A stretch of 64,000 bases of DNA, taken from contig OY282374.1 of the NCBI GenBank assembly GCA_958295815.1, forward strand, positions 2,500,856 to 2,564,855, read 5' to 3'. A model generated the notes under the pieces. The model did not search any database and was not told the origin of the DNA. It saw nothing but the letters and a program-made list of their open reading frames with translations. The stretch's first letter is position 1. Every line of letters begins with the position of its first letter. This stretch comes from Candidatus Poribacteria bacterium. Its GTDB lineage: Bacteria; Poribacteria; WGA-4E; WGA-3G. The translations under genes were made by a program, and so were the position numbers. Below are positions 1 through 64,000 of this stretch, piece after piece.

Positions 1-67
1 TAAAAAGATAAAAAACTTCTCCTTTATCTTTGTCGGACAATTTATATTTTTCGTCTATAAAATCCAT
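1..67 (-). CDS. 5' end of an unidentified gene, cut by the window edge
   Basis: An ATG on the minus strand opens a frame (MDFIDEKYKLSDKDKGEVFYL...) that runs off the window without a stop. It lies 7 bp after the hsdS remnant stop codon, so it was probably the next gene of the same transcription unit. In a type I restriction cluster this could be hsdR or an accessory gene, but the 22 visible residues are not enough to say. Confidence 0.4.
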   Translation of the reverse strand, partial: MDFIDEKYKLSDKDKGEVFYLF

Positions 68-74
68 GTTTAAC

Positions 75-806
75 TCACTTTAAAGGCTTGTCTACAACAG
101 ATTTTAGATAGTTGATAGCCTCTTGTTCGTCTTGTTCAATTGCTTTTTCTATGGCAAGCGTTGCATATTTTAGAAGGTGTTTAGTATGCTTTCGGAGGTT
201 TAAGCATTCAAAGACTTTCTGTTGGATTTCAGATTGTTTTTCTTGGTTTAGAATGGGTATAACTGTTTTTGACACTTGGTCTGGTCTCCAATGGAAAATT
301 ACTGAACCGCTTACATCACGATTGATTTGTTCTTGGGTTGCGATTGAGTTGAGAACCAGCGTCAAGTATTCATTATTAACTCTGTCGGTTTTGTTTTTCA
401 ATCGGAGTATGCCACTTGACGGGATCATCTTCGAGGAGTCTTCATGTAAATAGTGGGCGATACCTAGGCTTCCGTCCTTACTTAGTAAAATTTCGCCTTG
501 ACTTGGCTGGTGTTTTTGAATCTCTGCATATAATTCTTCTGAAATGCATTTTTCTTGTGTAATTTCAAAAGGCGTAAGATTACTAACCCGAACAAAAGGA
601 ATACCGTTTGCAAGATACATTTCACTACCTACTTCAATACATTTCTCCAGTGTAACCAGATTTTCCAAAATATCCCAATCTTTGTCCTTTGATTTTTTGC
701 TAATCGCCCTAATAATTTCATCATATTTCGGCTGAAAATATCCTGCGTCAACACATTGGAAGCATTGATCAACGGAAATGTCTTTGATAAAGGATACGCC
801 GTCCGG
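75..806 (-). pseudogene. hsdS: type I restriction-modification specificity subunit (HsdS) remnant, N-terminally truncated
   Basis: HsdS subunits give DNA sequence specificity to type I restriction-modification complexes. The frame contains DAGYFQPKYDE, close to the (R/L)DAEYFQPKYDE sequence that begins many HsdS target-recognition domains, followed by GIPFVRVSNL and GEILLSKDGSLGIA, both typical HsdS blocks. Only about one target-recognition domain and its helical spacer remain (about 230 residues; full HsdS is usually 380-450). The frame is open upstream to 806 without a clear start. A TTG at 668 could start a 197-residue protein but would cut into the domain. Beyond DAGYF the sequence becomes that of the neighbouring transposase, so the gene was broken by the IS element and a deletion. 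No hsdM is visible. Confidence 0.7.
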
Positions 807-1365
807 TCAGATTTTCAGCAACCTGTGCCACAACCTTGCCTCCACGCTCAACTGCTACAATGACAGCCGTTTATTTGTGCCATCTCCCCGCTTGGCTGGC
901 TCTCTATCCTCTTTTTTGTTCGCCTTACGGGGTTTACCACCAATATAGGTTTCGTCTGCCTCTATAATGCCCTGTAGCAATAGTGCGTTAGTTTTCTTTG
1001 CCATTTCAGCACGTATACGTGTCATAAAATACCATGCTGTCTTCTGGTTTAAGTCTAAATCTCGTGCTAATTGACAACTGGATAAAGACTTCTTAGCATT
1101 CACGACAAGCGAGATGGCAAGAAACCATTTCTGCAACTCTATTTTCGTGCCGTGAAACACCGTGCCACAGGTTACTTTGAATGAAGCATTACAATCATGG
1201 CAATTCCAGCGTCCTACACGCCCTACACCGTCTTCTTTCTTACGAACCACGTCCTTTTCTCTCACATTTCGGACAAACAGGCGTTCCACGCCAACGTATG
1301 CGTTCTAAATGCTCAATACAACTCTCTTGGTCAGGGAAACGCCCCATGACTTCTATTAAGTTCAT
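756..1365 (-). pseudogene. IS1595-family (ISXO2-like) transposase, multiply frameshifted and 3'-truncated
   Basis: The protein can be followed through several frames. An ATG at 1365, preceded by AAAGGAG, starts MNLIEVMGRFPDQESCIEHL and a CPKC zinc-ribbon half. The frame then shifts near 1262 and continues as WNCHDCNASF (second zinc-ribbon half), the helix-turn-helix LSSCQLARDLDLNQKTAWYF and the catalytic-domain start EADETYIGGK. A second shift near 870 leads to AVIVAVERGGKVVAQVAENL, and a third near 805 leads to SFIKDISVD. It then runs into hsdS sequence. The Asp in ADETYIGG is a conserved DDE-type catalytic residue of ISXO2-like transposases; the distal catalytic residues are missing. With three breaks and no C-terminus it cannot make an active transposase. 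Confidence 0.75.
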
Positions 1366-1625
1366 GCCCAAACTCCTTTGTGTTTCAAAAGGAGTTGACT
1401 TACTTCTGTTAACTTGCTATAATTTGCAGTGCTACTACAGGAAAGTAAATACAACTCACATTTTCTGTATTGTATAGGAGAGTGACCGCTCCCCTATTAA
1501 CTTACCTATATTATAGCATTTTTTGATAAACAAAATCAAGCGAAAACCCACTAATTACAAGGGTTTAAGGCGGTTTTTTAAAATTAATTTTCAATCCCAA
1601 AACTACTAAATGCGAAAATTAAAAT
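1366..1625. other. AT-rich gap holding the probable upstream end of the IS remnant
   Basis: No gene is visible. The part next to the transposase start should contain the IS terminal repeat, but its partner at the other end is deleted, so I cannot define it. A small hairpin sits at 1475-1498 (ATAGGAG ... CTCCCCTAT). No convincing promoter for the permease downstream was recognised. Confidence 0.4.
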
Positions 1626-2555
1626 ATGTTTGAAGATATTCTTTCGGCAACGATTCGCGGAGCAACCCCACTCCTACTTGCCGCATTAGGCGAAGTCATC
1701 TCCCAACGCGCTGGTGTGCTGAACATCGGTATTGAAGGGATGATGCTCACCGGCGCGTTTTTCGGGATGGTCGGTTCCTTCTACACAGCAGAATTCATGA
1801 TGATCGCTCCCTGGTTCGGGCTTCTAATGGCAGGACTCAGCGGACTTCTCGCCGCAGCGTTGTTTGCCTTGTGTGCGATAAGACTTCGGGGTGACCAAGT
1901 CATCATCGGCACGGCGATGACGCTCTTAGCATTGGGCTTGACAGAGGTCATCTATCAGCGACTCTTCGGTATAACAGGGATCGCACAAGGCGTGCCAGCA
2001 TTCCAACAAATTGATATTCCACTCCTCTCACAGATTCCCATTTTCGGACGTGCCCTGTTCTCACACAATATCCTGGTTTATATTGCATTCCTACTGGTGC
2101 CGTGTGTCTATTTTTTCATCTACCACACGCAAATGGGTCTCAGAGTCCGCGCCTGTGGTGAGCATCCAAGGGCAATCGCCGCTGCGGGTGCTAACGTCCT
2201 TCGTTTGAGAACAATGTGTCTGTTGTTCGCGGGAGCGATGGCGGGTATAGCCGGTGGGTATCTCTCACTTGCTGATGTTCCTTATTTTACACCCGGTATG
2301 ACAGTGGGACGCGGGTTCATTGCCCTGGCGATCGTAATCTTTGGTAAATGGCATCCAGTGAAAGCGTGCGGTGCTGCGTTGCTCTTCGGACTCGGTACAG
2401 CACTCGATGCGCGGTTCCAAGCATTAGGTTGGGATATCCCCTATCAAGTCTTTCTGATGTTGCCCTATGTGCTATGTTTAGCAGTCTTAGCAGGTTTTGT
2501 CGGACGCGCCGAGGCACCCCTCGCGTTAGGAAAACCCTACGGACAATCAGATTAG
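1626..2555 (+). CDS. ABC transporter permease, nucleoside/simple-sugar type (BPD_transp_2 family)
   Basis: Inner-membrane permease of 309 residues. The opening TIRGATPLLLAALGEVISQR and the following AGVLNIGIEGMMLTGA are diagnostic of the permeases that work with BMP-type lipoproteins in uptake of nucleosides or related solutes (YufQ/NupQ-like). Many hydrophobic segments are spread over the length, and the cytoplasmic loop RACGEHPRAIAAAG (about 176-189) is the expected ATPase-contact region. Full length for the family. The usual partner genes (ATPase, second permease, binding lipoprotein) normally lie directly upstream; here upstream is only the IS/hsdS wreckage, so the gene may have been separated from its operon. 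The substrate cannot be told from sequence. Confidence 0.85.
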   Translation: MFEDILSATIRGATPLLLAALGEVISQRAGVLNIGIEGMMLTGAFFGMVGSFYTAEFMMIAPWFGLLMAGLSGLLAAALFALCAIRLRGDQVIIGTAMTLLALGLTEVIYQRLFGITGIAQGVPAFQQIDIPLLSQIPIFGRALFSHNILVYIAFLLVPCVYFFIYHTQMGLRVRACGEHPRAIAAAGANVLRLRTMCLLFAGAMAGIAGGYLSLADVPYFTPGMTVGRGFIALAIVIFGKWHPVKACGAALLFGLGTALDARFQALGWDIPYQVFLMLPYVLCLAVLAGFVGRAEAPLALGKPYGQSD

Positions 2556-2572
2556 CATTCTACTTACCCCAT

Positions 2573-2612
2573 ATCCAACAACCCATAACTCACAACCCAT
2601 AACTCACAATCC
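2573..2612. repeat. degenerate (A)ACCCATAACTCAC tandem repeat
   Basis: Short intergenic microsatellite-like repeat of 9-14-base units (AACCCATAACTCAC repeated). The same motif or its complement (GGGTTATGAGTTATAGG) recurs at 21819, 30297, 32933, 36476 and 52125 of this window. Confidence 0.6.
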
Positions 2613-2613
2613 A

Positions 2614-5600
2614 CTAAAATGTCCCTCCGAGGCGAAGATGAAAGGCTCTGCTTCGATCTAATGCACCCGGTACAGACACAAGCGGGATCGCATAATCAAT
2701 GCCACCTGTAAATGCACCTAAATCCAAGTAAATCCCGGCACCAACAGAGGACGGCAGACGCTCCGATGTATCGACATCCTCCAGTGAACCCCAAACATTG
2801 CCAGTATCAAAAAAGAATGCCCCCCGGAGTATACTGTAGATCGGAAAGCGCAACTCTGTATTAAAAATGAATTGCACATCGCCGCGGCGGTTCCCTGCCC
2901 TATCCTCAGGACCCAAGGAACGCTCTGCATATCCGCGAACCGTCGTACCACCACCTGCCCAAAAACGTTCAAAAGAGATGAGTTCCGCGCGACGACTCGA
3001 ATGCAATCCTGTTGTGACACCGAGTCGGAGAGCCGTCGCCAACACAAGTCCACCAATGAGCTTTTGGTAGTACCGTGTATCCGTTGTCGACTTGATGAAA
3101 CCTGTTTCGCCTTGCAAATAACCACCGGCATATTCAAGTGTAAGCGCGTTATACATACCGTCTGTAGGATTCAGATACCGCACCCGGCTATCATAAGTCC
3201 AAGAGAGACGCAAACTGCTGACGGTTGTGCTAAATGGGTCGGTTTCATCCAACAGAGGGAACTCACCCATCTCATTTCGCACCGATGCGGGAACGGGTTG
3301 GTTCAAATTTCGGTAACTGTATCGTAAATCCACGTAGTTGGATTCGGATAATCTCCTGCTGAGGATAAAACTCCCTTGCAGGGCGCGAACGTAATCGTCA
3401 ATCTCTAATTTCCGAGCAGATAGCTGCAGACTGCCCCGCGTTCGTCCGATCAACCACGGTTTTGTAAGCGTTGCATCGAGAAAATAACCCAACTCGTCTC
3501 GCCATCCGACTCTACCGAGTAAACGTCCTCGTATATTCCGTTTAAAGAGAAAATTACTATCCGTCAACTCGCCTGTCAAGCGAGGACCCTCTGCGAGACT
3601 ATAGCCACCGCCAACACTATAGGTTTTCGATTCCTGTTTATCTACCTTTATTAAAACCGGATCTGCTTTTAGATCAGAAGAAGCACTCTCGTTTGATCGG
3701 CTCACCGTCTCACGCGTCTCTGTCAACTGTTCGATTCTCAGACGCTCAGCCTGGACCCCACGAAAAAGTCCTAAACTGTAAAGACTTTGCTGAGCACGGC
3801 TTAACTTCTCTGATGTCCAAAGTGTCCCCTCAAGATGTCGGACCTCCCGTTGAAGCACATGTTGCTTCACCACATCCGTATCGCCTTCAAAATAGAATTT
3901 CCCGAACGCCACCCGTTCCCCCTCTGTAACCACTGTAAAACGAAGGACACCGTGTTCAAAAACTTCAAGATGTTTTTCCCGCTGTATGAACGTATAACGC
4001 GGGTTCCCTTCAAAGTCCTGAAGGCTCCAACGGTCATCAATATTGGTGGCTATGTAGACCCCTTCAAGCGCGAGATTGTGATCCTTGAACTTATTGCGGA
4101 CTTCCAGTGGTAGTTTGCCTTGCGCAAGGGATGCCGAAAAATCGCCTGCTACCTGAAAAACTGGTGTCTCTGTCTCTGCTATGTATGTGTTATTAACCAC
4201 CGCATCAATGTATCCAAGTTCTTGATAGGCTTTCAGGATTGCATTTTGGTAGGCATTCCGCTCTAACGACGTATTCGGTTGGGGGAACGGGAGTTCGCTT
4301 TGCAAACGTTCGAGAAGCGTGGCAGTATCTAACGCTCGGTTTCCACTGATGTCGCATCGGTGAATGATCTCTTTGTGTTCCTCGACAATTCCAATACGTA
4401 TCCCGATCTCTCCGACAGTACGACTACCTGTGCTCTGTTTATCGAGTGTCACCCTGATATCCGCCTTCGGATAACCCGCTTGCCCATATAAAAGTCGCAG
4501 ACGATGCACATCTGTGTCAAGCTCCTGTTCATAAAAAAAAGGTCTCTGTTCTCGTTGGAAGAATCTTCGTGCAATGCGAGCTTGTAAGTTCCGTAGAAAC
4601 CCTACAATCGGCTTCATCGTCATCTCTCGCAGCAGTTCGGCATCTGAAAACGCTCGATTCCCTACAAAACTGACACTGCTAACAACATACCGCATTCCAG
4701 GATTGATCGTAAGCAATATCTCAGAAACATCCACGACTTTCTCATCCACAGTCGGGTCTTGGTAACCCAAGGCTTTAAAATAGGACCTTATCCTGCGTTC
4801 CCACACAGCAGTGGTGGAGGTGTTTATCAAAGGAATTATATCCTCCCGAAAAGCATCTTGGAACGACAAAGGGACTTCCCCAGTATCCGAAACAAACTTA
4901 AACTGAACCCGTCTGCCTTCGCTAATCTGAAACTGCAACACACCCGTCTCACGGAAAAAAGTCGGCTCGATAGTGGCTGTCGGATAACGACTCTCTTGAT
5001 AAAGTGCTTGCATCGCTGCCACATCAGTATCCACATCAGATTTATTATAAATCGGATGCTGCTGGCTAAAGCTGCACGCTGCTTTAAGTCGATGCGTTGG
5101 AATAGCAGCGTTGCCCTGAATTTGTAATTCCTTAATAGTAGACGCATCTCCTAATGTGATCTGATAAATTACCCGAATACTTGGCGAGTCATGCTTTTCA
5201 GAGTCTCTCACCTGCTCTTCAATGGGTACATCGGAAACCACAACACTCGCATTAAAATACCCGTAATCTCGACAAACTCTTTTGATACGGCTCACATCTG
5301 TCTTGACAATGTCAGGAATGTAGTTTCCTGCTGGCTTCGATTGAAGTACTTGGTTAATAGCGAGTTTGAAGGCAGGGTCGGAAACGCCAATGATTAGGGT
5401 CTCTTCAATGCGATCGAAGGGCGTCAGTTGATAGGTTAGCACAATTCCATTCGGAGTCTCTTGTTCGTAGACCTGAATTTGGGAATATTGCTGTGTTGCG
5501 TAGAGTGCTTTAACACTTTGCTGGATAGCATGACGAGATAATCGGTCACCAACACGTACCGCTGTCTGATTTCTGAGAATGTTCAGTTGTTCCGTAGTCG

Positions 5601-5769
5601 CTGTTATAGGTTTTTCATCAATCTGATAGGCTATCTTCGCGACACGTCCTACATCGGATTCCCTCGCCTCACCCGTACCCACAAACTGCTCAGGAAAACA
5701 GCAGAGTAACAGAATAAGACAAATCGCGCTCTCCATGAAAATCCTGTAATTCGCACAACCCATAAGCAT
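2614..5769 (-). CDS. Omp85-family outer-membrane assembly factor (BamA/TamA-like)
   Basis: Outer-membrane beta-barrel insertase. The first 700 or so residues look like a series of POTRA domains, for example KELQIQGNAAIPTHRLKAA, VSSVSFVGNRAFSDAELL and HRCDISGNRALDTATLLERL. The last 345 form the barrel, with FERFWAGGGTTVRGYAERSL carrying the conserved (V)RGY loop-6 motif and a C-terminal phenylalanine (RLGGTF) as expected for the barrel end. At 1051 residues it is longer than E. coli BamA (about 800), so it has extra POTRA-like repeats. The annotated start gives MLMGCANYRIF before the hydrophobic signal peptide. An internal ATG at 5736 preceded by AGGATTTTC is an equally good start. It follows tamB on the same strand (118 bp gap), so it may serve as BamA, as the TamB partner, or both. 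Confidence 0.88.
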   Translation of the reverse strand: MLMGCANYRIFMESAICLILLLCCFPEQFVGTGEARESDVGRVAKIAYQIDEKPITATTEQLNILRNQTAVRVGDRLSRHAIQQSVKALYATQQYSQIQVYEQETPNGIVLTYQLTPFDRIEETLIIGVSDPAFKLAINQVLQSKPAGNYIPDIVKTDVSRIKRVCRDYGYFNASVVVSDVPIEEQVRDSEKHDSPSIRVIYQITLGDASTIKELQIQGNAAIPTHRLKAACSFSQQHPIYNKSDVDTDVAAMQALYQESRYPTATIEPTFFRETGVLQFQISEGRRVQFKFVSDTGEVPLSFQDAFREDIIPLINTSTTAVWERRIRSYFKALGYQDPTVDEKVVDVSEILLTINPGMRYVVSSVSFVGNRAFSDAELLREMTMKPIVGFLRNLQARIARRFFQREQRPFFYEQELDTDVHRLRLLYGQAGYPKADIRVTLDKQSTGSRTVGEIGIRIGIVEEHKEIIHRCDISGNRALDTATLLERLQSELPFPQPNTSLERNAYQNAILKAYQELGYIDAVVNNTYIAETETPVFQVAGDFSASLAQGKLPLEVRNKFKDHNLALEGVYIATNIDDRWSLQDFEGNPRYTFIQREKHLEVFEHGVLRFTVVTEGERVAFGKFYFEGDTDVVKQHVLQREVRHLEGTLWTSEKLSRAQQSLYSLGLFRGVQAERLRIEQLTETRETVSRSNESASSDLKADPVLIKVDKQESKTYSVGGGYSLAEGPRLTGELTDSNFLFKRNIRGRLLGRVGWRDELGYFLDATLTKPWLIGRTRGSLQLSARKLEIDDYVRALQGSFILSRRLSESNYVDLRYSYRNLNQPVPASVRNEMGEFPLLDETDPFSTTVSSLRLSWTYDSRVRYLNPTDGMYNALTLEYAGGYLQGETGFIKSTTDTRYYQKLIGGLVLATALRLGVTTGLHSSRRAELISFERFWAGGGTTVRGYAERSLGPEDRAGNRRGDVQFIFNTELRFPIYSILRGAFFFDTGNVWGSLEDVDTSERLPSSVGAGIYLDLGAFTGGIDYAIPLVSVPGALDRSRAFHLRLGGTF

Positions 5770-5887
5770 TCTTCACTGGTAGACGGTTACCAGACCCTGT
5801 GTGAGTAAAAAGTTCGTAAATACCACATACTTAACCGAAAACCGAAAGCAATGACGGAGTCATTGCGTACTGACAACCGATAACCCA

Positions 5888-8800
5888 TTAAAACCTCCCC
5901 TTGAACTCAAAATCAATCCCATGTTCTCCTCGATCGTTAGTTTCAACCTTAATGGACATATTCTCTCCAAGGGGATACTCACCGTAATAACGGACATCTT
6001 CTGCCAAAGGACGCTGAACACTAAATGTAAATCCCCCAAACGTTCTTGAGATTGCATTGTTGCGGTAAAGGAAAGTTATGATATCCTCGTGTGTTAGGAC
6101 TTCTGCTGTCGTTGCAGATGGCGCGCTCAGCGTGAAATTCGGGTTATTTAAGGTGCCAGTAAACGCAGCGTGGACTTGGATGTCTACTATACTCTCATCT
6201 CTCGGTAGCACCCCACGGATACTGGTAGGGGTCCGGAGAAATATGTTCAACTCCGGATTAAAATTGAAGGTATCCCGATTACTAATTGTGGAGCCTTCAA
6301 TAACTTCAAAGGGCTGAAGAACAAGTCCGACTGTTCCACTCCGCAGCGACACATCCCCACTGAAAACCGGTTGATTGATCGGACCAATAATTTTACCTAA
6401 GCAAGCAATTTCAACGTCTATCGGTCCAGTAAGTGTGATGGATGAAAGCACACGGAAATTCTCAGGAATATTGACATCCACATCCAGATATAGATCGCGT
6501 AGAATAGGGTAATCCAACGCAACATCTTCCTCTTTTATCGAAGCCCCAGTGAACCAATCTCTCACAATTTGCCAATTTTGCTCATAATAGCCTTCACCTA
6601 TATTCAGATTGCCCGTAAGAGAAGGACGCAGCAGTTCACCATGCAGGCGCAATCCAGCAGAGTTAAGGTCTGCCCGATACGTCCCGGGCTGTTCAAAAGC
6701 TACATCTGCAAGATTCGCAGACACATCCACTGTCGGCGGTGTTTGCCATATACGTCTATCTGGAGGCGCGCTGATACTCCCTCTAATCGAAAAAGAGCCA
6801 TCATTCAACATCCCATCAAACTGTGTAATACTCGCCCCTTTTTCTGACAACTGAATTTTACCATTCGCCTCCTTAACATTAATACCGTTATCTGGAAAAT
6901 CAAGCCCCATATTGTCGAAAGATACACTACCTATCGCTTGCGGTGCTTCGATTGTGCCTGTCAACTCCACATGAATTTCACCTGTCCCCGTTGCGGATCC
7001 CAATCCTGTTACCACAAGCGGTAGCATGTCAAGGTCTTTCACTATAATATCCAAGATACCGTCCATCGGTGTCTGTTGAAACTCCTGCCAAATTGCCTCT
7101 GGTTCCTGCTGCAATCTCCTGAAAAATGGGATTAACTCAAGTTGATACGGCATCGTCCATGAAAACGTCAGTAGGTTTTCACCGAACGTAACCTCAACGT
7201 AGCGTTTCCTTGTAATTTCCCACTTCCCATTTTGATATCGAACCCTCCATCGCAGATCAATCGGCACGTCATGCAAATAAAGTTCAGCTGGATCACTCGT
7301 GTGTCGTCGGATCGTTATCTTCGGATTTTCACTCGTTCCGCTTAACTGTAGACTCCCCGATAGCGCACCCGTAACCCTATAGGACAGGGGCCAAGCATCT
7401 GTTAGCGCGGAAACATCGAAATTCGCGACTCGCAGTGCAGCATCAAATTCGCCACCCACACTCCAGCTGCTCCCCTCGTCAATACGAAGCGTCGTCCTAC
7501 CTGAAATTGTCTGCTCTTCCCCAATCAGTTCTTCCGGTTTAGCGTCTTCATCGCTAAAGGTCTGCTTAATCAAGAACGTGTCTTGGTTTTCCAAGCTGAA
7601 TGTCTTGGCTAAAGTCACAGTTCCATCACTGAGAACAATAGGCACTGGTTGAGAATCTTGAAAATCGTAATACCGATCAAATGCACTGAAAGCGAGACGG
7701 ACGCTATCGATTGACAAAGCAGCGCGCGAAACCGACATCAGATCTACGAGCGAAGGTATCTCTTGGATTTGCGGCAGTGGCATCATCTCTCCGTCCGTAA
7801 TAAACCTATCGAGAGGCACTGTTAGTGCTTCAAGTCTTGCTGTTAGATGACCTTCGACATCTTCTATTATCTCCTGCGCGTTGCCATCAACAGATGCGGA
7901 CTCCGACAGCATTTGCCGTACCGTTGAACCGAGTGGAAACCGTTCAAAACGCATTGCTGTCAAACTGAGTTCTTTAGGCACCAATCCGCTTAATGCCAAT
8001 TGTCCCTGTTGAAGCGTACAGTACCCCGATCCGATTCCAAACTGGAAATCTCCGATCTCAATTACATTCTCGCTTGCGTTCAATCGCACCTTCATATTCT
8101 GTATGGGTTCATGAAAATCCTTCAAACCGAGCCGCAACGCTTCAAGGAAGATATTCCCAACGATATAAGGAGATTGGGTTGTTCCTTGTAGTGCCAAGTC
8201 TATATCAACACTGCCGTCTGCTTCTAAAAAAAATGTATCAACCCCAGGAAAAAAATCTATCGGGAGTTCACTACCCTGGAGATGCAGATCAATCGGTTCT
8301 CCGAGATGCCGCTCAGAAATATCCATCGCTGTAAATGCCAAATTAAACGGAATCACACCGGTAAGGGTTAACGTATCCGCACCATCTTTTAGTGTAATTC
8401 CAACGAATTCTATCTGCCTGTCGCTGTATTGCACATTCCCCGTCCATGCTTTTTCATTGAGGGTGCCGTTCCATTCCGCTGTGATGATGGGTGTGTTAAA
8501 TGTACCACCGATGCTGACGTTCGATGATACCGTCACGGCAGGAGAGGTAAGTTGTAAGGGGATGTGGACAGCGAGGGTCTCCGTCTCCGCAATAATTCCG
8601 CCTGGATCAGATCTGAATCGGAGCGGCGCACTGTTCGTGAGATGAAAATCGTAACTATCAAGTTCCAGTTCGTGTATTTCACCACTTACTGTAATCTGTT
8701 GTGGGTCTAAACTCGTACCGCTAACCTCAACCGTCCCTGAAGCGATACCATAATCGCCAATTTCCACTTGTGATGCGGACACGTTAATTTGAAACTGCAT

Positions 8801-11800
8801 CGCATCTGGATCTTGACGTGAGAACACGGCTTCTCCTTGCGCACTGTACGGACCATCTCCCATCCGTCCGTTCGCTTCCACCGTATGAATACGCACGACT
8901 TCTGAATCGAAGTCAATATCCACACGAAGTCTATCCAGCGTTATAGAAGGAATATAAGATGCCAAGCGGATCGGTTGTTGGACGGGTGTTTCAGCATATA
9001 ACAGCGCATGTGGTTCGGCAAGAGTGTCGCCGATCTCTACTGATGCTTCCAATACGCCAGTGATTCCATTACCGGAACCAAGGTCATCTATAGCATCCAT
9101 CGGCAAAGTGGCAAGATCCAAGGCAATTGTGTCAATGCGGAGGTGTAATTCCGAATTGTTAACATCTTCGGGTTGAACGTCAATGTACCCTCCAAAGTTC
9201 ATGTCGTTCCCGAAGACTTTGAAAGCACAACCCTCAAAACGCAGCGTCTCTTGCTCGTATGTTATCGCACCACCCGCATCCGTTATATCGATATCGCCGA
9301 CTTCCGTTTTTAATATCAACGTTGGGATTGACCATTCTATCGCCAGCACTGGAAGCGTAGGTGTCCCGGTTATCTGTGTTGTGTAACGGGCAGTGCCAGT
9401 CTTTAGCATATCACTGGAAATTCCGAGCATCGGAGTGAAGGGTGCCAGTGTGAATCCGTCAGATTTTCCTTGAAGATTCATCGCCTCAGTCTTGGCATCA
9501 AAGTTCCCAGCCAATTCGATAAAGGACGACGCATCTTCTAACGTCCTTAAGGAAAGCGCATCAATTGTCCACTTGTCGTCTTTGAGGTGTAGATGAATCG
9601 GTTCTGCATTCGTGAAGGGCACCTGTTGTCCAGTCGAGGTTCCATAACGCAGCTTAGAAGTGGCAATATTGATATCTACATCGTAAGGATATACCACCTC
9701 TGGACGCTGTTCCTCGGAAAACTCTGGGGGTGCCAAGTCTGCAATCGTCCCACTGATTTCAACACTTCCATCAGCGGTCCCTGTAACCGCCTCAAGCGTT
9801 GGATGCAAGATACGCAGAAACGGAGCAACATCAATATCATCACTCACCACTACGAAACGGTACGGATTGTCTATTGCCGTACTAACAACGCCTCTAATCC
9901 GACTTGTCCCGTCAAAACCGTATCCCTGGAAATCGTAAATATCGGGTTCACCAGTAGTCCCTTTCCGTTCCACGAATTTGCCAAGCAGATACGCATCCCC
10001 AAGAAGATGTTTAATCCCTCGACCATTATCTAAATAGGTTATATCCGAGAAATCCAGTTCAACCCGCAAATCCATATCTGCCGGCTTTTTCAACGTTCCA
10101 ACAACTCGAACATCGAATTCACCTTCAAAAGGAAAATCGGAAATATTCGCCGCTTTCGCAATCTCTTCAAAACGGACAGGGGCATCGCTCTCAACCCGTA
10201 AATTAAAGTCTGCGTTGGAGGTTACAGCAGCATTTAGCGTAAGATGCTGCCCGCGAGTGGTTATCTTGAAATTCCGGACGCTTAGGTTGTAGTCTTCAAT
10301 TTCCAGCGGAAGCGTCAATGGGTCCAAATGGACACCCCACGCCACCCCCGCATTAACGCTAAACTCCGCACGCCCATCAAGATTTATGAGCGTTCCATCT
10401 AACTTGAGTTCACCTCTGAGTTCACCATCTACTGGATATTCAGCACCTAACAGCAATTTTGGATAGTGCTCAACGTAAACAGGATCCGCAACAATACTAA
10501 ACGTCGCTGGAAACTCGTCTTTAATATCCACAACCCCATTAATCGCAGCACGGCTCGTATACGGCGTTACATCATCATTTTTCGTATTTTTCGTTAGTAA
10601 GCCGTTCTCAATAAACACCTGCCCGTTTTGATAGCGATAATTGCCCGTAAGCACACCGATTGGGATGTCGTTGAAGGTGGCGTCTGGCACCTCCAGAAAT
10701 CCGCGCAACGTGCCATCTGACGATAATTGTGCAGACGAAGTCCCTATCCCCCCAAAATCTGAAGTGTTGGCAATCTTCATCAATTCATCGAAATTAAGAT
10801 CTGATACTTGAATGTCCCAAGTGTCGTCTTGTTGTAGTGGAAAAGGGGCTGTAATCTCAATCGAGGTCTCATCAAAGTTGCCACTTGCCTTCAGCTCACC
10901 CGCTGCAATTGTGCAATTGAGGGCTGAATCTTCAAGTACAACTTCGTCAAGGGTCGTCTCTACCAACGCCATCTCGCTGTTGAGATTGAGACTTGATAGG
11001 TCAGTGCTGTTTCCGCTGAATTCTGCTGTGCCTGAGAGTTTACCTACACTGTCTGAAAGGTTATCGGGGAGTTGAACAAATATCGACAGCAACGGGATGA
11101 GTTGGACATCTGTGGCGTTCCACTCCCCGGTATAGTTAAAAGGGTAGTGGGTCAGTTGCTGGAGTTGTTTTCGCAAATTACCTTCTGGAACGTTTTCCAG
11201 CGTGACGTTCCCGTTAGCGGCGAAGGTGCCATCGGCAATTTTTCCGTTGAAGGTTGTCAACTCGAATGTTGGGGTTGGCGAATGCTTAAAGTTTGCGTCA
11301 ACATCTAATTCCGTCAACTCAATTTTTCTACTGTCTCCCTCTCTTACTATAGAAAACGTCGGCATATCCGCAGAAAGGGTCTTAATATTTAAAGTGGATT
11401 CCGTACCTTCCGCATCTACCGTCGCCGTTACCACACCCTCAAGCTTGATCCCTTCGCCAAAAAACCGCTGGACATCCGAGACATCCAGTTCCAGATTGAG
11501 ATCCGCATCCCAAGAGATAGTGCTATCTCCTCGCGTAAACCCACCTGTAACCCTCAAATCAGAATTACCATACACAAGATGGAGGTTATCCAATCTACTG
11601 CCGGTTGCCAATAGTGCGAAGTCGGCATCAAAGTTGTTAATCGCCGTTTCAGTCCCGTTGAACGTGAGACTACCACTCCCGATGTTCAAGGTTCCCTTAT
11701 GATCCCACGTGCTGAGTTCTCCGTCCACACTGATAGTAATCCCATCAATCGCGATACGAAGATCCTGCTGTGTATCGACGTAAACGATTGTACCTCTATT

Positions 11801-12334
11801 ACATTTGATACGTTTGGCGGCGAAGTCGAATTGAGAGGAATCCTGCTGGGGCTGGGAGGGATCTTGGGGCGTGCGCTCCTTAAAAATACGTTCAAGGTTG
11901 AGGCTGCCATCGGTGTTTCGCACAATGTGAATCTGAGGGGCAGACAGCTCCAGATGTTTCACCTCAAATCTGCGAGTTAACAATCCGAGCAGATTATATT
12001 TAAGTACGACTTTCTGTGTGGAGATTATCGGCGGGTCTGGTGCGTCCTTCTTGGAAATCGAAACGCTGCTAATGCTGAGGCTGCCTAAAATATTCCCCTC
12101 TATATTTCCAACATCTACAATGTGGTCATCCGTTATCTGATTCGTGAGTTCAGTCTCAAGCCGTCCTTCTACCCAATCCAAGAAAGACTCTGAACGGATA
12201 AAGAAAAACACACCGCAGATAACAGCGATGCTCAGGAAAATAAATATTTTGACGAGATTGGCAGGTCTCCAAAACCGTTTAAACCCATTATCGCGTTTTT
12301 CACGCGCACTGGACTTACTATCGGATTTTACCAT
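5888..12334 (-). CDS. tamB: TamB / AsmA-like inter-membrane bridge protein (DUF490)
   Basis: Very large (2148 residues) protein with one N-terminal membrane anchor (about residues 28-47, KIFIFLSIAVICGVFFFIRS) followed by long periplasmic beta-rich sequence with many repeating strand patterns. This is typical of the AsmA/TamB group, whose hydrophobic groove bridges inner and outer membranes for lipid transport and helps in outer-membrane protein assembly. The last 400-450 residues (ending KVETNDRGEHGIDFEFKGRF) match the TamB C-terminal domain that contacts an Omp85 partner. E. coli TamB is 1259 residues, so this one is greatly extended. It lies 20 bp after tlyA and before the Omp85 gene, supporting joint function with the latter. 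Confidence 0.88.
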   Translation of the reverse strand: MVKSDSKSSAREKRDNGFKRFWRPANLVKIFIFLSIAVICGVFFFIRSESFLDWVEGRLETELTNQITDDHIVDVGNIEGNILGSLSISSVSISKKDAPDPPIISTQKVVLKYNLLGLLTRRFEVKHLELSAPQIHIVRNTDGSLNLERIFKERTPQDPSQPQQDSSQFDFAAKRIKCNRGTIVYVDTQQDLRIAIDGITISVDGELSTWDHKGTLNIGSGSLTFNGTETAINNFDADFALLATGSRLDNLHLVYGNSDLRVTGGFTRGDSTISWDADLNLELDVSDVQRFFGEGIKLEGVVTATVDAEGTESTLNIKTLSADMPTFSIVREGDSRKIELTELDVDANFKHSPTPTFELTTFNGKIADGTFAANGNVTLENVPEGNLRKQLQQLTHYPFNYTGEWNATDVQLIPLLSIFVQLPDNLSDSVGKLSGTAEFSGNSTDLSSLNLNSEMALVETTLDEVVLEDSALNCTIAAGELKASGNFDETSIEITAPFPLQQDDTWDIQVSDLNFDELMKIANTSDFGGIGTSSAQLSSDGTLRGFLEVPDATFNDIPIGVLTGNYRYQNGQVFIENGLLTKNTKNDDVTPYTSRAAINGVVDIKDEFPATFSIVADPVYVEHYPKLLLGAEYPVDGELRGELKLDGTLINLDGRAEFSVNAGVAWGVHLDPLTLPLEIEDYNLSVRNFKITTRGQHLTLNAAVTSNADFNLRVESDAPVRFEEIAKAANISDFPFEGEFDVRVVGTLKKPADMDLRVELDFSDITYLDNGRGIKHLLGDAYLLGKFVERKGTTGEPDIYDFQGYGFDGTSRIRGVVSTAIDNPYRFVVVSDDIDVAPFLRILHPTLEAVTGTADGSVEISGTIADLAPPEFSEEQRPEVVYPYDVDINIATSKLRYGTSTGQQVPFTNAEPIHLHLKDDKWTIDALSLRTLEDASSFIELAGNFDAKTEAMNLQGKSDGFTLAPFTPMLGISSDMLKTGTARYTTQITGTPTLPVLAIEWSIPTLILKTEVGDIDITDAGGAITYEQETLRFEGCAFKVFGNDMNFGGYIDVQPEDVNNSELHLRIDTIALDLATLPMDAIDDLGSGNGITGVLEASVEIGDTLAEPHALLYAETPVQQPIRLASYIPSITLDRLRVDIDFDSEVVRIHTVEANGRMGDGPYSAQGEAVFSRQDPDAMQFQINVSASQVEIGDYGIASGTVEVSGTSLDPQQITVSGEIHELELDSYDFHLTNSAPLRFRSDPGGIIAETETLAVHIPLQLTSPAVTVSSNVSIGGTFNTPIITAEWNGTLNEKAWTGNVQYSDRQIEFVGITLKDGADTLTLTGVIPFNLAFTAMDISERHLGEPIDLHLQGSELPIDFFPGVDTFFLEADGSVDIDLALQGTTQSPYIVGNIFLEALRLGLKDFHEPIQNMKVRLNASENVIEIGDFQFGIGSGYCTLQQGQLALSGLVPKELSLTAMRFERFPLGSTVRQMLSESASVDGNAQEIIEDVEGHLTARLEALTVPLDRFITDGEMMPLPQIQEIPSLVDLMSVSRAALSIDSVRLAFSAFDRYYDFQDSQPVPIVLSDGTVTLAKTFSLENQDTFLIKQTFSDEDAKPEELIGEEQTISGRTTLRIDEGSSWSVGGEFDAALRVANFDVSALTDAWPLSYRVTGALSGSLQLSGTSENPKITIRRHTSDPAELYLHDVPIDLRWRVRYQNGKWEITRKRYVEVTFGENLLTFSWTMPYQLELIPFFRRLQQEPEAIWQEFQQTPMDGILDIIVKDLDMLPLVVTGLGSATGTGEIHVELTGTIEAPQAIGSVSFDNMGLDFPDNGINVKEANGKIQLSEKGASITQFDGMLNDGSFSIRGSISAPPDRRIWQTPPTVDVSANLADVAFEQPGTYRADLNSAGLRLHGELLRPSLTGNLNIGEGYYEQNWQIVRDWFTGASIKEEDVALDYPILRDLYLDVDVNIPENFRVLSSITLTGPIDVEIACLGKIIGPINQPVFSGDVSLRSGTVGLVLQPFEVIEGSTISNRDTFNFNPELNIFLRTPTSIRGVLPRDESIVDIQVHAAFTGTLNNPNFTLSAPSATTAEVLTHEDIITFLYRNNAISRTFGGFTFSVQRPLAEDVRYYGEYPLGENMSIKVETNDRGEHGIDFEFKGRF

Positions 12335-12354
12335 TTTCCGTTTTCCTCTGACTA

Positions 12355-13224
12355 TTAGCCATCGTTTTTCTTGCGATGTGCAGCTTCTACGATTTCCGTG
12401 ATGGTCTGCTCAGACAGCATAGAACGTTCGAGTTCGTCAATTTGAGAATTCTGGTTGATCGTGAGCCAAAGCAAGTATTCAATATTGGCAATGTCCTTAT
12501 GAATCGGGGAATAGGTTAATCCCTTCACAGTCGCCCCGAGCTTCTGCCTCACAAAAGCAGTGAGGGTGTCTATCGTCTGGATATGCACCTGCTTATCAGG
12601 CACAACGCCGCCCTTTTTAACATGGACTTTTCCGGCTTCAAATTGCGGCTTGAGGAGCGCAATAATGTCATAATGTGCTCCTGGTCCCGTCTCTTGATCG
12701 GTCAAAAGTGTTATGACATTCGGTAGCACCGTCCGCAAAGAGATAAAAGAGACATCAATTACAGCAACAGAGATAAAATTTTCGCCGTCCACCAAAGTCT
12801 CTGTATTTAAGTGGGACAATGTTAAATGTCGGATGTTCGTTTTATCGATCGGTAGGACTTTAGGGTGTGTGCGAAGTTTCCAAGCGAGTTGTCCATAACC
12901 GACATCAACAGCATAGACAAACCTCGCCCCGTTTTGGAGAAGACAATCTGTGAATCCTCCAGTCGATGCACCGACGTCAAGCGCGACTCGATCCTGCACA
13001 TCCACACCGAAAGTGGACAATCCTTTTTCCAACTTTAAACCGCCACGGCTCACAAACTTTTGTTGTTCCCGCACAACAACCTTCGCATCAACAGGAACAC
13101 GCTGACCTGGTTTAATGTTGGAATCACCGTTGACGGTCACAGCACCCGCAAGGATGAGTCGCTTCGCTTGCTCCCGACTCTCTACGAATTGATGTTCTAC
13201 CAAGAAGGTATCTATCCGTTGCAT
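12355..13224 (-). CDS. tlyA: TlyA-family RNA 2'-O-methyltransferase (S4 domain + FtsJ-like domain)
   Basis: 289 residues. Residues 2-60 form an S4 RNA-binding domain (RIDTFLVEHQFVESREQAKR, VTVNG), followed by a Rossmann methyltransferase domain with the SAM loop LDVGASTGGFTDCLL and the downstream VDVGYGQL. The family methylates 2'-OH of rRNA cytidines and was first named hemolysin A; bacterial members act on 16S/23S rRNA. The gene sits between dxs and tamB. A tlyA next to dxs and xseA/xseB is a widely conserved arrangement. The start ATG at 13224 begins directly at the S4 domain. A hairpin repeat lies in the 113-bp gap to dxs. Confidence 0.88.
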   Translation of the reverse strand: MQRIDTFLVEHQFVESREQAKRLILAGAVTVNGDSNIKPGQRVPVDAKVVVREQQKFVSRGGLKLEKGLSTFGVDVQDRVALDVGASTGGFTDCLLQNGARFVYAVDVGYGQLAWKLRTHPKVLPIDKTNIRHLTLSHLNTETLVDGENFISVAVIDVSFISLRTVLPNVITLLTDQETGPGAHYDIIALLKPQFEAGKVHVKKGGVVPDKQVHIQTIDTLTAFVRQKLGATVKGLTYSPIHKDIANIEYLLWLTINQNSQIDELERSMLSEQTITEIVEAAHRKKNDG

Positions 13225-13270
13225 GTTTTTATTCGCTGTCGGCTGTCAGTTAAGGAACATTCCAAACCCT

Positions 13271-13293
13271 TGTGGGAGGGGTTTCTAACCCCG
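13271..13293. repeat. REP-like hairpin, GGAG + GGGGTT/AACCCC family
   Basis: The short hairpin GGAGGGGTTTCTAACCCC lies in the dxs-tlyA gap. It is the same family as the elements at 17101, 30271, 30369, 50746 and 59261-59476. On the strand shown the stem is preceded by GGAG, one of the two tetranucleotides known to precede REP hairpins. Confidence 0.65.
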
Positions 13294-13337
13294 ATTTCTA
13301 AGGACGTTGCCAACCACAAACGAGCAACCCACAACCT

Positions 13338-15188
13338 CTAAACCATCGCCTTCGCAGCGCGGACTATTCCATTCTCATCACACTGACACAGTGCATAAAG
13401 ATGCTGGATATCACCATGCTCAATAAATTCATCGGGGATGCCGAGATTTGTGACCTGCACGTCGGCTATATCGGCTGCAGCGAGTGCCTCCAAGACAGCA
13501 CTGCCGAATCCGCCCATCACGACACCGTCTTCAACCGTAATCACCTTGCCGATGCTTTCTGCGAGCGGAAGTATAGTCTCTGTATCCAACGGCTTCACAA
13601 ACCGGGCATTAATAACCGCCGCCGAAATACCCGAATCTGCTAACGTCTGTGCGGCTTCCAAAGCAGGATAAACACGGTTGCCGATAGCGATGACAAGCAC
13701 GTCTTCACCCTCTCTGACAATCTCGCTTTTTCCGATCGGTAGTGCCTGAAGTTCTAATGACATCTTCACACCGACACCCGTGCCACGCGGATAACGGAAC
13801 GCAATCGGACCACCTTCATACACAAGGGCGGTCTTCACCATCAACTGTAATTCATTTTCATCTTTCGGTGCCATCACAACCATGTTCGGGATCGAACGGA
13901 GATACGCAAAATCGAAAACGCCGTGGTGCGTCGGACCGTCCGCACCAACGAGTCCGGCTCTATCTAACGCAAAAATGACTGGAAGATTTTGGATACACAC
14001 ATCGTGTAAAACCTGGTCATAACTGCGTTGGAGGAAAGTGGAATAGATAGCAGCGACTGGACGCATCCCTTGTGCTGCGAGTCCACCCGCAAATGTGACG
14101 GCACACTGCTCTGCCAACCCGATGTCAAAACATCGACTTGGAAATACCTCAGCAAACTTATCAAGTCCTGTACCACCCGGCATTGCCGCTGTTACACCAA
14201 CGATACGTGTATCGCGTTTCGCTAACTCAATCAAGGTCTGACTGAATACCTCCGTATATGCAGGCGTCGCAGGTTTTGGCTTCGTTGTTTTTCCTGTCTT
14301 GAGGTTAAAAGGACCGCTGACGCTATAGAATCCGACCGGATCGGCTTCAGCAGGGGCATATCCGCGTCCCTTTTCGGTTACGACGTGCATCAAAATCGGT
14401 CCCGTGAGGTTACGGATGCCTGTCAGCACCGGTATCAACGCCTCTAAATCGTTTCCATCAAGCGGACCGAAATACCGAAATCCGAACTCCTCAAAGAGCG
14501 TTCCGAGTTTCAAGGATGCCTCAATTTTACTGGCTATTTGCCCAGCATCCGTAGAAATCAGGTTCATGAACCCTTTCACACTCGATCGGAGAAAATTATA
14601 TTGCGGTGAACTCGTGACTTTATGAAAGTGTTTTGAAAATGCACCGACAGTGGCAGAAATAGACATGTTGTTGTCGTTGAGAATCACAAGCATGTCGTTT
14701 CTGAAGTCGCCTGCAGCGTTGAGGGCTTCAAACGCCATGCCACCGGTCAATCCACCGTCGCCAATGATAGCAACTACTTTGTAAGTCTCATTGATGAGAT
14801 CTCTGGCAGTCGCTATACCTAACGCAGCCGCAATTGAGGTACTGGAATGTCCGGCACCAAAAACATCGTACTCACTCTCGGCTCTACTAAGAAACCCACT
14901 AATACCACCGCTTTGACGGAGGGTCGGGAACTCTTCTCTTCTGCCAGTAAGCAGTTTATGTGGGTAAGCTTGATGTCCAATATCCCAAACCAACTTATCG
15001 CGCGGGGTATCGTAAATGGTATGCAGTGCTATCGCTAATTCAATCGTGCCGAAGTTCGGGGCAAAGTGTCCCGGATGCTCGGAGAGGACTGCCAATAGAT
15101 AGGCGCGCATCTCTTCGGCAAGGGTTTTCAGTTCATCGATCTCAAGTGTTTTAAGGTCGGCGGGGCTGTTAATTTTTTCTAAGAACAT
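13338..15188 (-). CDS. dxs: 1-deoxy-D-xylulose-5-phosphate synthase
   Basis: Thiamine-diphosphate enzyme condensing pyruvate with glyceraldehyde 3-phosphate, the first step of the MEP isoprenoid route. 616 residues, normal length. Clear blocks: DKLVWDIGHQAYPHKLLTGR near residue 50 (conserved His), the ThDP-binding GDGGLTGGMAFEALN with LNDNNMSIS, and the C-terminal half with GLAEQCAVTFAGGLA, FALDRAGLVGADGPTHHG (conserved catalytic region) and TVEDGVVMGGFGSAV. It is transcribed after xseB with a 20-bp gap. The pathway's second enzyme, Dxr, is in the same window at 42.1 kb. Confidence 0.97.
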   Translation of the reverse strand: MFLEKINSPADLKTLEIDELKTLAEEMRAYLLAVLSEHPGHFAPNFGTIELAIALHTIYDTPRDKLVWDIGHQAYPHKLLTGRREEFPTLRQSGGISGFLSRAESEYDVFGAGHSSTSIAAALGIATARDLINETYKVVAIIGDGGLTGGMAFEALNAAGDFRNDMLVILNDNNMSISATVGAFSKHFHKVTSSPQYNFLRSSVKGFMNLISTDAGQIASKIEASLKLGTLFEEFGFRYFGPLDGNDLEALIPVLTGIRNLTGPILMHVVTEKGRGYAPAEADPVGFYSVSGPFNLKTGKTTKPKPATPAYTEVFSQTLIELAKRDTRIVGVTAAMPGGTGLDKFAEVFPSRCFDIGLAEQCAVTFAGGLAAQGMRPVAAIYSTFLQRSYDQVLHDVCIQNLPVIFALDRAGLVGADGPTHHGVFDFAYLRSIPNMVVMAPKDENELQLMVKTALVYEGGPIAFRYPRGTGVGVKMSLELQALPIGKSEIVREGEDVLVIAIGNRVYPALEAAQTLADSGISAAVINARFVKPLDTETILPLAESIGKVITVEDGVVMGGFGSAVLEALAAADIADVQVTNLGIPDEFIEHGDIQHLYALCQCDENGIVRAAKAMV

Positions 15189-15208
15189 ATTATATAAATC
15201 CTGTTTAT

Positions 15209-15397
15209 TTAAGAGTTATTTGTTTCGAGAACGTTTGCTACCCGCTGTTCCGCATTTTCGAGCATCTCCCTGCAGGATGCGACTAAGCCGATCCCCTCTT
15301 CAAAGAGTTTCAGCGAGTTCTCAAGCGGTAGATCGTTGCCCGATTCTAATTGTTCAACGATCTGTGATAGTTTTGTCAGTCTCTCTTCAAATGTCAT
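15209..15397 (-). CDS. xseB: exodeoxyribonuclease VII small subunit
   Basis: 62-residue helical protein (MTFEERLTKLSQIVEQLESG, LEEGIGL-type pattern seen as LKLFEEGIGLVASCREMLEN) matching the XseB family in sequence and size. XseB forms coiled-coil helices that bind XseA to make exonuclease VII. It lies between xseA (separated by a repeat array) and dxs, the usual gene order. Confidence 0.92.
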   Translation of the reverse strand: MTFEERLTKLSQIVEQLESGNDLPLENSLKLFEEGIGLVASCREMLENAEQRVANVLETNNS

Positions 15398-15524
15398 ATT
15401 TCACCTCTATAATTAATAAAAATGATAAATTATATAAACAACGTGGGGCATCCAGTATACCAGCAGCTCCACCTACAAGATAATGCAACTATATATGTAT
15501 TATGAAAAGATATAAATATTTTAT

Positions 15525-15692
15525 CTGTTACGGCACACGGCGTGTGTTTATTACTTTTATTTGTTACGGCACACGGAGTGTGCCTACTACTTTTACACGG
15601 CGTGTGTCTATTACTTTTATGTGTTACGGCACACGGCGTGTGTCTATTACTTTTATGTGTTACGGCACACGGAGTGTGCATACTACTTTTAA
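15525..15692. repeat. GTAG-type REP-like array 1 (five units) between xseA and xseB
   Basis: Five units (one partial) of the window's commonest repeat: TTACGGCACAC, GGA or GCG, GTGTGCC/GTGTGTC, then TACTACTTTTA. The core is a hairpin (GGCACAC-GGA-GTGTGCC). On the minus strand each unit begins with TTAAAAGTAG, placing GTAG just before the stem. The last unit reaches the xseA stop codon, which is the repeat's own TAA. Confidence 0.85.
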
Positions 15693-16924
15693 TCACTTTC
15701 CGGGTCCAGGAGTTTTTCAACCCGACACGCAAGATGACCGTGTGCCAATTGCACTTCAACTTTGTCGCCTACTGATACCTGTTTAGTTGTGGTCAATACC
15801 TCACCGTCGATTTTTCGGCTGATGCTATACCCGCGTTCTAAGGTGGCTAATGGACTCAGTGTATTTAGACGTTGTGCGAGTGAATGGAGGTCGCGTTTGG
15901 CATCACCAAGTCGGCGTTCTATACTCGTGCGGCATGCAGTTTCTAAGTCGTCTACTCTCTGCGAAAGTTGATTGATTACGTCCTTGCGTCGCGTCGGAGA
16001 AAGACGGGTCTCAAACTCTTGTAGACGGTTTTTGTGTCCCTGTAACCGCTCCGTTAGTATCCTATGCAGCCATACGTCATAACCGTTTAATTGTGCGAGG
16101 AGTTCATCTTGATCCGGAACGATGTGTTCAACAGCTGCAGAAGGTGTCGGTGCCCGATGATCTGCCACCATATCTGAGATCGTGAAATCCGTTTCATGTC
16201 CTACGGCGGACACAACTGGAATCCTGGAAGCAAAAATCGCACGCGCGACAATCTCCTCGTTAAATGCCCAGAGATCTTCAATCGATCCACCGCCGCGCCC
16301 AACAATTAACACATCTATATCATTATGCTCATTCATAACGCCAATCGCGTGAGCTATTCCCCTTGGCGCACCGGCACCTTGGACGAGCGTCGGATGCAAT
16401 AAGACTTCGGCTAATGGGTACCGCTTGTTCAACTGTTGGTATATGTCTCGAATTGCTGCGCCTGTTTCCGATGTAACAACCCCGATTTTTCTTGGAAATT
16501 TTGGCAACGGCTTTTTATGTGCAGAATCAAATAAACCTTCATCAGTAAGTTGCTGTTTTAATTCTTCAAAAGCTCTCTGCAGTGCGCCTATCCCAATCGG
16601 TTCTAAATCAGTAGCGACAATCTGATATTGTCCTCTTGCGGTATAAAGCGCGACCTTTCCTTGCACAATCACGTCTTCACCGTCCTTCGGTAAAAAACGC
16701 AGGCGAACCGCATCATTCCGAAAGATGGCGATGGAGATTTGGTTGCTCTCATCCTTAAGCGTAAAATAGATATGCCCAGGTCCAGAACGACTGCAATTTG
16801 ACACCTGTCCGCGAACCCACACATGTTGAAACGGTGGATGTTGTTCTATTAGGCGTTTCAACAGATTTGTTATTTGACTGACACTCTGGACAGTTCTTGT
16901 GGGTATCAACATCTCCATCTGCAT
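15689..16924 (-). CDS. xseA: exodeoxyribonuclease VII large subunit
   Basis: 411 residues, normal length. The N-terminal OB-fold (VWVRGQVSNCSRSGPGHIYF, TLKDE) is followed by the nuclease domain with KIGVVTSETGAAIRDI and the signature VGRGGGSIEDLWAFNEE, then long helical arms (residues 270-370) that hold XseB. Exonuclease VII degrades single-stranded DNA from both ends. The final residues ...LDPESD end in a TAA that belongs to the adjacent repeat array. The domain appears complete, so the repeat has not truncated it noticeably. The start MQMEMLIPTRTVQ could be at either of two nearby ATGs. Confidence 0.95.
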   Translation of the reverse strand: MQMEMLIPTRTVQSVSQITNLLKRLIEQHPPFQHVWVRGQVSNCSRSGPGHIYFTLKDESNQISIAIFRNDAVRLRFLPKDGEDVIVQGKVALYTARGQYQIVATDLEPIGIGALQRAFEELKQQLTDEGLFDSAHKKPLPKFPRKIGVVTSETGAAIRDIYQQLNKRYPLAEVLLHPTLVQGAGAPRGIAHAIGVMNEHNDIDVLIVGRGGGSIEDLWAFNEEIVARAIFASRIPVVSAVGHETDFTISDMVADHRAPTPSAAVEHIVPDQDELLAQLNGYDVWLHRILTERLQGHKNRLQEFETRLSPTRRKDVINQLSQRVDDLETACRTSIERRLGDAKRDLHSLAQRLNTLSPLATLERGYSISRKIDGEVLTTTKQVSVGDKVEVQLAHGHLACRVEKLLDPESD

Positions 16925-16966
16925 ATCTGTTTAACGGATCCTCTCAATATATGTTTACTGCGTTTA

Positions 16967-17032
16967 TCTGTTACGGCACACGGAGGTGGCTACTACTCGT
17001 GTTACGGCACACGGAGTGTGCCTACTACTTTT
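16967..17032. repeat. GTAG-type REP-like array 2 (two units)
   Basis: Two units. The first is degenerate (GGCACACGGAGGTGGC) and the second is perfect (GGCACACGGAGTGTGCC), ending in TACTACTTTTAA, which touches the left end of the MITE. Confidence 0.8.
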
Positions 17033-17033
17033 A

Positions 17034-17186
17034 ACCCAAGTTGCCAGTTGTTTATATACACAGCACTATAATGAAGTTTAACGGGCGATTTGGAGTAATT
17101 CGGGGTTACAAACCCCTCCCACAATGTGAAAATCACTTTAAAACGCTTTGTTGAAACGTTTAATAATTCTTAGTAGCAACTTGGGT
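17034..17186. mobile_element. TA-flanked MITE, copy 1 (ACCCAAGTTGC ends)
   Basis: The 153-bp segment begins ACCCAAGTTGC and ends GCAACTTGGGT, with a TA dinucleotide directly outside each end, as in IS630/Tc1-mariner-type insertions. Inside are a GGGGTTACAAACCCC hairpin and CGCTTTGTTGAAACGTTT. Shared ends or internal parts recur at 28930, 30260-30471, 45992 and 50723. It has no coding capacity. Confidence 0.75.
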
Positions 17187-17198
17187 TACTTTTAATAT

Positions 17199-17262
17199 CT
17201 GTTACGGCACACGGAGTGTGCCTACTACTCGTGTTACGGACACTGAGGTGGCTACTACTTTA
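17199..17262. repeat. GTAG-type REP-like array 3 (two units)
   Basis: One perfect unit and one degenerate unit (GGACACTGAGGTGGC). The end TACTACTTTAA supplies the TAA stop codon of the ymdB-like gene. Confidence 0.8.
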
Positions 17263-18036
17263 ATACTGATACTGACGGGGCACGATGCGATTCGCTATCC
17301 CTGTCTCTTCATCCAATTCTATCTCGACGGCGCAAAGTTTAACGTTGTCTTTAGCGACGGTAAACCGCATAGGCATCATCGTCAAAAATCCACTGATCAC
17401 ATCATCGATCCGTGTGCCGATTACTGAATCATGCGGTCCGGTCATACCGACATCCGTAATGTAAGCTGTGCCTTGTGGGAGGACGCGCGCATCCGCTGTT
17501 TGCACGTGTGTGTGGGTACCAATCACCGCACTGACTCGACCATCGGCATGCCATCCCATAGCGATCTTCTCGGATGTCGCCTCCGCATGGAAATCGAGGA
17601 GAACGTACGGCGTCACTTCTTTAACTTCACGTAAAATGTCGTTGAGGGCATGAAACGGGTTGGTGTACCTGTTCATGAAAATCTGTCCGGCGAGGTTGAT
17701 GACTCCGAGTTGGGTTTCGCCATCATCTGACGTGGCAATTATGAAGCCGCGTCCCGGTACCTCTGCAGGATAGTTTGCGGGTCGTATCAGCTGCGGGGTT
17801 GTGTCTATAAAGTCAAGAATCTCTTTTTTATCCCAGACATGGTTCCCTGTCGTAATAACAGAGACCCCTGATGCCAAGAGTTGATCTACGATTTCAAACG
17901 TCAATCCTTTACCACCTGCTGCATTCTCTCCGTTGGCAACAATAAAATCATATTCGTGCCGATGATCATTCAGAAATTGCGTCGTTGCCGTTCTGCCCGG
18001 ATTTCCAACAATATCTCCGATAAACAGTATCTTCAT
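17260..18036 (-). CDS. YmdB-family metallophosphoesterase (TIGR00282)
   Basis: 258 residues. The N-terminus MKILFIGDIVGNPGR, then VANGENAAGGKGLT and VITTGNHVWDKKE, is the calcineurin-like phosphoesterase metal-binding set (D8, N39/E40, N66/H67). VDFHAE-type and GTHTHVQTADAR supply the remaining His ligands. The B. subtilis homologue YmdB hydrolyses 2',3'-cAMP and affects the switch between motility and biofilm. The role here is unknown. It is transcribed upstream of xseA. The last codons and stop (QYQY then TAA) join directly onto a REP-like unit. Confidence 0.9.
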   Translation of the reverse strand: MKILFIGDIVGNPGRTATTQFLNDHRHEYDFIVANGENAAGGKGLTFEIVDQLLASGVSVITTGNHVWDKKEILDFIDTTPQLIRPANYPAEVPGRGFIIATSDDGETQLGVINLAGQIFMNRYTNPFHALNDILREVKEVTPYVLLDFHAEATSEKIAMGWHADGRVSAVIGTHTHVQTADARVLPQGTAYITDVGMTGPHDSVIGTRIDDVISGFLTMMPMRFTVAKDNVKLCAVEIELDEETGIANRIVPRQYQY

Positions 18037-18100
18037 CTTCCCCTTATCACTTTCTGCTTGTATGAGCGATCACCCAATGCTAACTTATTCAATTCACTAT

Positions 18101-18125
18101 AGGAGGGATCTCCGAATCCCAATCT
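18101..18125. repeat. variant GGAG-type hairpin (GGAGGGATCTCCGAATCCC)
   Basis: GGAG precedes an imperfect GGGAT/ATCCC hairpin. A related copy with AACTTCGATTCCC is at 33901. It lies in the gap between pyrE and the ymdB-like gene, where no gene is visible. Confidence 0.5.
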
Positions 18126-18188
18126 CCACCGCCAATTATCCTACAAATACTAAAATCCTGGTTCAGACAATTTACCAATAACCAACCG

Positions 18189-18716
18189 CTAACCACCAAT
18201 TTCCTCTAATGCTGCCAGTGTAAAAACCGATGCGAATGAACATCCTATCGCGTCAATCTTCTCGGCACCACCTGCCTCTCGATCAATTACCGCTACGACA
18301 TGTTCAACTGTGTAACCCGCTGCGCGAATCTGTTCAATAGATGTACAGACCTGTCCGGCAGTGGTAATCACGTCTTCTATCACGACAAGGTTGCTTCCGT
18401 CCTTGGCACCACCCTCTATGAGGTTACAGGTACCGTAAGTTTTCGCTTCTTTACGAACATAGAAACACGGAATGCCTGTCTGGAGTGAAACCGCCGTAGC
18501 GAGCGGGATACCACCCAGTTCCAGACCCGCTAAACCATCACAATCCGACGGGAGCAGTTTCACCATCTCTTCGGCGATAGCGGTAAGCAACGCCGGATGA
18601 CTCTCAAACCGGTATTTATCCCAATAGAAGTTACTAATATTCCCAGAGCGGAGTTTGAATTCACCCGTGAGATATGAAATAGCACGAATCTGTTTTGCAA
18701 GTTCTATTTTAGTCAT
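18189..18716 (-). CDS. pyrE: orotate phosphoribosyltransferase
   Basis: 175 residues. The protein joins orotate to PRPP to give OMP in pyrimidine synthesis. The PRPP-binding loop LVVIEDVITTAGQVCTSIEQI (about 110-130) is diagnostic, and YVRKEAKTYGTCNLIEGG carries the conserved Lys pair of the flexible catalytic loop. FKLRSGNISNFYWDKYRF near residue 20 is the orotate-site region (normally LxSGxxSxxYxD). Slightly short for the family but complete. No other pyr gene is adjacent. Confidence 0.93.
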   Translation of the reverse strand: MTKIELAKQIRAISYLTGEFKLRSGNISNFYWDKYRFESHPALLTAIAEEMVKLLPSDCDGLAGLELGGIPLATAVSLQTGIPCFYVRKEAKTYGTCNLIEGGAKDGSNLVVIEDVITTAGQVCTSIEQIRAAGYTVEHVVAVIDREAGGAEKIDAIGCSFASVFTLAALEEIGG

Positions 18717-19040
18717 TTTTTCTTAGTTCAAGTTATTCACTTTTTGTGTTCCTGTTACGGAGAACCCACGGAGAGTGGCTACTACGCTACTCACTTTTTG
18801 TGTTCCTGTTACGGCACACGGAGTGTGCCTACTACTTTTAACTGCTACGGCACACCGATATACTACAGGAAACGGGACTGTTACGGCACACAGAGTGTGT
18901 CTACTACTTTTAATATAAACCCTAAAACACCTCAATACCTGTTACGGCACACGGAGTGTGCCTACTACTTTTAGTATAAACCCTAAAACACCTCAATACC
19001 TGTTACGGCACACGGAGTGTGCCTACTACTTTTAATATAC
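18717..19040. other. selD-pyrE gap, almost entirely REP-like repeats
   Basis: No gene. The stretch is occupied by array 4 (listed separately) plus a duplicated CACTTTTTGTGTTCCTG segment at 18738 and 18789. Confidence 0.7.
18752..19034. repeat. GTAG-type REP-like array 4 with duplicated selD tail
   Basis: Six units of the TTACGGCACAC...GTGTGCC repeat, some degenerate. Between the last units the sequence CCTAAAACACCTCAATA, which is the complement of the selD 3' end (GAGGTGTTTTAG), is repeated twice more, so repeat plus gene tail has been tandemly amplified. Another part (18835-18897) is identical to part of array 5 at 22 kb. Confidence 0.85.
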
Positions 19041-20084
19041 CTAAAACACCTCAATATGCGCGGTATCTCCTGATAGGACTTCTCCAACAACAGCGGCTTC
19101 TGGACAGTCAGCGGCGTGTAGGTCGGCTAACGCCGCATCGGCGTTCTCAGCGGGTAGTGAAAACAGCAAACCACCAGACGTTTCGGCTTCCATCAAGATA
19201 TGACGCATCGCCTCGTTATCGGTATGGAATGTGACCTTGTCCGAAAGGAACGCCATATTCGCAAGATAGGCTTGTGTGTAGGTGTCCTGTGCAATAAGTG
19301 CGGGAGCATCGGGAAAGTAAGGAATAGCACTGCTGTCAATCTTTAGAAGGGCATCATTGCCTGCTGCCATTTCTGAGGCGTGACCCAACAAGCCGTATCC
19401 CGTAACGTCTGTGCAGGCACTCGCACCGTATTTCAGCATCACCTCTGATGCCGAGGCGTTGAGACGGGTCATCGATTCAACGACTTGTGGAAGGACAGCA
19501 TCGCTAATTTTGTCAAATTTCAGTCCTGTGGTGAGGATACCGATGCCGAGATTTTTCGTTAAAATGAGCACATCGCCCGGACGTGCACCATAGTTTTTGA
19601 CGAATTTCTCAGGATGCACGATACCGGTTACAGAAAGCCCATACATGAGTTCGGGAGAATCTACCGTGTGTCCGCCGACAAGTGCGGCACCCGCTTCAAT
19701 CGCTTTCTCGGTACCACCTCTGACAATATCACCGAGGATTGAGAGATCGAGATCCGCCTTGGGCCAGCAGGTGATGTTCAATGCTGTTTTCGGGACGCCA
19801 CCCATGCTGTAGACATCGCTCAATGAGTTCGTCGCAGCAATCGCACCGAATGTATAGGGGTCATCTACGATAGGAGTGAAGTAGTCCACGGTGTTAACGA
19901 GGGCAAGTTCGTCGGAGATACGGTAAATCCCGGCATCATCGGAGGTTTCAGTACCGACAAGGAGGTTTGGATCCGTGGACTTTGGGATATTCTCTAAAAT
20001 GTGCGCAAGCTCCCCTGGAGCCAATTTTGATGCTCACCCAGCGCACTTCACAGTCGCCGTGAGTCGAATTTTCTGTTTCGTCAT
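19041..20084 (-). CDS. selD: selenide, water dikinase (SelD), itself a selenoprotein with UGA-encoded Sec17
   Basis: SelD makes selenophosphate from selenide and ATP for selenocysteine and selenouridine synthesis. A simple ORF starts only at 20024, but an ATG at 20084 opens MTKQKIRLTATVKCAG, then UGA (20034-20036), then ASKLAPGELAHIL in frame. The UGA falls at residue 17 and is followed by Lys20, the positions of catalytic Cys17 and Lys20 in E. coli SelD. Many SelDs carry Sec here (xxAGUAxK). Downstream are SDDAGIY (ATP/Mg site), GGxPKTALNI, GAALVGGHTVDSPELMYG and CTDVTGYGLLGHASEM, all canonical. The Sec form has 347 residues, normal length. It implies selA, selB and selC elsewhere in the genome. 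The stop TAG lies a few bases before array 4. Confidence 0.93.
20006..20036 (-). promoter_or_regulatory. putative bacterial SECIS element of selD
   Basis: Starting 12-13 bases after the UGA, the mRNA can fold GGCUCC-AGG-GGAGCU (five Watson-Crick pairs plus one G-U), with the apical loop about 17-20 bases from the UGA. This spacing and the G in the loop fit the SelB-binding hairpins of bacterial selenoprotein mRNAs. The fold was judged by eye. Confidence 0.6.
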
Positions 20085-20119
20085 ACTTTTACCTGTCCCC
20101 TCGATTCATGTCAACACGC

Positions 20120-21016
20120 CTACGCCAAATCAGCCAAGACAGATTTCACGTACGCCACACTCCGACCGTCTTGAAGGAACTGGTCGCCGTAGCGTACCCC
20201 TTCAATCGCACAATAGCCACTATAATTAGCCTCTACCAACGCTGAAATCGCAAAGCGGTAATCGATCTCACCGTCGGGGAGTGGAACTTGGACGTAGATA
20301 GCCGTCTCTAAATCCGGGACATGTACCCGATAGAGGCTCTTGCAGTGCCAGTAATTGACGTGCGGTGCCAGCGCAGCGATCGCATCTTCACACGATTCCT
20401 CTGGGATGTCGTAAGTCCAGTAAATATTACCTAAATCTGGATTTAAGCCGACATTTGGGGCATCAATCAACTCAAGCAGATGCAGTGATGACCAACTGTT
20501 ATCGGCGATCGAATTTTGATGGATTTCGATAGATAGCTCTACGCCGAGACCCGCGGCAACAGCGGCAACCTCATTCACAGCACTAGCGGTTCGTTCATAG
20601 TCGGCGTTCGTCGCCAGACGGCTTGATCCCTGCGAAACAGGTTCTCCGCGATACGTCCCTTTCCCATTTGGATCACGGGGTGGCGTAGTGACGGTAGAAT
20701 TAACAACCCCCGCGCCAACCTTTGAAGCAAACTGAACAGCATTTACCATGTTCTGTTTATTCGAATTCGCAACACGAGGGTGCGCCGCACCACCGCCGCC
20801 ACGTATCGCAACACATGGGACACCTTCCCCCTCTAATTCAGCGCGAAGATTCGCAACTTCAGCATCAGATAGGCTCATCGCCGGGAGTTCGATTCCGTCG
20901 AAACCGATCTCTTTCGACTTTTTCAAAAACCGTTGTCGATCTGCGGAATCAGTAGGGAATCCCGCACCGTTGTAGGGGTACAATGCACATCGTCTAAAAG
21001 CGTACGCAATCTTCAT
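20120..21016 (-). CDS. sugar phosphate isomerase/epimerase-like TIM-barrel protein (AP endonuclease 2 superfamily)
   Basis: 298 residues with a xylose-isomerase-like TIM-barrel pattern: FDGIELPAM, VELSIEIHQNSI (metal-ligand Glu and His), VGLNPDLGNIYW (Asp), VNYWHCKSL (His) and YCAIEGVRYGD near the C-terminus (last Glu). These supply the usual metal-binding set. Proteins of this group isomerise or dehydrate sugars or inositols; the substrate is unknown. Its ATG overlaps the stop of the HD-hydrolase gene by 4 bp (ATGA), so the two are translationally coupled. selD follows 35 bp downstream. Two other proteins of the superfamily are encoded at 58.4 kb and 63.9 kb. Confidence 0.82.
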   Translation of the reverse strand: MKIAYAFRRCALYPYNGAGFPTDSADRQRFLKKSKEIGFDGIELPAMSLSDAEVANLRAELEGEGVPCVAIRGGGGAAHPRVANSNKQNMVNAVQFASKVGAGVVNSTVTTPPRDPNGKGTYRGEPVSQGSSRLATNADYERTASAVNEVAAVAAGLGVELSIEIHQNSIADNSWSSLHLLELIDAPNVGLNPDLGNIYWTYDIPEESCEDAIAALAPHVNYWHCKSLYRVHVPDLETAIYVQVPLPDGEIDYRFAISALVEANYSGYCAIEGVRYGDQFLQDGRSVAYVKSVLADLA

Positions 21017-21702
21017 TGAGTTTCTCCTTCAAATAGGTAGGCTACAGCTTGCTGAAACTGTTGAAAAAGCTGAGGATTTACAACATCTACTGCTGGAGGG
21101 GTGTTCCTATCAGTAATCTCTTGTTGATGTCCAGTGCCTTTCACATTGGATTCTGGGCACTTAGATAGTTTAGCACACGCCATGTCTTTTTGTAAAGCGG
21201 CATCACGCTCGGAAATCGCGTCAAGAACGCTCCGGTAATACCACGCTTGGTCTTCGACCTCACCATGAAACCGCTCCCATATCGCGGCACCGATCACGTC
21301 ATACTCTGATATAATTGTCCGTAGGTTGTGGAGTTTGTCTGCGCATGTTACAGTGCAGACTTCGGGACTTGCATTTTTCAACGCCTCAATCCGTTCAGTC
21401 TTGCGTGCCCGCCACCGCAATGCCTTGTTCTCTGAGCAGCCATCGACAATCCGTGCGATGTCCTCACCAAAGCGTTCTTGAATAAACGCCAACGTCAGAT
21501 CAGTATCCTCGACAGTGTCGTGTAAGATACCAGCGATAATCATGCTTTCTGGGCATCCGGCTTCCATTAAAATGAGTCCGACGGCATAAGGGTGTGTAAT
21601 GTAAGGCGTACAGGTGCCTTTCCGATACTGACCTTGGTGTGCCTCAGCGGCAACTTCTATTGCTTCTTCGATACAGTTCTTCCCGGTCCCGTTCTGCGTC
21701 AT
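21013..21702 (-). CDS. HD-domain metal-dependent hydrolase related to RelA/SpoT alarmone hydrolases
   Basis: About 229 residues from the ATG at 21702, which follows ACAGGACGC; an ATG at 21780 would add 26 poorly conserved residues. The motifs are those of the (p)ppGpp hydrolase HD domain: YITHPYAVGLIL, GILHDTVEDTD (HD plus EDT) and ADKLHNLRT. No synthetase, TGS or ACT domain follows, so it resembles small alarmone hydrolases or other stand-alone HD enzymes. The C-terminal 70 residues are poorly conserved. The stop codon overlaps the start of the TIM-barrel gene. Its substrate may be ppGpp or another nucleotide; sequence does not decide. Confidence 0.8.
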   Translation of the reverse strand: MTQNGTGKNCIEEAIEVAAEAHQGQYRKGTCTPYITHPYAVGLILMEAGCPESMIIAGILHDTVEDTDLTLAFIQERFGEDIARIVDGCSENKALRWRARKTERIEALKNASPEVCTVTCADKLHNLRTIISEYDVIGAAIWERFHGEVEDQAWYYRSVLDAISERDAALQKDMACAKLSKCPESNVKGTGHQQEITDRNTPPAVDVVNPQLFQQFQQAVAYLFEGETQ

Positions 21703-21818
21703 GCGTCCTGTCCCGACTCCAAAATATATATACCTATGAAAAATTATCAACTTTACTAAAAATATGGTTAAATGATACACTATTTCAGGGCATCCGTCAA
21801 TATATTTTTTGGGTTGTG

Positions 21819-21851
21819 GGTTATGAGTTATGAGTTATAGGTTATAAGTTA
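21819..21851. repeat. GGGTTATGAGTTATAGG-type microsatellite
   Basis: Degenerate 7-14-base units of GGTTAT(G/A)AGTTATAG. The same type lies at 2573, 30297, 32933, 36476 and 52125. Confidence 0.6.
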
Positions 21852-21920
21852 ACGTGAGTTTGACATAGGTATTTCGCATGCTATCCTTTAGTTTGTATGG
21901 TATGCCCGGAAACTAATAGA

Positions 21921-22098
21921 CTGTTACGGCACACGGAGTGTGCCTACTACTTTTAACTATTACGGCACACGGAGTGTGCCTACTACTTTTAACTATTACG
22001 GCACACGGAGTGTCTACTACTTTTAACTGCTACGGCACACCGATATACTACAGGAAACGGGACTGTTACGGCACACGGAGTGTGCCTACTACTTTTAA
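21921..22098. repeat. GTAG-type REP-like array 5 (five units)
   Basis: Five units, ending in TACTACTTTTAA directly joined to the AGGAAACC ribosome-binding region of the MlrC gene. A diverged unit (GCTACGGCACACCGATATAC... GGAAACGGGA) is shared with array 4, indicating block copying between the two loci. Confidence 0.85.
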
Positions 22099-22109
22099 AG
22101 GAAACCATC

Positions 22110-23564
22110 ATGACAACAATTGCTATCGGCGGCATCATGCACGAATCAAACACATTTAGTGAGACCCCCACCGATTTCGCCGCATTCTCTCACACTTTCA
22201 GCAAAAATATAATCGATCTTTGGGGAGAGGCACACCACGAATTGGGAGGGTTCATTCAGGGGGCAACAGCGTACGGCTATACCGTTTATCCAGCCATGAT
22301 GACTTCTGCCATGCCAACTGGACGGGTGACAGATGACGCCTTCGACCGACTCACCGATATGTTAATCCAGCATCTCAGAGCCGCACCGAAACACGAAGGA
22401 ATTCTACTCGCACTCCATGGCGCAATGGTCGCTGAAAGCTATCCCGATGGGGACGGTGAAGTTTTACGACGACTCCGCGATGCATTCGGTCGAGATTTAC
22501 CCATCGTCGTTACGCTCGACCAGCACGCCAACGTTTCCGAACAGATGGTCGCTGAATCGACAGCACTCGTTATCTATAAGACAACCCCACATATCGATCA
22601 ACGACAACGCGGACTGCAAGCGGCGAAGTTAATGATGCAGATACTTGAGGACAGTGTAGTTCCAACGCAAGCACTCGGCAAACCCCCGATGATTCTCAAC
22701 ATCCTGTATCACGTCACGAGTTCCGAGCCGACGCTCTCTATCATGAACGCCGTAAAAGCGTTAGAGCAAAACCCCAACGTCCTCGCCTCCAGTGTTGCCG
22801 TAGGGTACCCGTATGCGGATGTCCATGAGGTAGGTCCCGCCTCTGTCGTCGTCACCGATAACAATCCACAACTTGCACAGCAGGAAGCCGATCGGTTATC
22901 CGACATGATGTGGGGCATCCACGAACAACTCACACTCGACTTACCAGACGCAGCACAAGCCGTGCAGCAAGCCATCAATGGCGAAAAACATCCGATTATT
23001 CTCGTTGAGATGGGGGATAACATCGGTGGCGGTTCACCTGGAGATAGCACTTTCATTTTATCGGAGTTGGTGAAGCAAGGTGCGTCAGGGTATGTTGTTG
23101 TCGTCTTCGATCCGGAAGGCGTACAGAGTTGCATTCAGGCAGGTGTTGGTGGAAATGTCTCGCTCGAAGTCGGCGGGAAAACGGACAATCTACATGGCGC
23201 CCCCGTTTCAATCAGCGGCACAGTCCGCCTCATCCACGACGGTCAGTACGTTGAAACGGAACCTCGGCACGGCGGACAGAGATACCACAACCAAGGGTTA
23301 ACGACGGTTATTGCAGTCGGAGATTCATTAGTTGCATTGACGAGTAGACGGCAGGCTCCATTTAGTCTACAGCAGCTTTGCAGTCTCGGCATCGATCCGA
23401 AGTCGATGCAGATGATAGTCGTCAAAGCAGCGGTCGCTTACCGCGCCGCTTATGAACCGATTGCGGGACAGATTATCGAGGTAGACACCCCTGGACTCAC
23501 TGCGGTCAACCCATTGCATTTCGACTATCACGACGTTAGAAGACCTCTATTCCCATTGGATTGA
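22110..23564 (+). CDS. M81-family metallopeptidase (MlrC / microcystinase C-like)
   Basis: 484 residues from ATG 22110. An upstream in-frame ATG at 22080 lies inside the repeat array and gives a meaningless prefix (MCLLLLKETI). AGGAAACC just upstream is the likely ribosome-binding site. MTTIAIGGIMHESNTFS opens the N-terminal DUF1485 domain, with LLALHGAMV and VTLDQHAN (metal-ligand regions). The C-terminal MlrC domain begins near IILVEMGDNIGGGSPGDST. MlrC of sphingomonads hydrolyses the linear tetrapeptide of microcystin, but most family members act on unknown peptides or related amides; function here is unassigned. Confidence 0.88.
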   Translation: MTTIAIGGIMHESNTFSETPTDFAAFSHTFSKNIIDLWGEAHHELGGFIQGATAYGYTVYPAMMTSAMPTGRVTDDAFDRLTDMLIQHLRAAPKHEGILLALHGAMVAESYPDGDGEVLRRLRDAFGRDLPIVVTLDQHANVSEQMVAESTALVIYKTTPHIDQRQRGLQAAKLMMQILEDSVVPTQALGKPPMILNILYHVTSSEPTLSIMNAVKALEQNPNVLASSVAVGYPYADVHEVGPASVVVTDNNPQLAQQEADRLSDMMWGIHEQLTLDLPDAAQAVQQAINGEKHPIILVEMGDNIGGGSPGDSTFILSELVKQGASGYVVVVFDPEGVQSCIQAGVGGNVSLEVGGKTDNLHGAPVSISGTVRLIHDGQYVETEPRHGGQRYHNQGLTTVIAVGDSLVALTSRRQAPFSLQQLCSLGIDPKSMQMIVVKAAVAYRAAYEPIAGQIIEVDTPGLTAVNPLHFDYHDVRRPLFPLD

Positions 23565-23582
23565 AGATGTCCTTAAAAATAG

Positions 23583-23606
23583 GTAGGCGAGGTTTCTAAC
23601 CTCGCC
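23583..23606. repeat. GTAG-preceded hairpin GGCGAGG-TTTCT-AACCTCGCC
   Basis: The strong 7-9-bp stem sits between convergent genes (mlrC and hicA) and may act as a bidirectional terminator. GTAG directly precedes and overlaps the stem. Same family at 28551, 29352, 45079, 46936, 50662 and 56292. Confidence 0.65.
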
Positions 23607-23612
23607 GATTCA

Positions 23613-23818
23613 CTACAATTCACCCTCATCAATATCACTGATTTTCATAAAATGCCTCTGCAATCCCTGCTTGAGTGTCTTATTTCCGTGAACAGGCACA
23701 GAAATTCGTATTGGAATTCCGTCTTTAGCGTAAATATGGTGGCTACCTTTAATTCGTTTCAGCTGCCAATTCCGCTTTTCTAATAAACGGCAGAAGCTTT
23801 TCCAGTCAACGCCTTCAA
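23613..23818 (-). pseudogene. hicA: HicA-type mRNA interferase toxin, one frameshift
   Basis: A TTG overlapping the hicB stop (TTGA) begins LKALTGKA, the usual HicA start (MK.LTGKE). After a one-base slip near 23791-23798 the frame continues FCRLLEKRNWQLKRIKGSHH, IYAKDGIPIRISVPVHGNK and TLKQGLQRHFMKI to a TAG at 23613. The catalytic His in GSHHIY and the dsRBD-like fold are intact, so a single indel separates this from a functional toxin. The break may be a real inactivation, which would leave an orphan antitoxin, or an assembly error. No ORF of useful length covers it in one frame. Confidence 0.75.
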
Positions 23819-24018
23819 ACCGCTATCTCCATCACTCTACCTTTCTGAGTAGTTTCTATTGCAGTTAAATCTACTGATAAACAGCCTTCAACAGCTTCAT
23901 AGATGTTTTCAAGCAACTCCTCAAACGTATCCCCTTGGGTAGCACACCCCTCAATTGCTGGCACTTCTGCCCAATATCCACCTTCTTCAGCCTCGTGAAT
24001 GACAATCTTTAATTTCAT
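23815..24018 (-). CDS. hicB: HicB-family antitoxin
   Basis: 67 residues: [20 protein letters not shown], then [19 protein letters not shown] is the HicB partial RNase-H-like fold. HicB binds and neutralises HicA and usually represses the operon. This short form lacks a DNA-binding C-terminal domain. The order hicB then hicA is the less common arrangement but well known. AAGGAG lies 11 bases before the ATG. The hicA stop/start overlap (TTGA) indicates coupling. Confidence 0.85.
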
Positions 24019-24156
24019 AACTGGAGATCCACTCCTTATTGATGTAACAAAATTAAGGTTCTATGCAGTCTTTTATCTGTTAATCTTCAAAAAATCATAG
24101 CATCATTGAGCATGCGAGTCAACCAAACTTCACTAACCAACCACTCAATACACCAA

Positions 24157-24921
24157 CTAACCACCGACTGACGACTGCTGACCACCGATTGCTATCGGAA
24201 GAATATCGTCCCACAACAAAGGCATAAAATTCCAAGGCATCTTATCGTGATCTGATAACTGACGGATACCCATTTCCTCTATTAAAGCCACAAGTTCCTG
24301 ATGACACCTCGGAATCAAAGGCTGGAAAAATGTTCCATGCAGTTCATTGAACATCAGCTGATACTCTTTTATACCGGAGTATATCCGAATAAACTTACGT
24401 ACCTCATCATGGAGTTCTTGGTCTCTTGAATGCAGTACCAAGAGCATATCTTGCGCCGATTGTTGCCTCTCACTGGAAATAGTTTTGTATTGATAATCCG
24501 TAAGCGGTTCAATGAGATCCGATAGAATATCCAACTCGCTCTGCTGAAGTGTTGCCGCCACCTTTTTAATTAAAATCTCACTCAAGGTTTCCACCAGTCC
24601 TTCAAATACCACACCATCAATCAAAACGTACCAATAATTAGCGTGTGAATAGATTAAACGATATAGCGTCGCTACCATGAACAATCTCTGCTTATCCGAC
24701 AACCCCTGCTGCTGATCTATCCAGTCGAGTTGTTCTCCAACAAAAACCATCGTTGAACGGATCTCTCTATTCGCAATATAACAATCGCTAGCGACATCCC
24801 ACTCCCAACGACCCAATTCATCATGGATCCGTGCATATTCATCTTCAATCGAAGGACGCAGCTCAGCTATCGTCTTATAGAGTTCTTTGTATATGAAGGA
24901 CAAATTATCGAGGCTCTGCAC
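24157..24921 (-). CDS. uncharacterised helical protein downstream of a phosphohistidine domain
   Basis: I do not recognise this protein (about 254-265 residues). It is predicted to be mostly helical, without signal peptide or membrane segment, and rich in aromatic residues near HANYWYVLIDG and KMPWNFMPLLWDD. The frame extends to a TTG at 24954 inside the preceding gene. A GTG at 24921, two bases after that gene's stop, would start MQSLDNLSFIYKELY. Either way it is tightly coupled to the PEP-mobile-domain gene, suggesting the two products work together. It ends in a low-complexity tail (GGQQSSVGG) followed by about 130 bp without a gene. Confidence 0.6.
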   Translation of the reverse strand: MQSLDNLSFIYKELYKTIAELRPSIEDEYARIHDELGRWEWDVASDCYIANREIRSTMVFVGEQLDWIDQQQGLSDKQRLFMVATLYRLIYSHANYWYVLIDGVVFEGLVETLSEILIKKVAATLQQSELDILSDLIEPLTDYQYKTISSERQQSAQDMLLVLHSRDQELHDEVRKFIRIYSGIKEYQLMFNELHGTFFQPLIPRCHQELVALIEEMGIRQLSDHDKMPWNFMPLLWDDILPIAIGGQQSSVGG

Positions 24922-24922
24922 A

Positions 24923-25252
24923 CTAAACAAGGTAGACTTCCCCTTTATCTCCAATTACCTCAACGGTATCGCCATCTTGGAGTACGTCCGTTGCATTCCC
25001 GGTTCCGACGACACATGGGATGCCCAATTCCCTGGCAACCGTAGCGGCATGACTCAGTATCCCACCTTCATCGGTAACCAGTCCTTTGACGCGTTCAGCG
25101 AAAGTGACGACATCCAGCGGGATCATCTCACCCACAACAATCAGATTTTCATCTGTTGCAGGCAGATCCTCCAAATTACTAAAGAGAACAACCCGACCAA
25201 CACCGCGTCCCCGGGACGCAGGCGTGCCAGTTAAAATCAATTTTCTTTCCAT
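24923..25252 (-). CDS. stand-alone PEP-utilising enzyme mobile (phosphohistidine) domain
   Basis: 109 residues consisting only of the swivelling phosphohistidine domain (PF00391) found in PEP synthase, pyruvate phosphate dikinase, enzyme I and rifampin phosphotransferase. TGTPASRGRGVGRVVLF is followed by VTDEGGILSHAATVARELGI with the phospho-accepting His, then PCVVGTGNAT and DGDTVEVIGDKGEV. The ATP-grasp and PEP-binding domains normally fused to it are absent and no separate gene for them is nearby. It begins 9 bp after the restriction-modification gene and is followed by the unknown helical protein, so the three may be cotranscribed. Confidence 0.8.
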   Translation of the reverse strand: MERKLILTGTPASRGRGVGRVVLFSNLEDLPATDENLIVVGEMIPLDVVTFAERVKGLVTDEGGILSHAATVARELGIPCVVGTGNATDVLQDGDTVEVIGDKGEVYLV

Positions 25253-25261
25253 TCAAATCAC

Positions 25262-28200
25262 CTACCACAAAACCTCATCAATCGCATCCATAACTTCCAG
25301 AGTCTCCGCCACAGCAACCAAAATCGCACGATACTGCTGGAGCTCGGCACGACTCAACGCTTCTCCCCTCCGATCCTTCATCCACTTCTCGCACACCTGA
25401 TACGCACCGACCTCATACTCCCACACTTTAACGGGGACATCCGTGAAATATTGGGTCGAATTAATCCAAATTTGTCTATCCACATAGCGAACCCTTGCAA
25501 CAACACCGTCCCCCTCACCCTCAAACCGATGCAACGCCGGTGTCCCTCTTCCTGTAGAAGCAACCTCAGATCGCGACACATCTCTCAAAAGGTGCGAATC
25601 AACCAACCGTTGACCTAACACCGCGAGCGTCTGGAACTGTTCGAGATCCCTCGGCAACGGAATACGCGGAAACCCATATCTTAGAAACTCATAATAACGA
25701 GCGCGATAGGTTGGACTGTACATGATCGCATAGATATAAGCGAGAATCTCCTCCGGTGAAACACCTTCAGGTAGGTCAAAAGGATCAACCTGTGGGAGTC
25801 CCAATGCCTCTGACAGTGCACTAAGAAAGGCAGGCTTGAAATTGAGCGAACGTTCTGTCGAGAGTCCCAATTCTTCTGGGTTTGGATACAGGTAGAGTGG
25901 AAAAACGTGCGCTGTAGGCTCACTTCTATTTGAAACATAACTTTTTTCGGTCATTTGGTTAGCTACTAAGGTATGCTGCCACACAGGACTCGTGACACCG
26001 CGATGAACACAGAGAGCAATATTTTCTGCAATCAGATGCGGCATAAACGCAGGGCGAGGAGCACCATGAAATCCGCGTGATTTTCCAGTATAATAGGTCC
26101 ATCGCATATCAAACGGACGATAATAAATAGGAGCGAGGTGCCGTTCCACATCAGGATTATTACAGAGATCCGTTTGGGCGAGAAGAACCTGCCAATCTTG
26201 GCTATCCTTCAAATTATACTTTTGCCTTACTTCGGTATCGGAATTTTGAGTGAAATCAGTTACAACTTGACGAAGTTCTGTTTTCGTACGTTGAATAGTC
26301 ACTTTATCCCGTGACGTGAAAATGCCAGTTCCACTCTTTGCAAAGATATCCGAAATCGCCCATCCGTTTTCATATTCTGTGTTGTATCTCGTTACTTGTG
26401 GAACAAAAAGGAAGTAGGGAGATTTCGGTTGCAGTTCGCTCCATTCAGTAGTCTGGACATCGGTTTCAGAAAGGATGTTGTATTTCTCCTCTCGGAGTCC
26501 CCATATATCAGCGTAATAGACTTTTGCGTCTGCCGAATTATCGCGTTGCCTGACGCAAAATAGGATAGTGACACCCTGTAGGATATCGAAAACATTTTCA
26601 TCTTTTTTCCCATCAGGGGAAACTTCTTCTCTCCTGTTATTTCCGTGCAAATTGAGCAGATAGACAATGTTGAAACTCTTCATTAAAAACTGCCTCATTT
26701 TGCGAAAAGTTAATCCCTCAAGAAAACTATTATTGACAATGTAACCAACAATCCCTTCACCATTCTTATCAATTCGCCACTGTGCCCAGCGGACAAATTT
26801 TACGTAATCGGATTGAAGTGGTTTCTTTTGGTCCCATATCCCTAAAAGTTGCCCATCTAACGGCTCGTAATCCTCAATGAGTTCTCCGATGAAAGTTAAC
26901 TTTCTACCTTCACGACTCGGGTTGGCAGAGTCCTGTGGATAAGGTGGGTTACCCAAAATAACAAGTAGTGGTTCATCCCGCTTGACTGACAACGCAGCAT
27001 TCGCTTCATCAGAGATAAACTCCGCAAAGGGTAACGGCGGCTGCATTTCCTCCGGTTGTTCCAACGTGTTGGTGAAATAGATACGGAGGCGTTCATCATC
27101 ACGCCACCCTTGCGCTCTCAAAAATAGGTCTAACTTCAGATGCGCAATCGTATACGACGCAACGAGTATTTCAAATCCAAAGATCCGTTTGACCAGATCC
27201 GAATTCACATACTGCGACCATTCACCCGTGCCGTAATTTTGGATGACTGACTCTCGGATATGGTCCAGCACCGACAACAGAAAACCACCCGTTCCAGTAG
27301 CGGGATCAAGAATGATTGTGTCGTCATCAGCAAGTCCGTCAGGTCTGTTCAACTCCGTTTTTAGTAAACTATCCACAGATCTGACGATATAAGATATAAC
27401 CTCTGTTGGTGTATAGAAAACACCCCGATCAAAACGCAGCTTCGGATTATACTCAGCAAGAAAGGTCTCATAGAATTGGATAACAGGATCTTTGAGGTGA
27501 TTCCCCTCAGCAAACGCCGTGCGGAGCATCTCCGTTCGGACATTTCGAAGAAGCATAACAATGTCATCCAGAATATAGATGACGTTCTGCTCCAGATTCG
27601 GGGAAGCAACATGATAAAAGAGTTGTCTAAGGAAAGGGTTTGATCTTGGAAGTGCCTCGGCGGCGGTTTGTCGCGAGAAGTTTGTCCCATTCGGCAGGGT
27701 ATAACGGGCAGCAAACAACCCGTAAGCCAGTGTTTGGGCGTACATATCCGCAAAATCGGCAGGGGTCAATGTAGAGAGAAGCGTTTCCTTAAACGCCGTA
27801 AACATACCGTAGATATTGCTGTTTTCATTGGTGAGTGTTATAGCGATCTGCGTCTGGAGTTCCCGCGTCCGTCTGGCAAGGTGTCTTGCGAGCACCTCTG
27901 GCGAGGTGATTTGGATATGTCCAGCGTTCAGGAACTGTTCCAGCAGACGCTCTAAACCTTCAGGTGTGTCTGTGACGTTTGCCGTTGCGCGGAGTTGCCC
28001 ATCCCTCCACAACTGGAAGTCAACATAATTGGTAAGAATAAAGTTATCAAGGTTTTCTATAAAACGTTCGTTCTGCTCCTTAGCGTGTCCCGTGAGTGCA
28101 TTCAGATCCCTACCGTATCGCTCCGCCTCAATATAACCGAGAGGCAGCAAACCATCCATAGCAATAAAATCAGGTCTGCCGATTTGATCCAGTGCTTTCG

Positions 28201-28366
28201 GCTCCTGTGTGAATGTTATAGTATTTCTGTCAAAGTGGTCAACGACGAGCTCATCAAGGAATGCTTGGAGGTGTGGAAACAGTGAGAGTTCAGGGGTAGC
28301 TGCGGAGGTAGTTCGGGTCTGGTCTATCCTCTCTAAATAACGATTACAATGTGTTTGGAAATTCAT
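25262..28366 (-). CDS. type ISP/IIG-like restriction-modification enzyme (fused nuclease, N6-adenine methylase, specificity domain)
   Basis: 1034 residues. Residues about 60-90 (RPDFIAMDGLLPLGYIEAER) resemble the PD-(D/E)xK nuclease core of type ISP enzymes, with no clear Lys at the last position. DRGVFYTPTEVISYIV and DPATGTGGFLLSVL (SAM motif I) mark the methylase, and LVILGNPPYPQDSA gives motif IV NPPY, typical of gamma N6-adenine methylases. The C-terminal part (YRPFDMRWTYYTGKSRGFHG, GVTSPVWQHTLVANQ) matches the type ISP target-recognition domain. Classical ISP enzymes such as LlaBIII are about 1,600 residues and carry a helicase, which is missing here, so this is a compact single-chain enzyme. 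It is flanked upstream by an 830-bp repeat-rich gap. Confidence 0.82.
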   Translation of the reverse strand: MNFQTHCNRYLERIDQTRTTSAATPELSLFPHLQAFLDELVVDHFDRNTITFTQEPKALDQIGRPDFIAMDGLLPLGYIEAERYGRDLNALTGHAKEQNERFIENLDNFILTNYVDFQLWRDGQLRATANVTDTPEGLERLLEQFLNAGHIQITSPEVLARHLARRTRELQTQIAITLTNENSNIYGMFTAFKETLLSTLTPADFADMYAQTLAYGLFAARYTLPNGTNFSRQTAAEALPRSNPFLRQLFYHVASPNLEQNVIYILDDIVMLLRNVRTEMLRTAFAEGNHLKDPVIQFYETFLAEYNPKLRFDRGVFYTPTEVISYIVRSVDSLLKTELNRPDGLADDDTIILDPATGTGGFLLSVLDHIRESVIQNYGTGEWSQYVNSDLVKRIFGFEILVASYTIAHLKLDLFLRAQGWRDDERLRIYFTNTLEQPEEMQPPLPFAEFISDEANAALSVKRDEPLLVILGNPPYPQDSANPSREGRKLTFIGELIEDYEPLDGQLLGIWDQKKPLQSDYVKFVRWAQWRIDKNGEGIVGYIVNNSFLEGLTFRKMRQFLMKSFNIVYLLNLHGNNRREEVSPDGKKDENVFDILQGVTILFCVRQRDNSADAKVYYADIWGLREEKYNILSETDVQTTEWSELQPKSPYFLFVPQVTRYNTEYENGWAISDIFAKSGTGIFTSRDKVTIQRTKTELRQVVTDFTQNSDTEVRQKYNLKDSQDWQVLLAQTDLCNNPDVERHLAPIYYRPFDMRWTYYTGKSRGFHGAPRPAFMPHLIAENIALCVHRGVTSPVWQHTLVANQMTEKSYVSNRSEPTAHVFPLYLYPNPEELGLSTERSLNFKPAFLSALSEALGLPQVDPFDLPEGVSPEEILAYIYAIMYSPTYRARYYEFLRYGFPRIPLPRDLEQFQTLAVLGQRLVDSHLLRDVSRSEVASTGRGTPALHRFEGEGDGVVARVRYVDRQIWINSTQYFTDVPVKVWEYEVGAYQVCEKWMKDRRGEALSRAELQQYRAILVAVAETLEVMDAIDEVLW

Positions 28367-28511
28367 ATTTTAATTGTGGTCGGTTTTATTCCGTTGATGA
28401 TGTAATGTGGAACTGTATATTTTACTAACGAGGGGCCAATATCATCCTGCATTATACATTCCTTATATCTTAGGTGCAAGACTTTTTGAGCATTTATGGT
28501 AGATTTCAGAA

Positions 28512-28632
28512 TTATAGTAAAGCCCATAATTACTTGGACATCAACGGAATGGCGGGGTTCCAAACCCCGCCAGCGAGGCATGGGTTCTTGTTCCGTAAAG
28601 TGTCAACATATTTTCAGGCTTTACCATAATTA
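28512..28632. mobile_element. MITE-like element with TATAGTAAAGCC / GGCTTTACCATA ends
   Basis: Inverted ends TATAGTAAAGCC and GGCTTTACCATA enclose about 120 bp, including the hairpin GGCGGGGTTCCAAACCCCGC. ATTACTTGGACA just inside the left end recurs at 53377, and in variant form at 46915; GTAATTATGGGCTTTACTAT recurs at 50699. It is non-coding. Confidence 0.5.
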
Positions 28633-28859
28633 GACATTAGCATTAGCGAGGTTAGGAGGGAAACACCCTATAAAAACACCTCGCCAGCAGTGGATAATTT
28701 TCATAGTTTTCATAGCAGAATAGGAAATATGAGGATTTGGTGAGTGGCTATAAACCTATGTGGTGACTGGGTTTTTGAGGTGTTGGTGTAGAATTTGTGT
28801 GAAAGGTGCTATGAAATTTGCTATGAAAATTTCATAGTGGATGCACTGAAAATGCCAGT

Positions 28860-28919
28860 GAACGCGCTACAGAACGCGCTACAGAACGCGCTATAGAACG
28901 CGCTATAGAACGCGCTAGT
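28860..28919. repeat. five 12-bp tandem repeats GAACGCGCTA(C/T)A
   Basis: Five perfect-length units: two GAACGCGCTACA, two GAACGCGCTATA and a last GAACGCGCTAGT. Each contains a GCGC centre. The repeats lie directly left of MITE copy 2. Confidence 0.9.
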
Positions 28920-28929
28920 ACTTATGCTA

Positions 28930-29165
28930 ATCCAAATTGCTACGTAAAGAGTTGTAGAAATTCAAGCACCATTTCTGCATAAAATCCGCATGTATTTTCA
29001 GTACACCTGTCGCCCCGCTGGGGCTTTTGGATTTTTGGATGACAGTTTCTACACACCTATCGCCCCGCTGGGGCTTTTGTCTACACGTAGCAAATCCTGA
29101 TAAGGCACTGGATGATATTATTCAATTGGAAATACCACTTTCTATTCCAAAGTAGCAACTTAGGT
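28930..29165. mobile_element. TA-flanked MITE, copy 2
   Basis: It begins ATCCAAATTGCTAC and ends GTAGCAACTTAGGT with TA outside each end. The interior has two copies of CACCT(G/A)TCGCCCCGCTGGGG about 50 bp apart, so it differs from copy 1, which has a GGGGTT hairpin. Confidence 0.6.
29003..29079. repeat. paired hairpins CACCTGTC/CACCTATC + GCCCCGCTGGGGC
   Basis: Two hairpins (GCCCC-GCT-GGGGC) about 50 bp apart. The first is preceded by CACCTGTC and the second by CACCTATC. The same ordered pair occurs at 32751-32822, pointing to a two-part mobile unit. Confidence 0.75.
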
Positions 29166-29195
29166 TATGCTAATAAAAGTGCCTAAAAGTAGTAG

Positions 29196-29309
29196 TTCAC
29201 ATCTGCACATAACTTTCGCGGGGCACATCCAAATCAACGAGAACTTCCCGACCGACCTTCAGAAACTTACCGTTCAACATCACGAATCGGACATCAGCAT
29301 CAGACGCAC
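29196..29309 (-). pseudogene. 3'-end fragment of a heparinase-like gene
   Basis: The 114 bp match the end of the heparinase-like gene at 30499-30612 with about 94% identity. In the same frame they encode ASDADVRFVMLNGKFLKVGR, then EVLVDLDVPRESYVQM and a TGA. The rest of the gene is missing. Together with the intact 3' end it forms direct repeats around the HNH-WYL gene. Confidence 0.85.
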
Positions 29310-29351
29310 ATTTATAGTGAATTACTGGCGCGGACGCAGACTTCACCCGGT

Positions 29352-29374
29352 TGGTGAGGTATCCTAACCTCGCC
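29352..29374. repeat. hairpin GGTGAGGT-ATCCT-AACCTCGCC
   Basis: Imperfect copy of the GGCGAGGTT/AACCTCGCC family, between the heparinase fragment and the HNH-WYL gene. Confidence 0.5.
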
Positions 29375-29498
29375 AATCTTCCAATAAATCAATAAAACAA
29401 TCTCATTGACAATTACAAATCTATATGGTATCTTTACGTCCAATAAAGCAGTTCTCCAGTTTTCTTTGCAAACCGCGACTAAGTAGGGAAAACACAAA

Positions 29499-30260
29499 AT
29501 GCCTTATTGTACCGTGTGTAAGATAGAAACAGAATTTGAATACGATATAGCACTTTCCAACGGTGACTACATCCATTATTCGTGTATAATCACGTTGCAA
29601 ATGCGAAAACATGAGATTGAAACTGTACTGCAGAAACAGAAACCACAACTCATTTTGTCTCTCTTTGCGCCAACTGAGGTAGCAGAACAAAATGTGATGC
29701 CAGCGTCTGAGATTGAAGATTTACGTGCTAAACTCGCGAAGTTAAAATCCGTTTTAACCGCAGTCTATGACCAACTGCCGTGTTGGCCCCCAGATTGGGA
29801 TGAACGGAAACGACAAGTCATCCGGCAGAACGGTTCGGTCTGTTCACATTGTAAAAGAGAAAAGGATGTCTATTTACTGCACGATATTACCGTATTTGAA
29901 GGAGGGACAAACGAGTTAGATAACCTGGTACTGATCTGTGCAGCATGTCATGCGAGTATGTACCGAGAAGGCGATATTTTCAGGACTATTACGCCAAATC
30001 CATCACAATCAGAGTTCAAAGAGCAAGTCGCAGAAATCCAATCGGCGATTAACAACCATCAAAAAATTATGTTTGACTATAAGAAACCAAGTGATAGAAG
30101 GTGGACGACGCGCGTAGTTGTTCCAGACCGACTTCTGAATATTCCAAACAGCCGAGAGTCCGGTGAAACGTTATGCGTAGAGGGATTTTGCGAGTTACGA
30201 CAGGATACCCGGGTATTTTCACTGGATAGAATGAAAGAATTAGAGGTAATTGAGGATTAA
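29499..30260 (+). CDS. HNH nuclease - WYL domain fusion with N-terminal zinc finger
   Basis: 253 residues in three parts. Residues 4-29 form a C-x2-C-x18-H-x2-C putative zinc finger. After a helical linker (35-95), residues 111-151 are an HNH nuclease: CSHC (C115, C118), LHDI (H128, D129), N142 in DNLVLICAACH, with C147, C150 and H151. Residues 180-253 resemble a WYL domain: IQSAINNHQKIMFDYKK, VVVPDRLLNI, LCVEGFCELRQDTRVFSLDR. WYL domains bind ligands or nucleic acid and are common in regulators of phage-defence loci. The usual N-terminal HTH is replaced by a nuclease here. The gene stands alone between two copies of the heparinase 3' end. A role as a regulated DNA-cutting effector is inference. 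Confidence 0.78.
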   Translation: MPYCTVCKIETEFEYDIALSNGDYIHYSCIITLQMRKHEIETVLQKQKPQLILSLFAPTEVAEQNVMPASEIEDLRAKLAKLKSVLTAVYDQLPCWPPDWDERKRQVIRQNGSVCSHCKREKDVYLLHDITVFEGGTNELDNLVLICAACHASMYREGDIFRTITPNPSQSEFKEQVAEIQSAINNHQKIMFDYKKPSDRRWTTRVVVPDRLLNIPNSRESGETLCVEGFCELRQDTRVFSLDRMKELEVIED

Positions 30261-30471
30261 TCGGGGAATTCGGGGTTACAAACCCCTCCCACAGGGGTTA
30301 TAAGTTATTGGTTATAAGTTATAAGTTAAGAGTGGGGAAATGTAAGTTAACAGGGAAAGAGAGGGATTCGGGGTTTCAAACCCCTCCCACAATACAAAGT
30401 CCTCCCACAATCAGAATATCACTTCAAACGCTTTGTTGAAACGTTCAAAATGTGTTAGTAGCAACTTGGAT
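30260..30471. repeat. composite repeat: two GGAG-type hairpins, microsatellite and right half of the TA MITE
   Basis: It contains GGGGTTACAAACCCCTCCCA at 30272, a GGTTATAAGTTA microsatellite (30297-30329), GGGGTTTCAAACCCCTCCCA at 30370, then CGCTTTGTTGAAACGTT and GTAGCAACTTGGAT followed by TA, the right end of the ACCCAAGTTGC MITE. A matching left end was not found. No gene. Confidence 0.65.
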
Positions 30472-30499
30472 TAATGTAAGTTTCTCCGCTTCCCCATTT

Positions 30500-32635
30500 T
30501 CACATCTGCACATAACTTTCGCGCGGTACATCCAAATCAACAAGAACATCCCGACCGACCTTCAGAAACTTACCGTTCAACATCACAAATCGGACATCAT
30601 CATCAGACGCACTCTGCCGTAAGAACAGATATTCGCCGATAAACGTAATATCCGCAACAGACATCTCCGCCAAACCGTCGTCAGAGATGAGGAACGTGTC
30701 TGTCGCGTCGGGCAACTGAAGCGTAAAGCCTGTCCCCAAGACATCCGCATCCGTACGTACTGGAAGATCAGAAATAGTCGGATGTGTTTCGATCCCAGGT
30801 CGTATCGGAAATAGGAGCGTGTTCAGCACCGATGGCGATTCCCTATTGCTCTGATAGATAACAGTATCACCATCCAACGCCACCGTGAGATCTGTCGTCC
30901 CTGTCGCACCGATGAAAAGATTGCTCCGATGCGGTTCCTGTGTCCATGCATAGCCTGCATCAGCCGAGACGTGGAGCGTTGCCCCGCTACCGAAACGGAA
31001 AACCTGTTTCAAGGTCTGTGCCTCTCCACCAAGAACAAGATCATGCAAAACAAAATATTCGCCCTTGAGATAGAATATAGCGCGTTTGTGGTGAATATCC
31101 GAGACTTGTTGGTCTCCAGACACTGACGTTAGCACACGCCATTTTTCGAGCCAATCAAATACCGGTGTCGTTATCCAGTGCGTATCAACTGTATCTGACA
31201 CTAACGGTGTAGTGTCAAGTAGACATACCGATCCTGTTGTCAACTGTCGCCCGTGTGCGTAGAGCGAGAGATATGATGTATCAGTATCGTTAGTTTCTTG
31301 CTGCGGATCAGCATCAAAAAATAGATATTGGGCATCGAGATCCCAACTATCCCGCATCACATAACAACCCGTCTCAGGGAAATCGAAAGAGGTGGCATCG
31401 GGATACGGAAAATCTTCACGCTGAAAACCGCTATTAACAATAGTACAAAGTTCAAGCACATCGAAATTCGGGGCAGGGAGCGGACCCAACGGAGGAAACG
31501 AATAATCAGGTCGGCTTAAATGGATACACGTCTCTACCAATTTTTCGAGTGATGTTTGCAACGCTTCAGTTTCTGTATCAGACTGGAAACGGAGGAACCT
31601 GACGAAATCCGCGATTGCCTCAATTTGCGCTCGGAGCGTCCGATCCTTGTGGAAACCGTCAGAATGAAAGAACGCCTCGACTATCCATTGATAGCGACGT
31701 CTCACCAACTTATTAAGTTGTTCACTGGCATGAAATTCGGGAAGTAGGTGTGCGGCGATACCCATTTCTGTAGTTGTACTGATAGCAGGGGTAGGATGGA
31801 TAGACAGTCGGAGCAGGCACTCAAGATAGGTTTTGGCAGTGGCATACGTATCGGATCGCTCTGATATAGGCACGGCTTTATCGGCAATCAGCGTGTCTAA
31901 AAACGCTCGCCGAAAGATCGTGTATTCAGATTTAGCGGCAGATATATCGTCTGCCAACACTGCGGCTTTCACGGCTTCCATTCCGGGAAAATCCAAGTTG
32001 AGCGAATCAAAAAGGGCATGATCGCTTAGGGGTAATGTGTATCGGTTTTGAGATGTGAGATTGTGTCCGAGAACGGTGTTATAGGCGGTAACCGCATTCT
32101 CTAAAATAGCGAGATTGTATTCATCCGCAAGCGAGAAAGCGACATCAAGGGGTAACGTAAGGTGAGAATCCGTTGGGGAAGGAGCGACCTCCGCAATGAC
32201 AGCCGCAACCCGTCCGAAGCCAGCGAGTCGCCAGAGTTCGGATTGTGGCAACGCAGCACATACAGCCCCAGCTAATGCCAACGCGCTTCCGGCTTCAAGC
32301 CTTTGACGCTGTTCACCATCTGGATAGGCGTAGAGATATTCGGCATGCTCTAACAGAATCCGGGCAAGTTCTGGATATCCAGCATCCAGAAGCGGTTCAT
32401 GTGCAGCGACAGCAACTCCCTCAACAATGCGCGCCGCAACCGATTCCAGCCTCCATACGGGGTTTTGCGGTGAGAACACAACCGGTGTCGGGTTCATTTC
32501 CGCGAAGGTGTAAAGTTCCTCAAAATCGGCGATCGGTTCGAGTTGTTCGATGACAGGCAGATTCTGTTTCGCAAGTTCCTCAGCGAGTAGCTGGATCTGC
32601 TCAGCTCGGAGTGTTGTCCATTCCTCAAGCGACAT
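30500..32635 (-). CDS. heparinase II/III-like protein, divergent active site
   Basis: 711 residues without signal peptide. The N-terminal two-thirds are helical (alpha-toroid pattern) and the C-terminal part is a beta-sandwich beginning near FPETGCYVMRDSWDLDAQYL, FFDADPQ, followed by LYAHGRQLTTGSVC, as in heparinase II/III family polysaccharide lyases. In active members a HGH/HxxD stretch follows the FDAGP-like strand. Here it reads QQETNDTDTSYLSLYAHGR, with no His before it, so the lyase activity is doubtful or altered. Possible roles are uronic-acid polysaccharide degradation or binding. A copy of its last 114 bp lies 1.3 kb downstream at 29196. Confidence 0.75.
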   Translation of the reverse strand: MSLEEWTTLRAEQIQLLAEELAKQNLPVIEQLEPIADFEELYTFAEMNPTPVVFSPQNPVWRLESVAARIVEGVAVAAHEPLLDAGYPELARILLEHAEYLYAYPDGEQRQRLEAGSALALAGAVCAALPQSELWRLAGFGRVAAVIAEVAPSPTDSHLTLPLDVAFSLADEYNLAILENAVTAYNTVLGHNLTSQNRYTLPLSDHALFDSLNLDFPGMEAVKAAVLADDISAAKSEYTIFRRAFLDTLIADKAVPISERSDTYATAKTYLECLLRLSIHPTPAISTTTEMGIAAHLLPEFHASEQLNKLVRRRYQWIVEAFFHSDGFHKDRTLRAQIEAIADFVRFLRFQSDTETEALQTSLEKLVETCIHLSRPDYSFPPLGPLPAPNFDVLELCTIVNSGFQREDFPYPDATSFDFPETGCYVMRDSWDLDAQYLFFDADPQQETNDTDTSYLSLYAHGRQLTTGSVCLLDTTPLVSDTVDTHWITTPVFDWLEKWRVLTSVSGDQQVSDIHHKRAIFYLKGEYFVLHDLVLGGEAQTLKQVFRFGSGATLHVSADAGYAWTQEPHRSNLFIGATGTTDLTVALDGDTVIYQSNRESPSVLNTLLFPIRPGIETHPTISDLPVRTDADVLGTGFTLQLPDATDTFLISDDGLAEMSVADITFIGEYLFLRQSASDDDVRFVMLNGKFLKVGRDVLVDLDVPRESYVQM

Positions 32636-32750
32636 ATCACTATCCCTTCCAAACGAATGATTCAGGGCATGATAGCAGCACCGAAAGGATTTGTCAAGTA
32701 TGCCAGATAACTTTTGAATCCTAAACCTTTGATTCAGATCTGATCTCCTA

Positions 32751-32822
32751 CACCTGTCACCCCGCTGGGGCTATAGTTGTGTGGTGTGCGTTTTTCTATA
32801 CACCTATCGCCCCTCTGGGGCT
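32751..32822. repeat. paired hairpins CACCTGTC/CACCTATC + CCCCGCTGGGG, second locus
   Basis: Same ordered pair as at 29003, with CCCCGCTGGGG and CCCCTCTGGGG stems. Confidence 0.75.
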
Positions 32823-32962
32823 AAGGACATCCTTGTTTCACCATGAACCCAATATCCGCGAAATCTGCTAAATCCGTGAGAATCCGCGATTCAGCGAACA
32901 CTGCTGACCGCTTACCCCTATCCCTCCCAAAACCCATAACTCACAACCCATAACCCGAAAAA

Positions 32963-33001
32963 AAATAGGGAGACCGGTAAAACCGATCCCCCTTTTGCGA
33001 T
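32963..33001 (-). terminator. rho-independent terminator of the STAS gene
   Basis: On the minus strand GGGGGATCGG-TTTTA-CCGGTCTCCC is followed by TATTTTTTTT, 20 bp after the STAS stop codon: a strong GC stem with a U-tract. Confidence 0.85.
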
Positions 33002-33019
33002 TCAATTTGACTTTAGACT

Positions 33020-33361
33020 TTAGGCGGATAGTGCCATAACCGCAGCGTCCTCGTCGTCGAAATGCTCAAACATATTGACTACCCGACTCAGAACAATTAG
33101 GTTCTTGATGTGTCTTCCGACATTAATGGCAGCCACGCGACCGTCCTTTCGCGTCGCAGCGGCATGTGCTTCCATTAAGGTCCCAAGTCCTGAACTATCA
33201 ATCATGCTGACATTCTTGAAATTGATGAGGATACGAGGGACTTCGGTAGACTCTATCTGTGGCAAAATCGTTTCCCGTAATTCTGTTACGGAGTGTCCGA
33301 CGATCTTTCCACTGGGTTCCAAAATCGAAATGCCTTTATGCTGGCGAATTTGGGTTGTCAT
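33020..33361 (-). CDS. STAS-domain anti-anti-sigma factor
   Basis: 113 residues of SpoIIAA/RsbV type. ILEPSGKIVG near the start, ILINFKNVSMIDSSGLGTLM carries the phosphorylatable Ser of the DSSGLG motif, and the helix after it is followed by VGRHIKNLIVLSRVVNMF. Such proteins bind and sequester serine-kinase anti-sigma factors when dephosphorylated. No kinase or sigma factor gene is adjacent, so the partner is elsewhere. AAAGGAG lies 7 bases before the ATG, and a strong terminator follows; the gene appears monocistronic. Confidence 0.9.
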   Translation of the reverse strand: MTTQIRQHKGISILEPSGKIVGHSVTELRETILPQIESTEVPRILINFKNVSMIDSSGLGTLMEAHAAATRKDGRVAAINVGRHIKNLIVLSRVVNMFEHFDDEDAAVMALSA

Positions 33362-33540
33362 TTTTTGCTCCTTTTGTTTTTTACGAAAACTCTTGTGAAT
33401 TTTAACTATTTACCATTTTAATTTCTAAACGTTTAATTTAAGTATTCGTTTACTTAGTCCGATAATATGTAAAAAAGTTCGTTTTTTTATCTGATTCTGA
33501 TACAGGTTCGACCTAACACTTTACAATAAAACGTGAGTAT

Positions 33541-33633
33541 GTTACGGAGAACCCACGGAGTGGGTCTACTACGACTGTTACGGCACACGGAGTGTGCCTA
33601 CTACTTTTAACACGGAGTGCCTACTACTTTTAA
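33541..33633. repeat. GTAG-type REP-like array 6 (three units)
   Basis: A degenerate unit (ACGGAGAACCCACGGAGTGGGTC), a perfect GGCACACGGAGTGTGCC unit and a truncated unit (CACGGAGTGCC), each ending TACTAC. The degenerate ACGGAGAACCCACGGAG type also occurs at the start of array 4. Confidence 0.8.
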
Positions 33634-34021
33634 CGCAGATGGGCAACACCATTGGAACGTAGCAAGTTTCGTGCCAAGACATTTAATTAACCCGTGTTCA
33701 GATAAGACCTTCAAATTTTAAATACATTTTTCACGACACGTCTCCAAAACACAGACACGCACTGGGTTTATTGGATAAAGCAACAACGCTCATCTTTCCC
33801 TATAACAACTGTTCTGTCTGGTCCCACAAACGCGCAAAAATTGCAGGTGGCCATCAAAAATTGCCAATTGAGCGATATACGCATTACAACAATCCATGTA
33901 GGAGGGAACTTCGATTCCCGACTTTAGATGTGAAGATTAACTATGAACGGTTCCCGAACAAGTTCGGGCGTCCATCCACCAATTGTTGGAAAATTAAATG
34001 CCTCTATGCCCCAAAAATAAT

Positions 34022-34050
34022 TTGACACATTCAACGCGTTATGTGATAAT
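34022..34050 (+). promoter_or_regulatory. sigma-70 promoter of the VOC gene
   Basis: TTGACA (34022-34027), 17-bp spacer, GATAAT (34045-34050), 73 bp before the VOC ATG. Confidence 0.75.
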
Positions 34051-34076
34051 AGCATATCTTTATCACGTTTTCACAC

Positions 34077-34095
34077 GCGCGCTGATTAGGCGCGC
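34077..34095 (+). promoter_or_regulatory. leader hairpin GCGCGC-TGATTAG-GCGCGC
   Basis: The perfect 6-bp GC stem lies in the VOC 5' leader, between promoter and ribosome-binding site, followed by TTCTTCT. It could stabilise the leader or act as a weak attenuator. Confidence 0.5.
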
Positions 34096-34122
34096 TTCTT
34101 CTAAGGAAAGGAAATTTTAACT

Positions 34123-34494
34123 ATGGCAGTTACATTTCACCACGTCCATCTTCGGTGCGAGGATTTGGACGGTGCAGTTAGTTATTATGAAAAGATGTTT
34201 GACGGAGAAGTCACAGAAGTTGTTGAGGTCCGCGGGTTAAAGATTGTCCGCATGGATATCGGCGGCGAACGGATCTTCCTCTCACCTAAATTAGGGGATA
34301 TGGAAGTAGAGGACACCAGCGGCAATCCGCGTTGGGGGGTCTACCAACTCGCATTCACCGTAGAAGACCTGGACGCAACCGTCGCTGAACTGCAGGCGAA
34401 AGGCGCAGAACTCGAAGATCTGAAACCGCAAGGTCTCATGATGGCGTTCTTCAAGGGACCCGATAACGTTCAGATCGAACTCATTGAGATGTAA
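34123..34494 (+). CDS. VOC-family protein (glyoxalase/bleomycin resistance fold)
   Basis: 123 residues, the size of one VOC domain (two beta-alpha-beta3 modules). FHHVHLRCEDLDGAVSYYEK is the typical start, with a metal-ligand His near residues 7-9. VYQLAFTVEDLDATVAELQA begins the second module, and VQIELIEM supplies the usual C-terminal Glu ligand. Substrate unknown; such proteins include lactoylglutathione lyase, methylmalonyl-CoA epimerase and dioxygenases. AAGGAAAGG precedes the ATG. It has its own promoter and a leader hairpin. Confidence 0.85.
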   Translation: MAVTFHHVHLRCEDLDGAVSYYEKMFDGEVTEVVEVRGLKIVRMDIGGERIFLSPKLGDMEVEDTSGNPRWGVYQLAFTVEDLDATVAELQAKGAELEDLKPQGLMMAFFKGPDNVQIELIEM

Positions 34495-34627
34495 TCGTTC
34501 GCAGAAATCACTACCTCGCACTGAAGGCTTCTGTTAGGGAGGTCCCCATGCTTCGCTATTTCAGATGAAGAAATTGTTGAGCAAGGTCCCTGTGGCTTGC
34601 TACTGAACGTTTGGCGAGGATATCAAT

Positions 34628-35308
34628 ATGAAATTCAGCGAACTCTTCTATACAATTCAGGGGGAAGGACAACTTATCGGAGTCCCCTCTGTTTTCTTCC
34701 GAACGAGTTATTGCAATCTGAGATGTGTTTGGTGTGATACACCTTACACATCTTGGACCCCCGAAAATCGGGATATTTCTGTCACCGAAAGCGTCGCTGC
34801 TATTTCAGAATACGGGTGTAAACACGTCGTCATCACCGGTGGCGAACCGTTTATTCAGACCAAAGAATTGATCCAACTTTGCGAGGTGTTGGATAAACTG
34901 GGACACCACATCACAATTGAAACGAATGCGACGATCTTCGCGGAAGTTGCGGCGCATCTTATCTCCATGAGTCCAAAATTACGCAATTCCAATCCACCGA
35001 CAGATAATCGCTTCTTCAAACGTCACGAACGCGAACGCATCCGTCCCGACGTTATCCGCAAATTTTTAGATACATATCCGTGCCAAGTGAAGTTTGTTGT
35101 GGATACACCTGAAGATTTAGCAGAGATCCAAGCGTTACAGACAGACATCGGTATCCCTTCAGAGACAATTCTGTTGATGCCACAAGGCGTAACACCTGCC
35201 GTGCTACAGCAGAAACAAGAGTGGTTGGTTGAACTTTGTAAAGAGAACGGATATCGCTATTCCCCTCGTACACATGTGGATATATGGGGCGATAAACGAG
35301 GCGTCTGA
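34628..35308 (+). CDS. queE: 7-carboxy-7-deazaguanine synthase (radical SAM)
   Basis: 226 residues. FSELFYTIQGEGQLIGVPSV is the QueE signature start. SYCNLRCVWCDTPYTSW gives the radical-SAM CX3CX2C at C29, C33 and C36, and VITGGEPF is the SAM-binding GGE motif. QueE converts 6-carboxy-tetrahydropterin to CDG in queuosine/7-deazaguanine synthesis. Other que genes are not in the window. The C-terminus YRYSPRTHVDIWGDKRGV is typical. A 47-bp gap separates it from the amidohydrolase; cotranscription is possible. Confidence 0.93.
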   Translation: MKFSELFYTIQGEGQLIGVPSVFFRTSYCNLRCVWCDTPYTSWTPENRDISVTESVAAISEYGCKHVVITGGEPFIQTKELIQLCEVLDKLGHHITIETNATIFAEVAAHLISMSPKLRNSNPPTDNRFFKRHERERIRPDVIRKFLDTYPCQVKFVVDTPEDLAEIQALQTDIGIPSETILLMPQGVTPAVLQQKQEWLVELCKENGYRYSPRTHVDIWGDKRGV

Positions 35309-35355
35309 ATACCCTTCCGTTGTAGAGGACACTGTAAATCAATCGAGGAACGGAC

Positions 35356-36471
35356 ATGAAATATGACCTTCTACTGAAAGGTGGCACTGTCATCGATGCT
35401 GCGCAGGGATTAAATGAGGTGCGCGACGTCGCTATTTCTAACGGGACAATTGCAGCAGTTGAACCCGATATTCCAGTGCGTGCAGCAACGCATACGATCT
35501 CCGTCAAAGATAGATACGTTACCCCCGGACTCATTGACATCCACACCCATGTCTACTACGGCGTAACAACATGGGGCATCAGAGCCGATGCCGTCTGTCC
35601 AACAGCTGGAACAACTACGGTTGTCGATGCCGGTAGCCCGGGTTGGGTGACGTTCCCCGGTTTCCGAGAATTCATCGCCGAACCCGCACAAACAAACATA
35701 CTTACCTATATCCATATCTCTGGAATCGGACTCGTCTACGGACCCATAGGCGAAATGCTTGACATTGCTTATGCCGCTCCCCGGCAAGTAGCCGAAACCC
35801 TACAAAAGCACCGCGATATTACCGTCGGCGTCAAGGTGCGTCAAGGCAAGATGCAAGTAGGTGATAACGGTGTTGAACCGTTAAAACTTGCCATAGAAGC
35901 AGCGGAACGTGCTGAAACCACTGTCATGTGTCATATCGGTGCCGGTGTGTCGCTCCCTGAGATATTAGGGATGCTCCGTCCGGGTGATGTGATTACGCAC
36001 TGCTTCCAAGGCAACGGTGATAACATCATTGACGAGAAGGGCAGGATCATTCCTGAAGCGTGGAAAGCGCGTGAAGACGGTATTATCTTCGATGTCGGGC
36101 ACGGTGCTGGAAGTTTCCATTACGAAATCGCGCAACGTGCGATGGAGCAAGGGTTTATCTCCGATGTCATTAGCACAGATTTACACACGGGGAATATCAA
36201 CGGACCTGTCTATGATCTGCCGACCACGTTGTCGAAGTTGATGCACTTAGGGTTACCGCTCGCGGACGTGATTGAGAAGGCGACTTTTAGTGCCGCAAAG
36301 GCTATCCGTCGTGAAGATCAACTCGGTAATTTGAAAGTTGGAACCGTCGCAGATGTCGCAGTCTTTGACGTCCTTGAAGGTCAATTTGAATACTTCGATT
36401 CGCACGGGACCAAGTTTATAGGTGATAAAAAACTGAAAACGGAACTAACGATACGTGAGGGGAAAGTCTAA
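35356..36471 (+). CDS. amidohydrolase/deacetylase-family metallohydrolase
   Basis: 371 residues, dihydroorotase-like amidohydrolase superfamily. The N-terminal KGGTVIDAAQG strand and PGLIDIHTHVYYG give the metal-binding HxH (H63, H65). The probable bridging carboxylated Lys is K160 (VGVK), followed by H193 (MCHIG), H215 (ITHCF) and D275 (STDLHTGN), a complete binuclear-metal set. Homologues are annotated as amidohydrolase/deacetylase (EF_0837-like) and act on N-acyl or cyclic amide substrates; the real substrate is not predictable here. GAGGAACGG precedes the ATG. Confidence 0.85.
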   Translation: MKYDLLLKGGTVIDAAQGLNEVRDVAISNGTIAAVEPDIPVRAATHTISVKDRYVTPGLIDIHTHVYYGVTTWGIRADAVCPTAGTTTVVDAGSPGWVTFPGFREFIAEPAQTNILTYIHISGIGLVYGPIGEMLDIAYAAPRQVAETLQKHRDITVGVKVRQGKMQVGDNGVEPLKLAIEAAERAETTVMCHIGAGVSLPEILGMLRPGDVITHCFQGNGDNIIDEKGRIIPEAWKAREDGIIFDVGHGAGSFHYEIAQRAMEQGFISDVISTDLHTGNINGPVYDLPTTLSKLMHLGLPLADVIEKATFSAAKAIRREDQLGNLKVGTVADVAVFDVLEGQFEYFDSHGTKFIGDKKLKTELTIREGKV

Positions 36472-36475
36472 ATTG

Positions 36476-36524
36476 GGTTATAGGTTATGGGTTATAGGTT
36501 ATGGGTTATAGGTTATAAGTTAAA
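36476..36524. repeat. GGGTTATAGGTTAT microsatellite
   Basis: About five degenerate units of GGGTTATAGGTTAT directly after the amidohydrolase stop; same type as at 21819. Confidence 0.7.
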
Positions 36525-36640
36525 CCTCGTGGTAGTTGTATGGGTTTAGTTTGACACGTGCTCTCTTAACCAAGAATCAACAACCAAGAACCAAAACAAC
36601 AAATCTACCGACTTTATCAAAGTTGAAATAAAAAACAAAC

Positions 36641-37039
36641 ATGCTAAATATAAACAAAAAACTAAGCGGCTGTTATAGACGAGTTCTGATTTTTTTATTA
36701 GCAGTCGTAGGTGTCTGCTTGATCGCAGGGGGTGTGGTCTACAATCGCGTCGGAGGAATTGAGGGGACCCGCTACTGGATGGCAGAACGTGCGCTGAACG
36801 GTGTTGAAAACCATCTTAAGTCGGAAAATCGACCTGACGGAATTTCAGAGGAACAGGTGGTTACAGTATTTGCGAGTGTACGTGAAGCGAACCGAAATCG
36901 ACAGACCAATCTAATAGCACTTTATGACGTGCTGAAGTCCTATCAGGCCGAATTCCATACGAAAAAACCTTCAACACCGGAGGTAGAAGCACTGCTTGAA
37001 CAACTGAGGCAGACGATTCTTACAGACACGATTAAGTAG
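36641..37039 (+). CDS. small single-pass membrane protein of unknown function
   Basis: 132 residues. Basic start (MLNINKKLSGCYRR), one hydrophobic segment at 16-38 (LIFLLAVVGVCLIAGGVVY), then a soluble, mainly helical domain predicted outside the cytoplasm (EGTRYWMAERALNGVENHL, VFASVREANRNRQ, LEQLRQTILT). I do not recognise the family. No strong ribosome-binding site is visible, so confidence is moderate. It is convergent with the APH-like gene, with a 10-bp gap. Confidence 0.55.
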   Translation: MLNINKKLSGCYRRVLIFLLAVVGVCLIAGGVVYNRVGGIEGTRYWMAERALNGVENHLKSENRPDGISEEQVVTVFASVREANRNRQTNLIALYDVLKSYQAEFHTKKPSTPEVEALLEQLRQTILTDTIK

Positions 37040-37049
37040 AAATAGCGTA

Positions 37050-38132
37050 CTATGAACGAAAATTTCCAATCATCTCTCGAATTTTTGCTGTATCGGTATC
37101 ATCACTTAAGTCAGCATCAATAATATGCGAGAGGGCAGATTGGAACCTCGATCTGGCATCCCCCCATGCATCCAACAGCATATCACTTTCGGCGGCTTCG
37201 GGTTCTGCGAGTGCCTGTAAGAGTTGATCGATAGCTGAGAGATAAAAGAGCAGATGATGTGTGTCAATGCGAGCAGCAATCTCTTCGGGTGAACAGTTTT
37301 CCCGATGGGCACACACCCACTCGGCATAGGTGTCGATAAGTTCTCGGTCCAAAAGGGAGACGAAGTTAGCGTTTTCATAGGGTGCTGACAAGAAAGCACC
37401 GATACTATTGAAAAGCTGAACAAGTCGTATCTCTTGCCAATTCCAGCCGATACTGGCGAAATCGATGAACGTTGGGACTTCATCTGCGATTACAATATTG
37501 CGGGCATTGTTGTCCAAACTACCGAGTGCTGTCGGCGCAAGTTGTAGCCGAACAGCGAGTGTGTTCCATGTTTCTATGAGGGCGTCCGCTTGTGCAGATG
37601 ACATCGGTTTTTCACCGAGATGGGAGAGATAACCGATAACCTTTACACCGCGTTCCAGTAAACTTTTGAGGTTATCGTGTGCGTCATAACGGAAGAGATA
37701 AGGTGCGAAACGCTCGGTATATCTCGCGAAACAGGACTCAATCTCGCATAATTCATGAAGAATTGTTTTAAGAAGTGGTTTAACATCGGCATGCGGTATT
37801 TCGTCGCTTTGCGCAACAGCATCGAGGGTTTGTTCTCCGCGCCACTCTAACAACACTGCGTGCAGCTCCGCCGAGCTCCAAACGACCTGCGGAACTTTGC
37901 ACCCATTCTGGTGTAAAATTGACAGAACATCCGTCTCGATTTGGCACGGTGTGTACCCGGCATCGACAACGGCAGTTTTGATGTCGTATTGTTTGAGTAG
38001 GTATTTTTGAGTGCCGATATTCAGGCAGCACACATTATGTCGCTGTCGTCTCCCGTGCTGGATCGGTTCAAGACGTATGGCATTGGGATCTGTTTTGAAG
38101 TGTGCGGCAATCGGTTCAATCAAATGTTGCAC
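37050..38132 (-). CDS. aminoglycoside-phosphotransferase-fold (APH/choline kinase-like) protein
   Basis: 360 residues. The kinase-like N-lobe includes YLLKQYD (ATP-site Lys) and, further on, VLLEWRGEQTLD (hinge). The catalytic loop reads LGSLDNNARNIVI, where active APH enzymes have HGDxxxxN, so His is replaced by Ser while Asp and Asn are kept. PTFIDFASIGWNW replaces the usual IDW/IDFE metal motif. Similar proteins phosphorylate small alcohols or protein side chains, but with the altered loop activity is uncertain. No clear pathway partner is nearby. The gene is divergent from the rpsB operon across a repeat array. Confidence 0.75.
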   Translation of the reverse strand: MQHLIEPIAAHFKTDPNAIRLEPIQHGRRQRHNVCCLNIGTQKYLLKQYDIKTAVVDAGYTPCQIETDVLSILHQNGCKVPQVVWSSAELHAVLLEWRGEQTLDAVAQSDEIPHADVKPLLKTILHELCEIESCFARYTERFAPYLFRYDAHDNLKSLLERGVKVIGYLSHLGEKPMSSAQADALIETWNTLAVRLQLAPTALGSLDNNARNIVIADEVPTFIDFASIGWNWQEIRLVQLFNSIGAFLSAPYENANFVSLLDRELIDTYAEWVCAHRENCSPEEIAARIDTHHLLFYLSAIDQLLQALAEPEAAESDMLLDAWGDARSRFQSALSHIIDADLSDDTDTAKIREMIGNFRS

Positions 38133-38189
38133 GAGTCAATCCTCCTGCGGTATTATACCACAGTCCTTAATTGGATGGTACGATTTTCT

Positions 38190-38387
38190 TACGGGAACGG
38201 CACACGAGATGTAAGAACGGCACACGGAGTGTGCCTACTACTATTAGATGTAAGGGAACGGCACACGGAGGGTCTTACTACTATTACGTGTGCCTACTAC
38301 TATTAGATGTAAGGGAACAGCACACGGAGGGTCCTACTACTATTAGATGTAAGGGAACGGCACACGGAGTGTGCCTACTACTATTAA
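38190..38387. repeat. GTAG-type REP-like array 7 (variant subfamily)
   Basis: Five to six units with flanks differing from the other arrays: GGGAACGGCACAC before the loop and TACTACTATTAGATGTAAG after it. The hairpin core GGCACACGGAGTGTGCC is kept in two to three units. Confidence 0.8.
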
Positions 38388-38416
38388 TGTTGAATTACGG
38401 TCAGTCAGAAAAAAAC

Positions 38417-38445
38417 TTGAAACTGAGTCGTATCTGTGGTAAAAT
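38417..38445 (+). promoter_or_regulatory. sigma-70 promoter of the rpsB-tsf-frr operon
   Basis: TTGAAA (38417-38422), 17-bp spacer, TAAAAT (38440-38445), about 200 bp before rpsB; the long leader suggests post-transcriptional control. Confidence 0.7.
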
Positions 38446-38551
38446 ATATGTATTGATTCTGGGTGAATAAGCGTTTATCTGGAATTTACGGTACTTGTGT
38501 GAAGTAAAATAAAAATGAAAACAACACACCTCTCGATTTGCACAGCGGGTT

Positions 38552-38626
38552 CTCTCATATTGAGAGTCTGATGCAGATGTGAAGGAGGTGGACGTGGAAA
38601 CCCAGTAGGGGCAGCGTTGCCCTTAC
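38552..38626 (+). promoter_or_regulatory. structured rpsB leader with strong Shine-Dalgarno and five-codon minicistron
   Basis: A CTCTCA-TAT-TGAGAG hairpin (38552-38566) is followed by AAGGAGGTG (38582-38590), then GTG GAA ACC CAG TAG (38594-38608). A GTAGGGGCAGCGTTGCCCTTAC-like hairpin follows at 38605-38626. The second Shine-Dalgarno (AGGAGG) for rpsB comes 10 bases later. Autoregulation of rpsB by S2 is known in other bacteria; the role of this arrangement is inference. Confidence 0.45.
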
Positions 38627-38645
38627 AAACCTTAGGAGGTTTTTT

Positions 38646-39554
38646 TTGGCAGTCACAATGAAAGAACTCCTTGAATGTGGAGTTCACTTTGGACATCAGA
38701 CCCGCCGCTGGAATCCGAAGATGGCAGAGTACATCTTCGCTGAGCGGAATGGGATCTATATCATCGATTTGCAAAAGACGTTACGGATGCTTGAAACCGC
38801 AGTGGCGTATGTACAAGATGTCGCAGCAAAGGGAGGCAACGTCCTATTTGTCGGGACGAAACGTCAATCCCAAGAGGCTGTACGAGCTGAGGCGGTCCGA
38901 TGTAGTATGTACCACGTCAATCACCGTTGGTTGGGTGGTATGCTAACGAATTTCCAGACGATCCGTCGAAGTATCAACCGCCTTGATAAACTGGATGCCG
39001 ACGAAGCAAACGGGTTATTTGAACAGATGCCGAAAAAAGAGGTTATATCTCTGCGCCGCGAAAAGGGCAAACTCGACAACAACCTCAGCGGTATCCGAGA
39101 AATGAAGGTAATCCCGGACGTGTTGGTGGTAACCGACACTCGTAAGGAACACACTGCTATTGCAGAGGCGAACAAATTAAACATTCCGATCATCGCAATA
39201 GTGGATACCAACTGTGATCCCGACCCGATTGATTTACCCGTTCCGGGTAACGACGACGCCATCCGTTCGATTCGTCTGATCTGTTCTGTTTTGGCAGAGG
39301 CAGTGATTGAAGGACGTGGCGGTGCGTTAGAAGGTGCGGATGACGCAGACGATGCAGCAGATGCTGCTGCCACACCACAGCAACTTGATGCGATACTTGA
39401 CGCTCAACGCCGTGAGGAGCAGAGTGCTGCAATCCTCGAACAGACACAGATGTCGATAGAACCAGAAGCAATCGGCGATGGTGAACAGCGTGGACGTGCG
39501 CCACGTCAACGGAGTAGAGGCGGCAGAAGACCCCCTCGCTCTCAGTCGTCATAA
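38646..39554 (+). CDS. rpsB: 30S ribosomal protein S2 with long low-complexity tail
   Basis: 302 residues. The S2 core ([91 protein letters not shown]) is complete by about residue 230. The last 75 residues are an acidic Ala/Asp stretch ([14 protein letters not shown]), a helical Gln/Glu-rich part and a basic end ([16 protein letters not shown]). E. coli S2 is 241 residues. Start: TTG at 38646 with AGGAGG 7 bases upstream; the ATG at 38658 has poorer spacing. First gene of the operon with tsf and frr. Confidence 0.95.
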
Positions 39555-39562
39555 ATGTTTGT

Positions 39563-39601
39563 TGGGCGCGCCGACTTTCTTTCAGCAAGATGGCGCGCCC
39601 A
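39563..39601 (+). terminator. rpsB-tsf intergenic hairpin GGGCGCGCC ... GGCGCGCCC
   Basis: A perfect 9-bp GC-only stem with a 19-base loop lies 13 bp after the rpsB stop. There is no U-tract, so it may be an attenuator, processing site or mRNA stabiliser rather than a full terminator. Confidence 0.55.
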
Positions 39602-39723
39602 CAATTCATCACTTCGTTATAAATATTTTCATGGACAAGCGGTATCAGCAATGTAGGGCATTGCTTGTAAGCCTTGCATTTATGAAAACCGTTCCCAGTG
39701 TAGTTAAAGAAGAGGAAAAGAAA

Positions 39724-40317
39724 ATGGAAATCACTGCAAAGATGGTTAGCGAGCTCCGTTCGCGCACTGGTGCAGGCATTATGGACTGCAAAAAAGCACT
39801 CGGAGAGACGAACGGGAATATCGACCAAGCAATTCAGAAACTACGGGAGGAAGGCTTGAAAGCTTCCGAACTCAAAGGCAGCAGGGCAGCAAAAGAAGGG
39901 TTGATTATCTCCTATATCCACCCTGGCAGCCGTGTCGGCACGTTAGTCGAACTGAATTGTGAAACCGATTTCGTGGCGCGGACGGAGCAATTTCAAGAAT
40001 TGGGTAAAGACATTGCGATGCAGGTGGCAGCGGCTAAGCCGAAATACCTAAGCGAAGAAGAGGTCCCTGCTGAAGACTTAGAAGCCGAAAAGGCGATTCT
40101 CAAAGCGCAGGCACAAAAGGAAGGCAAACCCGAACACATCGCTGAACGCATTGTTGAGGGACGTATCTCCAAATTCTACTCAGAAACCTGTCTCCTACAG
40201 CAGCAATACATTCGTGATACCGACAAAACCGTCGAAAGTCTCGTAAAGGACGCTATAGCGCAATTGGGAGAAAATATCGTAATTAAGCGCTTCGTCCTAT
40301 TTGTTCTTGGGCAGTAA
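39724..40317 (+). CDS. tsf: translation elongation factor Ts
   Basis: 197 residues from the ATG at 39724, preceded by AGAGGAAAAG. The open frame extends upstream into rpsB but without conserved sequence. ITAKMVSELRSRTGAGIMDC and KKALGE form the N-terminal UBA-like domain, and LVELNCETDFVARTEQF is the EF-Tu-contacting core with TDFV. Ends ...LLQQQYIRDTDKTVES and LGENIVIKRFVLF. It is the short (single core subdomain) form of about 200 residues seen in many phyla. EF-Ts recycles EF-Tu.GDP. Operon: rpsB-tsf-frr. Confidence 0.95.
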   Translation: MEITAKMVSELRSRTGAGIMDCKKALGETNGNIDQAIQKLREEGLKASELKGSRAAKEGLIISYIHPGSRVGTLVELNCETDFVARTEQFQELGKDIAMQVAAAKPKYLSEEEVPAEDLEAEKAILKAQAQKEGKPEHIAERIVEGRISKFYSETCLLQQQYIRDTDKTVESLVKDAIAQLGENIVIKRFVLFVLGQ

Positions 40318-40348
40318 AGAGGTAGAACTGCGAAATTGGTAATACGCT

Positions 40349-40409
40349 GGTAACCGAGACACCAAATTTCGGTTACCGGGTATCGGCGTCGTTTTTACGC
40401 GATACCCAG
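40349..40409 (+). promoter_or_regulatory. two tandem hairpins between tsf and frr
   Basis: GGTAACCGA ... TCGGTTACC and GGGTATC ... GATACCC stems follow each other, where pyrH usually lies. No U-tract follows the second. Possible mRNA processing or stability elements. Confidence 0.5.
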
Positions 40410-40525
40410 AAAACCATAGCGCTAAAATCTGAAAATTCATCAGTTATAGGGGTAAGTCAGGACTTAGCACCTCTCTCCCCACTGCGACTTTTTGAGTGTC
40501 GCGAACTTTTATAGGGAAAATTCAG

Positions 40526-41110
40526 ATGCAACAAATCATTACACAGACCGAGTCCCGGATGAAAAAAACAGTAGAATCAACTGCGACAAAACTGTCACAT
40601 GTCCAGACAGGACGGGCAACCCCGGCACTCTTGGATCAGGTGAGCGTTAACTACTACGGTAGTAAAAATCCGCTGAGCCAAGTCGGTACAATTACGACGC
40701 CGGAACCGCGTCTGCTCGTTATTCAACCTTGGGACAAAACGCTGATTACAGAAATTGAAAAGGCGATTGCCACATCGGATTTAGGTTTCTCGACCAGCAA
40801 CGACGGCAGCGTTATCCGAATTCAAGTGCCTGAACTCACGCTGGAGCGGCGTACTGATCTCACGAAGGTGGTACGTAAGTTAGCAGAAGAGGGCAAGGTA
40901 GCCATTCGGAACATTCGCCGTGATGCCAATGATGCAGCGAAAAAACTTGATGGCGGCGATTCAGGTAGCGGTGGTAAAAGCCGTGGACGCGGCGGCGATA
41001 AAAGGCGTGGCAAATCGAACGCCGATCCGATCCAGCAACTCACCGATACCTACATCGATCAAATCGACGCGCTGGTCTCGGCAAAAGAATCGGAATTGCT
41101 GGATACTTAA
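40526..41110 (+). CDS. frr: ribosome recycling factor with Gly/Arg-rich insertion
   Basis: 194 residues from the ATG at 40526 (AGGG 9 bases upstream); a GTG at 40496 would add ten residues. VQTGRATPALLDQVSVNYYG, PRLLVIQPWDK, VIRIQVPELTLERR and AIRNIRRDANDAAKK are the canonical RRF blocks. The segment normally reading KDGEISEDE-like between the last two helices is replaced by about 25 residues of Gly, Ser, Arg and Lys (about 133-157). The closing helix is QQLTDTYIDQIDALVSAKES. RRF with EF-G splits post-termination ribosomes. Confidence 0.94.
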   Translation: MQQIITQTESRMKKTVESTATKLSHVQTGRATPALLDQVSVNYYGSKNPLSQVGTITTPEPRLLVIQPWDKTLITEIEKAIATSDLGFSTSNDGSVIRIQVPELTLERRTDLTKVVRKLAEEGKVAIRNIRRDANDAAKKLDGGDSGSGGKSRGRGGDKRRGKSNADPIQQLTDTYIDQIDALVSAKESELLDT

Positions 41111-41253
41111 CCTGCAATGGGGTGTTGTCACGGCGCTGGGCAGGTTCCGACAGCCTATTCCGACACACGCTCTAACAATCGCTGTTGAGATTAATTCGTG
41201 TCCAAGCACGCGAATACAGATGCCTTACCCGTAATATGAAGGAGGACAGAACT

Positions 41254-42087
41254 ATGTTTTGGCGGCGAGCTTTGAGTATCGTTGTCCTGCTCCCGCTGGT
41301 CCTCCTTATTGTTTACCAAGGGGGTTGGGTTTACCTACTCCTCATATCTGTTGTCGTCCTGCTGATGCAGGTTGAATATTGTCGGCTCGCACAGCACTTT
41401 TCTGAAAAGCTGAATGTTGTGATACCGACCCTCTTGACGGTCGCTTTTTGTCTGCTCGCATATTTTTTGCCCGCGCTCCCAAAAACGTTATCCGTTTCGA
41501 CGGTAATGTTTAGTTATATTACTTTTGTGCTGATTTACGTCTTCGCCGAAAGTATTTTTAGAGGACAGGTCGCCGGAGAACTCGTCACTGTCACACTGAA
41601 ATTGACAGGCATTCTAACAATCGGCTGGACATTCGGCTACCATCTTATCTTGCTACGTAATTCAGGACAGATTGGCATGTCCCTCTGCTTCCTGTTAGCG
41701 GGGACAGTTTGGTGCGGCGACACCGGTGCCTACCTCATCGGTAGAGCAGTGGGCAAACACAAACTCGGAACACCGGTCAGCCCTCGGAAAACCGTTGAAG
41801 GGACCATCGGTGGACTGGTTGTGGGAACCTTAGTCGGTTTCTTGCTCGGGGCGTTCCTTCTAAAGGACACGATCCCTTTAGGGCACATCGCACTTATTGG
41901 ATTTCTCTTGACCGTCATGGGACAGCTTGGAGATCTCAGTGAGTCACTCATGAAGCGGACAGCTGGTGTTAAAGATTCCGGGGATGTAATTCCAGGGCAC
42001 GGCGGATTGCTCGATAGGTGTGACAGCCTGATTTTCAGTGCGCCAGTCCTCTATTACTATCTGAAACTGACAGGACATCTGGCGTGA
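41254..42087 (+). CDS. cdsA: phosphatidate cytidylyltransferase (CDP-diglyceride synthase)
   Basis: 277 residues from ATG 41254, preceded by GGAGGACAG. Seven or eight membrane segments. The C-terminal signature GVKDSGDVIPGHGGLLDRCDSLIF (S-x8-GHGG-x2-DRxD) is diagnostic and contains the Mg-binding Asp residues. VWCGDTGAYLIGRAVGKHKL and SPRKTVEGTIGG are the other conserved blocks. Makes CDP-diacylglycerol for phospholipids. uppS, which usually precedes cdsA after frr, is missing. Confidence 0.95.
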   Translation: MFWRRALSIVVLLPLVLLIVYQGGWVYLLLISVVVLLMQVEYCRLAQHFSEKLNVVIPTLLTVAFCLLAYFLPALPKTLSVSTVMFSYITFVLIYVFAESIFRGQVAGELVTVTLKLTGILTIGWTFGYHLILLRNSGQIGMSLCFLLAGTVWCGDTGAYLIGRAVGKHKLGTPVSPRKTVEGTIGGLVVGTLVGFLLGAFLLKDTIPLGHIALIGFLLTVMGQLGDLSESLMKRTAGVKDSGDVIPGHGGLLDRCDSLIFSAPVLYYYLKLTGHLA

Positions 42088-42122
42088 ATTAGGAAAAGCG
42101 CAGCTTATATACAATACTACAC

Positions 42123-43313
42123 ATGAAACACATCGCTATACTCGGTAGCACGGGGTCTATTGGGAAGAATGCACTCAGCGTCGTTGAAACACATCCTGAT
42201 GCGTTTAAGGTTGTCGGTCTCGCAGCGAACCGGGACGTTGATACCCTTGAACAACAGGTTCGGCAGTACCGTCCTGAGTTAGTCGCGCTGAATGAACCCG
42301 TGGCAGCAGCAGAACTCTGTTTACGTATTCAGGACCTCAACGGGATACACGTACTCGCTGGGACCGAAGGACTCCAAGCCGTAGCGACAATGTCGGAAGC
42401 CTCCCAAGTCTTAGACGGAATGGGCGGGAGCGCAGGTTTACTACCGACCTTAGCAGCGATTAACGCTGGCAAAGACATCGCCTTCGTTAACAAAGAGGTG
42501 ATGGTGATGGCAGGGGCACTTGTTAACGCCGCTGTTAAAGCAAAAGGCGTTAACTTGATACCCATTGATGGTGAAATGAGTGCCATCTTCCAGTGCTTGG
42601 AGGGTACGCGAGAACGGCAGTCAGAAGTCCATCGACTTCTCATTACTGCATCCGGTGGACCGTTCCGTACAGTGCCAAAGGATGATCTTTACGCCGTAAC
42701 ACCGCAACAGGCACTCCAGCATCCGAATTGGAAGATGGGTCAGAAAATTACAATCGATTCCGCAACGATGATGAACAAAGGGCTGGAGGTCATCGAAGCG
42801 AAATGGCTGTTTAATATAGAACTCTCGAAGATTGATGTCGTTGTCCATCCGGAGAGTATTGTCCATTCCATGGTAGAATGGACAGACGGCTCCACAATTG
42901 CGCAGTTGGGTCCGACGGATATGCGTATCATGATACAATACGCGCTGACCTATCCCCGTAGACTCTCCGCACCCGTGCCACGTCTGGATTTACAAGAAAC
43001 CCGGACGCTACACTTTGAACCCGTTGACTTCGAGAAATTTCCGTGTCTCTCACTTGCGTACAACGCTGCAGAAGTGGGTGGCACACTCCCCGTCGTGCTA
43101 AGCAGTGCGGACGAGGTAGTGGTAGAGGCTTTTCTGAACGCTTGCATCGGCTTTATGGATATACCTGCTATCCTCGCACGTGTGATGGATAAGCATACAG
43201 TAATCGCGGATCCAACGCTTTCGGACATCCTTGAGGCAGATCGGTGGGCAAAATCGACAGCATGTTCAATAATAAAAAACAAAGCACAACCTAAAAAAAC
43301 ACCAATACCCTAA
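42123..43313 (+). CDS. dxr: 1-deoxy-D-xylulose-5-phosphate reductoisomerase
   Basis: 396 residues. ILGSTGSIGKNALSVVETHP is the NADPH-binding loop, VNKEVMVMAG holds the conserved Lys, and QKITIDSATMMNKGLEVIEA with VVHPESIVHSMVEWTDGS carries the active-site His and metal-binding Glu. The usual VDSEHNA motif (metal-ligand D and E, substrate-binding S) reads IDGEMSAIFQ: D and E are kept, S is Gly and H is Met. Second step of the MEP pathway; lies between cdsA and rseP as in many bacteria. Confidence 0.95.
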   Translation: MKHIAILGSTGSIGKNALSVVETHPDAFKVVGLAANRDVDTLEQQVRQYRPELVALNEPVAAAELCLRIQDLNGIHVLAGTEGLQAVATMSEASQVLDGMGGSAGLLPTLAAINAGKDIAFVNKEVMVMAGALVNAAVKAKGVNLIPIDGEMSAIFQCLEGTRERQSEVHRLLITASGGPFRTVPKDDLYAVTPQQALQHPNWKMGQKITIDSATMMNKGLEVIEAKWLFNIELSKIDVVVHPESIVHSMVEWTDGSTIAQLGPTDMRIMIQYALTYPRRLSAPVPRLDLQETRTLHFEPVDFEKFPCLSLAYNAAEVGGTLPVVLSSADEVVVEAFLNACIGFMDIPAILARVMDKHTVIADPTLSDILEADRWAKSTACSIIKNKAQPKKTPIP

Positions 43314-43352
43314 AATGGGAAAATTTCACTCTCAAAGGGGGCAATAGACACC

Positions 43353-45035
43353 ATGCAATTCTTCATCGACATAATCCTCTCAATTCTCCCGTACATCAAA
43401 ACGATCTTTCTCGCGATTATTCCCCTGGGTTTCATCATTTTCATCCATGAACTTGGTCACTTCTATGCGGCGAAACGGTGTGGTATTAAAGTACACACCT
43501 TCTCCCTCGGCTTCGGTCCCAAGCTCGTAGGATTTCAGCGGGGTGAGACAGAATATAAAATTTCGTTGCTACCCTTTGGCGGTTACGTCCAGATGGAGGG
43601 TGAGAATCCAAACGAACAGACCGGTGCAGAGGGTGAATTCGCAAGCGCATCTGTCGCGGATCGCGCATTTGTTGTCGCTGCGGGACCAGTTGTTAACCTC
43701 GTATTTGGTATACTGGTATATTGGCTTATCTTTGCCACCGGTGTCAACTCAGATTCTGCTCGGTTAATCGGTGGTCTTACAGGACAAACGTTGGGAAAAA
43801 AAGAACCGATCCAAGTCGGTTGGATGGCAGACAATGGTGCCGGAGTAAAGGGTGGACTCATGCCCGGTGACACAATCCTCTCAGTCAACGGGGATCCGGT
43901 CAGCCACTGGACGATGTTCCATACCCGTATCTTGACGAGTGCAGATAGAGAATTAGAAATCGTTGTAGAACGAAACGGTGTTCGTCAAGCTCTCTTTGTC
44001 ACACCTGAAGCCGTGTCAAGTGTCAGAGGCGATATGGGTGTTATCAAGGTGAGTGCAAAAGATCAGAGCGTTGTCCGTCACATCAAGGACGGCAGTCTCG
44101 CTGCACAAGCGGGTGTCCAAGTTGATGACTTAATTGAGAGTATTAATGGGGAGCCGGTCTATAACGTTCCGTACTTCGGCTATGGGGTTTGGCACCCATC
44201 AGCGGACTGGAGTGCCGAAAAGCGTAAGGGACTTTATCAACGCATCAATGAAAACGAACAGTCCGTAACGCTCGGGATTCGCCGCGGAGATGAATCTCTG
44301 ACACTGGAAATGCCGGTACACTGGAATGTCGTCGCAAGTGTTGAAGAAGGCAGTATCGCCCAAAGTGCTGGTATCCAGGACGGTGACATGCTCGTCACCC
44401 TTAACGGAGAAACGATAGACAACGCCACGCTTTATTCGCAGCTTCACATGATGGCGAATGATCCGATTGCAATCGGATTCATCCGTGATGGAAACCTAAG
44501 AGAGGTTACCGTGACAGGCGAAACACGAGTTTCAGGCATAGACGCACCACTCTTCGGATTGACGTGGCAAACCTTTCTCAGTGGGATGCAATTCGGTGCA
44601 AAAACACCGCCACTCCCAGAATATGGTATTCTCTCAGGATTGGGAAAAGGCGTTGAAGCGACATGGCTAACTGTTACAACTGTTGGTAGAACGTTGCGAC
44701 AGTTGGTGGGAGGGGAAGTCTCACCGAAGCACCTCGCCGGTCCGATTGGGATAGCCAATGCGACGAGCCGTATGTTTGAGAGGGTCGGTCTAAGCAGTGT
44801 TCTGTTCTTCATCGGGTTTATCAGTATCAACCTCTGTATTGTTAATCTTCTGCCTATTCCGATTGCAGATGGTGGGCAACTGCTATTTTTTGCTGTTGAA
44901 AAAATCCGTGGTAAGCCGATGCCTCGTCGGGCACAAGAGATCGTCCAACAGGTCAGCATTGTGCTTTTGATCGCACTTTTTCTCTATATCACTTGGTTTG
45001 ACGGAATGTCTCTGATACACGACCTGCGGAATTAA
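43353..45035 (+). CDS. rseP: RseP-type site-2 intramembrane metalloprotease with three PDZ domains
   Basis: 560 residues, longer than E. coli RseP (450). FIIFIHELGHFYAAKRCGIK gives the HExxH zinc motif, and NLLPIPIADGGQLLFF provides the second ligand motif (normally LPxPxLDGG, Asp kept). Between them are three PDZ-like domains: near GGLMPGDTILSVNGDPV, AGVQVDDLIESINGEPV and AGIQDGDMLVTLNGETI. E. coli has two, which explains the extra length. In E. coli it cleaves anti-sigma factor RseA; the target here is unknown. Last gene of the cluster with cdsA and dxr. Confidence 0.92.
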   Translation: MQFFIDIILSILPYIKTIFLAIIPLGFIIFIHELGHFYAAKRCGIKVHTFSLGFGPKLVGFQRGETEYKISLLPFGGYVQMEGENPNEQTGAEGEFASASVADRAFVVAAGPVVNLVFGILVYWLIFATGVNSDSARLIGGLTGQTLGKKEPIQVGWMADNGAGVKGGLMPGDTILSVNGDPVSHWTMFHTRILTSADRELEIVVERNGVRQALFVTPEAVSSVRGDMGVIKVSAKDQSVVRHIKDGSLAAQAGVQVDDLIESINGEPVYNVPYFGYGVWHPSADWSAEKRKGLYQRINENEQSVTLGIRRGDESLTLEMPVHWNVVASVEEGSIAQSAGIQDGDMLVTLNGETIDNATLYSQLHMMANDPIAIGFIRDGNLREVTVTGETRVSGIDAPLFGLTWQTFLSGMQFGAKTPPLPEYGILSGLGKGVEATWLTVTTVGRTLRQLVGGEVSPKHLAGPIGIANATSRMFERVGLSSVLFFIGFISINLCIVNLLPIPIADGGQLLFFAVEKIRGKPMPRRAQEIVQQVSIVLLIALFLYITWFDGMSLIHDLRN

Positions 45036-45078
45036 TTTTTAGAAAATCCGGAGAGGCATAGCCTTTTACGCTGAAGTT

Positions 45079-45099
45079 GGCGAGGTTAGAAACCTCGCC
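45079..45099. repeat. hairpin GGCGAGGTT-AGA-AACCTCGCC
   Basis: Perfect 9-bp stem 44 bp after rseP. It belongs to the GGCGAGG hairpin family and may end the rseP transcript. Confidence 0.65.
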
Positions 45100-45142
45100 A
45101 GCGGCGGAATGGTTCTATTTCACTGTCTGAGGAGAATAGACG

Positions 45143-45892
45143 ATGATGATGCAATTCGCAGGTATTACATGTGTCACAGCTCTGTTCTTTTTCGTTTCTT
45201 TCTCTGCCGCAGCAGGAACGTTTCATGAAACCTTTAGAGACGGAAAATTGGAGGCGTGGCAAACACTTTCTCCAACTGATGAAGCACCCGGTTCTTGGGT
45301 GGTCGTCAATGGTGAACTTCACGGAGTCAGTCCTGACCGGTTCCCTCGCTTTATCGTAACCGGCGATGAAACATGGGACCATTATACTGTCGAATTGGAT
45401 ATCAAGCCACTTATAAAGCATGGTGTTGGATCTATTTTCATTGCCACGCGGGTTAAGAGAAACTTGGGGATACGCTGCCGTATTGGTGATCCGATTGTTC
45501 TCAAAAACGGTAAGATACAACATAAAGAAATCATACTTTGTGACTATGGACATCTGGACAGTAGGCTATTCCGTCCCTTCTATCGTGAACTCTATCCACT
45601 TCCAAGATTGAAGAAGTGGGTACATCTTAAGTTAAGTGTTCAACACAACATCCTTACGTTCTGGATTAACGATAAGCAAGTGGTGGAACCAACTGTGATC
45701 CCAGATCCGGGACCTGGCAACGGCGGATTCCTTCACAACTTTCAGACAGGAGGTGCGGGTATTGGTCTCGCCAATTATACAGCGCGCATTGATAATATCG
45801 CTGTCACCGGCGATAATATCCCAAATAATGGATTAGCGGTAACACCCAGAGCTAAACTCGCAACAACATGGGGAAACCTAAAACGATTTTAG
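45143..45892 (+). CDS. secreted DUF1080/LamG-like beta-sandwich protein with LAVxPxxxLxTTW tail
   Basis: 249 residues. Signal peptide 1-24 (ITCVTALFFFVSFSAAAGTF). The mature part resembles the concanavalin-like 3-keto-disaccharide hydrolase/DUF1080 family: ETFRDGKLEAWQTLSP, GSWVVVNGELHGVS, DHYTVELDIKPL, WVHLKLSVQHNILTFWINDK and GGAGIGLANYTARIDNIAVT. It probably binds or cleaves a carbohydrate outside the cell. The last 19 residues, LAVTPRAKLATTWGNLKRF, match the end of the unrelated exported protein at 62223. GAGGAGA lies 10 bases before the start. The second Met (MMMQ) may be used. Confidence 0.75.
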   Translation: MMMQFAGITCVTALFFFVSFSAAAGTFHETFRDGKLEAWQTLSPTDEAPGSWVVVNGELHGVSPDRFPRFIVTGDETWDHYTVELDIKPLIKHGVGSIFIATRVKRNLGIRCRIGDPIVLKNGKIQHKEIILCDYGHLDSRLFRPFYRELYPLPRLKKWVHLKLSVQHNILTFWINDKQVVEPTVIPDPGPGNGGFLHNFQTGGAGIGLANYTARIDNIAVTGDNIPNNGLAVTPRAKLATTWGNLKRF

Positions 45893-45991
45893 AAAATTTC
45901 TACAGATGTGCTCCCGGACGTGGTGCGCGAAGTGTAAAAAAAACTTGTTCAAACACCTCGAATGTGTTAGGTTGCAATTTGTGTGATTATA

Positions 45992-46099
45992 ACCCAAGTT
46001 TCCACCTTTGTAGCATAATCTATTAGATTCGGCTTGTCCGTGCGCAAACTGAAAGTTTACGCTACAAAAACTCTACGATAATCAATCTTCTTCTTGGGT
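45992..46099. mobile_element. TA-flanked MITE, copy 3
   Basis: 108 bp from ACCCAAGTTTCC to TTCTTGGGT, TA outside each end. The interior differs from copies 1 and 2 and has an inverted pair TTTGTAGC ... GCTACAAA. Non-coding. Confidence 0.65.
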
Positions 46100-46139
46100 T
46101 ATTATAGAATATTTCAGACTTATTACGTATAGGCAAAAA

Positions 46140-46856
46140 ATGGACAGAGAGAACCTCAGAAAAGATTACATACAACTTATTGCCAGTGCGAGGGAATACG
46201 TGGAACAACAACTTCAACTCGGTATCACAGAATTAGAGAGCGAACCTGAACAGGACTCGCCTTATGCCGATTTCGATCTACCTGCTTTGACTGCCGACGC
46301 CGAAGGTTGCACGAAGTGTCCGTTACACGAGACGCGGACGAATGTCGTCTTTGGGGTTGGAGATCCGAATGCTGATCTTATGTTTATCGGTGAAGCACCA
46401 GGGGCTGACGAAGACCGACAGGGTGAACCCTTCGTCGGCAGAGCCGGTCAATTGCTGACCCAAATTATTGAGTCAGGTATGAAACTCAAACGCTCGGAAG
46501 TCTACATTGCCAATATCCTCAAATGCCGTCCACCGGGTAATAGGAACCCTGAACCCAACGAGATCGAAACCTGTAGTCCTTACTTGGTACGTCAAATAGA
46601 GCTTATTCAACCGAAGGTAATTGTGGCACTCGGTAGTTTTGCCGCTCAGATGTTACTCGGCACAAAAATCGGCATTACAAAACTTCGCGGTGAATTCCAT
46701 CCGTGTAACGTTCCGGGACTGCGCGTCCTTCCACATAAGAAACCTCCAGTCATTATGCCGACCTTCCACCCAGCGTACCTTCTGAGAAATCCCAATGCCA
46801 AACGCGAGGTATGGGAGGATATTCAAACGGTAATGGGTTTTCTTGCACAAGCATAA
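46140..46856 (+). CDS. family 4 uracil-DNA glycosylase (Fe-S)
   Basis: 238 residues. C57 and C60 ([11 protein letters not shown]) with C129 ([11 protein letters not shown]) and C144 (ETCSPYL) form the [4Fe-4S] ligand set of family 4 UDGs (TIGR00758). [20 protein letters not shown] is the catalytic/uracil-binding motif A, and [15 protein letters not shown] is the second active-site motif. The N-terminal 50 residues are an acidic extension common in this group. It removes uracil from DNA. Start ATG at 46140 lacks a strong Shine-Dalgarno. Confidence 0.92.
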
Positions 46857-46898
46857 AATCGGGGTTAATATCAGAGACGTCAGCTCAAGAAGACGGAC

Positions 46899-47033
46899 TA
46901 TGGTAGATTTTAGAATTACTTTGACAGTTTGAGGTGGCGAGGCACAGGGACCTCGCCGAACCTCATCTGCGGAGACTCACAAAGGGTGCCTGGTCCGCTG
47001 TCTACTTATTTTTAGAATTCACCATAAATAAAA
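46899..47033. mobile_element. MITE-like element with TATGGTAGATTTTAG / AATTCACCATA ends
   Basis: About 130 bp with imperfect inverted ends (TATGGTAGATTTTAGAATTA against the complement of the end at 47010-47025). It encloses the hairpin GGCGAGG-CACAGGGA-CCTCGCC (46936-46957). Related left ends lie at 28493-28512 and 53364. Confidence 0.5.
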
Positions 47034-47066
47034 GGTAGTTTTCCGCTCGGGGCACGGACAGAAAAT

Positions 47067-49592
47067 ATGGACTATGTGAACGTTGCTTTTCCGCTATCAG
47101 TCAACCAGGTATTCACCTACGGCGTCCCACCGCATCTGGATACGGTTTTGCAACCCGGTGTCCGAGTGTTAGCACCCTTCCGCAGAACCCATGAGGAGGG
47201 GGTCGTCGTTGAACGGTTGACTGAAACCGACCTTGCTCCCAACGTTATCAAAAATATATCCGACTGCCTTGATGATACCCCCACATTCTCCACTGAAATG
47301 CTGACGCTCACCAAATGGATGGCAGACTATTACGTTTCTTCATGGGGGACAGCCCTATTCTGTGCAGTGCCAGCTGCCGTGCGTAGCCAAAAGCAACAAC
47401 GGATACATCTCGCATCTGATGCGCCAGCACCAATCGGAGAAGCACAAAAAGCAATCGTCACCATTTTGGAAACAGAGGGAGATCTTTCTCGGAATCAACT
47501 CGTTCGACGTACCGGCTTGACTTCTCAAGAACTCAGTCCAAGAATCACTGCTCTCCGCAAAAGAGGCATTGTTGATGTCCAAGTCACTCACAAACCGAAA
47601 GCCTCTACGCAGGAGGCTCTTGTCGCGACTTTAGCCTTGCCGGATAGTGATATCGCAGCAGAGATTACACAACTCAAAAGTAGTTCGGACGCTGATGGTG
47701 CTTCGCAACCGTCTTCAGGTAACCGCCTCCACGTCGCTGCTGTCAAACATGCAACGATCCTGCAACTGCTGCTTGATGCAGGTGTTCCGATACCAACTTC
47801 AGAACTGACGAAGCACGTGAACACCAGCGTTAGCTTACTCCGTACGCTTGAAAGGCGCGGATTTATACATATTAAGCGTCAACAAATGGTGCGCAACCCG
47901 CTAAACGCTGAACCGATCGCTGCGACCCAACCATTAGCATTGAATCCAGCACAATCGGAGGCGTTTTCGGAAATTCGGAACATACTCTCATCAGAACCTA
48001 ACGGCAAAGGCGAATGTCCACCGACCTTCCTCCTACACGGTGTAACCGGTAGCGGAAAAACGGAGGTATACATGCAGGCGATGGCAGATATCCTTGACGC
48101 CGGAAAATCGGTCATTGTCTTGGTCCCAGAGATCTCACTTACGCCCCAAACCGCCTCCCGGTTCGTTGGACGCTTTGGGGAGCAGGTCGCCGTGCTTCAT
48201 AGTCGTTTGAGTGATGGCGAACGCTACGACCAGTGGCACCGTATCCAGAAAGGCGAAGCGAATATCGTGATTGGACCACGTTCTGCTGCCTTCGCGCCCG
48301 CCAAAAATCTCGGATTACTGATTATAGACGAAGAGCATTCGGACTCCTATAAATCCGACACCTCGCCACGTTATCACGCACGGGAAGTGGTACAGAAACG
48401 GAGCGAACTCGCAAACTGTCCTGTTGTTCTTGGAAGCGCGACGCCTTCACTTGAGACTTACCATCTCGCAAAAAATGGGGATTACCGACTCCTTAGCCTA
48501 CCTACCCGTGTTCTTGATAGAAAGATGCCGGATGTCCACATCGTTGATATGCGGGCTGAATTGAAAAAGGGAAACCGAACGATCTTCTCTGATCTGCTCC
48601 GAAGTTCAATCGAAGAACGGCTCGTCCGACGCGAACAGATTATCCTGTTTCTCAATAGGCGCGGACATTCTACTTATGTTTTCTGCCGAACTTGTGGCTA
48701 TGTTGAACAGTGTGACAACTGCTCTATCTCGATGACGTTCCATTTTACGACGAAGCAATTGGTCTGCCACCACTGCGGCGATAAACGTCCAAACCAGTCA
48801 TCATGTCCACAGTGTGGGAGTCCTGCCATCCGCTATTTCGGACTCGGTACTGAGTCGGTTGAACAGGAAGTAAAGAAAGCATTTCCAAAAGCGAATGTGA
48901 AGCGGTTTGACGCAGATTCAACGGCTCGAAAAAACGCGCATCAGCAGATTCTAGATGCCTTTGAGGGACAGAAGATTGATATTCTGATAGGTACACAGAT
49001 GGTGTCGAAAGGGTTAGATTTCCCAAATGTTACCCTTGTAGGGGTCATCGCCGCCGACACTGCCCTGAATCTTCCAGACTTTCGGGCAAGTGAACAGACC
49101 TTTAGCCTCCTGACGCAGGTTGCTGGACGCTCTGGACGCGCAGAACTTGAAGGTAAAGTCGTCATACAAACTTATATGCCCGGACATTACTCGATTGCGG
49201 CGGCACAGAAACACGATTACATCGGTTTCTATACACAAGAACTTGAAGCGCGTAACGCCTTCCGATACCCACCGTTCTCGCATGTCGCGACCCTCTTGCT
49301 TCGCGGTAAAGATGAGAAAGAGGTTATAGATGCCGCACATGTCGTTCGGGAACATCTTGAGATTTGGCAAACTGACCAGGGATATACATCTCGTCCAGTA
49401 GAAATCCTCGGTCCCGCACCGGCACCACTCTCGAAAATTGAAGGGAAATTTCGGTGGCATTTCTTGCTCCGAAGCCATTCCGTTGAAATGATAAGTCGAC
49501 TTCTTAAGTCATTAACCGATGAATCACCAATCGCAATGAAATCAGGTGCGGTTGAATTTATCATTGACATTGATCCAACGAGTACACTCTAA
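47067..49592 (+). CDS. priA: primosomal protein N' (PriA helicase)
   Basis: 841 residues. N-terminal 3'BD and winged-helix domains (VNVAFPLSVNQVFTY; GVRVLAPF), then the helicase with Walker A GVTGSGKTEVYMQ, DEEH (LIIDEEHSDSYKSD), ARYHAREV-type YHAREVVQKR, and GSATPSLETY. The zinc-binding insert has paired CxxC motifs: CRTCGYVEQCDNC and CHHCGDKRPNQSSCPQC. The C-terminal helicase half has GTQMVSKGLDFPNVTLVGV and QVAGRSGRAELEG. PriA restarts stalled replication forks. Normal length. It may be cotranscribed with the aldolase-like gene, 21 bp downstream. Confidence 0.96.
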   Translation: MDYVNVAFPLSVNQVFTYGVPPHLDTVLQPGVRVLAPFRRTHEEGVVVERLTETDLAPNVIKNISDCLDDTPTFSTEMLTLTKWMADYYVSSWGTALFCAVPAAVRSQKQQRIHLASDAPAPIGEAQKAIVTILETEGDLSRNQLVRRTGLTSQELSPRITALRKRGIVDVQVTHKPKASTQEALVATLALPDSDIAAEITQLKSSSDADGASQPSSGNRLHVAAVKHATILQLLLDAGVPIPTSELTKHVNTSVSLLRTLERRGFIHIKRQQMVRNPLNAEPIAATQPLALNPAQSEAFSEIRNILSSEPNGKGECPPTFLLHGVTGSGKTEVYMQAMADILDAGKSVIVLVPEISLTPQTASRFVGRFGEQVAVLHSRLSDGERYDQWHRIQKGEANIVIGPRSAAFAPAKNLGLLIIDEEHSDSYKSDTSPRYHAREVVQKRSELANCPVVLGSATPSLETYHLAKNGDYRLLSLPTRVLDRKMPDVHIVDMRAELKKGNRTIFSDLLRSSIEERLVRREQIILFLNRRGHSTYVFCRTCGYVEQCDNCSISMTFHFTTKQLVCHHCGDKRPNQSSCPQCGSPAIRYFGLGTESVEQEVKKAFPKANVKRFDADSTARKNAHQQILDAFEGQKIDILIGTQMVSKGLDFPNVTLVGVIAADTALNLPDFRASEQTFSLLTQVAGRSGRAELEGKVVIQTYMPGHYSIAAAQKHDYIGFYTQELEARNAFRYPPFSHVATLLLRGKDEKEVIDAAHVVREHLEIWQTDQGYTSRPVEILGPAPAPLSKIEGKFRWHFLLRSHSVEMISRLLKSLTDESPIAMKSGAVEFIIDIDPTSTL

Positions 49593-49613
49593 AGATAAAG
49601 GAATTCATTATAA

Positions 49614-50567
49614 ATGGGCAACCGGATATTTGATAAACTCGCTGATTTGGAGTTGCTTGCACGCAGTCCGATCTTGGTCTTTGCCGCCGATCCACTTGCA
49701 TCCGCAGGCATTAAAGGACTCGGACAGGTGCAGCATCCGAAACCACATTACCGAACACATGCCGAGTTTTTGCAACTGCAACGCGATCTTGTTGCGGACG
49801 GGCAGCTTGACGGACTCTTGATGACACCCGCCGATGCAGAAACGCTTGCGCTTGAAGAAAACCTGTTTGAAAATACACCGATTACACCAATCGTCCGAAT
49901 GAACTCAGAGACAGCGATCTGGAACCCACGGTTCGGGGTCTATACCTCAAGTCCGTCAATGCCGTTTCAGACGGTTTTCCCAGAAGATATGCAACGCTAT
50001 TGTGAGGCACTGATCGGTCCCGCACTTGAATGTCGAGTCAACCTCGGATTGTATTCCATTACGCTCAACAACGATCCTATCGCTGATGAACGGATGCTCC
50101 AAGCCTACGTGCAATTCGCACACGTCGTCGGTGAGATTGAAGGTTTCGATCACTTATTAGAAGTCTTTTTACCGAACATTAAGTTGCCGGGGATGGACGA
50201 TGAAAAGCGCGGCATGTACGTCGCCGATTCCATTGTCCGCACGATGAGTTACCTACGGAAACATCAGCGTCCGCGTTTTATCAAAACCGCTTACACGACT
50301 GCTGATGTCTGGACTGAATTGTGTCAATTTGATACGACACTGGTCATCGGTGCCTTGGGTGGACCCCGACAAAATGCGCGTAGCACCTTCGCACTGGCAC
50401 ACAATGTTGTGAGCAACGGTGGACGTGCTGCCTTGTTTGGTCGTACCATTTTCGGTGAAGACGCACCGGTAGGCTTTGTGCAATGTCTCCGACGTGTTAT
50501 CGATAGCGATCTGGATCCGCAGGATGCGCATGCGGAGTATCAAAAAATCCTCCGATCGCGTCTGTAA
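49614..50567 (+). CDS. class I aldolase-like TIM-barrel protein (DhnA/LsrF-related)
   Basis: 317 residues. I place it with DhnA-type class I aldolases by the barrel pattern and by RPRFIKTAYTTADVW, where Lys in KTAYT is at the Schiff-base position. Later elements are LVIGALGGPRQNARSTFALA and GGRAALFGRTIFG, a phosphate-binding pattern like the GGxK...GRNI(W/F) of the family. The substrate is unknown. It follows priA by 21 bp, with an AAAGGA ribosome-binding site in the gap. The fold assignment is by motif and unverified. Confidence 0.65.
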   Translation: MGNRIFDKLADLELLARSPILVFAADPLASAGIKGLGQVQHPKPHYRTHAEFLQLQRDLVADGQLDGLLMTPADAETLALEENLFENTPITPIVRMNSETAIWNPRFGVYTSSPSMPFQTVFPEDMQRYCEALIGPALECRVNLGLYSITLNNDPIADERMLQAYVQFAHVVGEIEGFDHLLEVFLPNIKLPGMDDEKRGMYVADSIVRTMSYLRKHQRPRFIKTAYTTADVWTELCQFDTTLVIGALGGPRQNARSTFALAHNVVSNGGRAALFGRTIFGEDAPVGFVQCLRRVIDSDLDPQDAHAEYQKILRSRL

Positions 50568-50854
50568 CGGGTGAGGTAGAACATTAAGTGCTGGGTGGTG
50601 GACGCTTCAATAACCCCCTAAATCCCCCTTATCAGGGGGACGTGCTACATATCCATGGACAGGCGAGGTAAGAAACCTCGCCTTCTATAAGTGTATAGGT
50701 AATTATGGGCTTTACTATATTAACGCAAGTTGCCACGGGGGAATTCGGGGTTACAAACCCCTCCCACAATCAGAATATCACTTCAAACGCTTTGTTGAAA
50801 CGTTAGTAGCAACTTGGGTTATATTAATAATTCCATAAACGGCGAGGCTCCTAA
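50568..50854. other. gap with three kinds of small repeat
   Basis: No gene. It contains CCCCCTAAATCCCCCTTATC with GGGGGA (50611-50640), a GGCGAGGTA-AGAAACCTCGCC hairpin (50662-50682), GGTAATTATGGGCTTTACTA (shared with 28.5 kb) and MITE copy 4. Confidence 0.65.
50723..50819. mobile_element. TA-flanked MITE, copy 4
   Basis: 97 bp from ACGCAAGTTGC to GCAACTTGGGT with TA outside both ends. The interior has GGGGTTACAAACCCCTCCCA and CGCTTTGTTGAAACGTT, as in copy 1. Confidence 0.75.
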
Positions 50855-52117
50855 ATGTCAGAGCAATCCTTAGAAAAACCGCGCATTCTCCTGCTGCTTC
50901 CGACACGAACCTATCGGGCAACCGATTTTCTCGCCGCTGCTATGAAACTCAACGTGGAGGTCGTTGTGGCTTCGGAGGAAGCCGCGACAACTGCAGACCT
51001 CTCGCCTCGCGATTCTCTTGTGCTTGACTTTAGCACCCCAGAAGCCGCAACCCAGACGATCGTCGAATTTGCTCAAACACACCCCATCGCTGCAATCGTC
51101 GGTGTTGATGACGACACTACACTCCTTGCCACAACAGCGTCAGAATCACTCGGACTTCCACACAACCCGGTTGAATCCGCGAAAGCCACACGGGACAAAT
51201 ATCGCTTGCGACATACGTTGGCGACCCGTGGCGTTGCATGTCCGAAGTTCAGGCGTTTTTCGATCTGCGACGAGATCGCTGAAGTTAGTAAACATGTTGA
51301 TTATCCGTGCGTTATCAAACCGCTCTCTCTATCCGCAAGTCGTGGCGTCATTCGGGCAGACAATCCCAATGAATTTAGTGATGCCTTTCGGCGCGTCGCA
51401 ACACTTCTCCATGCCATAGAAAAGGCTGCAGACCCCGACACCGAATCACCACGCTTGGAGGTATTGGTTGAAGATTACATCCCCGGCATAGAGGTGGCTC
51501 TTGAGGGCATTCTCTTAGATGGCGAACTTAAGACGCTCGCACTTTTCGACAAACCCGATCCGCTTGAAGGTCCCTTTTTTGAGGAGACCTTATACATCAC
51601 CCCTTCACGCCTATCGCCGACTATTCAAAATGAACTGCAAAGCACGACATCGGAAGCCGCCGCTGCGTTAGGATTGCACCACGGACCTGTCCACGCCGAA
51701 TTACGCTACAATGCTGATGGCGCACATCTCATTGAAATCGCGGCTCGGACGATAGGGGGACTCTGTTCTCGTACGTTGCGATTCGGCACGGGGATGTCGT
51801 TGGAGGAACTCGTGATTCGACACGCAATCGGGCAACACGTGGAAACGCTTGACCGAGAGAAGCAGGCAGCGGGTGTGATGATGATTCCTGTTCCGAAAGC
51901 GGGGATCTTGGGTGAAGTGCGTGGCAAAACAGCGGCGCGGAAGGTAGATGGTGTTACGGAAGTCAACATCACCATCCCGATTGGTGGTGAGGTCGTCCCG
52001 TTGCCAGAGGGTGCGCGGTATCTCGGTTTCATCTTTGCGAGTGCAGAAACACCGGAGGTAGTCGAGACAGCACTTCGTGAGGCGCATCGTCGTTTGGAGT
52101 TTGTGATTCTGGCGTAA
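50855..52117 (+). CDS. ATP-grasp domain carboxylate-amine ligase
   Basis: 420 residues. An N-terminal preATP-grasp Rossmann part (RILLLLPTRTYRATDFLAAA; AIVGVDDDTTLLAT) is followed by the ATP-grasp fold: DKYRLRHTLATRGVACPKF, YPCVIKPLSLSASRGVIRAD (ATP-binding Lys and loop), VLVEDYIPGIEVALEGILLD, HAELRYNADGAHLIEIAART (Mg-binding Glu and Asn/Glu). Members join a carboxylate to an amine via an acylphosphate; examples are L-amino-acid ligases and biotin carboxylase-like enzymes. The substrate is not predictable, and no biosynthetic partner is adjacent. A ribosome-binding site is weak (GGCGAGG). Confidence 0.85.
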   Translation: MSEQSLEKPRILLLLPTRTYRATDFLAAAMKLNVEVVVASEEAATTADLSPRDSLVLDFSTPEAATQTIVEFAQTHPIAAIVGVDDDTTLLATTASESLGLPHNPVESAKATRDKYRLRHTLATRGVACPKFRRFSICDEIAEVSKHVDYPCVIKPLSLSASRGVIRADNPNEFSDAFRRVATLLHAIEKAADPDTESPRLEVLVEDYIPGIEVALEGILLDGELKTLALFDKPDPLEGPFFEETLYITPSRLSPTIQNELQSTTSEAAAALGLHHGPVHAELRYNADGAHLIEIAARTIGGLCSRTLRFGTGMSLEELVIRHAIGQHVETLDREKQAAGVMMIPVPKAGILGEVRGKTAARKVDGVTEVNITIPIGGEVVPLPEGARYLGFIFASAETPEVVETALREAHRRLEFVILA

Positions 52118-52222
52118 GAGATGGTTGTTGGTTATAAGTTATCTGAATCGTGGATTTTCGCGGATTCTAGTAGGTTGCTTACCCTATCCTACCCCCTTGA
52201 GTTGGACGGACGTCCTCATAGG

Positions 52223-53293
52223 CTACCAATCAATTTCATCAAGGTTCTCTGCAACCAAAACCTTCTCAAAAAGCGAATCAAGTTGAGCACTGTTCTGGAT
52301 TGAGGTAATCCTTGTAGCAACCGATTCTGGAACGGTATCAAATCGGAACTGTAACAGTTTCAGGATCGCCTCGTGTTTGGCGCGTGTCTCTCCTTGTTCA
52401 ATACCTTGTTCAATACCTTGTTCAATACCTCGCTCAATACCTCGTTCAATGAGAACTTCAGCCATAGACTGTGCCATTGTTTCCACCTCCATGCCTTGCG
52501 TATATCGATCAACAAGCGTTATCAACTCTTCGTGTTCCTCAACTGGACGCCGATGCAGGATCAGCAGGAGCAAATAGATGATCGCTCGACGACGCTGATC
52601 GCCTTGCTCTGTATCAAGACTGTTCAGGTGCGATAACGCTTCAAGCAACGCATCGCTTATCGACCCCTTGTCCGCGTCCTCCTTTTGAAGAACCGCCAGC
52701 AACCACCCCAGCGGATGATCACTTTGCGTTAACCTCGACGAAGCCGTCTCCTTGACGCTGAGAAACAGCGTCTCGTAAGTTGGGACAAAACGCGTCAGAA
52801 CTTCAGGGATGTCCATGAGTGCCGTCAGCGTCAGTGGTGTCGTCCACCGTTGCGAACCCGTATAAAACACTATCGGCAGAATTGGACGCAAACGCCATTG
52901 ACTTTTCGGAACATTCGACGATTCCCACTCTTGGCGTTGTGAATCCCATATCTGCATCATGTAAAATAATACCCGAAACCCCATCGACACATCAACTGTG
53001 GATTGGTGCTCAATCAAAATATAGATGAGCAGTTCATCGGTTTCTGAGTCACTCTGAAATGGCACACTAAAGAGAATATCAGACTCTTGTTCTCGGAGGG
53101 TATCAGAAATAAAACTTCTATTCAGGTGTGCGAGTTGACTAAAGTCTAAGAGTGCCACGAGTTCGTTGGCGACGATCTCTACCAAACCTCGGACGTTCTC
53201 TTTATCTTGAAGCAACCATCGCGCACTCCGGTCAGGAAAATGTTCGATGGGGATTTCAAAAAAACTCCCTATTTCTGTTTCTTTTGCTGCCAT
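52223..53293 (-). CDS. Rpn-family recombination-promoting nuclease (PD-(D/E)XK)
   Basis: 356 residues from ATG 53293, preceded by AGGAGGGGCT; an ORF start at 53338 adds 15 residues without homology. The core SFISDTLREQESDILF with LLIYILIEHQSTVD gives the D and E-x-Q of the nuclease site. GFRVLFYMMQIWD and RPILPIVFYTG are typical of Rpn/YhgA-like proteins (PF04754). Near the C-terminus is a run of short repeats, IERGIERGIEQGIEQGIEQG, often seen in these proteins. E. coli Rpn proteins are DNA endonucleases that raise RecA-independent recombination and some act in phage defence with antitoxin-like partners. None is obvious here. Confidence 0.85.
   Translation of the reverse strand: MAAKETEIGSFFEIPIEHFPDRSARWLLQDKENVRGLVEIVANELVALLDFSQLAHLNRSFISDTLREQESDILFSVPFQSDSETDELLIYILIEHQSTVDVSMGFRVLFYMMQIWDSQRQEWESSNVPKSQWRLRPILPIVFYTGSQRWTTPLTLTALMDIPEVLTRFVPTYETLFLSVKETASSRLTQSDHPLGWLLAVLQKEDADKGSISDALLEALSHLNSLDTEQGDQRRRAIIYLLLLILHRRPVEEHEELITLVDRYTQGMEVETMAQSMAEVLIERGIERGIEQGIEQGIEQGETRAKHEAILKLLQFRFDTVPESVATRITSIQNSAQLDSLFEKVLVAENLDEIDW
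52382..52450. repeat. in-gene 12-bp repeat coding for GIE(Q/R)
   Basis: Five or more units of CAATACCTTGTT / CAATACCTCG(C/T)T, read on the minus strand as GIEQ/GIER. Unit number probably varies by slippage. Confidence 0.8.
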
Positions 53294-53649
53294 AGCCCCT
53301 CCTCTTGCGTGGTCTGTACATAATATAGCACGATTCACTTGCGAAATCCAACCAAAAAGCGTTTATAGTAGATTTTAGAATTACTTGGACACTGAAAACT
53401 CACGAACCAGTCCATGCTGTTCTATACAGATTCCGTCCCTACGGGACTCAAGAGACACCAACTAATGACCCTGCACATTTCGTTTGACTTATTTGTTAAA
53501 CCACAGTATAGTTATCCATATAAAGACGATTAACAATGTTTGTTGTTATTACAAATATTCTATCTCTATATGATTTTCCGAGATTTATTCAATGTTCTTG
53601 GTATAATGGATATTTAGGTTATAATTATTAGAAAAGGAGATATTTTAAA
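53294..53649. other. divergent gap upstream of the WD40 gene
   Basis: No gene. It holds TATAGTAGATTTTAGAATTA at 53364 (left end of the MITE-like family, with ATTACTTGGACA following), a GTCCC-TAC-GGGAC hairpin near 53433-53445, and an AT-rich stretch before the WD40 start with a possible TATAAT at 53602, without a convincing -35 partner. Confidence 0.6.
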
Positions 53650-56262
53650 TTGAAGAGATTTTCCCCAATTACAGATTTTAAGTCTATCATCGGACTTTCT
53701 ACGCTATTGATTCTATTTATCGTTTCAATTCTACCCATATCAAACAGTTTCGCTCAAGATTCACCACAATGGCATCTGCCCGAAGGGGCAACAACACGAC
53801 TCGGTAAGGGCTGGTTATCCGAGATTAAGTATTCACCCGATGGAACACAATTTGCTGCTGCAGGTTCCCTCGGCGTCTGGATTTATGACGCGGCAACCGA
53901 TGAAGAAATTGACCTGTATACTGGTTTCGGGTATGGCGTTACGACCGTCGCATATTCCCCCGATGGGAGCATAATCGCCGGTGGGAGTTGGGACGGTGTC
54001 GTTCGCTTGTGGGACGCAGAAACGGGTGACATTCTGCACGAACTTTCAGAGCATACAAGGAGCGTTCGTAGCGTTGTTTTCAGTTCTGACGGTACTCTGC
54101 TCGCAAGTGGAAGTCGGGATAATAATATCAATCTATGGAATCCTGAAACAGGTGAACACCTGAAAACCCTTGAAGGTCATACGGAAGGGGTCAGTTCTGT
54201 CGCTCTCAACCTTGATGGTACCACACTTATCAGTGCAAGTCGAGATGATACTATCGGTATATGGGATGTGGAGACAGGTGAACGCCAGCAGACCCTTACC
54301 GAGCATCGAGATGATGTTGCCGTTGTTGCGCTGAGTCCTGATGGCACAACACTCGCCAGTGGAGATTTAAACGCTACTATTCACGTGTGGGATACTGCAA
54401 CGTGGACGATCATGCACACACTCACTGGACATACGTCCGGTATCTACGACATTACATTCAGTCCTGACGGACGCCTCCTCGTGAGTGGGGGTGAGGACGA
54501 TACTGTCCAATTGTGGCATGCAGCTACAGGTACACATCTGAGAAGCATCACTGAACACACCGCTGACGTCTTTGACGTTCTTTTCACACCTGATGGCAAT
54601 ACGCTTGTCACGGGTGCTTGGGACGCCTCCATACGCTTTTGGGAACCTGTCACAGGCACACATCTGAAAACCATTACTGGACACACGGATGCCGTCGCGA
54701 GCGTTACGTTCAGTGCGGATGGTAGCATCCTCGCCACGCGGAGTTGGGACAAGACGATCCGTCTCTGGGATGCCGACACAGGCGACCTTCGGCATACGCT
54801 TATCGGACACCAAGATGACGTTGACGTTGTTGTATTCGCGCCTGATGGCCGGACACTCGCCAGCGGGAGTCAGGACGATACTATCCGTTTGTGGGACGCT
54901 GTTACAGGTGAACACCTGAAAACGCTCAGAGGTCATTACTCCTACCTGATAAGTCTTGCTTTCAGTCCTGATGGCACTATACTCGCAAGTGGCAGTGAGG
55001 ACGATAGTATCCGTTTATGGAATGTCGTAACAGGTGAAAGAATAAGAACCCTCTGGGAACATGAGGCGGGTGTTGAAACATTGGCTTTCAGTCCTGACGG
55101 GAGTATGCTCGCCAGCGGGAGTCGAGACGACACCATCCGCTTGTGGGATATGGAAACGTATGAGGAATCGCAAGTCATCACTGAGCATGAGGATGATGTA
55201 TGGGCTGTCGCTTTCAGTCCTGATGGCACTATACTCGCAAGTGGCGGGGGCGATAAGGTTTCCTTATGGGATGTCGAAACAGCTGAACTCCAGCAGACCT
55301 TCATCAAGCCTACCGACCCTGAAGCAGAAGCGGCAATAGAGGAATTGGGAGAGGATGTTCCTTCCGAGAACCCAGCAAATGCTACCAGTATTGTTTTCGG
55401 TCCAGATGGTAGAACACTTGTCACTGGAAGTTATGATGCGACTATCCGCTTGTGGAATACCGCCACCGGAGAACAATTAGCAACGTTTGATGGACACTCA
55501 TTTTCTGTTACAAGCGTTGCAGTTAGTCCTGATGGCAGCACAATCGCAAGTGGAAGTTTCGATGGTTCTGTCCTTTTGTGGGCATTTCCTGTCGGACTCA
55601 ATATTGATGACATCATCGCACAAATTTTGGGTGATCTGAATGCGGATGGTATTGTTAATATTCAAGATATAGTCTTGATTGCAGCGAGTCTTGGTGAGAC
55701 CACTGAGAGTGAGGCTGATCTCAACGACGATGGTGTCGTTAATGTCCAGGATCTCGTTATAATCGCGAATGCTTTAGGGGATGCCACAGCTGCACCTGCT
55801 ACACATGCACATGCCAGTGAGAAACTTACTGCAGCACAGGTAGAACAGTGGTTACGTCTCGCTAAGCGAGAAGCGTCTCAACTGAATCGGACCTCAAAAT
55901 TTCCAAGTGGGATTTCCTATGAACGTGGGATCTTGGCACTTGAACAGATTCTGGAAATGTTGGCTCCAAGAACAACGGCTCTGTTACCGAATTACCCGAA
56001 CCCGTTCAATCCTGAAACTTGGATACCCTACCAATTGGCAGAACCTACGAATGTCGCTATAAGTATCTATTCTGCTAATGGACAGTTGGTGCGGACACTT
56101 GAATTGGGTCATCAGGCTGTGGGTGTTTACCAATCTCGTAGCCGAGCGGCGCATTGGGACGGTAGGAACGAACTTGGCGAACAGGTCGCCAGCGGTATCT
56201 ATTTCTATGTGCTAATGGCAGGGGATTTCTCCGCCACACGGAAGATGTTGATATTGAAGTAA
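53650..56262 (+). CDS. secreted 14-repeat WD40 protein with dockerin-like segment and C-terminal sorting domain
   Basis: 870 residues, TTG start with AAAGGAG 13 bases upstream. Signal peptide about 1-36 (STLLILFIVSILPISNSFAQ). I count 14 WD40 repeats (residues about 50-655; typical unit FSPDGTILASGSEDDSIRLW), enough for two seven-bladed propellers; repeat 12 has a 20-residue Glu-rich insertion. Residues about 661-711 (GDLNADGIVNIQDIVLIAAS, DLNDDGVVNVQDLVIIANAL) are a dockerin-like pair of calcium-binding loops. Residues about 778-870 begin LLPNYPNPFNPETWIPYQLA and end DFSATRKMLILK, a FlgD-like/type IX-style sorting domain. Probably displayed outside the cell for protein-protein contact. No cohesin is visible in the window. 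Confidence 0.92.
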   Translation: MKRFSPITDFKSIIGLSTLLILFIVSILPISNSFAQDSPQWHLPEGATTRLGKGWLSEIKYSPDGTQFAAAGSLGVWIYDAATDEEIDLYTGFGYGVTTVAYSPDGSIIAGGSWDGVVRLWDAETGDILHELSEHTRSVRSVVFSSDGTLLASGSRDNNINLWNPETGEHLKTLEGHTEGVSSVALNLDGTTLISASRDDTIGIWDVETGERQQTLTEHRDDVAVVALSPDGTTLASGDLNATIHVWDTATWTIMHTLTGHTSGIYDITFSPDGRLLVSGGEDDTVQLWHAATGTHLRSITEHTADVFDVLFTPDGNTLVTGAWDASIRFWEPVTGTHLKTITGHTDAVASVTFSADGSILATRSWDKTIRLWDADTGDLRHTLIGHQDDVDVVVFAPDGRTLASGSQDDTIRLWDAVTGEHLKTLRGHYSYLISLAFSPDGTILASGSEDDSIRLWNVVTGERIRTLWEHEAGVETLAFSPDGSMLASGSRDDTIRLWDMETYEESQVITEHEDDVWAVAFSPDGTILASGGGDKVSLWDVETAELQQTFIKPTDPEAEAAIEELGEDVPSENPANATSIVFGPDGRTLVTGSYDATIRLWNTATGEQLATFDGHSFSVTSVAVSPDGSTIASGSFDGSVLLWAFPVGLNIDDIIAQILGDLNADGIVNIQDIVLIAASLGETTESEADLNDDGVVNVQDLVIIANALGDATAAPATHAHASEKLTAAQVEQWLRLAKREASQLNRTSKFPSGISYERGILALEQILEMLAPRTTALLPNYPNPFNPETWIPYQLAEPTNVAISIYSANGQLVRTLELGHQAVGVYQSRSRAAHWDGRNELGEQVASGIYFYVLMAGDFSATRKMLILK

Positions 56263-56291
56263 CATCTCTGTAGAAAGAATATTTATTATTT

Positions 56292-56321
56292 GGCGAGGTG
56301 GCAATTTCATGCTACCTCGCC
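56292..56321. terminator. hairpin GGCGAGGTGGC ... GCTACCTCGCC between convergent genes
   Basis: Long stem in the 61-bp gap between the WD40 gene and trpS, of the GGCGAGG repeat family; a probable bidirectional terminator, though without a clear U-tract. Confidence 0.5.
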
Positions 56322-56323
56322 TT

Positions 56324-57319
56324 CTACTTAACCACGCCAACGGCTTTTCGGACTTTCGCTAAAATCGGCACCGAAATGTCTCGTGCTTTCTCCCCACCTC
56401 TTTCAAGTATTTTATCCAATTCATCGGGATTGTCCATCAAATCGTTGTACCTATCGCGCTGCTCGGAAAAGGTAGACTCCAATAATGCGAACAACTCTTT
56501 TTTCATCTCACCGTAGGCGAGTCCACCGTTGCGGTAAAGTTCCCGCTTCGCAGCAACGGCATCAGCATCGGCGAAGTGTTGATAGATTGCAAAGACGTTG
56601 CATTCATCGGGGTCTTTCGGATCCTCTGGCAGCTTGGAATCGGTTACAATCCGCATGACAGGTTTGCGTATTTGATTAGAAGATGCAAATATCGGAATGA
56701 CGTTATTATAACTTTTGCTCATCTTTCTGCCGTCGATACCGGGGATCGTCATGACTTCTTTCCGGATTGCGGCTTCTGGCACCGTTAAAACATTGCCATA
56801 ATTGCTGTTGAAAGTCATGGCAACATCGCGCGTAATTTCGAGATGTTGTTGCTGGTCAAGCCCGACTGGCACGATATGCGTCCCGAACATCAGAATGTCC
56901 GCCGCCATCAAAACAGGATAGGTAAAGAGACCTGCATTGATGTTTTTATCCTCTTCACGTCCCTCGGCAATGTTATCGTCAACAATCGCTTTATAGGCGT
57001 GTGCGCGGTTAAGCAAACCTTTTGCAGTAAAACACGCCAACACCCACGCCAACTCGAATACCTCTGGAATGTCGGATTGACGGTAGAAAATCACCTCATC
57101 TGGGTTGAGTCCCAACGCTAACCACGTCGCAGTTGCCTGATGGGTTAAATGGATCAGCTGTTTCTTGTCCCGGACGGTCGTAAGTGCGTGATAATCAGCG
57201 ATAAAATAGAGTGCCTGATATGTTTCTGCGAGTTCCAGCGCAGGTTTAATCATACCGAGGTAGTTGCCGATGTGTGGTTGTCCTGTCGGTTTGATACCTG
57301 TTAATGTTATCTGTTTCAA
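56324..57319 (-). CDS. trpS: tryptophanyl-tRNA synthetase
   Basis: 331 residues, normal length. TGIKPTGQPHIGNYLGMI includes the class I HIGH-like motif (PHIGN), and GIDGRKMSKSYNNVIPIF is the KMSKS loop. YFIADYHALTT, VLMAADILMFGTHIVPVGLD and QQQHLEITRDVA are TrpRS-typical. It charges tRNA-Trp. It is monocistronic; a MITE-like element lies upstream. Confidence 0.96.
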   Translation of the reverse strand: MKQITLTGIKPTGQPHIGNYLGMIKPALELAETYQALYFIADYHALTTVRDKKQLIHLTHQATATWLALGLNPDEVIFYRQSDIPEVFELAWVLACFTAKGLLNRAHAYKAIVDDNIAEGREEDKNINAGLFTYPVLMAADILMFGTHIVPVGLDQQQHLEITRDVAMTFNSNYGNVLTVPEAAIRKEVMTIPGIDGRKMSKSYNNVIPIFASSNQIRKPVMRIVTDSKLPEDPKDPDECNVFAIYQHFADADAVAAKRELYRNGGLAYGEMKKELFALLESTFSEQRDRYNDLMDNPDELDKILERGGEKARDISVPILAKVRKAVGVVK

Positions 57320-57605
57320 TTCCGTTGTGTCCTCCTTTGTGTTTATATTAAAAAAGACTTACGCAAATTAACAGAAAAAGGGATATTTTGCTGAAAAGTC
57401 GTTATCTCGTTGCATTTAACCCCCTAAAGAATCAGAATCAACGGTATGAAGCCCGTGCGGGCTTCCGAATCAACGGTATTCATGCCCTATGGCATGAACC
57501 GGGGTATGAATGCCTCATGGCATTCCCCGCCCCTTATCAGGGGGACTTTAAGAGGTAATACGTAAGTCCTATTAAAGTTATTATAACCCGTTGCGGTTTA
57601 TATAT
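57320..57605. other. gap upstream of trpS, mostly a MITE-like element
   Basis: No gene. It contains the GACTTACG element with three nested hairpins; the trpS promoter should lie in the 30-50 bp nearest 57320 but is not clear. Confidence 0.65.
57356..57568. mobile_element. MITE-like element with GACTTACG ends and nested hairpin block
   Basis: 213 bp between GACTTACGC and CGTAAGTC. The interior has CCCCCTAAA ... CCCCTTATCAGGGGGAC, the same sequence found whole at 50611. Here it is split by a block of three hairpins: GAAGCCCG-TG-CGGGCTTC (57448), TTCATGCC-CTAT-GGCATGAA (57479) and GAATGCC-TCAT-GGCATTC (57508). A block has therefore inserted into an older repeat. Confidence 0.65.
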
Positions 57606-58424
57606 TCAACCAAACCTCTGAATCGTAACGGTGTCTCCTTGTTTTATGTTTAAAACCCTTTCTGCGCTCCCACCATTTACGGAAATTTCCAACAACCCAG
57701 AACTTCCGATAATTGCCAGCGGTTCTCCTATCTGAGATTCAGCGTAAGTACGGTTAATCCGTTTAATCCGAGTACTTGCAACGCTGATTTCATAACCAAC
57801 TGATACATTTTTCATACGCACAAGTGTTGTTTCTGAGATATTTGTTATTGCGTTCCCAAAACTGTCAATTTTGATAATCTCGCCAATCAGTTTATCGTCG
57901 GAAATTGTGAGTAATGGAAGGGGGAATCGGACGAGATTTTCTACCGGCGGACCGATGTCATCGAGCCGGACCCCAAGGGACAGGTGCGCGGCAACAGGCG
58001 CGAAAATATCTCTGCCGTGGAATGTATTGCTTACCTCTGGCAAATGGTAGGCTCGGTTTTCAATCGCCACTCCATACGCCGGTTGTTCTTCTCTATCCTC
58101 AATTTCCTGTAGCAGATAACTCAATATTCCATTGTCAGGACAGACGAAATATGCGTGGTCTGTCCGGCACACTATCGCCCGTCGATCGCTCCCTACACCG
58201 GGATCAACGACGATAACGTGAATCGTGCCTTTCGGAAAGTAGCGGTATGCTGCGTGGATTAAAAAGGCGGCTTCTTGAATGTCCTGCGGAGGGACAGCGT
58301 GTGTGATGTCAACCAGCTGCACATTCGGGTTAATTCCGAGGATTACACCTTTCATGACCCCGACATAAGCATCGCTTGTGCCGAAGTCAGTTGTTAGTGT
58401 GATGACGCGAGACGGGTTGTTCAT
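57606..58424 (-). CDS. SAM hydrolase / hydroxide adenosyltransferase (DUF62 family)
   Basis: 272 residues from the ATG at 58424, four bases after the upstream stop; the ORF extends to 58520 but that part overlaps the preceding gene. VITLTTDFGTSDAYVGVMKG and VQLVDITHAVPPQDIQEAAF are the DUF62 signatures (SAM-binding Asp, catalytic D/H region), with HVIVVDPGVGSDRRAI and FVCPDNGILSYLL next. It is a homologue of fluorinase and chlorinase, but ordinary members hydrolyse SAM to adenosine and methionine. It is cotranscribed with the TIM-barrel gene upstream. Confidence 0.88.
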   Translation of the reverse strand: MNNPSRVITLTTDFGTSDAYVGVMKGVILGINPNVQLVDITHAVPPQDIQEAAFLIHAAYRYFPKGTIHVIVVDPGVGSDRRAIVCRTDHAYFVCPDNGILSYLLQEIEDREEQPAYGVAIENRAYHLPEVSNTFHGRDIFAPVAAHLSLGVRLDDIGPPVENLVRFPLPLLTISDDKLIGEIIKIDSFGNAITNISETTLVRMKNVSVGYEISVASTRIKRINRTYAESQIGEPLAIIGSSGLLEISVNGGSAERVLNIKQGDTVTIQRFG

Positions 58425-58428
58425 GTCA

Positions 58429-59229
58429 TTAGAGGTTGGCTTGCATCCAAGCGAAACTTTTTCGCTGTCCTGTGCCGTCGTTTTCTCTGCCTTCATATTC
58501 ACAACACCAAACACCGTCATAGCCTGCTTCTCTGAGACACCGAATTGCCTTTGCGAGATCTATTTCACCTTCGCCGAGAGCCTCACCGCGGTAGTCCCCA
58601 CGCGATCCTGTTCCATCTTTTAGGTGTGTGTGCAGTGTATAGGGTGCCACGATTTCATAATACCTGCCGACGGTCTCTAAATCATGACCTGCCCAGCGGT
58701 AATTCATCGTGTCCATATTGGCACCGACATACTTAGAACCGACGCGCTCAAAGATTTCTACCTGCAAATCACCGTCGTTGGTAACGATGCCGTGGTTGTC
58801 AACCGCTAAGTAAACCTCGTCGCGTTCAGCGAATTCAAGGCAGCGTGATAGACAGCCAGCCATCGCTTCAACCCAACGGCTTTCTGGAACGGCATCCTTT
58901 GCAGCACCACCCTCTGTACGGAGAACTGAACAGCCAAGACGCTTAGCGAGTCCTGAAATACGCTCCATCCGTTCGATCTGAGAACCGATAGCCTCTTCCT
59001 CAAGCAGGACGAAATCGTTGCCTGCAGCGAGTGCGGAGACTTGTAATCCGTAACCTTCGACCTGTGCCCTTACGGCTTCGGCATTCTTTTCAGGATCAGG
59101 GGTCTCCGAATTCCAGACATCGCTGATCTGGAGTTCAACGTAACTGAATCCTGTCTCGCTTGTGAATTTCAGAAAGTCATCAAGCGATTTGCTTGCATAG
59201 TTATAATGGATAAGCCCTAATTTTGACAT
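58429..59229 (-). CDS. sugar phosphate isomerase/epimerase-like TIM-barrel protein
   Basis: 266 residues. FSYVELQISDVW, YLAVDNHGIVTNDG (metal-ligand region), KYVGANMDTMNYRWAG (Asp), YTLHTHLKDGTG (His) and GVWCCEYEGREN (Glu) are at the positions of the xylose-isomerase-like metal site. Substrate unknown. First gene of a two-gene unit with the SAM hydrolase. Starts MSKLGLIHYNY with AGAGAGG 13 bases upstream. Confidence 0.82.
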   Translation of the reverse strand: MSKLGLIHYNYASKSLDDFLKFTSETGFSYVELQISDVWNSETPDPEKNAEAVRAQVEGYGLQVSALAAGNDFVLLEEEAIGSQIERMERISGLAKRLGCSVLRTEGGAAKDAVPESRWVEAMAGCLSRCLEFAERDEVYLAVDNHGIVTNDGDLQVEIFERVGSKYVGANMDTMNYRWAGHDLETVGRYYEIVAPYTLHTHLKDGTGSRGDYRGEALGEGEIDLAKAIRCLREAGYDGVWCCEYEGRENDGTGQRKSFAWMQANL

Positions 59230-59574
59230 AAATTTTTCTTACCTCTCTCGTTATAGCAATCGGGGTTACAAACCCCTCCCACAAGTTTCAGTGTCTGCCC
59301 AACAAGTGCCGCAGAATCGGGGTTACAAACCCCTCCCACTGATAGCAGTTAGCAGTCAGCAGTCAGCAGTCAGAAAAAGTCGGGGTTACAAACCCCTCCC
59401 ACAATACAAATCCCTCACACAGGTAGCAGGCAGCTATCAGTAGTCAGAAAGAGTCGGGGTTACAAACCCCTCCCACAATACAAACCCCTCCCACAATACA
59501 AACCCCTCCTACAGGTAGCAGTGTGTATCCTACAAGTATGGACAATCATAACTTTGATCTCAAGTTAAAAAGAC
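59230..59574. repeat. cluster of GGAG-type hairpins and GCAGTCA repeats
   Basis: Four GGGGTTACAAACCCCTCCCA units (59261, 59318, 59381, 59455) are interspersed with ACAATACAAACCCCTCCCAC half-units lacking the left arm and with AGCAGTCAGCAGTCAG microsatellite. No gene is visible. Half-units look like products of slippage or partial copying. Confidence 0.8.
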
Positions 59575-59603
59575 TTGCATCATTAAAGTTCCTGTGCTAT
59601 AAT
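59575..59603 (+). promoter_or_regulatory. sigma-70 promoter of mqnE-mqnA-fur
   Basis: TTGCAT (59575-59580), 17-bp spacer, TATAAT (59598-59603). Confidence 0.8.
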
Positions 59604-59763
59604 ACTTTGATTGAGAAACAAGTGTCAAGCATTTTTTTACGAGATTATAGATAGAAATAGATAGAAAATGTTGGGTTGCAGTCTTCGTCCATTCGGAATA
59701 GGATTCGAGTCTATGGGCTGCATTGTAGCAAAAAAGATTGATAACCGATCAGGAAAAAAAGTA

Positions 59764-60900
59764 ATGGAGAATTATAACTGTTTTACCGACCCCAAATTGC
59801 CTGGGATCTATGAAAAAGTCAAGGCAGAAGAACGCCTCTCTTTTGAGGAAGGGGTCTCGCTTTATGAAAGCCCGGATATTACGGGCGTTGGGTTTATCGC
59901 AAACCATGTTCGTGAACGTCTAAATGGGAACGTCACCTACTATAACATCAATCAACATATAGATTATTCTAATGTCTGTATCCTCCATGCCCGGTGCCAC
60001 TTTTGTGCGTTTGCGAGAAAAAACATGCAGACCGAAGGTGCCTGGGAAATGAGTGTTGATGAGTTTTTAGACAAGGCGATGTACTCAATTGAGCACGGAT
60101 GCACAGAGATTCATAGTGTTGGCGGATTACACCCTAAATTGCCGTTTGATTATTACCTCGATATGATCCGCGGACTCAAAGAACGGATGCCGCAGGTACA
60201 CCTTAAATTTTTCACGGCTGTCGAGATTCACCACTTCTCTCGGATTTTCAAGATGTCGATAGAAGAAGTGCTAACGCAGCTACGGGACGCAGGATTAGAT
60301 TCACTGCCCGGTGGTGGTGCTGAAATCTTTGCCGAAGAGACACGTGAAAAGATCTGTCCTGGGAAACTCAGTGCAGAGGGTTGGTTAGAGGTACACGATA
60401 TTGCGCATCGCCTCGGTATCTCCACGAACGCGACGATGTTGTATGGACACCTTGAAACGAATGAAGACAGGGTTGACCACTTCATCAGGTTGCGGGAACA
60501 GCAGGATAAATCCGGTGGGTTCGTGACATTTATTCCACTGGCGTTCCATCCGCTGAACACCCGAATGGCATACTTGCCTTCAACGACTGGATTAACTGAC
60601 CTTCGGAACATTGCCGTGGCACGCCTCATGCTCGATAATATACCGCATATCAAGGTTTATTGGATCATGACCGGCTTGAAGACAGCACAGGTTGCCCTCC
60701 GTTTCGGCTCAGACGATATCGACGGCACCGTAACTGAGGAAAAGATCACACACATGGCAGGTGCCGACACACCGGAATCTGTCACTGTTTCGCAGCTAAC
60801 GCATCTCATTGAAGAAGCTGGCTACGTGCCTGTCGAGCGCGATACGCTTTACAATGAAATTATTCGAGAGGGGAATCAGTGGTACAGAAAAGCCGCATAA
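59764..60900 (+). CDS. mqnE: aminofutalosine synthase (radical SAM, menaquinone synthesis)
   Basis: 378 residues from ATG 59764 with AGGA upstream; ATGs at 59668 and 59713 would add non-conserved residues. NVTYYNINQHIDYSNVCILH and ARCHFCAFARK hold the cluster cysteines, spaced CX5CX2C rather than the usual CX3CX2C. HSVGGLHPKLPFDYYLDM, LPGGGAEIFAEETREKICPG and TNATMLYGHLET follow the MqnE pattern. MqnE joins the MqnA product to SAM to give aminofutalosine. Next gene mqnA overlaps by 22 bp, which supports the assignment over the related CofG/CofH or MqnC. Confidence 0.88.
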   Translation: MENYNCFTDPKLPGIYEKVKAEERLSFEEGVSLYESPDITGVGFIANHVRERLNGNVTYYNINQHIDYSNVCILHARCHFCAFARKNMQTEGAWEMSVDEFLDKAMYSIEHGCTEIHSVGGLHPKLPFDYYLDMIRGLKERMPQVHLKFFTAVEIHHFSRIFKMSIEEVLTQLRDAGLDSLPGGGAEIFAEETREKICPGKLSAEGWLEVHDIAHRLGISTNATMLYGHLETNEDRVDHFIRLREQQDKSGGFVTFIPLAFHPLNTRMAYLPSTTGLTDLRNIAVARLMLDNIPHIKVYWIMTGLKTAQVALRFGSDDIDGTVTEEKITHMAGADTPESVTVSQLTHLIEEAGYVPVERDTLYNEIIREGNQWYRKAA

Positions 60901-61718
60901 GGGTAGGCGCGGTCTCTTTCCTGAACACTAAACCGCTCATTTATCCCCTTTTGAACAAAGAAATCGAAACGGATATTGTGCTCAGTGTTGATGTCCCCAG
61001 TCGTGTCGCCTCACTTTTGAGCAAAGGCGAACTTGATGTCGGATTGATTCCGATTGTCGAATACTTTCGTGCGAATCCTTTAGATACGCGGTACCGCATT
61101 TTACCCGACATATCAATCACATCGCACGGACACGTCCGAAGTATCCAATTGTTCAGTCGTGTACCGGTTCAGGACATTCGACGCATCGCGCTCGATACCA
61201 ACTCGCGTTCTTCTGTTGCGCTCCTGAAAATTTTACTCGCTGAACGCTATCGGATCTCGCCAAGTTTCACAACGTGTGCCCCAACTGTAATCCCAAAGAC
61301 AGCACTGGAAAATCGTCAAGACCCGCCTTTTGAAGCCGTCCTCCTTATTGGAGATGGCGCACTGAGGCACCTCGGCTCGACAGAATATAGTATTGATCTC
61401 GGTGAGGCGTGGTATAAACTAACGGGTTTCCCTTTTGTCTATGCCTGTTGGGTGGCAAGGGAAGAAGTTGACCTCGGCGATTTACTGCAGGTACTTCTTA
61501 AATCAAAGGCACGTGGGACGGCGCAAATACCGGAAATCGCACGGATTGAGGCAGAAAGATTGGGGTTACCGGAAAAACTCTGCCGTGCCTATTTGCAAGA
61601 TAGCATCAAATATGATCTCGATGAATCGGCAATCGCGGGAATAGAACTTTTTTACAAGTACGCCGTAAAGCACGATCTCGCGCCACCGTGCCGCAGTCTC
61701 TCTTTTAAATCTGGTTGA
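60879..61718 (+). CDS. mqnA: chorismate dehydratase (menaquinone synthesis)
   Basis: 279 residues, periplasmic-binding-protein-like fold (VitK2_biosynth family). RIRVGAVSFLNTKPLIYPLL, GELDVGLIPIVEYF and IALDTNSRSSVALLKILLAE are the conserved blocks; Ser and Asn in these regions bind the substrate in known structures. It removes water from chorismate to give 3-enolpyruvylbenzoate, the first step of the futalosine pathway. GTG start with GAGAGGGG upstream, 22-bp overlap with mqnE. MqnB, C and D are not in the window. Confidence 0.92.
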   Translation: MVQKSRIRVGAVSFLNTKPLIYPLLNKEIETDIVLSVDVPSRVASLLSKGELDVGLIPIVEYFRANPLDTRYRILPDISITSHGHVRSIQLFSRVPVQDIRRIALDTNSRSSVALLKILLAERYRISPSFTTCAPTVIPKTALENRQDPPFEAVLLIGDGALRHLGSTEYSIDLGEAWYKLTGFPFVYACWVAREEVDLGDLLQVLLKSKARGTAQIPEIARIEAERLGLPEKLCRAYLQDSIKYDLDESAIAGIELFYKYAVKHDLAPPCRSLSFKSG

Positions 61719-61732
61719 AAGGGGACAAAAAA

Positions 61733-62233
61733 ATGCAATCTGCTAACGAATCCACACTCGATACCGAGCTTGTCAAACAGTTTGAAGACTACCTTAAAAG
61801 CACTGGACTCCGTTTGACACAAAAGCGATTGGATATCTTACACCAAGTTTTTGACTATCCTGGCCACTTCCAAACGGAAGACCTCTTGGTTCAGATGCGT
61901 CGCAATGGGTATCTGGTGTCACGCCCGACGATCTATCGGACACTGCCACTGCTCGTGAGAAGCGGGTTATTGACCGAATTCATTGATGCGCAGAAAAACA
62001 CTCGCTATGAGAGCATCCACTCTCTCCAGGAACACGCCCATCTTATCTGCCTTCGGTGCAATCAGATTGTTGAATTTAAAGAACCACGGATTGACGCCTT
62101 ACAAAAATCGGTGTGTGAAGCGCACCAATTTAAAGCAGTGCGCTTCCGTAATGAGATCATCGGTCATTGCGCAGAATGCCAAGCAGAACTGGAACCAAAA
62201 ACGACTGAAACGAATAACGAGGCTACTGCTTAA
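61733..62233 (+). CDS. Fur-family transcriptional regulator
   Basis: 166 residues from ATG 61733 (AAAGGGG 10 bases upstream; a TTG at 61715 would add six residues). Winged helix with YLKSTGLRLTQKRLDILHQV and SRPTIYRTLPLLVRSGLL (recognition helix). The dimerisation domain has a zinc site with ICLRCNQIVEF and GHCAECQAEL (two CxxC) and the metal-sensing HAHLI. Whether it senses Fe, Zn, Mn or peroxide is not clear. It follows mqnA by 14 bp, so it is cotranscribed with menaquinone genes, an unusual partner. The 3' end overlaps the convergent gene by 11 bp. Confidence 0.88.
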   Translation: MQSANESTLDTELVKQFEDYLKSTGLRLTQKRLDILHQVFDYPGHFQTEDLLVQMRRNGYLVSRPTIYRTLPLLVRSGLLTEFIDAQKNTRYESIHSLQEHAHLICLRCNQIVEFKEPRIDALQKSVCEAHQFKAVRFRNEIIGHCAECQAELEPKTTETNNEATA

Positions 62234-62921
62234 TCCGAGCCCACGTTGTTGTCAGTAATCCCTCTGGATCCACCGCCAATGTCTTCTCCTCCGCCTTTTC
62301 ATAATCCTCATCGGTGGGTTGATATTCTAAATCACTCGACCAGCAGAAAACGTCGTACTGGACTTGAAGTGAACTTTGCCGTGTCCATATCATCATAACG
62401 TTTTCGCCGTCCTGTAATTCGTTAATCGTTCCGGCATCCTGCCCGAAATCACCGGTTTTCTTCCATGTCCATTCAGGAATATTTTCTTCAAAGATGATGT
62501 GATCAGGACGGACAAAAACCGGTTCAGCGTCTGGGATCTTATCGCCATCATCGCCCAAGACCCATAACCAATCCGAATGGTTGCTTGGGTTAACGGCGCG
62601 TCCGATAAACCGCCAGTCTCCAGCTTTCCCGCCAGCCCGACTGATGTCGAAATTGTAGAGTATCCATCCCTTTTTGCCAGCACCCGCATTCGTAATAATA
62701 TCCCCAAAGGCACCATCAATAGGATCTACTGCCCCTTCACCCTTCCCTAATACATAGACCTCATCGGAATCCCTGTCATCAAAGGCTTCCGCCTCGAACC
62801 AAATCTGTTCACCCTTTCCGTTTTGAGAGACTTTGAATTCTTCTACGGCAAAACTCATAAAGGGCAACATTAGCAGAAAACAGATGACTAAACTGAGGGG
62901 TAAGTAACATTTCTGACGCAT
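62223..62921 (-). CDS. secreted protein with CBM-like start and LAVxPxxxLxTTW tail, unknown function
   Basis: 232 residues. Signal peptide 1-26 (LVICFLLMLPFMSFAVEEF). The mature protein starts with IWFEAEAFDDRDSDEVYVLG, reminiscent of EAE-containing carbohydrate-binding modules, and continues as a beta-sandwich-like domain (GKAGDWRFIGRAVNPSNHSD, SLQVQYDVFCWSSDLEY). It ends TLAVDPEGLLTTTWARIKQ, matching the C-terminus of the protein at 45143. AGGAG precedes the ATG. It is probably exported and kept at the cell surface; ligand unknown. Confidence 0.7.
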   Translation of the reverse strand: MRQKCYLPLSLVICFLLMLPFMSFAVEEFKVSQNGKGEQIWFEAEAFDDRDSDEVYVLGKGEGAVDPIDGAFGDIITNAGAGKKGWILYNFDISRAGGKAGDWRFIGRAVNPSNHSDWLWVLGDDGDKIPDAEPVFVRPDHIIFEENIPEWTWKKTGDFGQDAGTINELQDGENVMMIWTRQSSLQVQYDVFCWSSDLEYQPTDEDYEKAEEKTLAVDPEGLLTTTWARIKQ

Positions 62922-62956
62922 CGTGAATTCTCCTCTATTCTTTTTAATTAGTCATC

Positions 62957-62985
62957 AGTGTAAAAGAATTAGCGTAGAATTGCAA
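62957..62985 (-). promoter_or_regulatory. possible sigma-70 promoter of the secreted protein gene
   Basis: On the minus strand TTGCAA, 17-bp spacer, TACACT, 36 bp before the ATG. Confidence 0.45.
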
Positions 62986-62994
62986 CCAAAAAAT

Positions 62995-63023
62995 TTGACA
63001 AGCATCTGGAAATGTTGTATAAT
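62995..63023 (+). promoter_or_regulatory. consensus sigma-70 promoter of the Fe-S assembly genes
   Basis: TTGACA (62995-63000), 17-bp spacer, TATAAT (63018-63023): a perfect consensus 39 bp before the ATG. No Fur or IscR box was recognised. Confidence 0.9.
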
Positions 63024-63061
63024 TGCAGAAAAGGGTTCTTCCGTGATGTGAGGCATGTCCC

Positions 63062-63433
63062 ATGTATACGCCACAGGTGATTGAACACTACGATAACCCG
63101 CGCAACGTTGGTAGTATCACCGATGCTGATGGAACGGCTACTGTCGGCTCTGCTGCCAAGGGCGAGATGGTAAAACTGACCCTTAAGGTATTGGAAAACG
63201 TGATTGTTGGAGCGAAGTTTCGAGCGTTCGGATGTCCGACTGCTATTGCGAGTGCTTCTGTCCTCACGGAAATGGTTACAGGACGCAATATCCCTGAGGC
63301 ACTTCAAGTTACCGCTACACATCTTTCCGATGCATTAGGTGGGCTGCCGCTGGATAAACAGCGTTATGCGGAGGCGGCTGAAGAGGTATTAAAAACGGCA
63401 ATCGCTGATTTTATGTCTAAAACGGAGGTGTAA
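63062..63433 (+). CDS. NifU/IscU-like protein with only one of three conserved cysteines
   Basis: 123 residues. YTPQVIEHYDNPRNVGSI and AFGCPTAIASASVLTEMV are unmistakably IscU/NifU N-terminal domain. IscU binds the nascent Fe-S cluster with three cysteines. Here the first (CGDxM) is replaced in VGSAAKGEMVKL (K33 at the Cys position, Glu for Asp), the second is kept as C58, and the third (KLHCSxLA) reads DKQRYAEAAEE. The protein has no other Cys. It may act as a different scaffold or partner protein. The IscA-type gene follows 4 bp downstream. No iscS is visible in the window. Confidence 0.85.
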   Translation: MYTPQVIEHYDNPRNVGSITDADGTATVGSAAKGEMVKLTLKVLENVIVGAKFRAFGCPTAIASASVLTEMVTGRNIPEALQVTATHLSDALGGLPLDKQRYAEAAEEVLKTAIADFMSKTEV

Positions 63434-63437
63434 CACC

Positions 63438-63761
63438 ATGATTAGTGTTACAGAATCTGCAGCACAAAAAGCTATCACACTTATTAGTAACAACGAATCC
63501 GAATCCGAACTCGGCTTACGCATGCAAGTGGTCGGCGGTGGATGCTCCGGCTTCCAGTACAGTATGGAATTCGGCGCAGCGAAAGATACCGACAGAGTGT
63601 TTGAATTTCACGGCTTAAAGGTCTTCATTGACCCCAGAAGCACGCTCTACCTCGCAGGTTCAGTGCTCGACTATAACGACGGATTGATGGATTCAGGTTT
63701 TAAGATTACGAACCCGAATGCCAAGAATACATGCGGTTGCGGTGAGTCGTTTAGCGTTTAA
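63438..63761 (+). CDS. A-type iron-sulfur carrier (IscA/ErpA family)
   Basis: 107 residues. VTESAAQKAITLISNNE start, then LGLRMQVVGGGCSGFQYSME (C36) and NTCGCGESFSV (C99, C101), the complete three-cysteine set of A-type carriers, which accept Fe-S clusters from scaffolds and pass them to client enzymes. GGAGG lies 10 bases before the ATG, overlapping the end of the IscU-like gene. Cotranscribed with it. Confidence 0.93.
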   Translation: MISVTESAAQKAITLISNNESESELGLRMQVVGGGCSGFQYSMEFGAAKDTDRVFEFHGLKVFIDPRSTLYLAGSVLDYNDGLMDSGFKITNPNAKNTCGCGESFSV

Positions 63762-63903
63762 TAGCCGTCAGCAATCAGCGGTTAGCGGTCAGTTGGAAGC
63801 GTAGTGATGAGAACGTTTTCTCGGATCACAAGTAAGCGACTGACCGCTGAGAGTGGAACAACCTGAAAGCGTAGCGACCTAATTGCTAATTGCCAAAAGT
63901 CAT
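63762..63903. other. gap with GTCAGC-type repeats
   Basis: Degenerate CAGCGGTTAGCGGTCAG units and two copies of GAAGCGTAG / GAAAGCGTAG; no gene or clear terminator. Confidence 0.5.
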
Positions 63904-64000
63904 CTACAACGTTTTGTATAATTCCGCATGCCGTTGGAGCACTGCATCTGAATCGGATGGATTGATAACCTCTATAGAAACATATCCCTCGTATCCATCT
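63904..64000 (-). CDS. 3' end of a sugar phosphate isomerase/epimerase-like gene
   Basis: The frame entering from the window edge reads DGYEGYVSIEVINPSDSDAV, LQRHAELYKTL and stops with TAG. YEGYVSIEV is the usual last strand of xylose-isomerase-like TIM barrels, with the metal-ligand Glu. Only 31 residues are present. Confidence 0.65.
   Translation of the reverse strand, partial: DGYEGYVSIEVINPSDSDAVLQRHAELYKTL

Follow-up and report, generated by a model that had tools for sequence, protein, structure and literature searches.

Few known proteins are as conserved as IscU, whose three cysteines are regarded as indispensable. Can an IscU that has lost two of them still have a function, and if so, which? 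The question is raised by a gene in a stretch of 64,000 nucleotides (the window) of contig OY282374.1 from a Candidatus Poribacteria bacterium (assembly GCA_958295815.1). The gene encodes an IscU-fold protein with a lone second ligand Cys, which we call IscU* (Table 1). The first ligand Cys is replaced by K33 and the Asp of the CGD motif by E35, the second Cys is retained as C58, and the third Cys and its preceding His are replaced by Y102 and R101. The open reading frame thus reads exactly as in the first-pass annotation, which had reported a single ligand Cys with Lys and Tyr at the first and third positions and Glu for Asp.

Table 1. Coordinates of iscU*, its surroundings and further loci mentioned in the text (window positions unless a locus is named).
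Feature	Position	Strand	Details
Radical-SAM gene resembling aminofutalosine synthase	59668-60900		ahead of MqnA-like gene
MqnA-like gene	60879-61718		before Fur-family regulator gene
Fur-family regulator gene	61715-62233		directly upstream of iscU* in genus g1
Sigma-70 consensus promoter	62995-63023	+	TTGACA-N17-TATAAT, perfect match
IscU*	63062-63433	+	123 aa, ATG start
IscU* K33 codon	63158-63160	+
IscU* E35 codon	63164-63166	+
IscU* C58 codon	63233-63235	+
IscU* R101 codon	63362-63364	+
IscU* Y102 codon	63365-63367	+
IscA/ErpA-like A-type carrier	63438-63761	+	TIGR00049, 117.8 bits (cut-off 58.8)
NfuA-like fusion	L085:1408-2070		window's genome, about 1405700
NifS-A gene near threonyl-tRNA synthetase-like gene	L169:2833-8021		also L171, L173; families f1, f2, f4
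sufS-sufE	L208:8443-10075		also L211, L212; family f3

The affiliation of IscU* is clear from profile searches, in which PF01592 (NifU_N) aligns over the full length (E 2.4e-35); the NCBIfam IscU/NifU models match as well, yet score under every equivalog cut-off. An AF2 model with 32 aligned relatives as input has a mean pLDDT of 96, and its closest matches in the PDB are structures of IscU (TM 0.91 to 3LVL_A and 7c8m_A, 0.94 to 4eb5_C). The fold is predicted to be unaltered relative to IscU. Compared by structure search with the IscU/NifU_N scaffolds (TIGR01999, TIGR03419; E. coli 3LVL, A. fulgidus 4EB5), IscU* shows TM values of 0.84-0.94 and about 42-44% identity, and shares the N-terminal helix, the IscS-contact residues, the FGC cysteine and the adjoining iscA gene. 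It is a homologue of canonical IscU in fold and sequence but differs in that C58 alone remains of the three cluster/Zn cysteines, the His ahead of Cys-3 and the Asp of CGD are replaced, and the HscA site LPPVK is broken to LPxDK (E. coli V102 corresponds to D98), with no HscB found in the genome as partner.

Two sulfur-transfer proteins invite comparison. SufU of Bacillus subtilis and Mycobacterium tuberculosis, a zinc-dependent sulfurtransferase, has the IscU fold, occurs in the same genomes and may share with IscU* the role of sulfur acceptor. SufU differs by its three Cys, its Zn and the use of the first Cys as acceptor, whereas IscU* has neither Cys-1 nor Cys-3, lacks the 21-23 aa insertion between Cys-2 and Cys-3 and lies outside both the suf locus and the SufU clade. 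The transpersulfurases SufE/CsdE, with a single essential Cys and no metal, resemble the acceptor proposed for IscU* and have a related fold (PMC10216065). IscU* shows no PF02657 homology, however, and a profile alignment of SufE with IscU* gave no signal (hhalign probability 0.2%, shallow alignments).

A NifU_N search of 60 relatives revealed two match classes in most genomes. In a single order of sponge-associated Poribacteria, most members retain IscU*, and 64 orthologues from three of its families (f1, f2 and f4) were aligned. The first-pass annotation had named orthologues with three Cys as the sign of a sequencing error; none of the 64 has Cys-1 or Cys-3, and all have Cys-2 (C58). Position 33 is variable but never Cys (43 Ser, 12 Asp, 6 Asn, one each of Lys, Thr and Arg), while position 102 is Tyr in 60 and Phe in four. 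Position 35 is acidic throughout (62 Glu, two Asp), R101 is replaced once (by His), K99 is present in 64/64 and D98 in 61/64. C58 and K99 have zero entropy, compared with a mean of 0.95 bits, and the other cysteines of IscU* come and go among orthologues. Pairwise comparison gave IscU* a median dN/dS of 0.14, against 0.063 in the case of IscA. Preservation of IscU* by purifying selection is well supported. All named IscU* records are Candidatus Poribacteria, and the next nearest matches (KSB1, Gastranaerophilales, Elusimicrobia, Proteobacteria) all have three cysteines. Among open-licence papers, to which the search was confined, we found no prior description of Cys-lacking IscU-like proteins or of Poribacteria IscU.

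The promoter ahead of iscU* is the sole perfect match to TTGACA-N17-TATAAT within the window, 0.02 being expected by chance. A matching promoter precedes 40 of 43 orthologues, although spacers and leaders differ, and all of a further 20 (20/20). The A-type carrier gene, which begins 4 bases past the IscU* frame, is intact with all three cysteines (GGGCSG...TCGCGESF). The iscU*-iscA pair is conserved across the three families, and iscA was found downstream in 18/20 of the later-added orthologues within the short stretch fetched. From the conserved promoter and gene pair, iscU* is probably expressed. The intact neighbour and the perfect promoter of the first-pass annotation were both recovered, and its view of the gene as expressed and maintained is well supported by the purifying selection and by the conservation of promoter and operon in three families.

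Further upstream, genus g1 has genes for a Fur-family regulator, an MqnA-like protein and a radical-SAM protein (Table 1), a neighbourhood that is absent from f2 and f4. One contig of an f4 genome (L068, G046:C247) carries an iscU*-iscA region of f1 type in which part of the gene sequence is undetermined, and probably reflects contamination of that assembly.

In the phylogenetic tree, IscU* forms a single clade (99/100) on a long stem (0.85) and groups with ISC-type IscU, not with SufU. Canonical IscU with the CGD, FGC and HC motifs occurs in genomes of sister families of the same class (G051, G053, G054 and G055), and in G054 the genes iscS-iscU-iscA-hscB-hscA-mrp are arranged in one run. In the f2, f3 and f4 genomes examined (L174, L177, L172), a class-I (B-type) desulfurase gene lies beside a gene for an Mrp/ApbC-like ATPase (mrp), a pair that seems to be left over from the ancestral isc operon. 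Within the window's order, iscU*-iscA sits away from this pair, and a search of the window's genome gave no HscB. The separate gene pairs and the missing HscB look like a dismantled ISC operon.

The first-pass annotation had proposed a search for a second, canonical IscU/SufU or for SufBCD. Both SufU and SufBCD are present: the window's genome contains sufC-sufB-sufD-sufS-sufU with a canonical SufU, which rules out IscU* as its sole NifU-type protein. All IscU* genomes checked have a complete SUF system, with a separate canonical SufU gene adjoining sufS. SufB/D matches were obtained in every genome tested of the order, including f3, but not in the canonical-IscU genomes G053, G054 and G055, and only as a stray match of 49 residues in G051. 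Canonical IscU and SUF are thus mutually exclusive among the examined genomes of the class. Since the loss of IscU ligands accompanies SUF and SUF excludes canonical IscU, cluster assembly in the IscU* order is very likely SUF-based; cluster building very likely shifted to SUF while IscU turned into a pseudo-scaffold.

SufE (PF02657) was found in three of the 73 genomes of the order (G037, G040 and G042, all of family f3) and in none of the other 70, among them the window's genome. The three f3 genomes have neither IscU* nor SufU, sufE follows sufS, and a stand-alone iscA is retained. The gene order sufS-sufE in f3 and sufS-sufU elsewhere is a clean SufU/SufE exchange within the order. This contrast is suggestive in placing IscU* with sulfur transfer. 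As f3 branches basally in the SufB tree, it amounts to one event and may be the ancestral state.

Could IscU* still meet a desulfurase? In the crystal structure of the E. coli IscS-IscU complex, the IscU contacts are Tyr3, Tyr11, Gly38, Val40, Lys42, Lys59-Gly64 and Lys103, and among the point mutants tested K103E alone disrupted IscS binding (PMC2854127). The same study cites a disulfide between the catalytic Cys328 of IscS and Cys63 of IscU, proposes that Asp39 assists sulfur transfer, and reports that transfer persists after loss of any single IscU Cys (PMC2854127). By alignment, IscU* has equivalents for most IscS contacts (Y2, Y10, G34, M36, K38, R/K54-P59 and K99), K99 corresponding to K103, and so appears to possess the IscS-docking residues. 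G34 is present in 63/64 orthologues, K38 in 61/64, and FGC is retained; Y2 occurs in 47/64 (His in 15/64) and Y10 in 45/64 (Phe in 17/64). Exactly the equivalents of Cys63 (C58) and, as E35, of Asp39 are kept. The sulfur acceptor of SufU is the first Cys (Cys40 in M. tuberculosis), and human ISCU is reported to accept sulfur on the third. No iscS, nifS or sufS gene was seen adjoining iscU*, whose conserved partner is iscA. The two NifS-like desulfurases of the window's genome (NifS-A and NifS-B) are without the long C-terminal tail that binds IscU in E. coli IscS, and both genes are likewise found in f3, where IscU* is missing. In f1, f2 and f4, a threonyl-tRNA synthetase-like gene lies in the vicinity of the NifS-A gene.

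That IscU* is not a canonical scaffold is supported by the loss of two ligand cysteines (Cys-1 and Cys-3), of the His and of the HscA motif, and by the takeover by SUF. We tentatively favour a pseudo-scaffold role in which IscU* binds a cysteine desulfurase, with C58 serving as sulfur acceptor or for control of flux. SUF would have replaced ISC-type IscU as cluster builder in the ancestor of the order, IscU* keeping the fold, the docking surface and one invariant thiol at the Cys63 position. IscU* could dock on either NifS/IscS-like enzyme or on SufS; C58 would take the sulfur as persulfide, assisted by E35, and the protein, constitutively co-produced with the IscA carrier, would pass it on or tune desulfurase flux. 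With greater reserve, we consider it possible that, with the losses of Cys-1 and Cys-3, the whole lineage turned its ISC scaffold, after the SUF takeover, into a stand-alone single-thiol sulfur-transfer protein with a SufE-like role. An acceptor role is supported by the invariance of C58 and K99 and near-invariance of E35, R101 and Y102 around a variable position 33; by the retained IscS contacts and the known Cys63-IscS disulfide of E. coli; by the loss of features that serve only cluster building or release (Cys-1, Cys-3, His, HscA motif, HscB); and by SUF in the IscU* genomes, SufE just where IscU* and SufU are missing, and the low dN/dS. Against it stand the absence of both the first and the third Cys, the acceptors in SufU and, reportedly, human ISCU, the lack of a desulfurase gene beside iscU*, the tail-less NifS-like enzymes, the single phylogenetic event behind the SufE contrast, and the replacements of Tyr2 by His and Tyr10 by Phe in some orthologues.

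A pure adaptor or regulator, which binds IscA and/or the desulfurase and times or directs cluster transfer with C58 as a structural residue and without itself carrying out any sulfur or cluster chemistry, seems rather unlikely to us. The conserved pairing with an intact iscA under one strong promoter would suit it, and the same genome offers a precedent in an NfuA-like fusion. There, too, a Fe-S carrier domain has lost its ligand cysteines and is still retained, albeit in another fold and fused to an Nfu domain: in the A-type domain ISIQGRTATAFQY replaces GGGCSGFQY, making this the second degenerate Fe-S carrier of the genome. The degenerate A-type domain of NfuA has been described as not binding a cluster (PMC8593673). 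Against it, C58 is invariant although other cysteines vary, E35, R101 and Y102 are retained around the thiol, and IscA of f3 does not need IscU*.

This persistence of IscA in f3 also weakens the idea of a [2Fe-2S] cluster shared in a dimer of IscU* or in a heterodimer with IscA, each IscU* contributing one C58 and the other ligands being supplied by E35, by cysteines of IscA or by a small thiol. Monothiol glutaredoxins, which share a cluster with glutathione, provide a model; in its favour, an invariant Cys and an invariant acidic residue remain in the old ligand pocket, and iscU* is consistently paired with the gene of an intact A-type carrier. With Tyr/Phe and Arg at the other ligand positions, unfavourable to a cluster pocket, and with the HscA motif and HscB for cluster release gone, we regard it as unlikely. 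Zn binding at the ligand site is known for IscU and SufU, and a mononuclear Fe or Zn site could use the retained Cys and carboxylate of C58 and E35; the replacement of Cys-1, Cys-3 and the His by poor metal binders makes such a site improbable. Loss of two ligand cysteines might in itself indicate a remnant without function, or an error in sequencing or assembly, but 64 orthologues in independent assemblies with intact frames, a dN/dS of 0.14 and conserved promoter and operon exclude an error or pseudogene and leave next to no chance for a remnant. The first-pass annotation had called for a different mechanism, dimer-shared ligands or a non-cluster function. The departure from the canonical scaffold is supported by the ligand, His and HscA-motif losses and by SUF; between dimer and non-cluster function, the docking surface and the SufE exchange tilt the balance towards a sulfur-transfer or adaptor role. 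IscU* thus probably hands on sulfur or serves as an adaptor instead of assembling clusters.

IscU* is an order-wide natural mutant of IscU that is under selection with one cysteine and carries a perfect consensus promoter, and it documents the dismantling of ISC once SUF is present. In this protein, docking on the desulfurase and acceptance of sulfur may be uncoupled from the assembly of clusters. A debated point thereby becomes testable, namely which IscU cysteine takes the sulfur, and whether the Cys63 position alone suffices.
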